DNA of 39,464 nt from NCBI GenBank assembly GCA_017431515.1, contig JAFRKV010000053.1:1-39464 (forward strand). The letters are read 5' to 3'. The translations under genes and the position numbers were made by a program. Positions 1 through 39,464 of the stretch are shown piece after piece. A model generated the notes under the pieces. It was not told the origin of the DNA. It worked only from the letters and a program-made list of their open reading frames with translations, and searched no databases. The stretch's first letter is position 1; each line of letters opens with the position of its first letter. Source of the DNA: Lachnospiraceae bacterium. Lineage in GTDB: Bacteria; Bacillota; Clostridia; Lachnospirales; Lachnospiraceae.

Positions 1-126
1 CCAATCCACGTATATCAGAGTGGCCAATGCCGGGAACTGATACCCGAGGCTCTTTCCAGATGCCTTCAGCAACAATTTAATAAGTTTGTGGTGATCTCTG
101 AAATTTTGTACTTGACAGGAGGTCAT
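1..126 (-). other. Possible truncated ORF at window edge
   Basis: On the minus strand an ATG at 126 opens a frame of 42 codons that reaches base 1 without a stop. A GAAGGA purine tract lies about 11 nt upstream, inside the 3' end of the helicase gene. The peptide (starting MTSCQVQNF) matches nothing I recognise. The other strand and frames also stay open for short distances, so this could be chance. The stretch otherwise shows no RNA gene or clear terminator. Confidence 0.2.
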
Positions 127-132
127 TACATA

Positions 133-1959
133 TCAGTCTTTCCGCAATGCTTCCGCGATATAAGGAGACGGGACTTGTCCCTCTCCTTTTTCATTTTTGA
201 CCGCCAATAGGATCAGCTCCTTTTTGGCTCGGGTCATCCCCACATACACCATCCGCCGCTCCTCTTCCAGTTCCGAGGGCAGCATCGCCTTGTGGTACGG
301 CATGACGCCGTCATTCATGTCATAAAGATACACCCGGTCAAACTCCAGCCCTTTCGCTCCATGCAGCGTCGCCAGCGTCACTGCCTCCGGATCCTTTGCC
401 CCTTCCTTCTCCTTTTGCCAAAGCTCCTTTGTAAATAACGCAATATGCGCTTTCCACGCCTCCATCGAGGCGAATCCCCTTGCCGTTTCCTGCAGGTCGT
501 CCAGCCGCTCCGTCAGTTCCTGCACCGGGAGATTCCGTTCGTTTGCGTATTCCGCGATAAAGTCATCATACCCGATCTTCTTCCGGATATAATTCACGCC
601 GGCATAAGGGTTCATCCTGCGAAGATGCATGAGATCGGCGATCAACGTCTGTATGCGTTCTGCGATCCATGGCTTCTCCGCATAAGCCGACGCCAGCTTC
701 TCCAGAGAAACCGTCTCTGCAGGCACCGCGTTCCGGCTGAGATAGCGCTTCGGCCGGTTCATCACCCGCAGGAAGTCCGATCGCTTCCTGCTGCCTGCGG
801 CAAGGGAAAAATAGGCAAACAGATCCTGCGCCACAAAGTGCTGGTAGGGATTCGGGATATGCTCCTTGCTGCGGATCGGGATATCCTCTGCCATCAGGCA
901 CTCCGCCAATGTCCACATCCTGCGATTCGTGCGGAAAAGCACCGCCGTCTGTATCCGGCGGTCTCCCTTCCGTTGTTCCTTCAGCTGCGCGATCACATAC
1001 GCAAGCTCTCCTCTCCCGTCCGAGAAGGTACGGACCGTCACAGGCGCACCGTCTTCTTTGGAAGAGATCAGTTCTTTTTCAAACCGGTTCTGATTGTGGC
1101 GGATCAGCCGCTGCGCCGCCGTTACCACGTTCCCCGTGCACCGGTAATTGGTTCCGAGCAAAACCTTCCTGCATGCCGGATAATCCTCGGGAAAATGCAG
1201 CATGATCTCCGGCGACGCCCCGCGGAATCGATAAATGGACTGGTCATCATCTCCCACGACGAACAGATTGTCCTGGGGCGCGGCAAGGAGCTTTACGATC
1301 TCATACTGAATCGGATTGATGTCCTGAAACTCGTCCACCAAAAGATACTGAAAGCGCTCCTGCCAGCCCCTCCGCAGTTCCTCCTTTTCCGAAAGCAGCC
1401 GGAAGGTCTTTGTCAGGAGGTCATCAAGATCGAAGAGCCTCCTCTTTTGCTTTTCCTCTTCATATTCCGCAAAAATCCGCGAGAACAGGCCATCGGCACT
1501 TTCTCCCTCCGTAGCCGTCTGATTGCTTCCCATGGTGTTTTTCCGATAGCTGATTTGCCGCAGGTAATCATGCACGCACTCCGCTTCTTCATCACATTTG
1601 ATCCCGGCGTGAAGCACGGCATTTCGCACCAGCGTATAACGCTGCTCTTCACGCAAAATACTCTGTGCGCCGATCCCGTATGCATGTTTTAAAATCTGGA
1701 AAAAGATGGCATGGAATGTGCCGAAGGTGACTGCTGACTGCTTCTGTCCTGTCAGCAAAAGGAAACGATCCCGCATCTCTGCTGCGGCGGCTTTTGTGAA
1801 GGTGACCACCAGAATCTGTTCCGGCGGTTTCTTTCGTTCCTGCGTCAAAAACCTGATCCGTTCTGTGATGACTGTCGTTTTGCCGGACCCGGGTCCGGCC
1901 AGGACAAGGCACGGTCCGTTCTCGTGCCTTGCCGCCTCCATTTGTGTCGAATCTAACAT
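133..1959 (-). CDS. UvrD/PcrA-type ATP-dependent DNA helicase (superfamily 1A)
   Basis: Predicted 608-aa 3'-5' DNA helicase acting in repair or replication restart. The N-terminus carries a Q-motif-like DSTQ, then Walker A (LAGPGSGKTT, about residues 20-30). Walker B is LLVDEFQD, followed by motif III VVGDDDQSIYRFRGA, the TLHGAKGLEFD motif and the C-terminal VYVGMTRAKKEL motif. It is shorter than typical UvrD/PcrA (about 720 aa), mainly through a shorter tail, but all core helicase motifs are present. The ATG is preceded by AAGGAGG at 5-nt spacing. It lies 19 nt downstream of gltX and is probably co-transcribed with it. Whether it is PcrA itself or a secondary UvrD paralogue cannot be decided here, so no symbol is given. 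Confidence 0.9.
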   Translation of the reverse strand: MLDSTQMEAARHENGPCLVLAGPGSGKTTVITERIRFLTQERKKPPEQILVVTFTKAAAAEMRDRFLLLTGQKQSAVTFGTFHAIFFQILKHAYGIGAQSILREEQRYTLVRNAVLHAGIKCDEEAECVHDYLRQISYRKNTMGSNQTATEGESADGLFSRIFAEYEEEKQKRRLFDLDDLLTKTFRLLSEKEELRRGWQERFQYLLVDEFQDINPIQYEIVKLLAAPQDNLFVVGDDDQSIYRFRGASPEIMLHFPEDYPACRKVLLGTNYRCTGNVVTAAQRLIRHNQNRFEKELISSKEDGAPVTVRTFSDGRGELAYVIAQLKEQRKGDRRIQTAVLFRTNRRMWTLAECLMAEDIPIRSKEHIPNPYQHFVAQDLFAYFSLAAGSRKRSDFLRVMNRPKRYLSRNAVPAETVSLEKLASAYAEKPWIAERIQTLIADLMHLRRMNPYAGVNYIRKKIGYDDFIAEYANERNLPVQELTERLDDLQETARGFASMEAWKAHIALFTKELWQKEKEGAKDPEAVTLATLHGAKGLEFDRVYLYDMNDGVMPYHKAMLPSELEEERRMVYVGMTRAKKELILLAVKNEKGEGQVPSPYIAEALRKD

Positions 1960-1978
1960 GAATCCTCCTTGGGGCTGC

Positions 1979-3436
1979 CTATGGCAATTCCGCCCCCAGC
2001 TTTGCGATCGCTTCCCGGATGCGGGATAACGACTCTTCTTTCCCGAGAATCTCCATCAGCTCTGTGGCGCCCCCCGGCGTTGACGGTTTTCCGGAAAGGG
2101 CTGTCCTGATGGGCCAGAGCACATAGCCGTTTTTGTACCCTTTTTCCTGCGCAAACGCCGTAAGCGCCGCATACAGTGCGTCATTGGAATAATCCGTCTG
2201 CACTTCCAGCACCGGCAGCACCTCCTGCAGCAGGGAATAGGAACTCTCCGGCGTGGTCTTCATTTTTTTATGCGCGTAGAGTGCGATGTCATAAGACGGC
2301 ACCGCTTCAAAGAAATCCACCAGCCCCGGAATGTCCGGGAAGATCTCGATCCGGCTTTGCACCATATGCAGAATCTTCTCCTGATCACAGTCCCGCTTCA
2401 CCGTTTCCGCAAGAATCGGCCCGGCCGTCTTTTTGAACTCCTCATAGGGAAGCTTCTTAATATATTCCCCGTTCATCCATCTGAGCTTCGTATAGTCAAA
2501 GACCGCCGGCGCTTTGTTAATATGGTGGTAATCAAACTTTTTGACCAGTTCCTCCAGAGTCATGATCTCTTCATTATCCTCGGGGCTCCAGCCCAGCAGC
2601 GCCACAAAATTCACCACCGCTTCGGTGAGAAACCCCTGTTCGATAAGATCCTCATAAGAGGAGTGTCCGCTCCGTTTGCTGAGCTTCTCATGCTCCTCAT
2701 TCGTGATGAGCGGACAGTGGACATACACCGGCACTTCCCACCCAAACGCCTCATACAGGCGGTTATATTTCGGAGACGAAGACAGGTACTCGTTTCCCCG
2801 CACCACATGGGTGATCCCCATGAGATGATCGTCCACCACATTCGCGAAATTGTAGGTCGGATACCCGTCGGACTTGATCAGGATCATATCGTCCAGCTCC
2901 GCGTTATCCACCGTAATGGATCCGTAGATCTCATCTTCAAACGTCGTCGTCCCGGTGCGGGGGTTATTCTGCCGGATTACATAGGGCTTCCCTGCCGCCA
3001 GATTTGCTTCCACTTCCTCTTTGGAAAGAGACAGGCAATGCTTGTCATACAGGGAAATCTCTTTCCCCGCCACCGTCTGCTTTAAGGATGCCAGCCGCTC
3101 TGCGTCGCAGAAGCAGTAATACGCTTCTCCCTTTTCGATCAGCTTCTTTGCATACTCCAGATAAATGCCCTTTTCCTGACGCTCGCTCTGGACATACGGC
3201 CCCACGCCGCCGTCCTTATCCGGACCTTCATCATGGAGAAGCCCTGTGGCCGCGAGGGTCCGGTAGATAATGTCCACCGCGCCCTCCACGTAGCGCTCCT
3301 GATCCGTATCCTCGATGCGGAGAATAAACTCCCCGCCCGCATGCTTTGCAATCAGATAAGCATACAGCGCCGTTCTGAGATTCCCGACATGCATCCTGCC
3401 TGTGGGACTCGGCGCAAACCGTGTTCGAATTTTCAT
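1979..3436 (-). CDS. gltX: Glutamyl-tRNA synthetase
   Basis: 485-aa class I aminoacyl-tRNA synthetase that charges tRNA-Glu, and possibly tRNA-Gln as a non-discriminating enzyme in Gram-positives. The N-terminus has the HIGH-type signature [17 protein letters not shown]. The KMSKS-type loop is KLSKRSG at about residue 255. Length matches the family. AGGAG precedes the ATG by about 10 nt. It lies between the hydrogenase (27 nt upstream) and the helicase (19 nt downstream) on the same strand, suggesting one transcript. No T-box leader is visible because it sits inside a gene string. Discrimination between Glu and Gln tRNAs cannot be read from the sequence. Confidence 0.97.
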
Positions 3437-3463
3437 TTCTCTCTTGTCTCCTGCTTTTCTTAA

Positions 3464-4921
3464 TTATTCCCGATGCATGGAAAACTGATCCATGGGGTAG
3501 TTTGCAAGGTTTCCGTGGATCGACCGCCCGTCCGCCTGATTGAGTAGTTCGTCCCTGCTCTTTTTGGTGGAGATATAGTCATTGAACGCGCTGGGCCCGC
3601 CGACGCAGCCGCCTTCGCAGGCCATGCCCTCGATGAAGTCCTCTGGAAGCTTGCCCGCTTTCAGGAGCATGAGCGCTTTCTTGCACTCTTTTGCCCCGTT
3701 GGCGACGCAGACCTTCGCATCATCCACAACCCGCCCGTTCTCTCTCAGGCTCTGGAGCACAGCCGCCGTCACACCGCCGGAATTGCCGAACCGTTTTCCG
3801 TAAATGGAAGCCTCCTGATAAGTGGTGTCGTCCAGCCGCAGGGTCACTCCCTTCGCGCGCATGATCGCCCGGATCTCGCTGTAGGACAGGGCGTAGTCGG
3901 CATTCCCTTCGATCTTCTGGTCCACGATCTCGGATTTCTTGGCCACGCAGGGCCCGATAAAGACCGTGACGCAGTCCGGATCCTTGGATTTCAGCATTCT
4001 GGAAACCGCGGCCATCGGGGAGATCGTAGTGGATACCCGGTCCTTCAATTCCGGGAAGTGCCTGCGCACCATGTTCACGAACGCCGGGCAGCAGGAGGTC
4101 ACCTTCTTTTCACCCACCTGATAGGCTTCCTGCCATTCCTCCGCTTCATAGGCCGCCGTCATATCCCCGCCCAGGCCGACTTCCACGAATCCGTCAAAGC
4201 CCAGCTCCTCCACGGCCTTTTTCCAGCTGTTCATGGTGATATCGGGGCCGAACTGTCCTTCCGTCGCCGGCGCCACCATCGCATAGACCTTTTTCTTCGG
4301 ATCCTTCATCGCGTTGATCACAGGCACGATCCACCGTTTCATGCCGATAGCGCCGAAGGGGCAGCTGTGAATGCACTGGCCGCAGCGGATGCATTTCTTC
4401 TCGTCGATGACGGAGATCCCGTGCTCGTCATAGGTGATGGCATCCACCGGACAGGCATTTTTACAGGGGCGTTTCAGATGCGCGATGGCATTGTAAGGAC
4501 AGGCTTTCGCGCAGTGCCCGCATTCCTTGCATTTCTGGGGATCGATGTGGGAACGGTCTCTTCCCGCTTCAATGGCGCCGAATTTGCACGCATTGATGCA
4601 GGCTTTCCCGAGACAGTTCTGGCAGTTTTCCGTCACCGTGTAGGTGCTGATGGGGCAGTCCTCGCAGGCTGCGTGGATGACCTGAATGATATTGCCGTCA
4701 TCCACCGGACCGGAAGCCTTTCCCTCGCAGAGCTTGATCCGCTGCCGGATGATCTCCCGCTCTTTATACACACAGCACCGGAACTGCGGCGTCGGCCCCG
4801 GAATGATCTGATACGGGATATCCTCCCTTGCCGTTTCCAGATCTCCGTCAAACGCATGCTTTGCGACGACGCGCAGCACCTCATGCTTGACCTTGATCAC
4901 ATTTTCATCCGCATTCATCAT
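3464..4921 (-). CDS. Monomeric [FeFe] hydrogenase with N-terminal ferredoxin-like clusters
   Basis: 485-aa iron-only hydrogenase. Residues 85-190 hold many cysteines in Cx2C and Cx3CP patterns (for example CKECGHCAKACP at 131-141 and CIRCGQCIHSCP at 177-188), enough for several [4Fe-4S] clusters. The H-cluster motifs follow: TSCCPAF (275-281), GPCVAKKSE (323-331) and MACEGGCVGGP (433-443). These are variants of the canonical TSCCPxW, MPCxxKKxE and ACPGGC motifs and fit a group B-like monomeric enzyme rather than the classical group A type. It probably couples ferredoxin to H2 metabolism or senses H2. RBS AAGGAGG precedes the first of two tandem ATGs. It lies 15 nt downstream of the unknown four-gene block, so it could share that block's transcript. 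Confidence 0.9.
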   Translation of the reverse strand: MMNADENVIKVKHEVLRVVAKHAFDGDLETAREDIPYQIIPGPTPQFRCCVYKEREIIRQRIKLCEGKASGPVDDGNIIQVIHAACEDCPISTYTVTENCQNCLGKACINACKFGAIEAGRDRSHIDPQKCKECGHCAKACPYNAIAHLKRPCKNACPVDAITYDEHGISVIDEKKCIRCGQCIHSCPFGAIGMKRWIVPVINAMKDPKKKVYAMVAPATEGQFGPDITMNSWKKAVEELGFDGFVEVGLGGDMTAAYEAEEWQEAYQVGEKKVTSCCPAFVNMVRRHFPELKDRVSTTISPMAAVSRMLKSKDPDCVTVFIGPCVAKKSEIVDQKIEGNADYALSYSEIRAIMRAKGVTLRLDDTTYQEASIYGKRFGNSGGVTAAVLQSLRENGRVVDDAKVCVANGAKECKKALMLLKAGKLPEDFIEGMACEGGCVGGPSAFNDYISTKKSRDELLNQADGRSIHGNLANYPMDQFSMHRE

Positions 4922-4936
4922 GGCTTTTTACCTCCT

Positions 4937-6103
4937 TTATGCATCCCCCAGAATTTTGTCGATGGTCTTTAACACGCTTTCCATTTCAGCACGCCCCGCC
5001 GGATCCTTCTCCAGCAGTTTTTCAATATGGGCGCGTTCTTCTTTGATCTTGCCGGTGCCGTACTCGATCCGCTGGCGGAGCTTCTGCCGGCGGACGATCA
5101 TGTTATGCTTGACCTCCACCATTTCCCGGGGATCGATGAGCGCCTCCGGCGTCGAGATCCACACCGTCGCGTCATAAAGCCGGTACCCCCGCAGGAGCTT
5201 TAACAGCTTATCGCTGTAATAACTCAGATCCTGACTGTTGGCTGAGAACTTCGCCCGCTCGCGCACCGCCTCCTGATAATCCTCCCAGGTTTTCAAAAGC
5301 TCTCTGGAGGATCTCACATGGTACTTCTCCGAGGTGTAATCCACCGCGTTCTTGATGTTGACGTATTTGATCCGGATTTTATTGAGGAGCTTGATGGCAT
5401 GGTTCAGGTTCACATCGCACTGTTTGATCTCCTGCTCCTCCCTCATCAGTTTGAGATACACAAAAAATCCCGCGATCGCCAGTACTGCGCAGAGAATGAC
5501 AAACAGCGTAATCAGGTGCAGCTTGAACGCAAACTCCAGCACCAGCATCATGACCACAAAAGCGATTGCCGTGGAAAAGAGCGCCCTGAGCAAAATCCGG
5601 TAACGGTGGGTGGCGTCTCTGGCGTCCTCCCCGTACATCTCCCATTGCACCTTTTCGCTTTCCAGATAGTTCATATCCCGTTCCAGGGTCGCAAGATACG
5701 CTTCGTTGGCGGCAAACCGCTCAATCACATCCGGCATCCGCTTCTCTTCGCGCTCCATTTCGCGAAACACCACATCCGAGATCTTCTTTTCCTTTTTCAG
5801 AAGCTTCTCGCGGTCCTTTGTCAGCTTCACCACATGCTCCGCCGTTTCGGACAGCACCTTTTTCTCATCCTCCGGCAGCTCCTGCAGTTTCTCCACATCG
5901 GCCAGATAAGAGGTCACCACGCGGTACTCCGCCCGGGCATCCTCCAGCTCCCTTGCCATCTCGATCAGCTCTTCACATCCGTCCACCGCCGCATGGGACG
6001 CCGACACAGGATAGGCTCTTTCGTCTCTGGCCAGATCCTGCTCGATGTCTTCAAACGTCGGCTCTTTTTTTCTTCTGCGAAACAGTTTGGAAAAAAACGA
6101 CAT
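4937..6103 (-). CDS. Coiled-coil protein with two central membrane helices (unknown function)
   Basis: 388-aa protein of no recognised function. Residues 15-165 and 220-388 are strongly charged, heptad-like helical segments rich in Glu, Lys and Arg. Two hydrophobic helices at about 172-191 and 197-218 are separated by a very short turn, so both coiled-coil arms should lie on the same side of the membrane, presumably the cytoplasm since no signal peptide is visible. The N-terminus is basic (residues 6-13). It is the last gene of the four-gene block, 12 nt after the 256-aa protein, with GGAGG 6 nt before the ATG. Its membrane location suggests it anchors the complex formed by its neighbours; this is inference. 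Confidence 0.75.
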   Translation of the reverse strand: MSFFSKLFRRRKKEPTFEDIEQDLARDERAYPVSASHAAVDGCEELIEMARELEDARAEYRVVTSYLADVEKLQELPEDEKKVLSETAEHVVKLTKDREKLLKKEKKISDVVFREMEREEKRMPDVIERFAANEAYLATLERDMNYLESEKVQWEMYGEDARDATHRYRILLRALFSTAIAFVVMMLVLEFAFKLHLITLFVILCAVLAIAGFFVYLKLMREEQEIKQCDVNLNHAIKLLNKIRIKYVNIKNAVDYTSEKYHVRSSRELLKTWEDYQEAVRERAKFSANSQDLSYYSDKLLKLLRGYRLYDATVWISTPEALIDPREMVEVKHNMIVRRQKLRQRIEYGTGKIKEERAHIEKLLEKDPAGRAEMESVLKTIDKILGDA

Positions 6104-6115
6104 GCCCTGCCTCCG

Positions 6116-6886
6116 TTACATCACCTGGCTGTATTTGCGGTACGCATTTTTATATTCGTGAATCCGCTTGAGAAGCGTCTTGTAAAACCCGTCTGTATCG
6201 CTTTCCCTCAGCCGTTCCTTTGCGTCTCCAATCAGCGTCAGATACGACGGATCCTGATTCTCTCCGGATACGGGAAAGCCGGATTTCCGATAGGTCCTGC
6301 ACAGTTCCAAAAGCTTCAGCGTATATTCCGACTGGTTCTTGGCTGCCGCCGTAAAAAAGCATTCCTCCGCCTCCGCGAAAAGAAACAGCCCCGCGTATGC
6401 ACAGCCCAGGTTGTGCCAGACATTGCCCACTTCCTGCTCCGACTCCTGCCGCCTTTCCCCGGATTGCAGAAGCATGCGGTATTCGGTGATGGCCCGGGCG
6501 TACATTTCCCGTTTCAGGTAATGGTCCGCGCGGATCTTTCTGCACTGGAACGCCGATTTGTTGCGAAGCCCTTTCAAAACCGCGTCGCATTCCTGCAATT
6601 CTTCCTTATTAAGATATCCGCAGCCTAGGAGGATCGTCATAAAGAAGGGATAAGCCGCATCCTCCCTCCGCCGCACCTGTCGCAGTTCCCCGGCGAGTTT
6701 CGTCTCCCCCAGCTCATGCTCCACAAAGAGGATGAAGTCTTCACTCATCAGATCCTGTTCCAGATTGTAGAGGTTATGGCGAATATAGTAGCAGAGCTCT
6801 TCCATGGTGTAAATATTCAGCTCCGCGCTTTCAATATAAAACGGCTGCGCCGCGATTTTTCCGCTGCATAAGATCAGTTCACTCAT
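6116..6886 (-). CDS. TPR-like helical protein of unknown function
   Basis: 256-aa protein. The first 110 residues include acidic helices and a segment (about 25-60) rich in Tyr and Leu. Residues about 115-200 read as two or three tetratricopeptide-like helix pairs, for example the stretch beginning ADHYLKREMYARAITEYRML and the later VWHNLGCAYAGLFLFAEAEE. No catalytic motif, signal peptide or membrane segment is seen. The ATG overlaps the end of the upstream Hsp70-like gene by 8 nt, which indicates translational coupling. GGAG lies 9 nt upstream. A protein-protein adaptor role within the four-gene block is the simplest reading, but no function can be named. Confidence 0.7.
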   Translation of the reverse strand: MSELILCSGKIAAQPFYIESAELNIYTMEELCYYIRHNLYNLEQDLMSEDFILFVEHELGETKLAGELRQVRRREDAAYPFFMTILLGCGYLNKEELQECDAVLKGLRNKSAFQCRKIRADHYLKREMYARAITEYRMLLQSGERRQESEQEVGNVWHNLGCAYAGLFLFAEAEECFFTAAAKNQSEYTLKLLELCRTYRKSGFPVSGENQDPSYLTLIGDAKERLRESDTDGFYKTLLKRIHEYKNAYRKYSQVM

Positions 6887-8111
6887 GAATCACATACTCC
6901 CAGCTTTTTTCCGTCGCCCGGACAATCTCCCCAAAGCCCAAGTCCTTCACGGTCACGCGAATTTTTTTATCCGACTCCGGCTTGGCCGTGATCCGCAGCC
7001 GGCTCGTCTTATCCTCCCGCTCCGGAAAATCCAAAAGCTCCACGGACTGGATCTTGGCGTCCCGGCTCTGAGGCTCCTGCAGCCAGAAATCAATCTCCGG
7101 CTTGCCGCTTAAAATCACCTCCACCGTGCCCACCGCGTCATACCAGCTTTCCCCCGCGGTGAGAAGCGTCAGGAACGAAAGTTCCCTTTCGTTTCGCACC
7201 TTGACGCTGACGTTGACCTTCAGCTCATTATCTCCCATGTAAACATAGTTCCAGGGTTTGACGCCTCCCTTTACAAGGGCGGCGTAGCTGGCCCCCTTGG
7301 AATAGAGATTGCGCCCGAGGAACGCTTTCCTGCCGCGGCATAATACCCGTAGTGATTCCTTCATCCAGCTGCTGTCAAACCCGTCTCCGGTCAGATAGGA
7401 GGTGGAAACGATCCGGTGCGCAAAAGCATCCTCGATGACTTCCGTAAACATCTCATCCAGATCCCGATAAAGCATCCCGTAATTTTTTTCCACGATCTGA
7501 ATCGTCTGGGGCGTGGTGCGTTCATTTCTGGAAAGGGCATAAAACCGAAGCATCCCCTCTGTCAGGTCAAACAGCGCCACCTCATGCAGATACAGATCCT
7601 CCGGCTGGCTCAGGGCGTAATAGTAAAAGCTCTCCCGGTTGTCCACCAGATGCACCTGCTCCTCCCGCAGGTCATTTTTTTTCAGCACCCGCTTTAAGAT
7701 CCCCACGCTTCCGGGCACAAGCTCCGGCACGGTCACCACAAGCTTTGCGATCTCCAGCTGATTGCCCAGCCGCCGCGGCAGCATCAACACCTTCCGGATA
7801 AACAGCGCCAGCAGCTCCTCCGCCTGATACACCGCATCCTCCACCTGGACCTCTTCTCCCGCAAGGGCTCTGCGGTAAAGATTGTCGACGACCACCACTT
7901 CCTCCGTCGCCGTTTTACTCACGTCATCTCCGTAAAACCACTGCCCGATTCCCTTTCTTTTGCAGATCGTCATGGGAATCTGATACTGCTCGCTTCCGTT
8001 GATGCGGCTGATGGTTTCCGGCTCTTTGGAAAGCTCCGTGCAGGAGCTGATCATGGCAAAATCCGGATTCAATTCCAATCCCAGATACAGTTTTGGTCTG
8101 TCAGTCAGCAT
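6879..8111 (-). CDS. Degenerate Hsp70/actin-fold protein (DUF5716-like, from memory)
   Basis: 410-aa protein whose layout follows an Hsp70-type actin-fold ATPase. A phosphate-1-like strand LYLGLELNPD (8-17) sits where DnaK has GIDLGTT. KLVVTVPEL (123-131) resembles the AVITVPA strand, and HLVDNRES (154-161) the INEPTAA helix. VALFDLTEGM (178-187) takes the place of VFDLGGGT, YLTGDGF (239-245) of the LVGGSTR adenosine loop, and KGASYAAL (272-279) of the DEAVAYGAA element. After 295 the sequence is beta-rich, like an Hsp70 substrate-binding domain. The glycine-rich phosphate loops are altered, so ATP hydrolysis may be lost or unusual. I recall a Lachnospiraceae family of this size annotated DUF5716, but this was not checked. 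GGAG lies 9 nt before the ATG. Confidence 0.65.
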   Translation of the reverse strand: MLTDRPKLYLGLELNPDFAMISSCTELSKEPETISRINGSEQYQIPMTICKRKGIGQWFYGDDVSKTATEEVVVVDNLYRRALAGEEVQVEDAVYQAEELLALFIRKVLMLPRRLGNQLEIAKLVVTVPELVPGSVGILKRVLKKNDLREEQVHLVDNRESFYYYALSQPEDLYLHEVALFDLTEGMLRFYALSRNERTTPQTIQIVEKNYGMLYRDLDEMFTEVIEDAFAHRIVSTSYLTGDGFDSSWMKESLRVLCRGRKAFLGRNLYSKGASYAALVKGGVKPWNYVYMGDNELKVNVSVKVRNERELSFLTLLTAGESWYDAVGTVEVILSGKPEIDFWLQEPQSRDAKIQSVELLDFPEREDKTSRLRITAKPESDKKIRVTVKDLGFGEIVRATEKSWEYVIHE

Positions 8112-8123
8112 TTTGATACGCTC

Positions 8124-11100
8124 CTATAACGCGCGAAACTCTCGCCGGACGATTTCCATCTTTGCTTCGTATTCGTCCATACATTTGATCAATTCGTCCG
8201 CTTCCTTCAAGGTGTGATGCAGCATGATCTCGTTCAGCAGCGAGAACCGTGTCTCCGGAAGTTGTGAGAAGACATCCACGTTGGTGATCTGGTCGGACAG
8301 CACCACCTTTTCCGTCCCGTCCTCTTCCTCCGTGATGTAATACTGGATGCTTTCCCCGAAGAACAGCACAAACTGCCGCACAAAGATCCCGCCGAACATA
8401 TGCTGCATTTCTTCCGTGATATATTGATCCGGCGCCTCCGGCAGCGCGTAATGCAACCGCACGCGGCGTTTCGGATCCGTCCTGAATTCCAGAAATGTCT
8501 TATCGTAAAACTGGTACTTCTCCAAAAGCCGCTGCGGCAGCTTCCGGTAAAACGCAAAGTACATCTCCTGCTCGATCAGCTCCGCCAGCAGCTCGTCCAT
8601 CCATTTTTCATCTTCTTCCGAAGTCTCCGGCAGCTCGGTATGATACTTCAGCAGCGCCAGCTTGCAGATCTCCGTCAGGTCCGCCCCGTCCAGAAAACGC
8701 TTCTTCAGTTCTTCAAACAGCGCCGCCGGCGTCACCGCTTCCCGCACAAAATAGCAATAGGAAACATAATTGGCATAGGCTTCCATCACAAGCTGTCTGC
8801 CGCCGCCCTTCTCATAGCTTTCAAACACATTCTGCACTGCCGGCGTCATTCTGGCCGCATACAACGCCTGCACCAGGATCCGTTCCTCCAGTTCAAAGGC
8901 GTCGATGCCGAAATTCTGAGCCGTGCGCCACACCGCTTCCATCTCCTCCGTGGGTGCATTCAGGCATTTGCAGAGATAGGTCAGCATGATGTCGTTGTAC
9001 TTATGGCTGCGGAACGCTTCCATCGTCAGCGCCAGCAAAAAATCATCCTCACCGTAGTCCGTGCTTTCGATCTTGAAAGAAACCAGCGGCACCAGTTTCC
9101 CGGGGTCGATAAGCTCCGTCCCGAACTGCTGGAGCATCAGGTACGCTTCCTGATACATCTTTTTCTCGATCAAAAGCTCCGTCAGCTCCACCCGATTCTC
9201 TGTCGGAAGCCGCTTCCCGTCAATGATCCGGATGTACGCCGTCAGTTCCGCCGGGTCAGAATAATCATCATAGAGCCTTACCAGAAGCGGGCACAGTTTC
9301 AGCTTATAGGCATCCGTGATCTGGTCTGAGGACATGAGCAGCCGCAGATTGTCCCGCTCCGCATGCAGAGACTCCCGGAAATGTTCTTTCCCGGAAAGAT
9401 GATGCAGAACGTATGGCAGCCGTCCGTCCGCCAGCGAAATGCACTTTGCCAGATAATGCACGGGATTCATGAGCCGCTTTAAGGTCAGCTCCGCCGTCAG
9501 CGGTGAAAACCGGCGTCCCTCCGCATCCTCCGCTGCGATGCTGTAATGGTTGGTGTAGAGCCGGATCAGGGCGCTGTGATCCCGTACCGGCACGCGCTCC
9601 GTCTTTTTCAGTTCCTCATGGACGACCACGAGAGAGACGATATGGGGATTTGCGCATTGCACCTGATAGGTAAACATCAGATGCTCCATGGAAAGCGCAA
9701 TCTCTTCGTTGATCATCCCTTCTGACAGGAGATCATCATAGATGATCGCCAGATCCTCGCTGATGGCGCCCTCCCGCATCTCATCCAGTGCGAAGCTCTC
9801 CATGCTGCGGCGGTATTCATAATACAGTTCCTGGTTTTTCTTTTTCTCCTTGGTGATCCTGGCAAAAAGCTCGGCCTTCTTTTCCTTCGGCAGCGTGCTG
9901 CTGTATTGAAAATACATCTCGATGACCTTCGGCAGCTCCTCGGCCTTGCCCATGTCCATGGACAGAAGATACGCTTCGGAAAGACCCGTGATCCGCAGGT
10001 TCAGCTCGACGCCGCGTTCAAACCAGTAAAAATACTTTGGATCGGAAGTATGCCCTGTCCTGATCAGGTAAGAGCAGACCGCCTCCACCATATCATCTCT
10101 GGGATAAGCTTCATAGGTCATGCAGAGCAGCTTGTAAAGAAGCGGATGAAACTCTCTCCGCTGTTCCGAGCGGGAGGAAATCTGCATCGCCAGGTCTTTG
10201 GAGAGCGCCTGCCGTTTGGCCGCCCAGTACAGCACCTGAATCTCGAAATCATCCAGACGCTCCAGCATATGGGGGTCCATCCACATCTGGTAATAGGCCT
10301 CCATATAGAGGTACGGGCTCCTCGCCCCCTCCATGCAGCGGGTTTTGATGGCAGCCAGACGCTTCACATCGTTATCGCAGAACTCTTCGCGCAGAAACAG
10401 CCGGATCCAGAACACTGCCAGATCCTCCGGATTCCGGTGATAAATCTCCTCGATCTCCTCCGTCAGCCTGTCCACATAATTGCTCTCCCGCTCCGACAGG
10501 GTGCATAGATACAAAAAATAGGCGTAGACCGGCGTATCCTTCGCTTTTGCTTCCTTCCGGTACTCGTCCAGAATCCAGCGGGCTTCCTGCTTTTGCTGAT
10601 TGACCAGCAGCGCCTGCGCCTGCATGAGCACATACCAGTCGTTTTCCGGATCCAGTGCGGACAGATGACGACACAAATCGATGGTGCGCTTCGCCCACTC
10701 TCCGGTCACCATGCGCTTCAGCCGGTAGGAAAGATAGTCCTCCGTCAGGCGTATCCGCCCTTTTGCGATCTCGGAACGGACGCGGCGCGCTTCTTCCTTC
10801 TCCTCGCTCTGTGAAGCGCCAAGGATTTTAATCTTCACCTGCTCGGTTTTGCGCAGGGACTCCACCGTCAATACGGCGTCATTTTCTCCGGCATGCATCG
10901 CCTTGCGCCGGAGCAAAAATACGATCTCTCCGCTGCTGCCGTTCAGATCCGCCCTGGTCAACGTCTCCTTTTCCGGCACCAGCACCGGGCTGTCCGAACG
11001 GATCGTGGCAAAAAACTCCCCCTGTCCCGTGACCGTCAGCGCAACCGCGTCACTGACGTCCTCCTCCGGCAGTTCGTAGGTTTTTTCCTGCTCCGCCAGG

Positions 11101-11681
11101 GAAAAATCCACCGGCTCCTTTTTCGCGCAGGCAATCAAAAACTCCTCCATGCTGTTCGTGGCATGGAGCGGGTCAAGCAGCGCCTCATAGGCCAGGCGCT
11201 CCTTCCATTCAGTTTCTTTGAAAATACTGCGGAATACCGACGAGGAAAAGATTTTGACAGCCTCTTCAGGGCTTTCTCCTGCCAGTCTTTGGAAATCCTT
11301 CAGGGAACGGATCCTTCCGATGCTGGATAGCGCGTAGGGTTTCGTGATGGTGACAACAAAAGAAAGGCTGTATTCACATTGATTACAGATCAGATAAAAA
11401 TAACCCTTTTCTATGTTGCCTTCATGCAGCCCTTCGCTGTGAAATTCATAGCGAACGACCGCTTCTTCGCCTTCAAACTGCGGCGTCAGACAGTTCATCC
11501 GCATCCCGGAAGTATAGACGATCCCCCGGATCTTTCTCTGATCCACGGACGAAACCCGAAACTCTCCGGTCGCTGTCTGTCCCTCCAGTACCTCGAGCTC
11601 TACCTTGTCCGATGAAATCTTCAAGATCGGTCCGGAATACGCAATCATCCCTCCGGCCAGCTCTTTCATCCGCTTACGCAC
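8124..11681 (-). CDS. Giant beta-sandwich plus helical-repeat scaffold (DUF5717-like, from memory)
   Basis: 1185-aa protein, the first gene of the four-gene block. Residues 1-115 and about 215-300 are beta-rich and Ig-like in pattern. Residues about 310-1090 are continuous amphipathic helices in TPR/HEAT-like pairs. The C-terminus has a small beta-rich piece (about 1090-1150) and a final charged helix. There is no signal peptide, membrane helix or enzyme motif, so a cytoplasmic scaffold is likely. The start is GTG at 11681 with GAAGGTGG immediately upstream; an ATG four codons in is an alternative. The 12-nt gap to the Hsp70-like gene supports an operon. I recall a Lachnospiraceae family of this size named DUF5717; this needs checking. 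Its promoter is mapped at 11741-11769. Confidence 0.75.
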   Translation of the reverse strand: MRKRMKELAGGMIAYSGPILKISSDKVELEVLEGQTATGEFRVSSVDQRKIRGIVYTSGMRMNCLTPQFEGEEAVVRYEFHSEGLHEGNIEKGYFYLICNQCEYSLSFVVTITKPYALSSIGRIRSLKDFQRLAGESPEEAVKIFSSSVFRSIFKETEWKERLAYEALLDPLHATNSMEEFLIACAKKEPVDFSLAEQEKTYELPEEDVSDAVALTVTGQGEFFATIRSDSPVLVPEKETLTRADLNGSSGEIVFLLRRKAMHAGENDAVLTVESLRKTEQVKIKILGASQSEEKEEARRVRSEIAKGRIRLTEDYLSYRLKRMVTGEWAKRTIDLCRHLSALDPENDWYVLMQAQALLVNQQKQEARWILDEYRKEAKAKDTPVYAYFLYLCTLSERESNYVDRLTEEIEEIYHRNPEDLAVFWIRLFLREEFCDNDVKRLAAIKTRCMEGARSPYLYMEAYYQMWMDPHMLERLDDFEIQVLYWAAKRQALSKDLAMQISSRSEQRREFHPLLYKLLCMTYEAYPRDDMVEAVCSYLIRTGHTSDPKYFYWFERGVELNLRITGLSEAYLLSMDMGKAEELPKVIEMYFQYSSTLPKEKKAELFARITKEKKKNQELYYEYRRSMESFALDEMREGAISEDLAIIYDDLLSEGMINEEIALSMEHLMFTYQVQCANPHIVSLVVVHEELKKTERVPVRDHSALIRLYTNHYSIAAEDAEGRRFSPLTAELTLKRLMNPVHYLAKCISLADGRLPYVLHHLSGKEHFRESLHAERDNLRLLMSSDQITDAYKLKLCPLLVRLYDDYSDPAELTAYIRIIDGKRLPTENRVELTELLIEKKMYQEAYLMLQQFGTELIDPGKLVPLVSFKIESTDYGEDDFLLALTMEAFRSHKYNDIMLTYLCKCLNAPTEEMEAVWRTAQNFGIDAFELEERILVQALYAARMTPAVQNVFESYEKGGGRQLVMEAYANYVSYCYFVREAVTPAALFEELKKRFLDGADLTEICKLALLKYHTELPETSEEDEKWMDELLAELIEQEMYFAFYRKLPQRLLEKYQFYDKTFLEFRTDPKRRVRLHYALPEAPDQYITEEMQHMFGGIFVRQFVLFFGESIQYYITEEEDGTEKVVLSDQITNVDVFSQLPETRFSLLNEIMLHHTLKEADELIKCMDEYEAKMEIVRREFRAL

Positions 11682-11714
11682 GACACCACCTTCGGAGTCA
11701 TTGATTCCATTGCA

Positions 11715-11742
11715 TTGATTTTTTACAGATACTGTATATAAT
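11715..11742 (+). promoter_or_regulatory. Promoter of the CobD-like gene
   Basis: TTGATT (11715-11720), 16-bp spacer, TATAAT (11737-11742). This is a near-consensus sigma-A promoter 40 nt before the preferred start codon. Its -10 box overlaps the -10 box of the opposing promoter. Confidence 0.7.
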
Positions 11743-11769
11743 TATATAAGATTTTCAGGTGGCACGCAA
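11741..11769 (-). promoter_or_regulatory. Promoter of the four-gene unknown block
   Basis: On the minus strand TTGCGT (11764-11769), 17-bp spacer, TATAAT (11741-11746), about 60 nt before the GTG start of the 1185-aa protein. The -35 box lies over the Shine-Dalgarno region of the divergent gene. Confidence 0.7.
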
Positions 11770-11781
11770 GGAATGATGCAT

Positions 11782-12882
11782 ATGATACTAAAACACAAAG
11801 ACCACTTTCACGGCAGTGATCTGGAAAAGATAGAAAAGATCTACGGGATCAGGCGCGAGGAAATCACAAGCTACTCCGCCAACGTGAATCCGCTTGGCAT
11901 TTCACCGGAAGCGGCCGCGGCGATCGCTTCGCATCTCCACTGCATCGAATCCTACCCGGATCGGGAATATGCGGCGTTAAAGCAGAGCATCGCGGACTAT
12001 GCCGGGTGCGACACGGCGCAGATCCTGGTAGGAAACGGCACCACGGAGCTGATCTCCCATGTCATCGCGACGACCATGCCGAAAAAAGCGCTGATCCTCG
12101 GTCCTACCTATTCCGAATATGAACATTCGGTTTCGGTCTGCGGCGGTTCCTCCGTCTATTTCCCACTGCAGGAAAAGGACGGCTTTGCCCTCCGGGTGGA
12201 GGCGCTCACCGAAAAACTGACAGATGATACGGATCTGCTGGTGATCTGCAATCCAAATAATCCCACCGGCACCTGCATCGGCATCTCCGATATGCGGCGG
12301 ATCTTAAACTGCTGTATGGAGCACGGGATTTTTGTCATGGTGGACGAAACCTACATCGAGTTCGTCGCAGATCTCAAAAGCGTCTCCGCCGTCCCCCTGG
12401 CCAATGATTATAACAACCTGGTCGTACTGCGGGGCGTCTCCAAGTTTTTCGCTGCGCCTGGACTTCGGCTCGGGTATGCCGTTACGGGAAATGCCAATCT
12501 CCTGTCCAAAATCACGGCAAACGCCGATCCCTGGACGATCAATTCCTTTGCGGAGCTCGCCGGAACCGTCATGTTCGGCGACAAAGACTATATTGAAAAA
12601 ACCCGTTCACTGATTGCGACGGAACGGGACCGGATGTATCAGCTATTCTCCGATTCCGCCCGTTTCAAGGCTTATGCCCCCTCGGCCAACTTTATGCTGC
12701 TGAGGATTCAGGAGGAGGGGTTGAGCGCGCAGACCCTGTTTGAAGCCTGCATCCGGGAAAAAATGATGATCCGGGACTGCTCCACCTTCCCGTTTCTGGA
12801 TGAGCATTATATCCGTTTCTGTTTCCTGATGCCGGCGCAAAACGATCTTCTGGCTGCGAAGCTGCTTTCGGAAGCTTTGTGA
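11782..12882 (+). CDS. PLP-dependent aminotransferase, CobD/HisC-like
   Basis: 366-aa fold-type I aminotransferase. The opening (HFHGSD, then SANVNPLG) is typical of threonine-phosphate decarboxylase (CobD) and related histidinol-phosphate aminotransferases. CNPNNPTG, DETYIEF and VSKFFAAPGLRLGY follow, the last containing the PLP lysine and phosphate-contacting Arg. Three ATGs occur in the first ten bases (11773, 11776, 11782). AAGGA ends at 11772, so only the third has normal spacing (9 nt) and I chose it. No cobalamin or histidine genes lie nearby, so the substrate is uncertain. It is transcribed divergently from the unknown block. PLP aminotransferase is secure; CobD-type substrate is moderate. 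Confidence 0.85.
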   Translation: MILKHKDHFHGSDLEKIEKIYGIRREEITSYSANVNPLGISPEAAAAIASHLHCIESYPDREYAALKQSIADYAGCDTAQILVGNGTTELISHVIATTMPKKALILGPTYSEYEHSVSVCGGSSVYFPLQEKDGFALRVEALTEKLTDDTDLLVICNPNNPTGTCIGISDMRRILNCCMEHGIFVMVDETYIEFVADLKSVSAVPLANDYNNLVVLRGVSKFFAAPGLRLGYAVTGNANLLSKITANADPWTINSFAELAGTVMFGDKDYIEKTRSLIATERDRMYQLFSDSARFKAYAPSANFMLLRIQEEGLSAQTLFEACIREKMMIRDCSTFPFLDEHYIRFCFLMPAQNDLLAAKLLSEAL

Positions 12883-12981
12883 GCGTTTTTCTCTTTATCA
12901 CTACATATTCTTTTCCCTCCTTATAGATGAACGTCTTGCTTTGATTTTTTTTCATTTTCATTTCATGCGGGAGCCATTGAA

Positions 12982-13197
12982 TCATCCTGGATCGTGAAAA
13001 CCGCATAACCCGCAGGTTCCACCCCACTCCATCGGAATTTGACAGTTGGGGCAATAATATGGGAGGTTTGCTGGGTTGTTAGGATCCAGCTTTTTTCTGG
13101 CCTCTTTCAGTTCTTTTTCCACCTCCGGCAGACCATTGAGCGTGGAGACAGAATCCTGATGCCAAATCTTGATTCCCTTTACGCTAGTATATACGAA
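12982..13197 (-). pseudogene. Remnant of a zinc-ribbon protein gene (C-terminal part only)
   Basis: A 71-codon open frame on the minus strand between stops at 13198-13200 and 12982-12984. It contains no ATG start; only an internal GTG with no good RBS is available. The C-terminus reads YYCPNCQIPMEWGG and then TCGLCGFHDPG, a convincing two-knuckle zinc ribbon (CPNC and CGLC), preceded by a Lys/Glu-rich helix (EVEKELKEARKKLD). The coherent ending with no start suggests the 5' part has been lost or scrambled. A small ORF with a good RBS further upstream (13299-13361) may be the old 5' end. Confidence 0.5.
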
Positions 13198-13598
13198 TCA
13201 CTTCCGTAGCTGGCAGGAATTTTATCGAAAAAACGCTTTATTTTGTCTGACAATTTAGAATTTTACTTGCATTTATGGGAAATAATTTATTAGTTTAATC
13301 AAATTATAATTATGTAGAATACTCCTATCTGGATTATATTTTCGCCCACTACACCAGCCATGAAAAAACCTCCCTGTTTGCCCTGATATGTATTTTATTC
13401 GCCAACGCATTTTCTTCACTCTTTTTCCATTGATTATCCCGTCATTCTATGGTGCATTCTCTGGTTAAAGGTAAATTTAATACTTCTTTTGTGCATCATT
13501 TTCCGATTATATCTGAAATAAATTATCATGATCTAGGGATGATTTTTAAAAAATCGCTCATGTTGTGCCGATTTGGCAGAAACAGTACTCCGTACAAC
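13198..13598. other. AT-rich intergenic stretch with one tiny ORF
   Basis: About 400 bases much richer in A and T than the surroundings and with no convincing gene. On the minus strand an ATG at 13361 with AGGGAGG 7-8 nt upstream starts a 20-aa frame (MAGVVGENII...) ending at 13299; its hydrophobic tail could be the start of a truncated gene. Several TATAAT-like strings occur by composition alone. A forward frame continues from here into nfnB antisense and is not considered coding. Confidence 0.35.
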
Positions 13599-13602
13599 GA
13601 AA

Positions 13603-13635
13603 AACGCCGGCTTCCCTACTACGGAAACCGACGTT
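13603..13635 (-). terminator. Rho-independent terminator after nfnB
   Basis: Stem arms 13603-13615 and 13623-13635 around a 7-nt loop. In minus-strand RNA all 13 positions pair, because the two plus-strand C-A mismatches become G-U wobbles. A T-run (complement of 13600-13604) follows on the minus strand. It is about 116 nt downstream of the nfnB stop. Confidence 0.65.
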
Positions 13636-13750
13636 GGTGGGTTTTTCCATTGTGCAATTTTTCAGGGCTTTATTTGCCCGTTTCAGAGGTTTTTCATGGC
13701 TCTACCTTTGGAATATCCAACGAAGTCATAAAAACTCCGATTTACCCCTT

Positions 13751-15142
13751 CTACGCCTTTGCGGATAAATATTCATGGATTCCCTTGGCAGCTGCTTTTC
13801 CTGCCCCCATGGCCAGGATGACGGTTGCTGCGCCGCTGACGGCGTCTCCGCCGGCAAATACAGCCTCCTTGCTGGTGGCACCGGTGGCTTCCTTGGCAAT
13901 AATGCATTTGCGCTTGTTGACATCCAGTCCTGCCGTTGTGGAGGAGATCAGCGGATTCGGCGATGTACCGAGTGACATGATCACGGTATCGCAGTCGATC
14001 TCGTATTCGCTGCCCGGAATCTCCACGGGGCTTCTGCGCCCGGATTCATCCGGTTCTCCCAGTTCCATCTTGATGATGCGGATGCCCTTTACCCAGCCGT
14101 TTTCATCCACCAGAATCTCCTTCGGGTTCTGCAGAAGATCAAAGATGATCCCCTCTTCCTTCGCGTGATGGACTTCCTCCACCCGGGCGGGACGCTCTTT
14201 TTCGCTTCGGCGGTAAACGACATGCACCTCCGCGCCGAGCCGTAACGCCGTGCGGGCCGCATCCATCGCCACATTGCCGCCGCCTACCACGACAACCTTC
14301 TCCCCTCTTTTAATCGGGGTATCATGGCCTTTAAACGCCTTCATCAGATTGTTTCTGGTGAGAAACTCATTGGCGGAAAAGACGCCGTTCGCCTGCTCTC
14401 CCGGGATGCCCATAAAACGCGGCAGTCCTGCGCCGGAACCAATGAAGATCGCTTCAAACCCTTCTTTTTCCAGCAACTCATCGATGGTAACAGACTTGCC
14501 GATCACCACATCCGTCTCGATCTTGACACCCAAAGACCGGACATTCTCCACTTCCGCCTTCACCACCGCATCCTTCGGCAGACGGAATTCCGGGATCCCG
14601 TAGACCAGCACGCCGCCGGCCTCATGCAGCGCCTCAAAAATCGTCACGTCATAACCGTATTTCGCCAGATCTCCCGCGCAGGTCAGACCCGCCGGACCGG
14701 ACCCGATCACCGCGACCTTACGTCCGTTCTTTTCCTTCGGCGGCTCCGGCTTCACGCCGTTTGCCTTCGCCCAGTCCGCCGCAAACCGCTCCAGTTTACC
14801 GATGGAAACCGGCTCTCCCTTGATCCCGCGGATGCACTGCCCTTCACACTGGCTTTCCTGGGGGCAGACTCTGCCGCAGACCGCCGGCAGCGTCGAAGAC
14901 TCCGACAGGATCTGATAAGCCGCTTCATGCTGTCCTTCTTTGATCTTCTCGATAAAAGCCGGAATGTTGATGGAAACAGGACACCCTGCCACGCATTTCG
15001 GATTCTTGCAATTCAAGCAGCGGGAAGCCTCTTCCATGGCTTCCGCTTCATCATACCCGAGGCACACTTCCTCAAAATTTTGTGCGCGTTCCTTCGGATC
15101 CTGCTCTTTGATCGGTACTCGTTTTAATACATCTACGCTCAT
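13751..15142 (-). CDS. nfnB: NfnB / GltA-like flavoprotein (ferredoxin:NADP+ oxidoreductase, large subunit)
   Basis: 463-aa GltA-family protein. The N-terminus carries iron-sulfur cysteines (CLNCKNPKCVAGCP and then CGRVCPQESQCEGQC). Two Rossmann folds follow: VIGSGPAGLTCAGDLA for FAD and VVGGGNVAMDAARTALRLGA for NAD(P)H. The C-terminus has the FAD-contacting VFAGGDAVSGAATVILAMG. It is annotated either as glutamate synthase small subunit or as NfnB. The partner immediately upstream is an NfnA-type subunit and no large GltB is present, which favours NfnB: reversible, electron-bifurcating transfer between NADH, ferredoxin and NADP+. I chose the ATG at 15142, which has AAGGAG 9 nt upstream and gives the usual family start MSVDVLKR; the longer ATG at 15169 lacks a good site. 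Confidence 0.85.
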   Translation of the reverse strand: MSVDVLKRVPIKEQDPKERAQNFEEVCLGYDEAEAMEEASRCLNCKNPKCVAGCPVSINIPAFIEKIKEGQHEAAYQILSESSTLPAVCGRVCPQESQCEGQCIRGIKGEPVSIGKLERFAADWAKANGVKPEPPKEKNGRKVAVIGSGPAGLTCAGDLAKYGYDVTIFEALHEAGGVLVYGIPEFRLPKDAVVKAEVENVRSLGVKIETDVVIGKSVTIDELLEKEGFEAIFIGSGAGLPRFMGIPGEQANGVFSANEFLTRNNLMKAFKGHDTPIKRGEKVVVVGGGNVAMDAARTALRLGAEVHVVYRRSEKERPARVEEVHHAKEEGIIFDLLQNPKEILVDENGWVKGIRIIKMELGEPDESGRRSPVEIPGSEYEIDCDTVIMSLGTSPNPLISSTTAGLDVNKRKCIIAKEATGATSKEAVFAGGDAVSGAATVILAMGAGKAAAKGIHEYLSAKA

Positions 15143-15155
15143 TTTACGTTTCTCC

Positions 15156-16034
15156 TTAACAGTTTCCACAGTTTCCGCTGTGCGTGTCGCCCTCCTGCTG
15201 GCGGAGCAGCGCGCGTCCCTCTTCCGTCTTATACTGCTGGACGCGTTTCATCGCGCCGTCAAAGTCCACGAGATGCCCGTCAAATTCAGGGCCATCCACG
15301 CAGGCGAACTTCACCTGGTCACCGACCATGAGCCTGCAGGCGCCGCACATCCCGGTGCCATCCACCATGATCGGATTCATGGAGACGATGGTGGGGATCT
15401 GAAGCTCCTTGGTCAGGAGGCAGACAAACTTCATCATGATCATGGGACCGATGGCCACGCAGTGATCATAGCGGATGCCCTCGTCATACAGCGCCTGCAG
15501 CTGGTTCGTCCCCATGCCGTGGAAGCCGAAGCTGCCGTCATCCGTGGTGACGTATACGTTTTTCGCAACCGCCTTCATTTCGTCGATATAAAACAGGAGA
15601 TCCTTTGTCCTGGAGCCCATGATAACATCTGCATCCACGCCATGCTCATGCAGCCATTTCACCTGCGGGTACACCGGCGCGGTGCCGAGGCCTCCCGCGA
15701 TAAAGACGATCTTCTTTTTCTTCGTCTCCTCCAGATTTTCTTCTTCGCAAAGCTCAGAAGGCTTTCCGAGAGGACCGACCACATCCAGAAAGCCGTCTCC
15801 GCTCTTCAGATCCTTCATCCGCTCCGTGGAAGCGCCGACGGTCTGCACCACCAGCGTCACCGTTTCCTTTTCCCTGTCGTAATCACAGATCGTCAGCGGA
15901 CTGCGCTCTCCTTTTTCATCCGTCCGGACGATCACAAACTGCCCGGGCAGACACTTTGCTGATACACGCGGCGCTTTGACTTCAAATAAGTAGATCTTAT
16001 CCGCCAGATTCTCCGCTCGTTGAATTGTAAACAT
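15156..16034 (-). CDS. nfnA: NfnA-like FAD/[2Fe-2S] subunit (sulfide/dihydroorotate dehydrogenase-like)
   Basis: 292-aa ferredoxin-NADP reductase-type subunit. PGQFVIVRTDEKGERSPLTI (about 30-49) is the FAD-binding RxPLT region. GGLGTAPVYPQVKWLHEHG matches the NAD(P)-binding region. The C-terminus GMCGACRLMVGDQVKFACVD supplies the cysteines of the [2Fe-2S] cluster. In Nfn enzymes this subunit oxidises NADH and passes electrons to the bifurcating FAD of NfnB. The family also includes sulfide dehydrogenase SudB and PyrK-like proteins, so the pairing with the next gene carries the assignment. The two genes are 13 nt apart. AAGGAGAGAG precedes the ATG. A small GC-rich inverted repeat lies in the 57-nt gap before it. 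Confidence 0.85.
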   Translation of the reverse strand: MFTIQRAENLADKIYLFEVKAPRVSAKCLPGQFVIVRTDEKGERSPLTICDYDREKETVTLVVQTVGASTERMKDLKSGDGFLDVVGPLGKPSELCEEENLEETKKKKIVFIAGGLGTAPVYPQVKWLHEHGVDADVIMGSRTKDLLFYIDEMKAVAKNVYVTTDDGSFGFHGMGTNQLQALYDEGIRYDHCVAIGPMIMMKFVCLLTKELQIPTIVSMNPIMVDGTGMCGACRLMVGDQVKFACVDGPEFDGHLVDFDGAMKRVQQYKTEEGRALLRQQEGDTHSGNCGNC

Positions 16035-16091
16035 CCTCTCTCTCCTTCTTTTTGAAAGTATGACCGGTGCCCCGCACCGATACAGGCATTT

Positions 16092-17042
16092 CTATGAAAA
16101 ATACACCAGTTCGTCCTCCGGCCGCTCCGCAGGAACCACCTTCGCCGGATACAGCACCGGGCCTTTCCCTTTGTATTCCTTTACAAACTCGATCCTGACC
16201 TCTGCCGTCAGGTCGATCCAGCTTTTATGGGGGATCTGATCCGCGTCCGCGTACTTGCATTTGAAGCCGATAAACTGGATATCCGCCTCGCAGCAGGTCA
16301 TGGCAAACCGCCCCGGTACGAGGAATCCCTTGCCTTTGTTTTTCTCCGGATTATACACCAAAGCCAGAAACCGGATCGTTTTGCCCTTGTATTTCTCCGG
16401 GTGCTCCATGGCGTCCAGATACCAGATGCCGTAATCCGCATCGGAGATATCGAGAAAGTCCTGGGTGATGTCAAAGGGAAGGTCTTCATCGCCGCCCTGG
16501 TCGATGGTCCCGTCCGCGCGCTCGTAGACGATCTGCGCCGCGCGGTTGATGGCCTTCACCGTCCGCCGGAATTTCGCTTTCGGCGTCTCGTCGTCACACC
16601 GGTTAAAGATCACCACATCCGTCTTGAAGATCTGCTCCTTCATCATCTGGCGCATGTTATTGTAATACAGCTCATAGGTGCCTGCATCCACCGTGGCCAG
16701 GGACTGAACGATCATCCAGCCTGCTGGCAGCGTCATTTCCAGGATCGTCGCAATCTCCCAGGTGCCGTTGTACTCGATGAACACCTGCTCCGGCTGGAAC
16801 TCTTTGTCCCACGCCGCCAGATTCTCCGCTGTGAAGGTCTCTTTGTCCTCCGCCATGACGAGATGGGCGTTGATGGTCTTCAGCTTCCCTTCGTCATATT
16901 CGATCTCACCGTCATCGCAGGCGATAATCAGCGTCCTGGCGTCATTTCCGAACTCCTGATCAAACAGGGTCTCGTTGATTAGCGAGGTCTTGCCGCTGTC
17001 CATAAAACCGGTCATCAGATAAACCGGGATCTCTTTCTCCAT
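16092..17042 (-). CDS. CobW-family GTPase apparently fused to a YcgQ-like C-terminal domain
   Basis: 316-aa protein. The N-terminal GTPase has a P-loop MTGFMDSGKTSLIN (about 10-23) and a Walker B-region IEYNGTWE instead of the usual ETTG or EPSG. The CxCC metal motif of classical CobW proteins is absent. From about residue 220 (ending PEKYKGKTIRFLALVYNP) the sequence resembles the C-terminal domain of YcgQ/TIGR03943 proteins: GRFAMTCCEADIQFIGF, then a WIDLTAEV strand and a PVLYPAKVVPAE close. YcgQ-type proteins are associated with zinc-limitation genes in Bacillus, so a role in metal allocation is plausible. It lies 29 nt after the His-rich CobW gene with AGGAGG before ATG. Function is inferred from the domains only. 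Confidence 0.75.
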   Translation of the reverse strand: MEKEIPVYLMTGFMDSGKTSLINETLFDQEFGNDARTLIIACDDGEIEYDEGKLKTINAHLVMAEDKETFTAENLAAWDKEFQPEQVFIEYNGTWEIATILEMTLPAGWMIVQSLATVDAGTYELYYNNMRQMMKEQIFKTDVVIFNRCDDETPKAKFRRTVKAINRAAQIVYERADGTIDQGGDEDLPFDITQDFLDISDADYGIWYLDAMEHPEKYKGKTIRFLALVYNPEKNKGKGFLVPGRFAMTCCEADIQFIGFKCKYADADQIPHKSWIDLTAEVRIEFVKEYKGKGPVLYPAKVVPAERPEDELVYFS

Positions 17043-17071
17043 ACGTTCCTCCTGCCCTGTCGCTGTATGCT

Positions 17072-18175
17072 TTACAGTCCGAACAGCTTCTCCAGACGAT
17101 GCTCGTCAATGTCCGTTCCGATCACCACCAGCCGTCCGGTGTAATCCGGCTCTCCGTCGCGGATCTCATACTCGCCGGACACCATGTCAAAGTAGATCCA
17201 CTTTCCATCGGTGCATTCCACAATACCCTTGGAACGGAGAACGTTGCCATATTCTTCTGTCTCCGCAAAGGTTTTTAAGGCATGCTCGATCACGCTGCGT
17301 TCAAACTTGTGCGGCGTCTCTTTTCCCCAGCTGGTGAAGATATCGTCCGCATGGTGGTGATGGTGGTGCTCATGGTCATGATGATGTTCATGCTCATGTT
17401 CATGATGATGCTCGTGCTCGTGCTCATGCTCATGCTCGTGCTCATGTTCATGCTCGTGCTCATGATGATGCTCATGCTCATGCTCGTGATCATGATCATG
17501 GTGATGATGCTCCGCTTCATGCGCCGCCGCATCCTTGAGATGCTGCTCCTCCGCGCGCATCTGGATCTCCAGCGAATCCTGTCCCTCCATAACTTTCAGG
17601 ATCTGATCCCCGCTGATCTGCTCCCAGGGCGTCGTGATCACCGCCGCCTTCGGGTTCAACTCCTTGATCATCTCCTGGCAGAAGGTCAGCTGTTCCTCCG
17701 TCGCCTTCTGGGAACGGGAAAGCAGCACCGTCGTCGCATACTGCAGCTGGTTTTCAAAAAACTCTCCGAAGGCCTTTTTCTGCTTCGCAGCCTTCAACGC
17801 GTTGACCACCGTCACCAGCGCATTCAGCTTCACGTCCTCTTCTTTTTCAAAATCAATGACGGATTTCATCACATCCGAAAGCTTGCCCACCCCGGAGGGC
17901 TCGATGATGATCCGGTCCGGGTGGTATTTGACCAGCACCTCCCGCAGGCTCTTGGCGAAATCACCCACCAGCGTGCAGCAGATGCAGCCGGAATTCATCT
18001 CCGTGATCTGGATGCCCGCATCCTTTAAGAAGCCGCCGTCAATGCCCACCTCTCCGTATTCGTTCTCGATCAGGACGATCTGCTGCCCCTGCAGGGACTC
18101 CTCCAGAAGCTTCTTGATCAGTGTGGTCTTGCCTGCGCCGAGAAATCCCGACACGATATCAATTTTCGTACTCAT
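17072..18175 (-). CDS. CobW-family metal chaperone GTPase with a large His-rich insert
   Basis: 367-aa COG0523 GTPase. The P-loop is SGFLGAGKTTLIKKL (9-23). The family metal motif CICC lies in MNSGCICCTLVGDF, and IEPSGVGKLSD is the switch/Walker B region. Between about residues 215 and 280 comes a run of alternating His with Glu or Asp, around 35 histidines, before the CobW C-terminal domain ending LEKLFGL. The insert can bind many Zn, Ni or Co ions, and the GTPase would deliver metal to client proteins in the cytoplasm. It starts at an ATG with GGGAAG upstream, 81 nt after argS and 29 nt before the second CobW-type gene, with which it probably works. The specific metal and client cannot be told. 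Confidence 0.88.
   Translation of the reverse strand: MSTKIDIVSGFLGAGKTTLIKKLLEESLQGQQIVLIENEYGEVGIDGGFLKDAGIQITEMNSGCICCTLVGDFAKSLREVLVKYHPDRIIIEPSGVGKLSDVMKSVIDFEKEEDVKLNALVTVVNALKAAKQKKAFGEFFENQLQYATTVLLSRSQKATEEQLTFCQEMIKELNPKAAVITTPWEQISGDQILKVMEGQDSLEIQMRAEEQHLKDAAAHEAEHHHHDHDHEHEHEHHHEHEHEHEHEHEHEHEHEHHHEHEHEHHHDHEHHHHHHADDIFTSWGKETPHKFERSVIEHALKTFAETEEYGNVLRSKGIVECTDGKWIYFDMVSGEYEIRDGEPDYTGRLVVIGTDIDEHRLEKLFGL
17349..17515. repeat. Coding tandem repeat (His-Glu codons)
   Basis: About 165 bp of near-perfect hexamer-type repetition (GCTCAT, GCTCGT, GATGAT units on the plus strand) encoding the His-rich insert of the CobW GTPase. Such tracts change length by slippage, so the number of histidines may vary between strains. 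Confidence 0.8.
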
Positions 18176-18256
18176 GACTTTTCTTCCCTTCCCTTCGTTT
18201 CATCCGGTTCATTCACTCCTCCGGACACGGAACTTTCCCGCGCCGGCAATGGATCG

Positions 18257-20032
18257 TTACATCTTTTCCGGCGCCTCAAACCCCAACAGGTCTATGCACT
18301 GCAGCATGACATCCCGCGTCAGCGTCAACAGCCGGATATAGCTTTTCTGCTTGTCCTGATCCTCCTCCGCAAGGATCTTGGTCTCATGGTAAAAATGGTT
18401 GAACGCATTGCAAAGTTCATAAACAAACGCGCAGATCTTGTGGGGCGCTTTTTCCTCCGCCGCGTTCTCGATCATGGCGTTAAACCCGGAAAGCCGCAGC
18501 ATCAGGTTCTTTTCGCTTTCGGTCGTCGCATCGGCGATCTCCGTCCCCTGGGCTGACCCTCCGCTTTCCGCGTACTTCCGCAGGATCGACTTGATCCGCA
18601 CGATGGTATATAAAAGATAGGGCCCGGTATTGCCTTCCGAGGAGGTAAAACGGTCAATGTCAAACACGTAGTCCTTGGACGCCTGATTGGAAAGATCGCC
18701 GTATTTCAACGCCGACAGGCCGACGATCTCCGCAGTCTCCCTGGCGCTCTTCGGATCCGTCCCGGGATCCGCTTCCAGGATCCGCTCATACATCCGGTCC
18801 TCAATCTCTTTGATCAGGTTGGAAAGGAGCATCACCCCGCCGTCTCTGGTTTTAAAGGGCTTGCCGTCCTTCCCGTTCATGGTGCCGAAGCCGATAAACT
18901 CCAGGGAAACCGATTCCGGTACGATCCCGGTCTTTTTCGCACAGCGGAATACCTGCACAAAATGCAGCTCCTGACGTTTATCCACAATGTAAACCACTTC
19001 ATCCGGCGAAAGCTCCTGCATCCGCATCACGAGGGTGGCCAGATCCGTTGTCGTGTAAAGAGACGCGCCGTCCGATTTTAAGATCATGCAGGGCGGGATC
19101 TCCTTCGTATCCGTCTCCTCCGCCACATCCACCACCAATGCGCCTTCACTCTCATAGCAGAGTCCCTTTGCCTTCATCATCTCCACCATGTCGGCGATAT
19201 AGGGATCGGCGTCGGACTCCCCTTTCCAGAGGTCAAAGGAAACCTTCAGCTTCTCATAATTCTTCTTCAGATCCCCGACGGAAAGGGACAGGATATGGGA
19301 AAGGATCGCGCGGTATCCCCTTCTCCCCTGCTGCAGCTCATGGGTCGCGGCAAGGGCGCGCTCCTTATAGGCTTCATCCTCCTTGGACTTTGCGCTTGCG
19401 GTGGGATAAATCTCCTCCAGCTCGTCGATGGTAAACGGCGGCTCTTTAGGGTATTCTCCGTCATAATCCGGATCAAAGTACGGCAGATCTCCTTTCCGCT
19501 CAGACAGTTCCGTAATGATAAGCCCCATCTGAAGCCCCCAGTCTCCGAGATGCACATCTCCCGTGACTTCGTGCCCCATATAGCGTAAAATCCGCTTGAT
19601 GCTCTCTCCGATGATCGCGGAACGCAGATGCCCCACATGAAGCGGCTTCGCCACATTCGGCCCGCCGTAATCCAGAATGATCTTCTTCGGCGCAGCCACC
19701 GGATCCGACCCAAACCGGGGGTTTTTCTGCATTTCGGACAGGTAAGACGCGAGAAAGCTTTTTTTCAGTTTAAAATTCAAAAATCCCGGCTTTACGGCGG
19801 AGATTTCTTCGAACATGGAATCGCGGTCCTCCGACAGCTTCGACGCCACCTCTTCCGCAATCATGATCGGCGCCTTATGGGCCGTCTTTGCCAGTGCCAT
19901 GGACCCGTTGCATTGAAATTCGCAGAGATCCGGCCTCGCGCTCCATACCACCTGTGCGTACTGTTCGTCAAGCTCCAGCGCCCGAAACGCCAGCGCCACA
20001 TATTCACTGATCACATCCAGCAGTTTTTTCAT
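18257..20032 (-). CDS. argS: Arginyl-tRNA synthetase
   Basis: 591-aa class I synthetase charging tRNA-Arg. The HIGH motif is in YGGPNVAKPLHVGHLRSAI, preceded by an N-terminal tRNA-recognition (Add-1) domain and followed by a C-terminal anticodon-binding helical domain ending GFEAPEKM. The KMSKS-like loop is divergent, as usual for ArgRS (GKPFKTRDG). The reading frame stays open upstream for 67 codons, but that part is low-quality, Arg-rich and lies antiparallel in meaning to the preceding gene's frame. The ATG at 20032 gives the family start MKKLLDVI and lies 4 nt after the preceding gene's stop, indicating translational coupling. Confidence 0.95.
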   Translation of the reverse strand: MKKLLDVISEYVALAFRALELDEQYAQVVWSARPDLCEFQCNGSMALAKTAHKAPIMIAEEVASKLSEDRDSMFEEISAVKPGFLNFKLKKSFLASYLSEMQKNPRFGSDPVAAPKKIILDYGGPNVAKPLHVGHLRSAIIGESIKRILRYMGHEVTGDVHLGDWGLQMGLIITELSERKGDLPYFDPDYDGEYPKEPPFTIDELEEIYPTASAKSKEDEAYKERALAATHELQQGRRGYRAILSHILSLSVGDLKKNYEKLKVSFDLWKGESDADPYIADMVEMMKAKGLCYESEGALVVDVAEETDTKEIPPCMILKSDGASLYTTTDLATLVMRMQELSPDEVVYIVDKRQELHFVQVFRCAKKTGIVPESVSLEFIGFGTMNGKDGKPFKTRDGGVMLLSNLIKEIEDRMYERILEADPGTDPKSARETAEIVGLSALKYGDLSNQASKDYVFDIDRFTSSEGNTGPYLLYTIVRIKSILRKYAESGGSAQGTEIADATTESEKNLMLRLSGFNAMIENAAEEKAPHKICAFVYELCNAFNHFYHETKILAEEDQDKQKSYIRLLTLTRDVMLQCIDLLGFEAPEKM

Positions 20033-20036
20033 TCCG

Positions 20037-20480
20037 TCATGACCCCTCTCCCCGCATGTTCTGCAGCATGTCCGCAAAGGCATCCTTTTTCTCCGACAGG
20101 ATCGCCGCCACCTGGGCTGCCTCCTCCTCGTTGTCAAAGGCCTTCTGCCCGTAGACGCCGGATGCGCCCGTACGCTCCCGCCACGCTGCCTCTTCGTCGG
20201 AAACGCCCTGCTCCGCCGCGGCCGCAGCCGCATAGGCTGCCTCCTGCTCCGCCATCAGCTTCGCGTCATCCTCCGCTGCCTCTGCCTGAAGGCGCTCATA
20301 GATCTCCCGGGCGATGCGCGCTGCCTCATCCTCCTCCGGCTCCTCATCCGCAGCCACCTCTTCCGGTTCCTCCGGCTCCTCCGGCTTTTCTTCCGGCTTC
20401 GCATAGCGCACGCGCCAGTATTTGATGACCGACCGTCCCATCTGGTCTTTTTTCATCCGTTCTTCAATGGTATCACTCAT
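20037..20480 (-). CDS. Small acidic Glu/Ala-rich protein (unknown function)
   Basis: 147-aa protein. The first 27 residues (MSDTIEERMKKDQMG, then SVIKYWRVRYAKP) are basic and ordered-looking. Residues 28-50 are a Pro-Glu tract, then a charged helix rich in Ala and Glu, and a C-terminal helix ending MLQNMRGEGS. There is no recognised domain, signal or membrane segment. It sits between a beta-CASP nuclease-like gene (4 nt upstream) and argS (4 nt downstream), so all three should be co-translated. The N-terminal WRVRYAK could be a nucleic-acid or ribosome contact, but this is speculation. Confidence 0.65.
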   Translation of the reverse strand: MSDTIEERMKKDQMGRSVIKYWRVRYAKPEEKPEEPEEPEEVAADEEPEEDEAARIAREIYERLQAEAAEDDAKLMAEQEAAYAAAAAAEQGVSDEEAAWRERTGASGVYGQKAFDNEEEAAQVAAILSEKKDAFADMLQNMRGEGS

Positions 20481-20484
20481 GCGG

Positions 20485-22080
20485 CTACCTGTCCCATTTC
20501 TCGCTCAATGCATTGATCTGATCCGCAAACTTCGCCAGTTCCTTGTTGGGGATGCCTTCGTTCCTCCGGATGACCTCCATGAGGCGTTTTCCCGCCGCAA
20601 GAAGCCGCGCAAAGACATTGGAGCTCGCTTTCTCGGAAGGCTTTCTCTGCCTTTTCTCATGGTTGCCGACCTTGATCATCATACCGGTCGCCAGATCAAA
20701 AAGATCCCCGCTGTAAGGCGCGTAAGCGTCATATCCAAGGCCGTTCAAGTGGGTTGCGAAGGCCTCGCAGGTGGTGTCATCTCCATGCACCACAAACACT
20801 TTCTTCGGCTTCTGCTCCATGGCGGAAAGCCATGCGCTCAGATGATCCCGGTCCGCATGTCCGCTCATTCCCGGGAGCTGCTTGATCTCCGCACATACTT
20901 CGATGGTCTCGCCGAAAAGCCGCACCTCCTTCGCGCCGGAAAGAAGCGTATTGCCCAAAGTCCCCGGCACCTGAAAGCCCACGAAGAGGATCGTGCTCTC
21001 CGGCCGCCAGAGATTGTGCTTCAAATGATGCCGGATCCGACCCGCTTCGCACATGCCCGACGCAGAAATGATCACAACCGGTTTTTTCAGGAAATTGATC
21101 GCTATGGATTCCTCGCTGGTGATTGCGGTATGCAGGCCGCGGAAACGAATGGGGTTGATCCCCTTTGCAAGGAGGGAAAGCGCTTCCTCATCAAAGCACT
21201 CTTCGTCATTGTTTTGGAAGATATTGGTGGCCTCCACCGCCAGAGGACTGTCGATATAGACCTCAAAATCCTGATATTCCGGCAGCAACTGCTCGCTCTT
21301 GATCCGTCTCAGATAATAGAGCATTTCCTGGGTGCGTCCCACGGAAAAAGCGGGAATCACCAGATTGCCGCCCCGCAGGAACGTGGAGCGGATCACATCG
21401 GCCAGCTCCTCCGCGTAATCCGGGGCAAGATTGTGCAGCCGGTCTCCGTAGGTGGATTCGATCACTACATAATCCGCGCCGGGAAGCTGCGCCGGGTCTT
21501 TGATCAGCGGACGCTGCCCGTTACCTAAGTCTCCGGAAAAGATGATTTTGGTTTCTTCCCCGTCCTCCTGCACAAAAAACTCGATGGACGCGGAACCGAG
21601 AAGATGCCCCGCATCGGAAAACCGCGCCTTCAGGGTATCATCAATCGTCAAAAGCTCTCCGTACCGGCAGGGCTCAAACAGACGCAGCACTCCCGCCACA
21701 TCGGAAAGATCATAGATCGGGGTGACCTCCGCCCTTCCGGAACGCTTCGCTTTGCGGTTTTTCCAGTCCGCTTCCTGAATCTGGATGTGAGCGGAATCCC
21801 GCAGCATGATCTCGCAGAGTTCGCAGGTCGCATGGGTCGCATAGATCTTCCCCCGAAAGCCGTGGCTGTATAATAACGGCAGCAAGCCCGAATGATCGAT
21901 ATGGGCATGGGTGATAAAGACATAGTCGATGGATGCCGCATTCACAGGAATGTGCTGGCTCTCATAGAGATCCGGCCCCTGCTCCATCCCGCAGTCCACG
22001 ATCATGGATCTGTCCCCGAATTTCATATAATGACAGCTGCCTGTCACCTCATGCGCTGCGCCCAAAAATTCCAGAAGCAT
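20485..22080 (-). CDS. MBL-fold beta-CASP metallo-hydrolase with RNA-specificity domain
   Basis: 531-aa protein of the CPSF-73/RNase J-like branch. The zinc site is ITHAHIDHSG (HxHxDH, about 55-64), with further metal ligands in the SDAGHLLGSA region and the GDLGN loop. The beta-CASP insert follows. SASGMCEAGRIRHHL and the C-terminal GMSGHADRDHLSAWL with its late histidines are typical of the RMMBL/RNA-specificity part. It probably acts as a cytoplasmic RNA endo- or exonuclease. It heads a three-gene string with the small acidic protein and argS. GGGGG lies before the ATG. A promoter is not obvious; the structured repeat at 22112-22247 lies directly upstream. Confidence 0.88.
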   Translation of the reverse strand: MLLEFLGAAHEVTGSCHYMKFGDRSMIVDCGMEQGPDLYESQHIPVNAASIDYVFITHAHIDHSGLLPLLYSHGFRGKIYATHATCELCEIMLRDSAHIQIQEADWKNRKAKRSGRAEVTPIYDLSDVAGVLRLFEPCRYGELLTIDDTLKARFSDAGHLLGSASIEFFVQEDGEETKIIFSGDLGNGQRPLIKDPAQLPGADYVVIESTYGDRLHNLAPDYAEELADVIRSTFLRGGNLVIPAFSVGRTQEMLYYLRRIKSEQLLPEYQDFEVYIDSPLAVEATNIFQNNDEECFDEEALSLLAKGINPIRFRGLHTAITSEESIAINFLKKPVVIISASGMCEAGRIRHHLKHNLWRPESTILFVGFQVPGTLGNTLLSGAKEVRLFGETIEVCAEIKQLPGMSGHADRDHLSAWLSAMEQKPKKVFVVHGDDTTCEAFATHLNGLGYDAYAPYSGDLFDLATGMMIKVGNHEKRQRKPSEKASSNVFARLLAAGKRLMEVIRRNEGIPNKELAKFADQINALSEKWDR

Positions 22081-22111
22081 TTCGTCCCCCTGTGAAATGA
22101 TGTTAAGATGT

Positions 22112-22247
22112 TAAGGTCAAAAGGCACATGTCACGAAGTGACATTGTGGCCTTTGCGCAAGAATCCGGTCAGACAAGCCAGCTTGTCTGCACGGATTTCT
22201 GCGCAAAGTGCACATGCGATTTCATCGCATGTACACTTTTGACCTTA
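22112..22247. repeat. Cloverleaf-like structured repeat, copy A
   Basis: 136 nt with a perfect 12-bp outer stem (22112-22123 / 22236-22247) enclosing three hairpins that abut each other. Arm 1: 22125-22134 / 22138-22148 with a GAA loop. Arm 2: 22151-22208, a long two-part stem whose tip pairs 22170-22178 with 22181-22189. Arm 3: 22209-22235 with a TTC loop. It matches copy B (32241-32415) in layout, and the central arms have equal length. It lies 75 nt after the ftsZ stop and 32 nt before the metallo-hydrolase start. Orientation is undetermined. Confidence 0.85.
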
Positions 22248-22273
22248 CCATTTTGCCCTTACCATCATGAAAT

Positions 22274-22304
22274 ACAAGCCGGGACGCCCAACGCCCCGGC
22301 TTGT
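22274..22304 (-). terminator. Possible terminator hairpin after ftsZ
   Basis: Perfect 10-bp GC-rich stem (22274-22283 / 22295-22304) with an 11-nt loop, 18 nt downstream of the ftsZ stop. The downstream minus-strand tract has only a short T stretch, so it may be a weak terminator or an RNA-stabilising hairpin. Confidence 0.5.
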
Positions 22305-22321
22305 CTCATGCATTGTCCAAA

Positions 22322-23593
22322 TTATTTTCTCGTGTTCCGCAGAAAGTCCGGAATCTTGATGTCCTTTTCCGGGATATTGCTGACCGGTCTCCCGGGATTG
22401 TTCAGGTTGGAATTGAAGATATCCTGGGGCTCCGGCTGCTTCGGCTGTACCGGTGTCTGTACCGGAGTGCCGCCGGGCTGCGTATTGGAAAGGGATTTCT
22501 GCTGCAATGCCGCTGCCTGTGCCTGGGTCTGCGCGAAGATATCCTTCTGTGCGGCAGTCGTCGGAGTCGCGGTGCGGGTGATGCCCTGGGTGGTATTCAA
22601 TCCGCTGTAACGCATCATGCCCGGAATATCGCTGCGGGTCGATCTCTCATCAAGGCCGGTGGCAATGACAGTGATCTTGATCTTATCCTTCATCGTGTCA
22701 TCTTCTCTTGCACCGAAGACAACCTCCACATTCTCCCCTGTCAACTGGGTGACATATTCCGCAGCTGCGCTTGCATCATTCAGCGCCACATCACCGGTGA
22801 CATTGAGGATCACATGGCTTGCGCCGTTGATGGTCGTCTCAAGCAGCGGACTGTTGACCGCCAGCTGTACCGCTTCCAGAGCCTTCTCATCGCCCTCTGC
22901 GATACCGATGCCGATATGGGCGATCCCTTTGTCTTTCATGACATTCTGCACATCCGCAAAATCAAGGTTAATCATTGCCGGAATGTTGATCAGGTCTGTA
23001 ATGCCGTGTACCGCCTGCTGCAGCACTTCATCCGCCTTTGCAAGCGCATCCGCCATGGAGGTGCGGCGGTCTACAATCTCAAGAAGCTTATCATTCGGGA
23101 TCACGATCAGCGTATCCACGCTCTCTTTCAGCTTTTCGATCCCGGCAAGGGCATTGGTCATGCGCGCCTTTGCCTCAAACTTAAAGGGCTTCGTCACAAC
23201 GCCGACGGTCAGAATCCCCTGCTCTTTTGCGATCTTTGCGATCACAGGCGCTGCACCGGTACCGGTGCCGCCGCCCATGCCGCAGGTGACAAACACCATA
23301 TCCGCGCCTTTGATGGCTGCATTCAACTCCTCCGCGCTCTCTTCTGCGGACTTCTCGCCAATCTCCGGTCTCGCTCCTGCGCCGAGCCCTTTCGTAATCT
23401 TTTCACCAATCTGAATCAATGTGGGAGCCTTGCAAAGCATCAAATCCTGCTTATCCGTATTGACTCCGATATACTCTACCCCTCCGATGTTCTCATCGAT
23501 CATACGGTTTACCGCATTATTCCCGGCGCCGCCTACCCCAAGCACAATGATCTTGGCGGCTTTATCCGTCTCTGTTGTCTTAATCTCAAGCAA
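22322..23593 (-). CDS. ftsZ: Cell division protein FtsZ
   Basis: 423-aa tubulin-like GTPase that forms the Z-ring at mid-cell. [15 protein letters not shown] and the tubulin signature [15 protein letters not shown] (about residue 105) are present, with the T7-loop region NLDFADVQ. A Gln/Pro/Thr-rich linker (about 330-410) ends in the conserved C-terminal peptide [10 protein letters not shown], the docking site for FtsA/SepF/EzrA-type partners. I place the start at a TTG (23593): AAGGAGG lies 7 nt before it and the product starts at the normal position. A longer in-frame ATG at 23644 has no such site. The last gene of the dcw cluster, it also has its own promoter at 23671-23699. No ftsA is present. 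Confidence 0.97.
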
Positions 23594-23670
23594 GGTAGTT
23601 CCTCCTTCTTTCTGCGCTTCCCGCGCTCTATTCTCTCTCCTCAAATGAACCTATTCAGCCACATAGGTAT

Positions 23671-23699
23671 ACTATACTTTTTTTCACGAAAATAATCAA
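23671..23699 (-). promoter_or_regulatory. ftsZ promoter
   Basis: On the minus strand TTGATT (23694-23699), 17-bp spacer, TATAGT (23671-23676), in the 142-nt gap between ftsQ and the ftsZ TTG start. It allows ftsZ expression independent of the upstream cluster. Confidence 0.65.
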
Positions 23700-23735
23700 T
23701 CCCTTTTTACCGCGACATGTGACTTTTCATCGGTG

Positions 23736-24482
23736 TCACTGCATCCTCTCAAACGTGACATCCGTGGTATCCTCCGTCCAGGTTTCCAGATGCAGTGTCC
23801 CTGCCATCCCGTCGATCTGGGGCAGGATCTTCTCCAGCCGCACCAGTTTTTCCGTCAGGTTGTCCTCGCTCCCCAGTTTCACCGTAATGGGTCCGAACAC
23901 CACGCTCATATTGCCGCTTCCGTCATAGACGATGCCGTCGGCATGAAGGTTGTATTTTCCCAGATTCTGGGTCAGGGTCAGGAGCGTCCGCAGCGTCTTT
24001 TCCGACAGATCCAGTTTTTCATACACCACCGCGTTTTCGCAGGGCAGACCCGAGATCTGCGGCACGCCCTCGATCTGCTTGGTGCTGATCTCGATGACGA
24101 ATCCGTCCTTGTCAAAATAAATGAACTGCCCCGTATTCTCATCCGTCAGATACCCGATGGGTCCCTTTTCGTACACCAGCACCGACAGTTTTCTCGGGCT
24201 TTTCATGTCCACCGTCATCGTGTCAATGAAAGGCATCGCCTCTGTTTTTTTGAAACGGTATTTGAAATACACATAGAGCGTATTCCAGCTGTAGCGGTCA
24301 TTCTGCACCCACTCCCGGATGCTCTCATCGTCGTAAAGTTCATTCCCTTCGATCTCCACCTCCCCCACGGTGCAGACCGTGACACAGAAAAAACCAGTCA
24401 GCACCGCAAACAGAAGGATCGACAAAAACACGATCCAGCGGATCTTTCTATTCTTTTTTTCACGTTCCGTTTGATAGACCAT
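23736..24482 (-). CDS. ftsQ: Cell division protein FtsQ/DivIB
   Basis: 248-aa bitopic division protein. A basic cytoplasmic N-terminus (about 1-13) is followed by one membrane helix (about 14-36, WIVFLSILLFAVLTGFFCV) and an extracellular POTRA domain beginning VGEVEIEGNELYDDESI. The rest is the beta domain. It scaffolds FtsL and the FtsW/PBP synthase at the septum. The ATG is 4 nt after the ftsW stop with GAGGG upstream, so the two are coupled. In many Firmicutes murG lies before this gene; here it does not. Confidence 0.88.
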   Translation of the reverse strand: MVYQTEREKKNRKIRWIVFLSILLFAVLTGFFCVTVCTVGEVEIEGNELYDDESIREWVQNDRYSWNTLYVYFKYRFKKTEAMPFIDTMTVDMKSPRKLSVLVYEKGPIGYLTDENTGQFIYFDKDGFVIEISTKQIEGVPQISGLPCENAVVYEKLDLSEKTLRTLLTLTQNLGKYNLHADGIVYDGSGNMSVVFGPITVKLGSEDNLTEKLVRLEKILPQIDGMAGTLHLETWTEDTTDVTFERMQ

Positions 24483-24486
24483 ATAT

Positions 24487-25599
24487 TCAGCCCTCGAACA
24501 CGATCCCGCGGGACACGGAAAGCGCCAGTCCCATCTCCGCCAGCAGAATCGAGATGGACGTGCCTCCGTAACTGATAAAGGGCAGGATGATACCGGTGTT
24601 CGGGATCGTATTCGTCACCACCGCGATATTCAGCAGCACCTGCAGGGCAATGTGGGCAAGGATCCCCACCACAATCAGTGTCCCGTAAAGATCCGGTGCG
24701 TTGTTCGCAATGATCATAAAACGCCACAGCATCAGGATAAACATCAGGATCACGCAGACCGCACCAAACAGTCCCAGTTCCTCGCAGATGATCGTAAAGA
24801 TCATGTCATTCTGCGCTTCCGGCACAAAGCCCAGCTTTTGCATGCTCTCTCCCAGACCTTTGCCGAATACCCCGCCGGAGCCGATGGCATAAAGCCCCTG
24901 CAGCGTCTGGTAACCTCTTTCGTAGTCCTCCGGGTGCAGCCAGACGCGGATCCGCTCGACGCGGTAACTGGCCACGAGCAGGAAAGCCCCCATGGCGCCG
25001 GCCGCGATGACAATGATCCACAAAAAGTGGGAGTACTTCGGGCTTGCCACAAACAGCATCACAAACGCAATCCCGGCGATGATGATCCCCGTGCTCAGGT
25101 TCTCATAAGCTACCACCAGAAACAGTGGCGCGATCCGAAGCAGGATCTTCGAAATGTTTTTCAGCGAATCCAGATGCTTATCATGCCGGCAGATCACCGA
25201 GGCCAGATACAGAATGACGGCGATCTTGGCCAGCTCCGACGGCTGGAAGGAAACACTTCCGAAGTAGATCCAGCGCTTGGAGCCGTTGATGTCACGCCCG
25301 ATAAAAAGCACGGCGATACAAAGCACGATGGCAAGCAGATAGATGGCAAAGGAAAGTTTGTCCCAGACCCGGTACGGGATCAACGTCGTGATCAGCATCC
25401 CGACGATCCCCACCGCCACAGCGATCAGTTGTTTCTTCAGGAAATAGGCATTGTCTCCGAACTTCAGCTGGCCGTTATAGGAGGACGTGCTGTACAGCAT
25501 GACTAGGCCGAAAAAAACCACGGTCAGAATGATGATCAGAAGGCTGTAATCGAAATATTTAATCTTCTTTTGTTTTTTTACTTCGTTCCGCTCATCCAT
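24487..25599 (-). CDS. ftsW: Septal peptidoglycan polymerase FtsW (SEDS family)
   Basis: 370-aa polytopic SEDS protein with about ten membrane helices. The family signature QNDMIFTIICEELGLFGA lies near residue 260, and PFISYGGTSI is in the C-terminal region. The early FGLVMLYSTSS segment is also typical. It polymerises lipid II at the septum together with the class B PBP encoded upstream in the cluster. FtsW and its sporulation paralogue SpoVE are hard to separate by sequence; dcw location supports FtsW. The start overlaps the murD end by 8 nt. Confidence 0.92.
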   Translation of the reverse strand: MDERNEVKKQKKIKYFDYSLLIIILTVVFFGLVMLYSTSSYNGQLKFGDNAYFLKKQLIAVAVGIVGMLITTLIPYRVWDKLSFAIYLLAIVLCIAVLFIGRDINGSKRWIYFGSVSFQPSELAKIAVILYLASVICRHDKHLDSLKNISKILLRIAPLFLVVAYENLSTGIIIAGIAFVMLFVASPKYSHFLWIIVIAAGAMGAFLLVASYRVERIRVWLHPEDYERGYQTLQGLYAIGSGGVFGKGLGESMQKLGFVPEAQNDMIFTIICEELGLFGAVCVILMFILMLWRFMIIANNAPDLYGTLIVVGILAHIALQVLLNIAVVTNTIPNTGIILPFISYGGTSISILLAEMGLALSVSRGIVFEG

Positions 25600-26962
25600 G
25601 GGATTTCTGAAGCTCCATCACGAGCTCTTTGAACTGTTTTCCCCGTTCCTCGAAATTCACGAACATCCCCCAGCTGGCACAGGCCGGCGACAGCAAAACC
25701 GCTTCTCCGGAAGAAGCGCACCCGGCTGCCCGATGCACCGCGTCGGCAAAGGTCTCGACTTTCTCATAATCCAAGAAGCCGCATGCTTCACAGGCTGCCG
25801 CGATCTTGTCCGCGGTCTGCCCGAGGAGGATCAGTTTCTTCACCTTGCCTGGGAAGGTGTGGATCCACTCCTCGTAGGTGGCATTCTTGTCATATCCGCC
25901 GCCGATCAGAACCGTCCGGCGTTCCATGGCTTCCACCGCTTTGATCGCCGCATCCGGATTTGTCCCTTTGGAATCGTTATAGTAGCGCACCCCGTCGATC
26001 TCCGCCACGAATTCGATCCTGTGCTCCACTGCTTTGAAGGATGTCAAGGCCGTGATGATCTTTTCCCGCGGCACCCCCATGGCACCGGCGATGGCCGCAG
26101 CCGCCATGGCATTCTCATAATTATGTTTCCCCAGGATCTGGAGTTTTGCAACCTCGATCAACGGCTCTGCTTTCCCCGCAGACGCCGTATATATCACACC
26201 ATTTTCAAAAAATAATCCGTCATTTAATTTTTTCTCCGAAGAGAACCAGACCACGTTACAGGGCAGCGTCTCCCCAAACGCCCGCAGCACCGGGTCCTCA
26301 TAATTCAGCACGACGGTATCATTCTTATCCTGCCGCGCTGTAATCCGTTCCTTTGCAGCGATATAGTTTTCCATGGTGTGATGCCGGTCCAGATGATCCG
26401 GCGTGATGTTCAGAATCGCGGATACCTCCGGATGAAAACGATCCGTAGTCTCCAGCTGATAGGAACTGATCTCGGCCACCGTAACGGTCTCCTCCGTCAT
26501 GGAACAAGCCTCTTCCGTATAGGGAATCCCGATATTGCCCACCACGCGGACATCCCCGAAATGAGCAGCCAGCAGCTCTCCCGTCAGCGCTGTCGTGGTG
26601 GTTTTCCCGTTCGTACCTGTGATCGCGGCGAGTCTCCCCACGCCGCAGACATACGCCAGTTCAATTTCTCCGGTAATGGGGATCTGCTGCTTTCTAAGAA
26701 GCTGTACCTCCGGCTTTTCCGGTGACACCCCCGGGCTTAAGACCGCAAGATCCAGTCCCCGGATCTTTTCCTCCGTCAGCGCACCGAGGACGATTTCTGC
26801 GTCCCGGAAGGCCGCAGAACGGCTTTTTACCTCGTCCACCGACAGCTTGTCGTTCCCGTCATAAATCAGAAGCAACGCACCCTTTTTCTGCAGCAGCTCC
26901 GCGGCGGCGATGCCGCTCTTTCCGGTGCCGAATACCAGCACCTTTTTCTGTTGAAATTCCAT
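25592..26962 (-). CDS. murD: UDP-N-acetylmuramoylalanine-D-glutamate ligase
   Basis: 456-aa Mur ligase adding D-Glu to UDP-MurNAc-L-Ala in the cytoplasm. The N-terminal Rossmann-like domain begins KKVLVFGTGKSGIAAAELL. The ATP-binding loop is ITGTNGKTTTTAL (about 113-125). LNITPDHLDRH and NDSKGTNPDAAIKAVE are the Mur-ligase central and C-terminal signatures. Length is normal. AAAGGA lies 9 nt before the ATG. It follows mraY by 13 nt and overlaps ftsW. No murC, murE, murF or murG is in the window. Confidence 0.96.
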   Translation of the reverse strand: MEFQQKKVLVFGTGKSGIAAAELLQKKGALLLIYDGNDKLSVDEVKSRSAAFRDAEIVLGALTEEKIRGLDLAVLSPGVSPEKPEVQLLRKQQIPITGEIELAYVCGVGRLAAITGTNGKTTTTALTGELLAAHFGDVRVVGNIGIPYTEEACSMTEETVTVAEISSYQLETTDRFHPEVSAILNITPDHLDRHHTMENYIAAKERITARQDKNDTVVLNYEDPVLRAFGETLPCNVVWFSSEKKLNDGLFFENGVIYTASAGKAEPLIEVAKLQILGKHNYENAMAAAAIAGAMGVPREKIITALTSFKAVEHRIEFVAEIDGVRYYNDSKGTNPDAAIKAVEAMERRTVLIGGGYDKNATYEEWIHTFPGKVKKLILLGQTADKIAAACEACGFLDYEKVETFADAVHRAAGCASSGEAVLLSPACASWGMFVNFEERGKQFKELVMELQKSHG

Positions 26963-26975
26963 TTTCTTTTTTCCT

Positions 26976-27929
26976 TTACCAGACGATCCCCAGCAGCCCC
27001 ACCGTGCAAAGCAGGACCGTAATCACCATAAACACAGCAACCACACGGGTCTCCGACCAGCCGCCCTTTTCAAAATGATGATGGATCGGCGCCATGCGGA
27101 ATATCCGTTTTCCGTGGCTTATTTTAAAATAACTCACCTGCAGGATCACGGAAAGCACCTCGATGAGATAGAGCCCACCCACGATGGCAATAAAAATCGG
27201 CAGATTCATCGTATAGGCGATGCCTGCCACAAAGCCGCCCAGCGCCAGTGATCCCGTATCTCCCATAAATACCTTGGCCGGGTAGGCATTGAAAAGCAGA
27301 AAGCCCATGAGCGCCCCTGCAACTGCGCCTGCCGCGACTTCCACCTGGGCGCCGAGAAAGATGGATGCCACTGCAAAAAACAGCGCCACAGGAATCGTGA
27401 CACTGGAGGACAATCCGTCCAGACCGTCCGTGAAGTTGACCCCGTTGACGGTGCCGATCACGGCAATATAGAGAATCGGGATCGCGACCCAGCCGATGTC
27501 TATCATCGCGCCGGAGAAAGGAATGCGGATCAGCAGTGAAATATCCGAAAAGAATAGAAGATAGCCTGTAAACTCCGTTGTCACGAGAATCTCCAGCAGC
27601 ATCTTCTGCCAGGCACGAAGCCCGTCGGGACGGCGGAGCACCACCTTTAAGAAATCATCCAGAAAGCCGATGAGGCCAAATCCCAGCGTCAGCACAAGAA
27701 CGGGAATGATCCGCGGGCACTTCCCCGCGAAAAAGACTGACGCCACAAAGATCGCGATCAGGATCATGATCCCGCCCATGGTCGGTGTCCCGTTCTTGCT
27801 GTCATGATTTAGGACTTTACGCTCCGTCTGGCCGATTTTCAGCCTCCGCAGTGCCGGGATAACAAATGGTCCGAGGCACGCTACGATCGCAAAGGCGATC
27901 CACATTGCCAGCATGGTTTCTTTGATCAT
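26976..27929 (-). CDS. mraY: Phospho-N-acetylmuramoyl-pentapeptide transferase
   Basis: 317-aa integral membrane enzyme that transfers phospho-MurNAc-pentapeptide to undecaprenyl phosphate, making lipid I. About ten hydrophobic helices are present. Key motifs are KNGTPTMGGI, GFLDDFLKV (the acidic DD pair) and NGVNFTDGLDGL, with NLPIFIAIVGGLYLIEVLSV and a histidine motif FRMAPIHHHFE toward the end. Slightly shorter than the usual 320-360 aa. GGAGAAG lies before the ATG. Its own promoter sits at 27986-28014, overlapping the end of the PBP gene. Confidence 0.96.
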   Translation of the reverse strand: MIKETMLAMWIAFAIVACLGPFVIPALRRLKIGQTERKVLNHDSKNGTPTMGGIMILIAIFVASVFFAGKCPRIIPVLVLTLGFGLIGFLDDFLKVVLRRPDGLRAWQKMLLEILVTTEFTGYLLFFSDISLLIRIPFSGAMIDIGWVAIPILYIAVIGTVNGVNFTDGLDGLSSSVTIPVALFFAVASIFLGAQVEVAAGAVAGALMGFLLFNAYPAKVFMGDTGSLALGGFVAGIAYTMNLPIFIAIVGGLYLIEVLSVILQVSYFKISHGKRIFRMAPIHHHFEKGGWSETRVVAVFMVITVLLCTVGLLGIVW

Positions 27930-27985
27930 ATTCTTCTCCGTTGTTTCCGGGAAAAGGCTTTCCCTGATTATCTCTCAACGTGAAG

Positions 27986-28014
27986 ATTATACGGTATTTT
28001 CGGCTTTACTGCAA
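27986..28014 (-). promoter_or_regulatory. Internal promoter before mraY
   Basis: On the minus strand TTGCAG (28009-28014), 17-bp spacer, TATAAT (27986-27991), about 57 nt upstream of the mraY ATG. The -35 box lies inside the last codons of the PBP gene. It would drive mraY-murD-ftsW-ftsQ separately from mraZ-rsmH-ftsL-pbp. Confidence 0.65.
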
Positions 28015-30120
28015 GGGAATGTCCGCCACGGGAATATCCACCACAGGGATATCCGTCACGGGCAGGACATCCGTCGGGATCGTCATCAGATCTGTGGCAG
28101 GCGCATCCGGCGCGGACTCCTCCGGAGCAGGCTCTGCCACCGGTGCTTCCGGAACCGCCACATCCACGGCAGGTTCTGCCGGAGCCGCTGCCGCTGCTGC
28201 CGCTGCCGCCGCTTCCGCTTCTGCCTCGGCCTGTTCCGCAGCGATGGCTGCTTCGTATTCCTCCGGCGTCATTTCGTCCGGATAGATATTAAGATACGGC
28301 AGAATATCCGTAAAGATCTCTTTTGCAATGCCCATGGCAAAGGTGCTGTGATACTGCTCTTCCGCGTTAGGTTCGTCCACCACCACATAAACCACAGCCC
28401 GGGGATGATCCGCCGGAATATAGCCGATGAAGGACACCAGATAGTTGACGCCGTCACGGGGCACTTTCTGCGCCGTGCCGGTCTTGCCGCCCATGGAATA
28501 GCCGGTGACCTTGGCGCTTTTTCCGGTGCCGCCGCCGCTGACCGTCGCGTAAAGATAACTCTTGATCATCTCGCTGGTGCTCTCGGAAACTGTCTGCTTG
28601 ATCAGCTTTTTCCCGAATTCCTCCACAGTATTACCGTCGGCATCCGTGATCTTTTTCATCACATGGGGCTGATAATAATACCCGCCGTTGATCAGCGAGG
28701 AAAAGGCGCTCGCCATCTGGATCATCGTGCAGTTGTAGTTCTGTCCGAAGGAATTCGTGGCCAGATCGATCGTCGTCATGTCGTCGAGGCTGTAGATCAG
28801 ACTGTCCGTCCGCGCTTCGCCGGGAAGGTCGATGTTGGTCTTCAGCCCGAATCCGAAAATATGCTGATATTTCGTGAAGTTCTCCTTACCAATGACATAA
28901 GACATCTGCATCAGCGCATCGTTGCAGGAATTCATGATCGCCTGCTCGATGGTTTCCAGCCCGTGTCCGTGCCGGCTGACGCAGTGAATCTTGTAGCCGG
29001 AAATCTCTTCATAGCCGTCGCAGACGTAGGTCTCATTACCGCTCAATGTCCCGGTCTCCAGCCCGCAGGCCACCGTAAAGGGCTTGCTCGTGGATCCCGG
29101 CTCATAGGTGGCGGTCAGGCAGTAATTCTGCCAAAGACCGTTTAAGAAATTCAGTTTATCATCATCCGTCATCAGCGCCTGCTGCTCCGGCGTGAAATAG
29201 GCCGACAGATCCCAGGGATTGGAGGAGTCATAGTTCGGATACTGCGCCATGGCAAGGATCTCGCCGTTATTCGGATCCATCACCAGCGCCGCGGTATGGG
29301 TACTGCCCGCGCCCTCTCTCGCCACGTTTGCGTTTTCCACCTGGAAGTTCTGGATCTTCTCCTCCACCACGCCCTGGATATTCGCATCCATGGTCAGCAC
29401 CACATGATTGCCGTCCACTGCCTCTTTGATGGTTTTTTCAAAATTGTTGTCCGCGTTCAGGTAGCCGTATTCCCTGCCGTTCACGCCGTTTAAGACGCGG
29501 TTGTAGGAATTTTCCACGCCGGCCATGCCGACGTTGCCCGACGCGATAAACCCCACGAGAGAGCTTCCCATGGAGCCGTAGGGGTATTGCCGTTCGTATT
29601 CCTTTTCAAACCAGACCGCATTGCTGAGATCCGGATAGTTCTCATTGTCGTCCTGCATCTCCACAAAAGGCTGGACTTCGCTGTAGGGGAGTTTCTTCAA
29701 AAGAACCGCATAGCGGCTGTCCGGATTTTCGGAGAGCCTTCTGCGCACATCATTCATGTCCAGCTCCGGAAAGCACTGTGCCAGCGCCGCAAGGGTCGGC
29801 TCCACGGTCTCCTCCTTTGCCAGCAGCACATTGCAGTCTAAGATCACGTTGTAAACGTCCGTGCTGGTGGCAAGCACCGTCCCCTTCCGGTCCGTGATAT
29901 CACCGCGCTGATAGGGGATCGTCTTGCTGTCATACTCCTGCTGGGACAGCACGATCTTCTGATACTTCTCGCTGCTGGTATGCTCAATATAAGTTAACCG
30001 CACGATCAAACCAATTAAAGCCAGTGATACGATTGCAAATAGTATCACCAGCTTTTTTTGCATCCCGCGATTGATCCGTTTTTTCTCGCGTTTCTTTTCC
30101 CGTTTCTGTTTCGCTGCCAC
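28006..30120 (-). CDS. Class B penicillin-binding protein (FtsI/SpoVD-like) with an Ala/Pro-rich tail
   Basis: 704-aa septal transpeptidase. A basic N-terminus and one membrane helix (about 25-47, KLVILFAIVSLALIGLIV) precede the dimerisation domain and the transpeptidase domain. The domain has GSTSKP (SxxK), the SxN motif in MNSCNDAL and the KTG motif in GGKTGTAQK. The C-terminus, from about residue 620, is not a PASTA domain. It is a low-complexity Ala/Glu then Pro/Val/Asp-rich tail ending ADIPLQ. The start is GTG (30120) with AAGGAG 7 nt before it. It works with FtsW. FtsI versus SpoVD cannot be settled; position in the cluster favours the division enzyme. Confidence 0.9.
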   Translation of the reverse strand: MAAKQKREKKREKKRINRGMQKKLVILFAIVSLALIGLIVRLTYIEHTSSEKYQKIVLSQQEYDSKTIPYQRGDITDRKGTVLATSTDVYNVILDCNVLLAKEETVEPTLAALAQCFPELDMNDVRRRLSENPDSRYAVLLKKLPYSEVQPFVEMQDDNENYPDLSNAVWFEKEYERQYPYGSMGSSLVGFIASGNVGMAGVENSYNRVLNGVNGREYGYLNADNNFEKTIKEAVDGNHVVLTMDANIQGVVEEKIQNFQVENANVAREGAGSTHTAALVMDPNNGEILAMAQYPNYDSSNPWDLSAYFTPEQQALMTDDDKLNFLNGLWQNYCLTATYEPGSTSKPFTVACGLETGTLSGNETYVCDGYEEISGYKIHCVSRHGHGLETIEQAIMNSCNDALMQMSYVIGKENFTKYQHIFGFGLKTNIDLPGEARTDSLIYSLDDMTTIDLATNSFGQNYNCTMIQMASAFSSLINGGYYYQPHVMKKITDADGNTVEEFGKKLIKQTVSESTSEMIKSYLYATVSGGGTGKSAKVTGYSMGGKTGTAQKVPRDGVNYLVSFIGYIPADHPRAVVYVVVDEPNAEEQYHSTFAMGIAKEIFTDILPYLNIYPDEMTPEEYEAAIAAEQAEAEAEAAAAAAAAAAPAEPAVDVAVPEAPVAEPAPEESAPDAPATDLMTIPTDVLPVTDIPVVDIPVADIPLQ

Positions 30121-30131
30121 GACGGCGCTCC

Positions 30132-30653
30132 TTAGTCCGGAATATCGGCGTACTGATTCATGTAATCTGCATTATCCACTGAATAGTATACCACTTGATC
30201 CGATCCTGCATAGTGCATTCCGAGATCCGTGATCGCAACCTGTTTGACATAGCGGAGATCCGTCGTGGTGTTCAGGCGTTTCGCCGCCGCGCTGTTGTCC
30301 GCCCGGACATCCTCCAGCTGGCTTTCCAGCTTGGAAATATTTTTCAGATGCGCGGTCAGATCCGACTGCAGTTTGATATAGCCGGCCGAAATCACAGCTG
30401 TGATAATGCCCGCAACCGTCAGAAACGTCACATATCCTCTGCCGAAGGAGAGGGCTCTCATCTGGTTCCGGCGAATGGCTTTCTCCTGGCGCGCCCTCTG
30501 CTCTTCCTCGATCCGCTGCGCTTCCAGTTCTCTTCTGACCTGCGCCTGCCGCTGCCGCTTGTAGGCATCATAATCCGGCGCCTCCCGAAGTTGTCTGGCC
30601 GTATTACCCTCTACCGCATACGTGCTTCTTCCGGTTCTTGCTGCTGCTTTCAT
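30132..30653 (-). CDS. ftsL: FtsL-like division protein
   Basis: 173-aa protein in the position where ftsL lies in dcw clusters. A long charged cytoplasmic N-terminal part (about 1-95, rich in Arg, Gln, Glu) precedes one membrane helix (about 97-118, VTFLTVAGIITAVISAGYI). An extracellular coiled-coil helix follows (HLKNISKLESQLEDVRADN), typical of FtsL/DivIC. It is longer than most FtsL (about 120 aa) because of the N-terminal part. It probably bridges FtsQ and the FtsW/PBP pair. AGAGGAG lies 8 nt before the ATG. Sequence conservation is low in this family, so the assignment depends partly on context. Confidence 0.75.
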   Translation of the reverse strand: MKAAARTGRSTYAVEGNTARQLREAPDYDAYKRQRQAQVRRELEAQRIEEEQRARQEKAIRRNQMRALSFGRGYVTFLTVAGIITAVISAGYIKLQSDLTAHLKNISKLESQLEDVRADNSAAAKRLNTTTDLRYVKQVAITDLGMHYAGSDQVVYYSVDNADYMNQYADIPD

Positions 30654-30674
30654 AACTGAAACTCCTCTGCAATC

Positions 30675-31622
30675 TTAAAATTTGACATCCTTTTCAAATA
30701 TTCTAAGCTTTGCGCTTTTACTCCTCGGATTTTCTTCCTGCTCTGTTTCCCCCGGCAGGATCGGTTTTTTGTTGACTGCGAATCCCTTTGGCTTCCTGCC
30801 GCATACACAGACCGGAAAATTGCTCGGGCAGGTGCAGGGATGTTCGTTTCTTGCGAAGGCTTCTTTGACGATGCGATCCTCCAGCGAATGGAAGGTGATG
30901 ATCGAAAGCCTGCCGCCGTCTTTCAAAAGATCGATCATCTCGTCGATGCTGTCCGACAACACGGTTAACTCCTGATTGACCTCGATCCGTATCGCCTGAA
31001 ACGTCCGTTTCGCGGGATGCCCGCCGCCCTTCTGCGCTTTCATCGGCATTGCGGATCTGATGATCTGTACCAGCTCGCCTGTAGTTTTGATCGGCTTTTC
31101 TTCCCGGGCGATCCGGATATTTCTCGCGATGCTTTTTGCGAACCGCTCCTCGCCGTAGTCTCTGAGGATTTGAAAAATCGCGTCCTCCGGATACTCATTC
31201 ACAACCCTCTCTGCCGTCAGTTCCCGGCTTTGGTCCATCCGCATGTCCAGAGGCGCGTCCTCTTCCCGGTAGGTGAACCCCCGTTCTTTGGTGTCCAGTT
31301 GAAAAGAGGAAACCCCGAGGTCCAGTAAAATCCCGTCCACCTGCGGAATGGAGAGGTCCTTTAAGATCGAGCCCATCTCCCGGTAATTGCCTTTGACGAT
31401 GGTCACCTGGCTCTGCCAGGGCCTCAGCCGCTCTTCTGCCGCGCGGATCGCATCCGCGTCCTGATCGATCCCGATCAGCCTTCCGTTCTTTTTCAGTCTC
31501 CGTACCACGCCTTCCGCGTGTCCGGCTCCGCCCAGTGTCCCGTCCACGTAGATCCCGGCCGGGTTGATCTTCATCTGTTCCAGTACTTCCTCATAAAGCA
31601 CCGAGGTATGTTCGAATTTCAT
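30675..31622 (-). CDS. rsmH: 16S rRNA (cytosine1402-N4)-methyltransferase
   Basis: 315-aa SAM-dependent methyltransferase (also called mraW) modifying C1402 of 16S rRNA. The N-terminus is [13 protein letters not shown], followed by the SAM-binding [25 protein letters not shown] and the C-terminal [13 protein letters not shown] with a [13 protein letters not shown] cysteine pair are characteristic. Length is normal. It sits between mraZ (14 nt upstream) and ftsL, the standard order. Confidence 0.97.
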
Positions 31623-31636
31623 GGGCGCCTGCTCTT

Positions 31637-32068
31637 TTAAATGCTGAGTCCGTATTCCGCCATCTTCTCCGCGATGGAATCCATGTCGCCGAAGCCGCTT
31701 TCTTTCTCCCAGCGCTCCTTGCTCCAGATCTCCACTTTGTTCATCACACCGGCGGATACAAGGTCTTTTGTAATCCCCGCATAATCACGGAGCACCTGCG
31801 GAATCAGTGCCCGCCCCTGTTTATCGATCTCACAGGTCGCTGCTCCCGCAAAGAAGAATCGTGCGAATTCTCTTGCTTCTTTCTTGATCAGCGGCACTTC
31901 CTGAAATTGTTCTTCGATCCGTTCCCACTCTTCCTTCGGGTAAAGGTAAAGGCATTTATCCAGGCCCTTGGTTGCGACGAATTCATCGCCAAGCTGTTCC
32001 CTGAATTTGGAAGGAACGATCACCCGTCCCTTCTGGTCGACGGTATGATTGTATTCGCCCATGAACAT
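31637..32068 (-). CDS. mraZ: Transcriptional regulator MraZ
   Basis: 143-aa protein with two AbrB/SpoVT-type DNA-binding repeats: [19 protein letters not shown] near the start and [18 protein letters not shown] in the middle. MraZ oligomers bind direct repeats upstream of the dcw operon and regulate it. The start has GAGGAAC 7 nt before the ATG at 32068; a second ATG two codons in is possible. Five 4-bp repeats spaced about 10 bp lie in its leader (32085-32129), as expected for autoregulation. Confidence 0.95.
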
Positions 32069-32084
32069 AAGATTGTTCCTCGCT

Positions 32085-32129
32085 CCACTTCACACCATTT
32101 TCTACCACTTTCCTCCACCAACTAACCAC
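32085..32129 (-). promoter_or_regulatory. MraZ-box-like operator array
   Basis: On the minus strand, GTGG-type tetramers (one is ATGG) occur at 32126-32129, 32115-32118, 32105-32108, 32095-32098 and 32085-32088, that is with periods of 11, 10, 10 and 10 bp. They start right after the -10 box and cover the expected transcript start. Known MraZ boxes are direct repeats with the same kind of core and about 10-bp spacing. Confidence 0.75.
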
Positions 32130-32158
32130 ATTGTACCCCCGTCTTGTAAAAAATGCAA
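32130..32158 (-). promoter_or_regulatory. mraZ (dcw cluster) promoter
   Basis: On the minus strand TTGCAT (32153-32158), 17-bp spacer, TACAAT (32130-32135), about 60 nt before the mraZ ATG. The -35 box is right beside the T-run of the preceding terminator. Confidence 0.75.
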
Positions 32159-32159
32159 C

Positions 32160-32196
32160 AAAAAATGCCGAAAAATTGAAAAATTTTCGGCATTTT
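32160..32196 (-). terminator. Terminator between thrS and mraZ
   Basis: 13-bp stem (32162-32174 / 32184-32196) with an A-rich loop. In minus-strand RNA a run of six U follows (complement of 32160-32165). The A/T-rich stem base on both sides means it could also work in the plus direction. It ends transcription arriving from thrS and the structured repeat copy B. Confidence 0.7.
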
Positions 32197-32240
32197 CTAC
32201 ATATAGTGGTGTGAGATTTTGAAACAACTAAATGTAGTTG

Positions 32241-32415
32241 ACGCTGAGGCAAAAAGTAGGGCTGGGGCATTAGTCACATGGCACATATGTGCCATGTGGA
32301 ATTTGCACAAAGGTTCGGCCGGACGTGCTAGCACGTCCGCGCGAACTTCTGTGCAAATCGCATATGCGGCGTAGCCGCATTTCGCTAATGCTCCAGCCCC
32401 TTTTTACCTCAGCGT
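32241..32415. repeat. Cloverleaf-like structured repeat, copy B
   Basis: 175 nt. The outer stem has about 30 pairs in three segments: 32241-32249 / 32407-32415, 32251-32255 / 32401-32405, and 32259-32273 / 32385-32399 with one G-T pair. Arm 1 is a perfect 24-nt palindrome (32275-32298). Arm 2 is a 17-bp stem (32301-32317 / 32342-32358, one mismatch) topped by a perfect 20-nt palindrome (32320-32339). Arm 3 is 32359-32384 with core 32364-32370 / 32374-32380. It lies 8 nt after the thrS stop. See copy A at 22112-22247. Confidence 0.88.
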
Positions 32416-32422
32416 CATCTCA

Positions 32423-34225
32423 CTATCCTTGATACAATTCCTGGGAGCGCTCCCGGTTCATTCTGACACATTCCTCCACAAAAGCATCCACCGGCAGGTC
32501 ATGCAACTGGGTCTTCTGGCCGCGGATCGTGACGGACACGGTGCCATCCTCCTTCTCCCGGTCTCCGATCACGAGGATGTAAGGATCCTTCATGGTCTTA
32601 AAACACTTGATCTTTTCATTCATGTTCTTGTCCGCGTAGTCTGCTTCGACGCGGATCCCTGCGGCGGTCAGCTTTTCCTCCACCCGTTTCGCATAGGCGT
32701 TGTGCTCTGTACGGATCGGCACGATGGCCACCTGATACGGCGACAGCCAGAACGGGAAATCCCCCTTGTAGTTCTCGATCAGGATGCCGATGAACCGTTC
32801 CAGGGAACCGAAGATCGCGCGGTGAATCACCACCGGCTCCTTCTGCATGCCGTCGCTGTCCTGATAGGTCAGTTCAAAATTATGGGGAAGCTGGAAATCC
32901 AGCTGGATGGTCCCGCACTGCCATTCCCGGCCCAGAGCGTCCTTCATCTGGAGGTCGATCTTCGGCCCGTAAAAAGCGCCGTCTCCCTCGTTGATCTCAT
33001 AATTCCCTTCCCCGTATTTTTTGTCCAGGATATTGGAAAGGGCTTTCTCCGCACGATTCCACGCCTCGATGTCACCCATGAAATCCTCAGGTCTGGTGGA
33101 AAACTCCGCGCGATAGGTGACGCCGAAGGTGCGGTAGATCTCGTCCGCGATCTCCATAATGTCGCCGATCTCTTCCTCGATCTGGCTCTCCATCACAAAG
33201 GTATGGTCGTCATCCTGCCGGAAGGACTGCACGCGGAACAGGCCGTTCAGTTGTCCGCTTTTTTCTTTCCGGTGCACCACATCCAGCTCGTTGTAACGGA
33301 TGGGGAGCTCCCGGTAGGAATGCATCGTGCGTTTATAGGTCAGCATCGCGTTCGGGCAGTTCATCGGCTTCGCCGCCATCATGTCGTCATCGGAAAGATG
33401 CACCTCCGCAGCGCCGTTCTCATCCCATTTTTCGTTCAGGTCGGGAACGATAAACATATTGTTCTGATAATGTGCCCAATGTCCGCTGATGAGCCAGAGT
33501 TTTTTGTTGTTGATCACCGGCGCAGATATCTCCTGATACCCGTGCCGTTCATGAATCTCGCGCCAGAATTTGATCAGGGTCTGATACAGTCTCCACCCTC
33601 TCGGCAGCCAGTAGGGCATCCCGGGCGCGGTCTCCTGGAACATGAAAAGATCCAGCTTCGGCCCAAGCTTTTTATGGTCGCGTTCCATTGCTTCCCGGAT
33701 CAGATTCAGATGCGCCTTCAATTCTTCCTTCGTGGGGAACGCATACACATAAATCCGCTGCATGGAGTCGCGCTTCGCATCGCCTCTCCAGTATGCGCCG
33801 GAAGCGGACTTCACCTGAAACGCCGCCGAAAGCAGCTCCATGGAGTTCTCCACATGAGGCCCTCTGCAAAGGTCCACAAAATCCTCCCCTGTATAATAGA
33901 TGGAAATCACTTCTCCCTCCGGAAGGTCCTGAATCAGCTCCGTTTTGAACTTCTGTCCCTCAAAGAGCTGTAATGCTTCCTCTCTGGAGATTTCCTTTCT
34001 GATCCAATCCTCTTTCCGCTTCATAATCTCCCGCATCTTGTCCTCGATCACGGGATAATCCTCCTCCGTCACCGGCCGCGGAAGCACGAAATCATAATAC
34101 AGTCCGTCGTCGATCTGCGGACCGATGGCATACTGTACTTCGTCCTTTCCGAAAATCTCAATCACAGCCTTGGCGAGAATGTGCGCCAGAGAATGTCGGT
34201 AAACACCGAGCAATTCTTCCTTCAT
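32423..34225 (-). CDS. thrS: Threonyl-tRNA synthetase
   Basis: 600-aa class II synthetase charging tRNA-Thr. The editing-domain zinc-type motif region contains RHSLAHILAKAVIEI and the catalytic core has motif 1/2/3 segments (FRVQSFRQDDDHTF and the late HRAIFGSLERFIGIL). The catalytic zinc ligands Cys and His occur in AKPMNCPNAML and later. The N-terminal TGS domain usual in this enzyme is absent; the protein begins close to the editing domain, hence 600 aa instead of about 640. I chose the ATG at 34225, which has GGGAG 7-8 nt upstream; the frame opens further up but that part reads through hairpin DNA. No T-box was found in the short leader. Confidence 0.95.
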   Translation of the reverse strand: MKEELLGVYRHSLAHILAKAVIEIFGKDEVQYAIGPQIDDGLYYDFVLPRPVTEEDYPVIEDKMREIMKRKEDWIRKEISREEALQLFEGQKFKTELIQDLPEGEVISIYYTGEDFVDLCRGPHVENSMELLSAAFQVKSASGAYWRGDAKRDSMQRIYVYAFPTKEELKAHLNLIREAMERDHKKLGPKLDLFMFQETAPGMPYWLPRGWRLYQTLIKFWREIHERHGYQEISAPVINNKKLWLISGHWAHYQNNMFIVPDLNEKWDENGAAEVHLSDDDMMAAKPMNCPNAMLTYKRTMHSYRELPIRYNELDVVHRKEKSGQLNGLFRVQSFRQDDDHTFVMESQIEEEIGDIMEIADEIYRTFGVTYRAEFSTRPEDFMGDIEAWNRAEKALSNILDKKYGEGNYEINEGDGAFYGPKIDLQMKDALGREWQCGTIQLDFQLPHNFELTYQDSDGMQKEPVVIHRAIFGSLERFIGILIENYKGDFPFWLSPYQVAIVPIRTEHNAYAKRVEEKLTAAGIRVEADYADKNMNEKIKCFKTMKDPYILVIGDREKEDGTVSVTIRGQKTQLHDLPVDAFVEECVRMNRERSQELYQG

Positions 34226-34243
34226 TTGGTTGCTCCCTTCTTC

Positions 34244-34288
34244 GGCATGAGGTGTCGCCAACGAAGTTGGCGACGGAGTCCTGATGCC
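34244..34288. repeat. 45-nt interrupted palindrome in the thrS leader
   Basis: Inner perfect 9-bp stem (34254-34262 / 34266-34274) with a GAA loop, and outer pairs 34250-34252 / 34280-34282 and 34244-34248 / 34284-34288. It lies between the terminator of the preceding gene and the thrS start. Loop and style resemble the arms of the cloverleaf repeats, but no long sequence match is seen. Confidence 0.6.
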
Positions 34289-34310
34289 ACTTTCTGTTTT
34301 CCCTATCTTC

Positions 34311-34344
34311 AAAAAAAATCCCCCGCGTCCTAAGACGCAGGGGA
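34311..34344 (-). terminator. Rho-independent terminator after the SCP2/H1-like gene
   Basis: 11-bp GC-rich stem (34319-34329 / 34334-34344) with a 4-nt loop, then eight U in minus-strand RNA (complement of 34311-34318). One plus-strand C-A mismatch becomes a G-U pair on the minus strand, supporting the direction. It lies 15 nt after the stop codon. Confidence 0.85.
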
Positions 34345-34358
34345 CACGACTTCAACTG

Positions 34359-35186
34359 TTATTTCTTCTTGTCATCATCCTTCTTGCCGAAGATGCTGCC
34401 TGTCATCATCTGCTTTGCGGGCTGTGCAAGCTTGCTCTCTGCCGCGGTCTTCACTGCGGTTGCGGTCGTCTTTGCAACTGTTGCCGCATTCGTAACCGCT
34501 GTCTTGACTTCCGTCTTTGCTGCCTCCACCTTCTTAGCGGTGGTAGCTGCTGCGGTCTTCACTGCCTCTGTCGTCTTCTTTACCGTCGTGGAAGCCTTTG
34601 TAGCAGTCATCTTCTTTGCTGCAGGCTTCTTCGCTGCGGTGGTCTTCTTAGCAGTCGTCGTAGACTTCTTCGCCGTCGTGGTCTTCTTTGCCGCAGGCTT
34701 TGCAGTGGTCTTCTTGGTCTCTGCCGTCTTCGTAGCTGTCGTTGCTTTCTTTGCAGTCGTCGTAGTCTTCTTTGCAGCTGTGGTAGACTTCTTCGCCGTT
34801 GTCGTCTTCTTTGCGGTGGTCTTCTTTGCTGCAGGCTTCTTCGCTGCAGGCTTCTTTGCTGCTGCCTTTGCCGGTGCTTTCTTTACCGCTGCCTTAAAGA
34901 ATCCCAGTGCATCTTTGTTGCCCTGGATATCAGCGCCTCTCTGCTCTGCTTCGTTCGCATCGATCTTTCCGCTGATCAGATCCAGAATGGTATCCGGATC
35001 AGAAAATACACGGACATCATGATCATTGTAATCATATCCCTCTACATCAATCTCATTCTCCGTGACTTCCACATAAAAGCATCCCACCTCGCTTGCAAAC
35101 TCCACTGCAAGGTGACCCTGCACAACCTTTGGGTCAAGCTTTTTAGCCGCAGCATCTGCTTTCTTAACTAAATCTGCAAATTTCAT
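34359..35186 (-). CDS. SCP2-like domain fused to a histone H1-like Lys/Ala/Thr tail
   Basis: 275-aa protein with two unlike halves. Residues 1-100 resemble an SCP2 (sterol-carrier-type) lipid-binding fold: a beta-strand series (HLAVEFASEVGCFYVEV, ENEIDVEGYDY, DVRVFSDPDTILDLISGK) and a closing helix region with RGADIQGNKDALGFF. Residues 101-262 are almost only Lys, Ala and Thr in repeats such as AAKKPAAKK, as in histone H1-like DNA-compacting tails. The end is KKDDDKKK. The tail should bind DNA or another polyanion non-specifically. What the N-terminal domain binds is unknown. It is monocistronic, with promoter 35230-35257, GGAGGAGAG RBS and a strong terminator. Confidence 0.8.
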   Translation of the reverse strand: MKFADLVKKADAAAKKLDPKVVQGHLAVEFASEVGCFYVEVTENEIDVEGYDYNDHDVRVFSDPDTILDLISGKIDANEAEQRGADIQGNKDALGFFKAAVKKAPAKAAAKKPAAKKPAAKKTTAKKTTTAKKSTTAAKKTTTTAKKATTATKTAETKKTTAKPAAKKTTTAKKSTTTAKKTTAAKKPAAKKMTATKASTTVKKTTEAVKTAAATTAKKVEAAKTEVKTAVTNAATVAKTTATAVKTAAESKLAQPAKQMMTGSIFGKKDDDKKK

Positions 35187-35229
35187 TTTCTCTCTCCTCC
35201 ATCAGGGAATGTCAAATTATCCAAAAATG

Positions 35230-35257
35230 ATTATACCGTCTTTTCTATGAATTGCAA
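35230..35257 (-). promoter_or_regulatory. Promoter of the SCP2/H1-like gene
   Basis: On the minus strand TTGCAA (35252-35257), 16-bp spacer, TATAAT (35230-35235), about 43 nt before the ATG. Close to consensus, suggesting strong expression. Confidence 0.75.
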
Positions 35258-35296
35258 TACTTTTTATGGTTTCTTTTTGGAAAACGCAAAACTTTT

Positions 35297-36739
35297 TCAG
35301 CTTGCCTGCGCACGCTTCGCTTCGATCTCGTCACGCAATGCTTTCTGCTCGTCCAGTTTCTCCTTGATCGACTTGTTTTCCGCTTTGACTTTTTCCTCGT
35401 CTGCCCAAAGTTTGTCTGCCACCGGCTTCCAGTTCTTCGCATACTCCGCACACTTCGCGCAGAGATGCTCGACGGTCTCCGGTGCTTCAAGGTCTGTGGA
35501 CTTTGCTCCGGTACGCTTGATGATCTCCTGCAGCTTCTCGGGGTTCTCCAGCATCGGGCAGGGACGCAGCATGTTGTCATTGAAGGGCTGACCGTCATGG
35601 TAAGCACGGAACAACGGGCTCGTCAAAACCTCCAGCAATGTCTTCTCGCGGATATTGGAATCCGAATAATGGACGAATACACAGGGATCGCAATCACCGT
35701 TTGCATTAATATGGAAGAAACGTCTTCCTCCGGCAATACATCCACCGACATACTCGCCGTCGTTCTGGAAATCCATGGCAAAGATCGGCTTCGTTCCGCG
35801 ATAGGAGCGGATCTTCTCATACATCATCGTACGCTGTTCCGGTGTCGGCATCAGTTCCGGTGCCGCCTTCATGCCGGTGGGCATCAGGTGGAAGAACCAA
35901 ATGAACTTCGCGCCCCAACTGATGATCTGATCAAAATACTCTTCCGAAGAAACCACCGGAACATTGTCTCTCGTATAAGCACAGGAAATACCGAAGGGAA
36001 GCTTGCGCTCACGCAGGATCTCCATCGCACGACGGGATTTTTCAAACACGCCGTCCCCTCTTCTGCCGTCGGTCGCTTCCGCAAAACCTTCATTACTGAT
36101 GGCCGGAACAAAGTTCTTCACACGCAGCATCTCATCCGCAAACTCCTCATCGATCAGCGTGCCGTTCGTAAAGCTGAGGAAGATGCAGTCGCTGTTCTGC
36201 TCGCAGATCTTGATCAGATCTTTTTTACGGACAAGCGGCTCTCCGCCGGTGTAGATATACATATAGGTGCCGATCTCTTTTCCCTGACGGATGATGTCAT
36301 TGATCTCATCCAGAGAAAGGTTCAGTTTGTTGCCGTACTCTGCCGCCCAGCATCCGGTGCAGTGCAGGTTGCAGGCACTGGTGGGATCCAAAAGGATTGC
36401 CCAGGGCGCATTGCAGTTGTACTTCTGACGAATCTCTTCCTGACGCTTCCAACCGATCAGGTTTGCATTCATAAAGAAGTTCGTGAAGATCGTCTTCATG
36501 ATATCGGCATCCACGGTATGCATGATATCCATGACGAGCTGATACCAAGCGCTGTCCGGATCGTTCACGATCTGCGTCATATATTCTCTCTGTGTCTTAA
36601 AACTGTTTTCCGGGGAAAAACGGTTTACCCAGTCGACAATCTTCGGCACGTTTTTCTCGGGGTCTTTTTCCAGATACTTGATCGCACCGTTGATCCCGGC
36701 ACTGATCAGCGCATTTTTTGCGGATGCCATGATACCCAT
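35297..36739 (-). CDS. Radical SAM protein with SPASM-like C-terminal cysteines
   Basis: 480-aa radical SAM enzyme. The [4Fe-4S]/SAM motif is CNLHCTGC (residues 123-130), followed by YTGGEPLVRKKDL, the GGEP motif that contacts SAM. Further cysteines occur in a C-terminal region (GGCIAGGRRFFH, NGDCDPCVF, RPCPML, HLCAKC), consistent with auxiliary cluster binding. A 110-residue N-terminal helical extension and a C-terminal charged coiled coil are unusual additions. It has no precursor peptide or other partner beside it, so the substrate is unknown. AGGAGAG lies about 6 nt before the ATG. It is divergent from feoAB. The 110-nt gap to the next gene holds a promoter. Confidence 0.88.
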   Translation of the reverse strand: MGIMASAKNALISAGINGAIKYLEKDPEKNVPKIVDWVNRFSPENSFKTQREYMTQIVNDPDSAWYQLVMDIMHTVDADIMKTIFTNFFMNANLIGWKRQEEIRQKYNCNAPWAILLDPTSACNLHCTGCWAAEYGNKLNLSLDEINDIIRQGKEIGTYMYIYTGGEPLVRKKDLIKICEQNSDCIFLSFTNGTLIDEEFADEMLRVKNFVPAISNEGFAEATDGRRGDGVFEKSRRAMEILRERKLPFGISCAYTRDNVPVVSSEEYFDQIISWGAKFIWFFHLMPTGMKAAPELMPTPEQRTMMYEKIRSYRGTKPIFAMDFQNDGEYVGGCIAGGRRFFHINANGDCDPCVFVHYSDSNIREKTLLEVLTSPLFRAYHDGQPFNDNMLRPCPMLENPEKLQEIIKRTGAKSTDLEAPETVEHLCAKCAEYAKNWKPVADKLWADEEKVKAENKSIKEKLDEQKALRDEIEAKRAQAS

Positions 36740-36872
36740 GTTTTTCTCTCCTTTTCTACTCTAAAAACAAAAACATCTCTGCACACTATTTTTCAAATAC
36801 CCATTTTAAAGGAAAGCACTTCGATGCGAAAGATACAAATTCTTCTTTTTGTCTAAAAAGGAGATGATTCAC

Positions 36873-36896
36873 ATGGCAAAAGATGTGATAAGATGA
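36873..36896 (+). other. Possible leader peptide before feoAB
   Basis: AAGGAG (36858-36863) lies 9 nt before an ATG that starts a seven-codon frame (MAKDVIR) ending at TGA 36896. The real feoAB start, 45 nt further, has only a weak RBS. A translated leader is conceivable but chance is likely for so short a frame. The rest of the 200-nt divergent gap shows no Fur box I can recognise. Confidence 0.2.
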
Positions 36897-36940
36897 TGAC
36901 AGGTTCAAAAGAAAAATCCCTAAGAAAGCGGTAGAGAAAG

Positions 36941-39289
36941 ATGACCATCAAAGACCTGGAAATCGGGAGCTCCGGTATTATCAGATCCGTCGGCGGGGAG
37001 GGTGCGCTCAGACAGCACTTTCTCGATATGGGGATGATCCCCGGCGCAGAAGTGACTGTTGTGAAGTACGCCCCCATGGGCGATCCCGTGGAGCTTTTGA
37101 TCCACGGTTATCAACTGACACTGCGTCTTGACGATGCAGATCAGATCACAGTAGACCCGATTCCTGCGCGCGAGGAAGAAGCGCCTGCCAAAAAGAAAAA
37201 AAGCAGTGCCGCGTCAATCCACCCCGGACTCGGCGAGGGCGGCCGCTATCACGCAAAAGGAAGCGGCGATCCGCTGCCTGCCGGGACACTTTTGACCTTC
37301 GCACTGGTCGGCAATCAGAACAGTGGGAAGACCACACTTTTCAACCAGCTCACCGGATCGAACCAGCATGTCGGGAACTTCCCCGGCGTGACCGTCGACC
37401 GCAAGGACGGCGCGATCAAAGAGCATCCGAATACGAGGATCACGGATCTCCCCGGCATCTATTCCATGTCCCCCTACAGCAATGAGGAGATCGTCTCCAG
37501 AGATTTTGTCATTCAGGAAAAGCCGAAAGCCATCATCAACATCGTCGACGCGACCAATCTGGAGCGCAACCTCTATCTCACGATGCAGCTCCTTGAGATG
37601 AACGTCCCCATGGTCGTCGCGCTCAACATGATGGACGAGGTCACGACCAACGGCGGTTCGATCGACGTCAATAATATGGAGGCAGCGCTCGGTGTCCCCG
37701 TTGTCCCGATCTCCGCGGCGAAAAATCAGGGTATTCACGAGCTCGTGGAGCACGCGCTCCATGTGGCGCATTATCAGGAGAAGCCGCTGCGCCAGGATTT
37801 TTGCGATGAAAACGAACACGGCGGTGCCGTCCACCGTTGTCTGCATGCATTGACGCATCTACTTGAGGATCATGCAAAGGACGCTTCGATCCCGCTGCGC
37901 TTTGCTGCCAGCAAGGTCGTCGAAGGGGATCCACAAGTGCTTGCACAGTTGCACCTCGACGAGAATGAGAAAGAAACGATCGAGCATATCGTCCTGCAGA
38001 TGGAAAAGGAACGCGGTCTGGATCGGAGCGCAGCCATCGCAGATATGCGGTATGCTTTTATTCAGAAGGTGTGTGCGGCCTGCGTGAGCAAACCGAAGCA
38101 GAGCAAAGAAAGCCTGCGGAGCGAAAAACTGGATCGCATCCTCACCGGGAAATGGACAGCGATCCCGCTCTTTGTCCTGATCATGCTGCTGGTCTCCTGG
38201 CTGACGTTCAACGTCATCGGCGGCACCTTGCAGAACCTGCTGAGTATCGGGATCGAGGCGCTCTCCGCTTCGGTCGATAGTCTCATGACAGCCGCCGGTG
38301 TCAATGCGGCGATCCATGCACTGGTGATCGACGGCATCTTTGCCGGCGTCGGAAGCGTCTTAAGCTTCCTGCCGATCATCGTGACGTTATTTTTCTTCCT
38401 GTCTATTTTGGAGGACAGCGGTTACATCGCCCGCGTCGCTTTCGTGATGGATAAGATCCTGCGGCGGATCGGTCTCTCCGGGCGGAGCATCGTCCCGATG
38501 CTGATCGGCTTCGGCTGTACGGTGCCGGCGGTCATGTCCACCCGCACGCTCCCCAGTGAGCGCGATCGAAAAATGACGATCCTCCTGACACCGTTCATGA
38601 GCTGTACTGCCAAAATGCCGATCTACGCGTTCTTTGTGGATGCGTTTTTCCCGCGCTACAAAGCACTGATCTTCCTTGGGCTCTATGGTCTTGGGATTCT
38701 TCTCTCCATCCTCATGGCGTTGGTTTTCAAGCGCACCATCTTCCGCGGAGAAGCGGTTCCGTTTGTGATGGAGCTTCCGAATTACCGGATGCCCGGATTG
38801 AAAAATGTCGGGCAGCTCCTTTGGGAAAAAGCGAAGGATTTTCTGCAGCGCGCCTTCACCGTCATCTTCATTGCCACGATCGTGATCTGGCTGCTGCAAA
38901 GTTTCGACCTGCATTTCGATCTGGTCAGCGACCAAAAAGACAGTATCCTCGCCGCCATCGCAGGACTCCTGGTACCCCTCATGCGTCCCGTGGGCCTCGG
39001 AGACTGGAGAATCTGTACCGCTCTGATCAGCGGTTTTCTTGCAAAAGAAAGCGTCGTATCGACACTGGGAATTCTATACGCTCCGTCTGTCGCAGCGGCC
39101 ATGAGTGCCGCCACCGCCGCCTGCCTGCTGGTCTTTTCTCTGCTCTACACCCCCTGTGTGGCAGCGATCGCTTCTATCCGCAGAGAACTTGGCACCAAAT
39201 GGGCTCTTGCCGTCATCGGGTGGCAATGTTTGATCGCATGGCTGGTCACGCTCCTTGTCAATCTGATCGGTATGGGGATCGCGGGCTAG
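36941..39289 (+). CDS. feoB: Ferrous iron transporter FeoB with fused N-terminal FeoA domain
   Basis: 782-aa membrane GTPase importing Fe2+. Residues 1-75 form an SH3-like FeoA domain (IGSSGIIRSVGGEG, then MGMIPGAEVTVVKYAPMGD). A charged linker (75-115) leads to the G domain: G1 VGNQNSGKTTLFNQLTG, G3 DLPGIYSMSPYS, G4 NMMDE. The C-terminal half has Gate-type membrane helices, including LIGFGCTVPAVMSTRTL with its conserved Cys and MSCTAKMPIYAFF. The RBS (AGAGAAAG) is weak. FeoA-FeoB fusions are known in Firmicutes and Bacteroidetes. The gene is single, bounded by the divergent radical SAM gene and the group II intron end. Iron supply suits the many Fe-S enzymes in this window. Confidence 0.95.
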   Translation: MTIKDLEIGSSGIIRSVGGEGALRQHFLDMGMIPGAEVTVVKYAPMGDPVELLIHGYQLTLRLDDADQITVDPIPAREEEAPAKKKKSSAASIHPGLGEGGRYHAKGSGDPLPAGTLLTFALVGNQNSGKTTLFNQLTGSNQHVGNFPGVTVDRKDGAIKEHPNTRITDLPGIYSMSPYSNEEIVSRDFVIQEKPKAIINIVDATNLERNLYLTMQLLEMNVPMVVALNMMDEVTTNGGSIDVNNMEAALGVPVVPISAAKNQGIHELVEHALHVAHYQEKPLRQDFCDENEHGGAVHRCLHALTHLLEDHAKDASIPLRFAASKVVEGDPQVLAQLHLDENEKETIEHIVLQMEKERGLDRSAAIADMRYAFIQKVCAACVSKPKQSKESLRSEKLDRILTGKWTAIPLFVLIMLLVSWLTFNVIGGTLQNLLSIGIEALSASVDSLMTAAGVNAAIHALVIDGIFAGVGSVLSFLPIIVTLFFFLSILEDSGYIARVAFVMDKILRRIGLSGRSIVPMLIGFGCTVPAVMSTRTLPSERDRKMTILLTPFMSCTAKMPIYAFFVDAFFPRYKALIFLGLYGLGILLSILMALVFKRTIFRGEAVPFVMELPNYRMPGLKNVGQLLWEKAKDFLQRAFTVIFIATIVIWLLQSFDLHFDLVSDQKDSILAAIAGLLVPLMRPVGLGDWRICTALISGFLAKESVVSTLGILYAPSVAAAMSAATAACLLVFSLLYTPCVAAIASIRRELGTKWALAVIGWQCLIAWLVTLLVNLIGMGIAG

Positions 39290-39325
39290 ATTCGCGCCGC
39301 GCTTCCTGTCACATAGATCTGCCCA

Positions 39326-39464
39326 ATCGAGTAGGAGGCGGTCAATGACCGCCGACCTCTCACACCACCGTACGTACCGTTCGGTATACGGCGGTTCAAT
39401 CAACTTAACAAGTAACACACCTTACGGTGTAGTAGTCCAGCATAGAGATTAGTCCAAAGTCGGC
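39326..39464 (-). mobile_element. 3' end of a group II intron (domains V and VI)
   Basis: Read on the minus strand, 39364-39395 folds as the catalytic domain V: a 9-bp stem with one wobble, a two-base CG bulge (39373-39374) and a 5-bp upper stem. After GTGTGAGAGG comes domain VI, a hairpin over 39329-39359 with a candidate branch-point A in the TCCTACTCGAT end. The probable 3' splice site is at about 39326, 37 nt after the feoB stop. The remaining intron bases up to 39464 are non-coding; the reverse transcriptase gene and 5' end should lie beyond the window. Confidence 0.8.

Follow-up and report, generated by a model that had tools for sequence, protein, structure and literature searches.

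Bacterial MITEs are non-autonomous derivatives of insertion sequences. The bcr1-type repeats of Bacillus cereus and ERIC are palindromic, MITE-like intergenic repeats that are able to fold, and REP repeats are associated with the RAYT transposase and often located 3' of genes. Invertons are phase-variable segments placed between inverted repeats. REP repeats with GTAG/CGTC tags are described in PMC3733652. For short inverted repeats, arm homogenisation and spacer inversion are the two marks of replication template switching given in PMC8604942, whose introduction refers to previous studies of such repeats in proteobacteria.

The window analysed here is a whole stretch of 39,464 nucleotides from a Lachnospiraceae bacterium (contig JAFRKV010000053.1), in which two cloverleaf copies, A and B, were found. 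The original prediction took their fold to be maintained either as RNA, in the form of a selected 3' UTR element, or as MITE-like DNA by a copying mechanism. The DNA branch is supported: copies are numerous and scattered, some orthologous sites are empty, terminal repeats occur, a relative has target-site duplications, and G.T mismatches are nearly as many as A.C ones. The RNA branch gained no support from the pair spectrum, though most copies between tandem genes lie just 3' of a gene.

Fold and location of copies A and B

Each copy was predicted to fold into an outer stem and three hairpins, in agreement with the cloverleaf form proposed before. The folding energy of A (22105-22255) was -82.5 kcal/mol, against -37.15 ± 3.46 in shuffled sequences (z -13.1), and that of B (32235-32420) was -121 kcal/mol, against -58.25 ± 4.03 (z -15.6). 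Copy A (22099-22266, plus strand) runs from an outer end GATG to an outer end CATC. Its left outer stem GATGTTAAGATGTTAAGGTC (22099-22118) is followed by arm 1, a hairpin with a GAA loop (22124-22150), the central arm (22152-22207), arm 3, a hairpin with a TTC loop (22208-22236), and the right outer stem GACCTTACCATTTTGCCCTTACCATC (22241-22266), which was read by eye; arms 1 and 3 were placed by alignment and RNAalifold consensus. Copy B (32240-32416, plus strand) has a long outer stem formed by 32240-32273 with 32385-32416, and its central arm lies at 32302-32357. It was delimited by its fold and by a match of the family model at 32263-32395 (E 3.8e-19).

The central arms, 56 nt each, were compared base by base and are identical at 39 of 56 positions. 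Six pairs had been reported as changed on both sides, and all six proved to be Watson-Crick in A and in B with both bases replaced: 22157/22202 in A vs 32307/32352 in B (GC/AT), 22163/22196 vs 32313/32346 (AT/GC), 22165/22194 vs 32315/32344 (CG/TA), 22171/22188 vs 32321/32338 (AT/GC), 22175/22184 vs 32325/32334 (AT/GC) and 22176/22183 vs 32326/32333 (AT/TA). A and B are two subtypes of one architecture, B being the divergent one, and not the sole pair of a two-member family. Full-length relatives of A share about 73-87% identity with it. One close relative of B was found in the host genome; it is truncated and 92% identical over 74 nt.

Copy A lies in the 3' flank of ftsZ (22322-23644, minus strand; Pfam Tubulin 2.1e-52, FtsZ_C 2.5e-22). 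Its other neighbour is a gene for a beta-CASP metallo-hydrolase of 531 aa (20485-22080, minus strand; Beta-Casp 3e-39, RMMBL 1.9e-16), with 32 nt between its start codon and the model match of A. Copy B is placed between mraZ (31637-32068, minus strand; MraZ 7.5e-42) and a thrS-like class II aminoacyl-tRNA synthetase gene (32423-34312, minus strand; tRNA-synt_2b 2.3e-39, tRNA_SAD 3e-9), which stops 27 nt from the model match and about 6 nt from the outer stem of B.

Family size and conservation

When the host genome (G000) and its relatives were searched with a 133-position model, further copies were present: 48 places in G000, partial copies and A itself counted, and 28 in the rumen congener RUG12461 (G003). 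Five more of the genomes searched carry some, so that the fold occurs in six genomes besides G000, partly with different sequences. The whole window gave 0 matches to Rfam 15 at gathering thresholds. No element of this form was recognised in a literature search, which by itself does not prove absence from print. Searched at E 1e-5 with one copy as query, 50,697 phage records and 72,556 plasmid records gave no match, and one arm pattern had none in viral contigs.

The covariation was beyond chance across the family. In 37 aligned G000 copies, 96.8% of the cells pair, compared with 86.3% after shuffling the 3' letters, and 30 of 55 pairs are changed on both sides; shuffles gave 17.7, none of 500 reaching 30, although kinship can lift real sequences above such shuffles. 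Over all G000-G003 pairs the mean identity was 0.90 for arm 1, 0.88 for arm 3 and 0.42 for the outer stem, whose outer 12 bp are largely diverged among the copies of both genomes. Outer stem sequences are particular to their copy, and nearly all of these stems pair. The loop of arm 1 is GAA in 52 of 61 copies and that of arm 3 is TTC in 57 of 61; the tips of arm 3 fall into few classes common to several copies. Since the outer stems vary from copy to copy, AAAAGT/ACTTTT is the only near-constant sequence at a putative crossover between outer stem and core.

Insertion sites and element ends

Of 19 sites compared between G000 and G003, 10 were clean empty sites, and neither outer arm was present in any of them. 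The outer arms match these sites at 6-7 of 10 bases, no better than shuffled sequence, with means of 6.2-6.7. For copy A, the stretch without counterpart in the empty G003 site (L155) is 22092-22268, both outer stems included, and copy B is absent from the orthologous G003 site L149. TGAAAT stands at 22093-22098, directly before the left outer stem of A, and again at 22268-22273, a possible target duplication by eye; the G000 target duplications, at A, L013 and L028, are all by eye only.

Both ends were recognised in 28 of the 81 copies given. Exact 6-7-bp target duplications, which had been suggested as a check, flank four of the 28 end pairs, compared with a permuted mean of 0.39 (maximum 3 in 2000 permutations), and all four fall among the nine rows of the sister lineage G243. 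The ends are uniform there, being GATGTYGGGGTC in most copies, and the duplications are of 7 bp. The element is dispersed, and its outer stem enters the target along with it, at sites that had no such hairpin.

The search for a transposase partner, likewise proposed before, gave a candidate in genome G179. Here the fold is enclosed by TTGAGTTTCCSY ends (67 matches vs 1 in the control), and a 1.57-kb IS4-like insertion sequence (L127) encoding a 417-aa DDE_Tnp_1 transposase has the same ends. For the A-type ends no partner was seen in the fragmented assemblies of G000, G003 and G243, nor were facing GATGTYGRGGKCAAAAG ends 1-3 kb apart seen in them by eye. The G179 transposase had no match in G000, G001, G003, G059 or G243, a blank answer that carries no weight. 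Y1_Tnp matches occur in G000, G003 and G243; the four of these loci looked at are IS200/IS605-like by eye, one having a TnpB-like neighbour.

Compensated changes and mismatch spectrum

The inner six stem positions at 14 orthologous loci comprise 84 pairs: 55 are unchanged, 20 have both bases replaced without loss of pairing, 6 have changed on one side, and 3 otherwise. Arm homogenisation is seen in these 20 double vs 6 single changes. When only the seven loci with related central arms were considered, 30 of the 42 pairs were unchanged, 8 two-sided, 3 one-sided and 1 other. Over eight stem positions at the 14 loci, 24 compensated changes were counted; permutation gave 3.7 on average, and none of 5000 permutations reached 24. 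Of these, 14 are of transversion type, which a single G-U intermediate cannot bridge.

In 61 copies, 46 G.T and 47 A.C mismatches were found when two mostly unpaired positions were omitted, and 81:74 when they were included. This near parity is unlike what a selected RNA would be expected to show. When 39 tandem copies were read on their sense strand, G-U and A-C stood at 34:25 (p 0.30), no significant excess; tRNAs, considered as a calibration, were too few (5 in 55 sources).

Core orientation at shared sites

The core was found to be reversed between G000 and G003 at 10 of 14 shared sites, which does not differ from an expectation of one half (p 0.18). Inversion within the same core lineage is clear at L025/L064, where the outer stem is retained and the core, though inverted, ranks first among 24 in the match; L010, L022b and L032 are compatible with it. 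The central arms are unrelated in six of the 10 reversed pairs. L025 is the only reversed pair whose whole core ranks first, against three of four pairs in the same orientation. At L037/L063 and L012/L075 a related outer stem encloses a reversed core from another lineage. Many of the flips may be due to separate insertions into one site, or to an exchange of cores. Inversion of the central arm apart from arms 1 and 3 was also considered and gained no support, the reversed comparison being mostly no better.

Origin of the fold

The best explanation, to which we give somewhat better than even chances, is a MITE with a palindrome that template switching during replication keeps homogeneous and at times inverts. 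The element is a non-autonomous, MITE-like DNA of about 155-195 bp, with a central hairpin between two terminal inverted repeats that each have their own hairpin. This palindrome is nearly symmetrical, so either strand can form the cloverleaf. A DDE transposase probably mobilises it in trans, and after insertion the copies would persist mostly 3' of genes. Template switching between the arms could transfer a mutation or a small insertion to the opposite arm, so that the arms would remain complementary, and a switch across the outer stem may leave the core inverted in place. Sites differing in both orientation and core lineage might arise by re-insertion, by exchange between copies, or by inversion with heavy divergence. 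In this element family of rumen bacteria, the arms changing in step and the core often flipped between related species suggest that DNA copying, and not RNA function, keeps the fold.

It is unlikely that the fold is kept as a selected RNA or terminator, whose hairpins would act at transcript 3' ends in termination or mRNA protection. With home-made gene calls based on codon scoring, which also served for the strand counts, 34 of 44 copies between tandem genes begin at most 30 nt past the upstream stop codon, and gaps that hold an element are more often convergent than divergent (12:6, vs 7:19 in element-free gaps of at least 60 nt, p 0.014). The core is oriented against transcription in 31 of the 44 (31:13, p 0.0096), and arm 1 of A has a terminator-like score on the minus strand. 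All this would suit an RNA. However, G-U is not clearly above A-C, the sense strand included, most double changes are transversion-type, the window has no Rfam match, and orthologous sites in the sister species lack copies. Selection on the DNA cruciform or hairpin itself, as a putative target bound by a host protein or a transposase, would count both strands equally and fits the strand-symmetric mismatches, the conserved cores beside divergent outer stems, and the recurrence of the fold in other genomes; it is nevertheless unlikely, as it does not alone explain matched insertions and whole-core reversal, and several deletion derivatives keep little beyond the outer stem and ends.

The sites with a related outer stem and a foreign, reversed core, together with the shared classes of arm 3 tips, would agree with an inverton-like cassette in which a site-specific recombinase or inter-copy exchange flips or swaps the core within a retained outer stem. 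This is judged quite unlikely, AAAAGT/ACTTTT being the only near-constant crossover sequence between differing outer stems. A cassette reading, likewise unlikely, is that a DNA-structure-dependent process in Lachnospiraceae flips or swaps whole cores within locus-bound, co-evolving outer stems; the element would then combine the properties of a MITE, of an invertible segment and of a palindrome that corrects itself, and unrelated transposon ends would carry the same fold in different genera. The copy-specific, nearly always paired outer stems could also point to insertion into existing hairpins or inverted copying of the target, which is most improbable: most G243 copies have one outer-stem sequence in common, and the absence of both arms from 10 of 10 clean empty sites refutes it at the sites tested.

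A MITE with template switching has points against it too. The small hairpin loops are not inverted, GAA in arm 1 and TTC in arm 3 being largely constant, and template switching in small hairpins might be expected to flip the loops as well; on this point, PMC8794818 argues that inversion is improbable for loops with a stable structure. Neutral drift plus template switching does not account for cores that are conserved from copy to copy and between species next to diverging outer stems, and the orientation bias is not predicted by a symmetric mutational process. Further counterpoints are the A-type ends, for which no partner transposase was seen, and the unrelated central arms of six of the 10 reversed pairs.

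Paired bases that covary are commonly regarded as the strongest proof that an RNA is functional. This cloverleaf family combines strong covariation with strand-symmetric-looking mismatches, and its arms and orientation are much as template switching predicts. On the template-switching reading, the covariation arises mainly from mutation in a DNA palindrome and is not in itself a sign of RNA function, which searches that name new RNAs by covariation alone should heed. The family would serve to measure the rates of arm homogenisation and core inversion on dozens of parallel palindromes, for which orthologous sites and empty ones have been identified.

Comparison with known systems

The cloverleaf resembles REP repeats in being palindromic, intergenic and often placed 3' of genes, and differs in its greater length, its end repeats and its 7-bp duplications. 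By eye, no constant GTAG/CGTC tag beside a 20-40 bp palindrome was seen in the 37-copy alignment, and no cloverleaf lies near the four Y1_Tnp loci, where its end and core sequences were limited to two 12-base matches with 2 mismatches. As Y1_Tnp is also absent from G179 despite the fold, a REP/RAYT identity is not supported. The bcr1-type repeats and ERIC are alike by description, being palindromic, foldable and MITE-like; to our knowledge, core reversal at shared sites has not been described for them. As in invertons, the core occurs in both orientations between inverted repeats; an inverton would in addition be marked by a promoter, a recombinase and switching within a strain.

Like bacterial MITEs, the copies are short, non-coding and dispersed, with terminal inverted repeats (shared in G243 and G179), sites found empty in a related genome, duplicated targets in G243, and in G179 the same ends as an IS4-like insertion sequence. 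Unlike those elements, the cloverleaf has the same three hairpins inside different end sequences, its outer repeats diverge among copies yet stay complementary, and its core is reversed at shared sites. With the template-switch palindromes (PMC8604942, PMC8794818) it shares arm homogenisation, multi-base compensated changes and, clearly at L025/L064, spacer inversion; there the process was shown for yeast genes and RNA genes, whereas the cloverleaf is mobile, dispersed and present at many orthologous sites.

Structure, copy number and gene context

The cloverleaf fold of the two window copies, A (22099..22266) and B (32240..32416), was confirmed by folding, and all six compensated pairs of the original prediction were correct. 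No Rfam family matched in the window. From the outside inwards, an outer stem specific to each copy is followed by AAAAG/CTTTT, arm 1, a central arm (tipped by GCTAGC in 43 of 61 copies) and arm 3. It is near-symmetrical, since the left half resembles the complement of the right half. B is folded as A-type copies are; its outer stem is longer, and the outermost portion of that stem, GACGCTGAGGCAAAAAG, is similar to GATGTTGAGGTCAAAAG. Three copies from two species are longer, at 182-186 nt, their central arms being enlarged by extra sequence; they lie at C15:125332-125517 and C15:101854-102039 (contig:position) of the host genome and at C10:96740-96921 of its rumen congener RUG12461 (G003). Deletion derivatives retaining the outer stem and the ends were seen in both genomes and in genome G243. 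At the shared site L031/L147 the core (arm 1, central arm and arm 3) is full in the host, and in the congener it is reduced to the outer stem.

The host genome is a 2.35-Mb draft of 62 contigs, 81.8% complete, the window being one entire contig. Further copies were abundant: a covariance model made from 37 copies gave 90 rows in this genome, counted as 48 distinct places (42 on both strands, six weak and on a single strand only), of which several were truncated or deleted. A blastn search with A gave 46 rows, the palindrome matching the reverse strand too. In the genus search (four genomes, host included) 56 rows, or 28 places, were found in the congener, one place (46.8 bits) in G001 and none in G002. 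The family search (299 genomes, host included; E 1e-6) matched three others, G059, G179 and G243, and the order search (392 genomes, host included) one other, G601; both used stricter filters, and misses are likely. A 36-base arm pattern compared with named genome contigs gave 24 stretches, 10 in RUG12461, 13 in RUG14305 and one in RUI241, all uncultured Lachnospiraceae.

A is flanked by ftsZ and a beta-CASP hydrolase gene, B by a thrS-like gene and mraZ. Gene calls from a home-made codon-based method placed 44 of 66 copies in tandem settings, 12 in convergent, six in divergent and three in undetermined ones, with one inside a called frame. Measured from model ends, 34 of the 44 tandem copies start at most 30 nt past a stop codon. 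This position just 3' of genes may result from selection acting as a filter on selfish DNA, or from a function in 3' ends. Of the 44 tandem copies (host and congener), 31 had their canonical strand opposed to the direction of transcription (p 0.0096).

Orthologous copies and empty sites

Fourteen copies occupied the same place in host and congener, with flanks about 73-87% identical. All 28 congener places were fetched; the alignment took 25, one of them overlong, and ranks are therefore out of 24. The last two congener places had no shared site among the host stretches compared. Partners were more alike than permuted pairs in the outer stem (0.464 vs 0.401, p 0.003) and the central arm (0.743 vs 0.684, p 0.007), and weakly so in arms 1 and 3 (p 0.04). 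The core was in opposite orientation at 10 of the 14 sites. The partner central arm ranked 1-3 at seven sites (L010, L014, L022a, L022b, L023a, L025 and L032), and the whole core ranked first at four, in the same orientation at L014, L022a and L023a and reversed at L025. On these ranks, in-place inversion of the core is clear at one reversed site and compatible with the data at three more; the remaining six of the ten have seemingly unrelated cores. Two of these, L037 and L012, still have related outer stems, which suggests that the core was exchanged or heavily changed within a stem that stayed in place. At L011, L016 and L023b the stems seem unrelated too, so that independent insertion is possible there. 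At L019/L071, several hundred extra bases adjoin the element in the congener.

Of the 84 inner stem pairs compared over the 14 sites, 20 differed on both sides and still paired, and six differed on one side. In the alignment of 37 host copies, 30 of 55 pairs of the element show changes on both sides. Small insertions in L012/L075 and in A were seemingly matched across both arms by eye. G·T and A·C mismatches were near parity over 61 copies (46:47 excluding two mostly unpaired positions, 81:74 including them), and stood at 34:25 on the sense strand of 39 copies between tandem genes.

Empty sites were compared at 19 places, two from shared stretches, 15 further host copies and two added later. 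The 15 gave six clean sites (A, B, L013, L020, L026 and L012:2987), seven ambiguous ones (L015, L017, L027, L033, L035, L038 and L041) and one deleted copy, L031; at L029 one side was missing. Overall 10 of 19 were clean, nine empty in the congener and one (L138) in the host, and neither outer arm was present in any of the ten.

Ends and transposase genes

Most G243 copies share GATGTYGGGGTC ends. Pattern recognition found both ends in 28 of the 81 copies given. Exact 6-7-bp direct repeats accompanied four of the 28 end pairs, all in G243, and for A TGAAAT was seen by eye only, this copy scoring none in the pattern test, which caught an inner GATG. The element's ends in G179 are TTGAGTTTCCSY, with repeats of about 9-11 bp beside them by eye. 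One pair of these ends, at C11:148199-149768, encloses a 417-aa DDE transposase, forming an IS4-like insertion sequence whose transposase is related to IS4 and scores below the NCBIfam IS4 cut-offs. Its ends fit a 12-base pattern present 67 times in G179, many as single ends.

A hairpin with the element's ends was also observed inside a 2.1-kb stretch at host C2:6746 and congener C30:18224; this stretch is 93% identical between the two, against about 73-87% for the other flanks compared, perhaps through recent transfer or strong conservation. Y1_Tnp genes, IS200/IS605-like by eye and one with a TnpB-like neighbour, were located at host C61:68923, congener C7:2 and C21:7-228 (match split, with a stop inside one piece) and G243 C109:4467.

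Comparison with template switching

Template switching leaves the conserved loops, the conserved cores and the orientation bias unexplained. It is described as able to create and maintain hairpins with multi-base compensated changes (PMC8794818), and switching between inverted repeat arms as homogenising the arms and inverting the spacers (PMC8604942). Spacer inversion, securely at one site only, and arm homogenisation are both present here.
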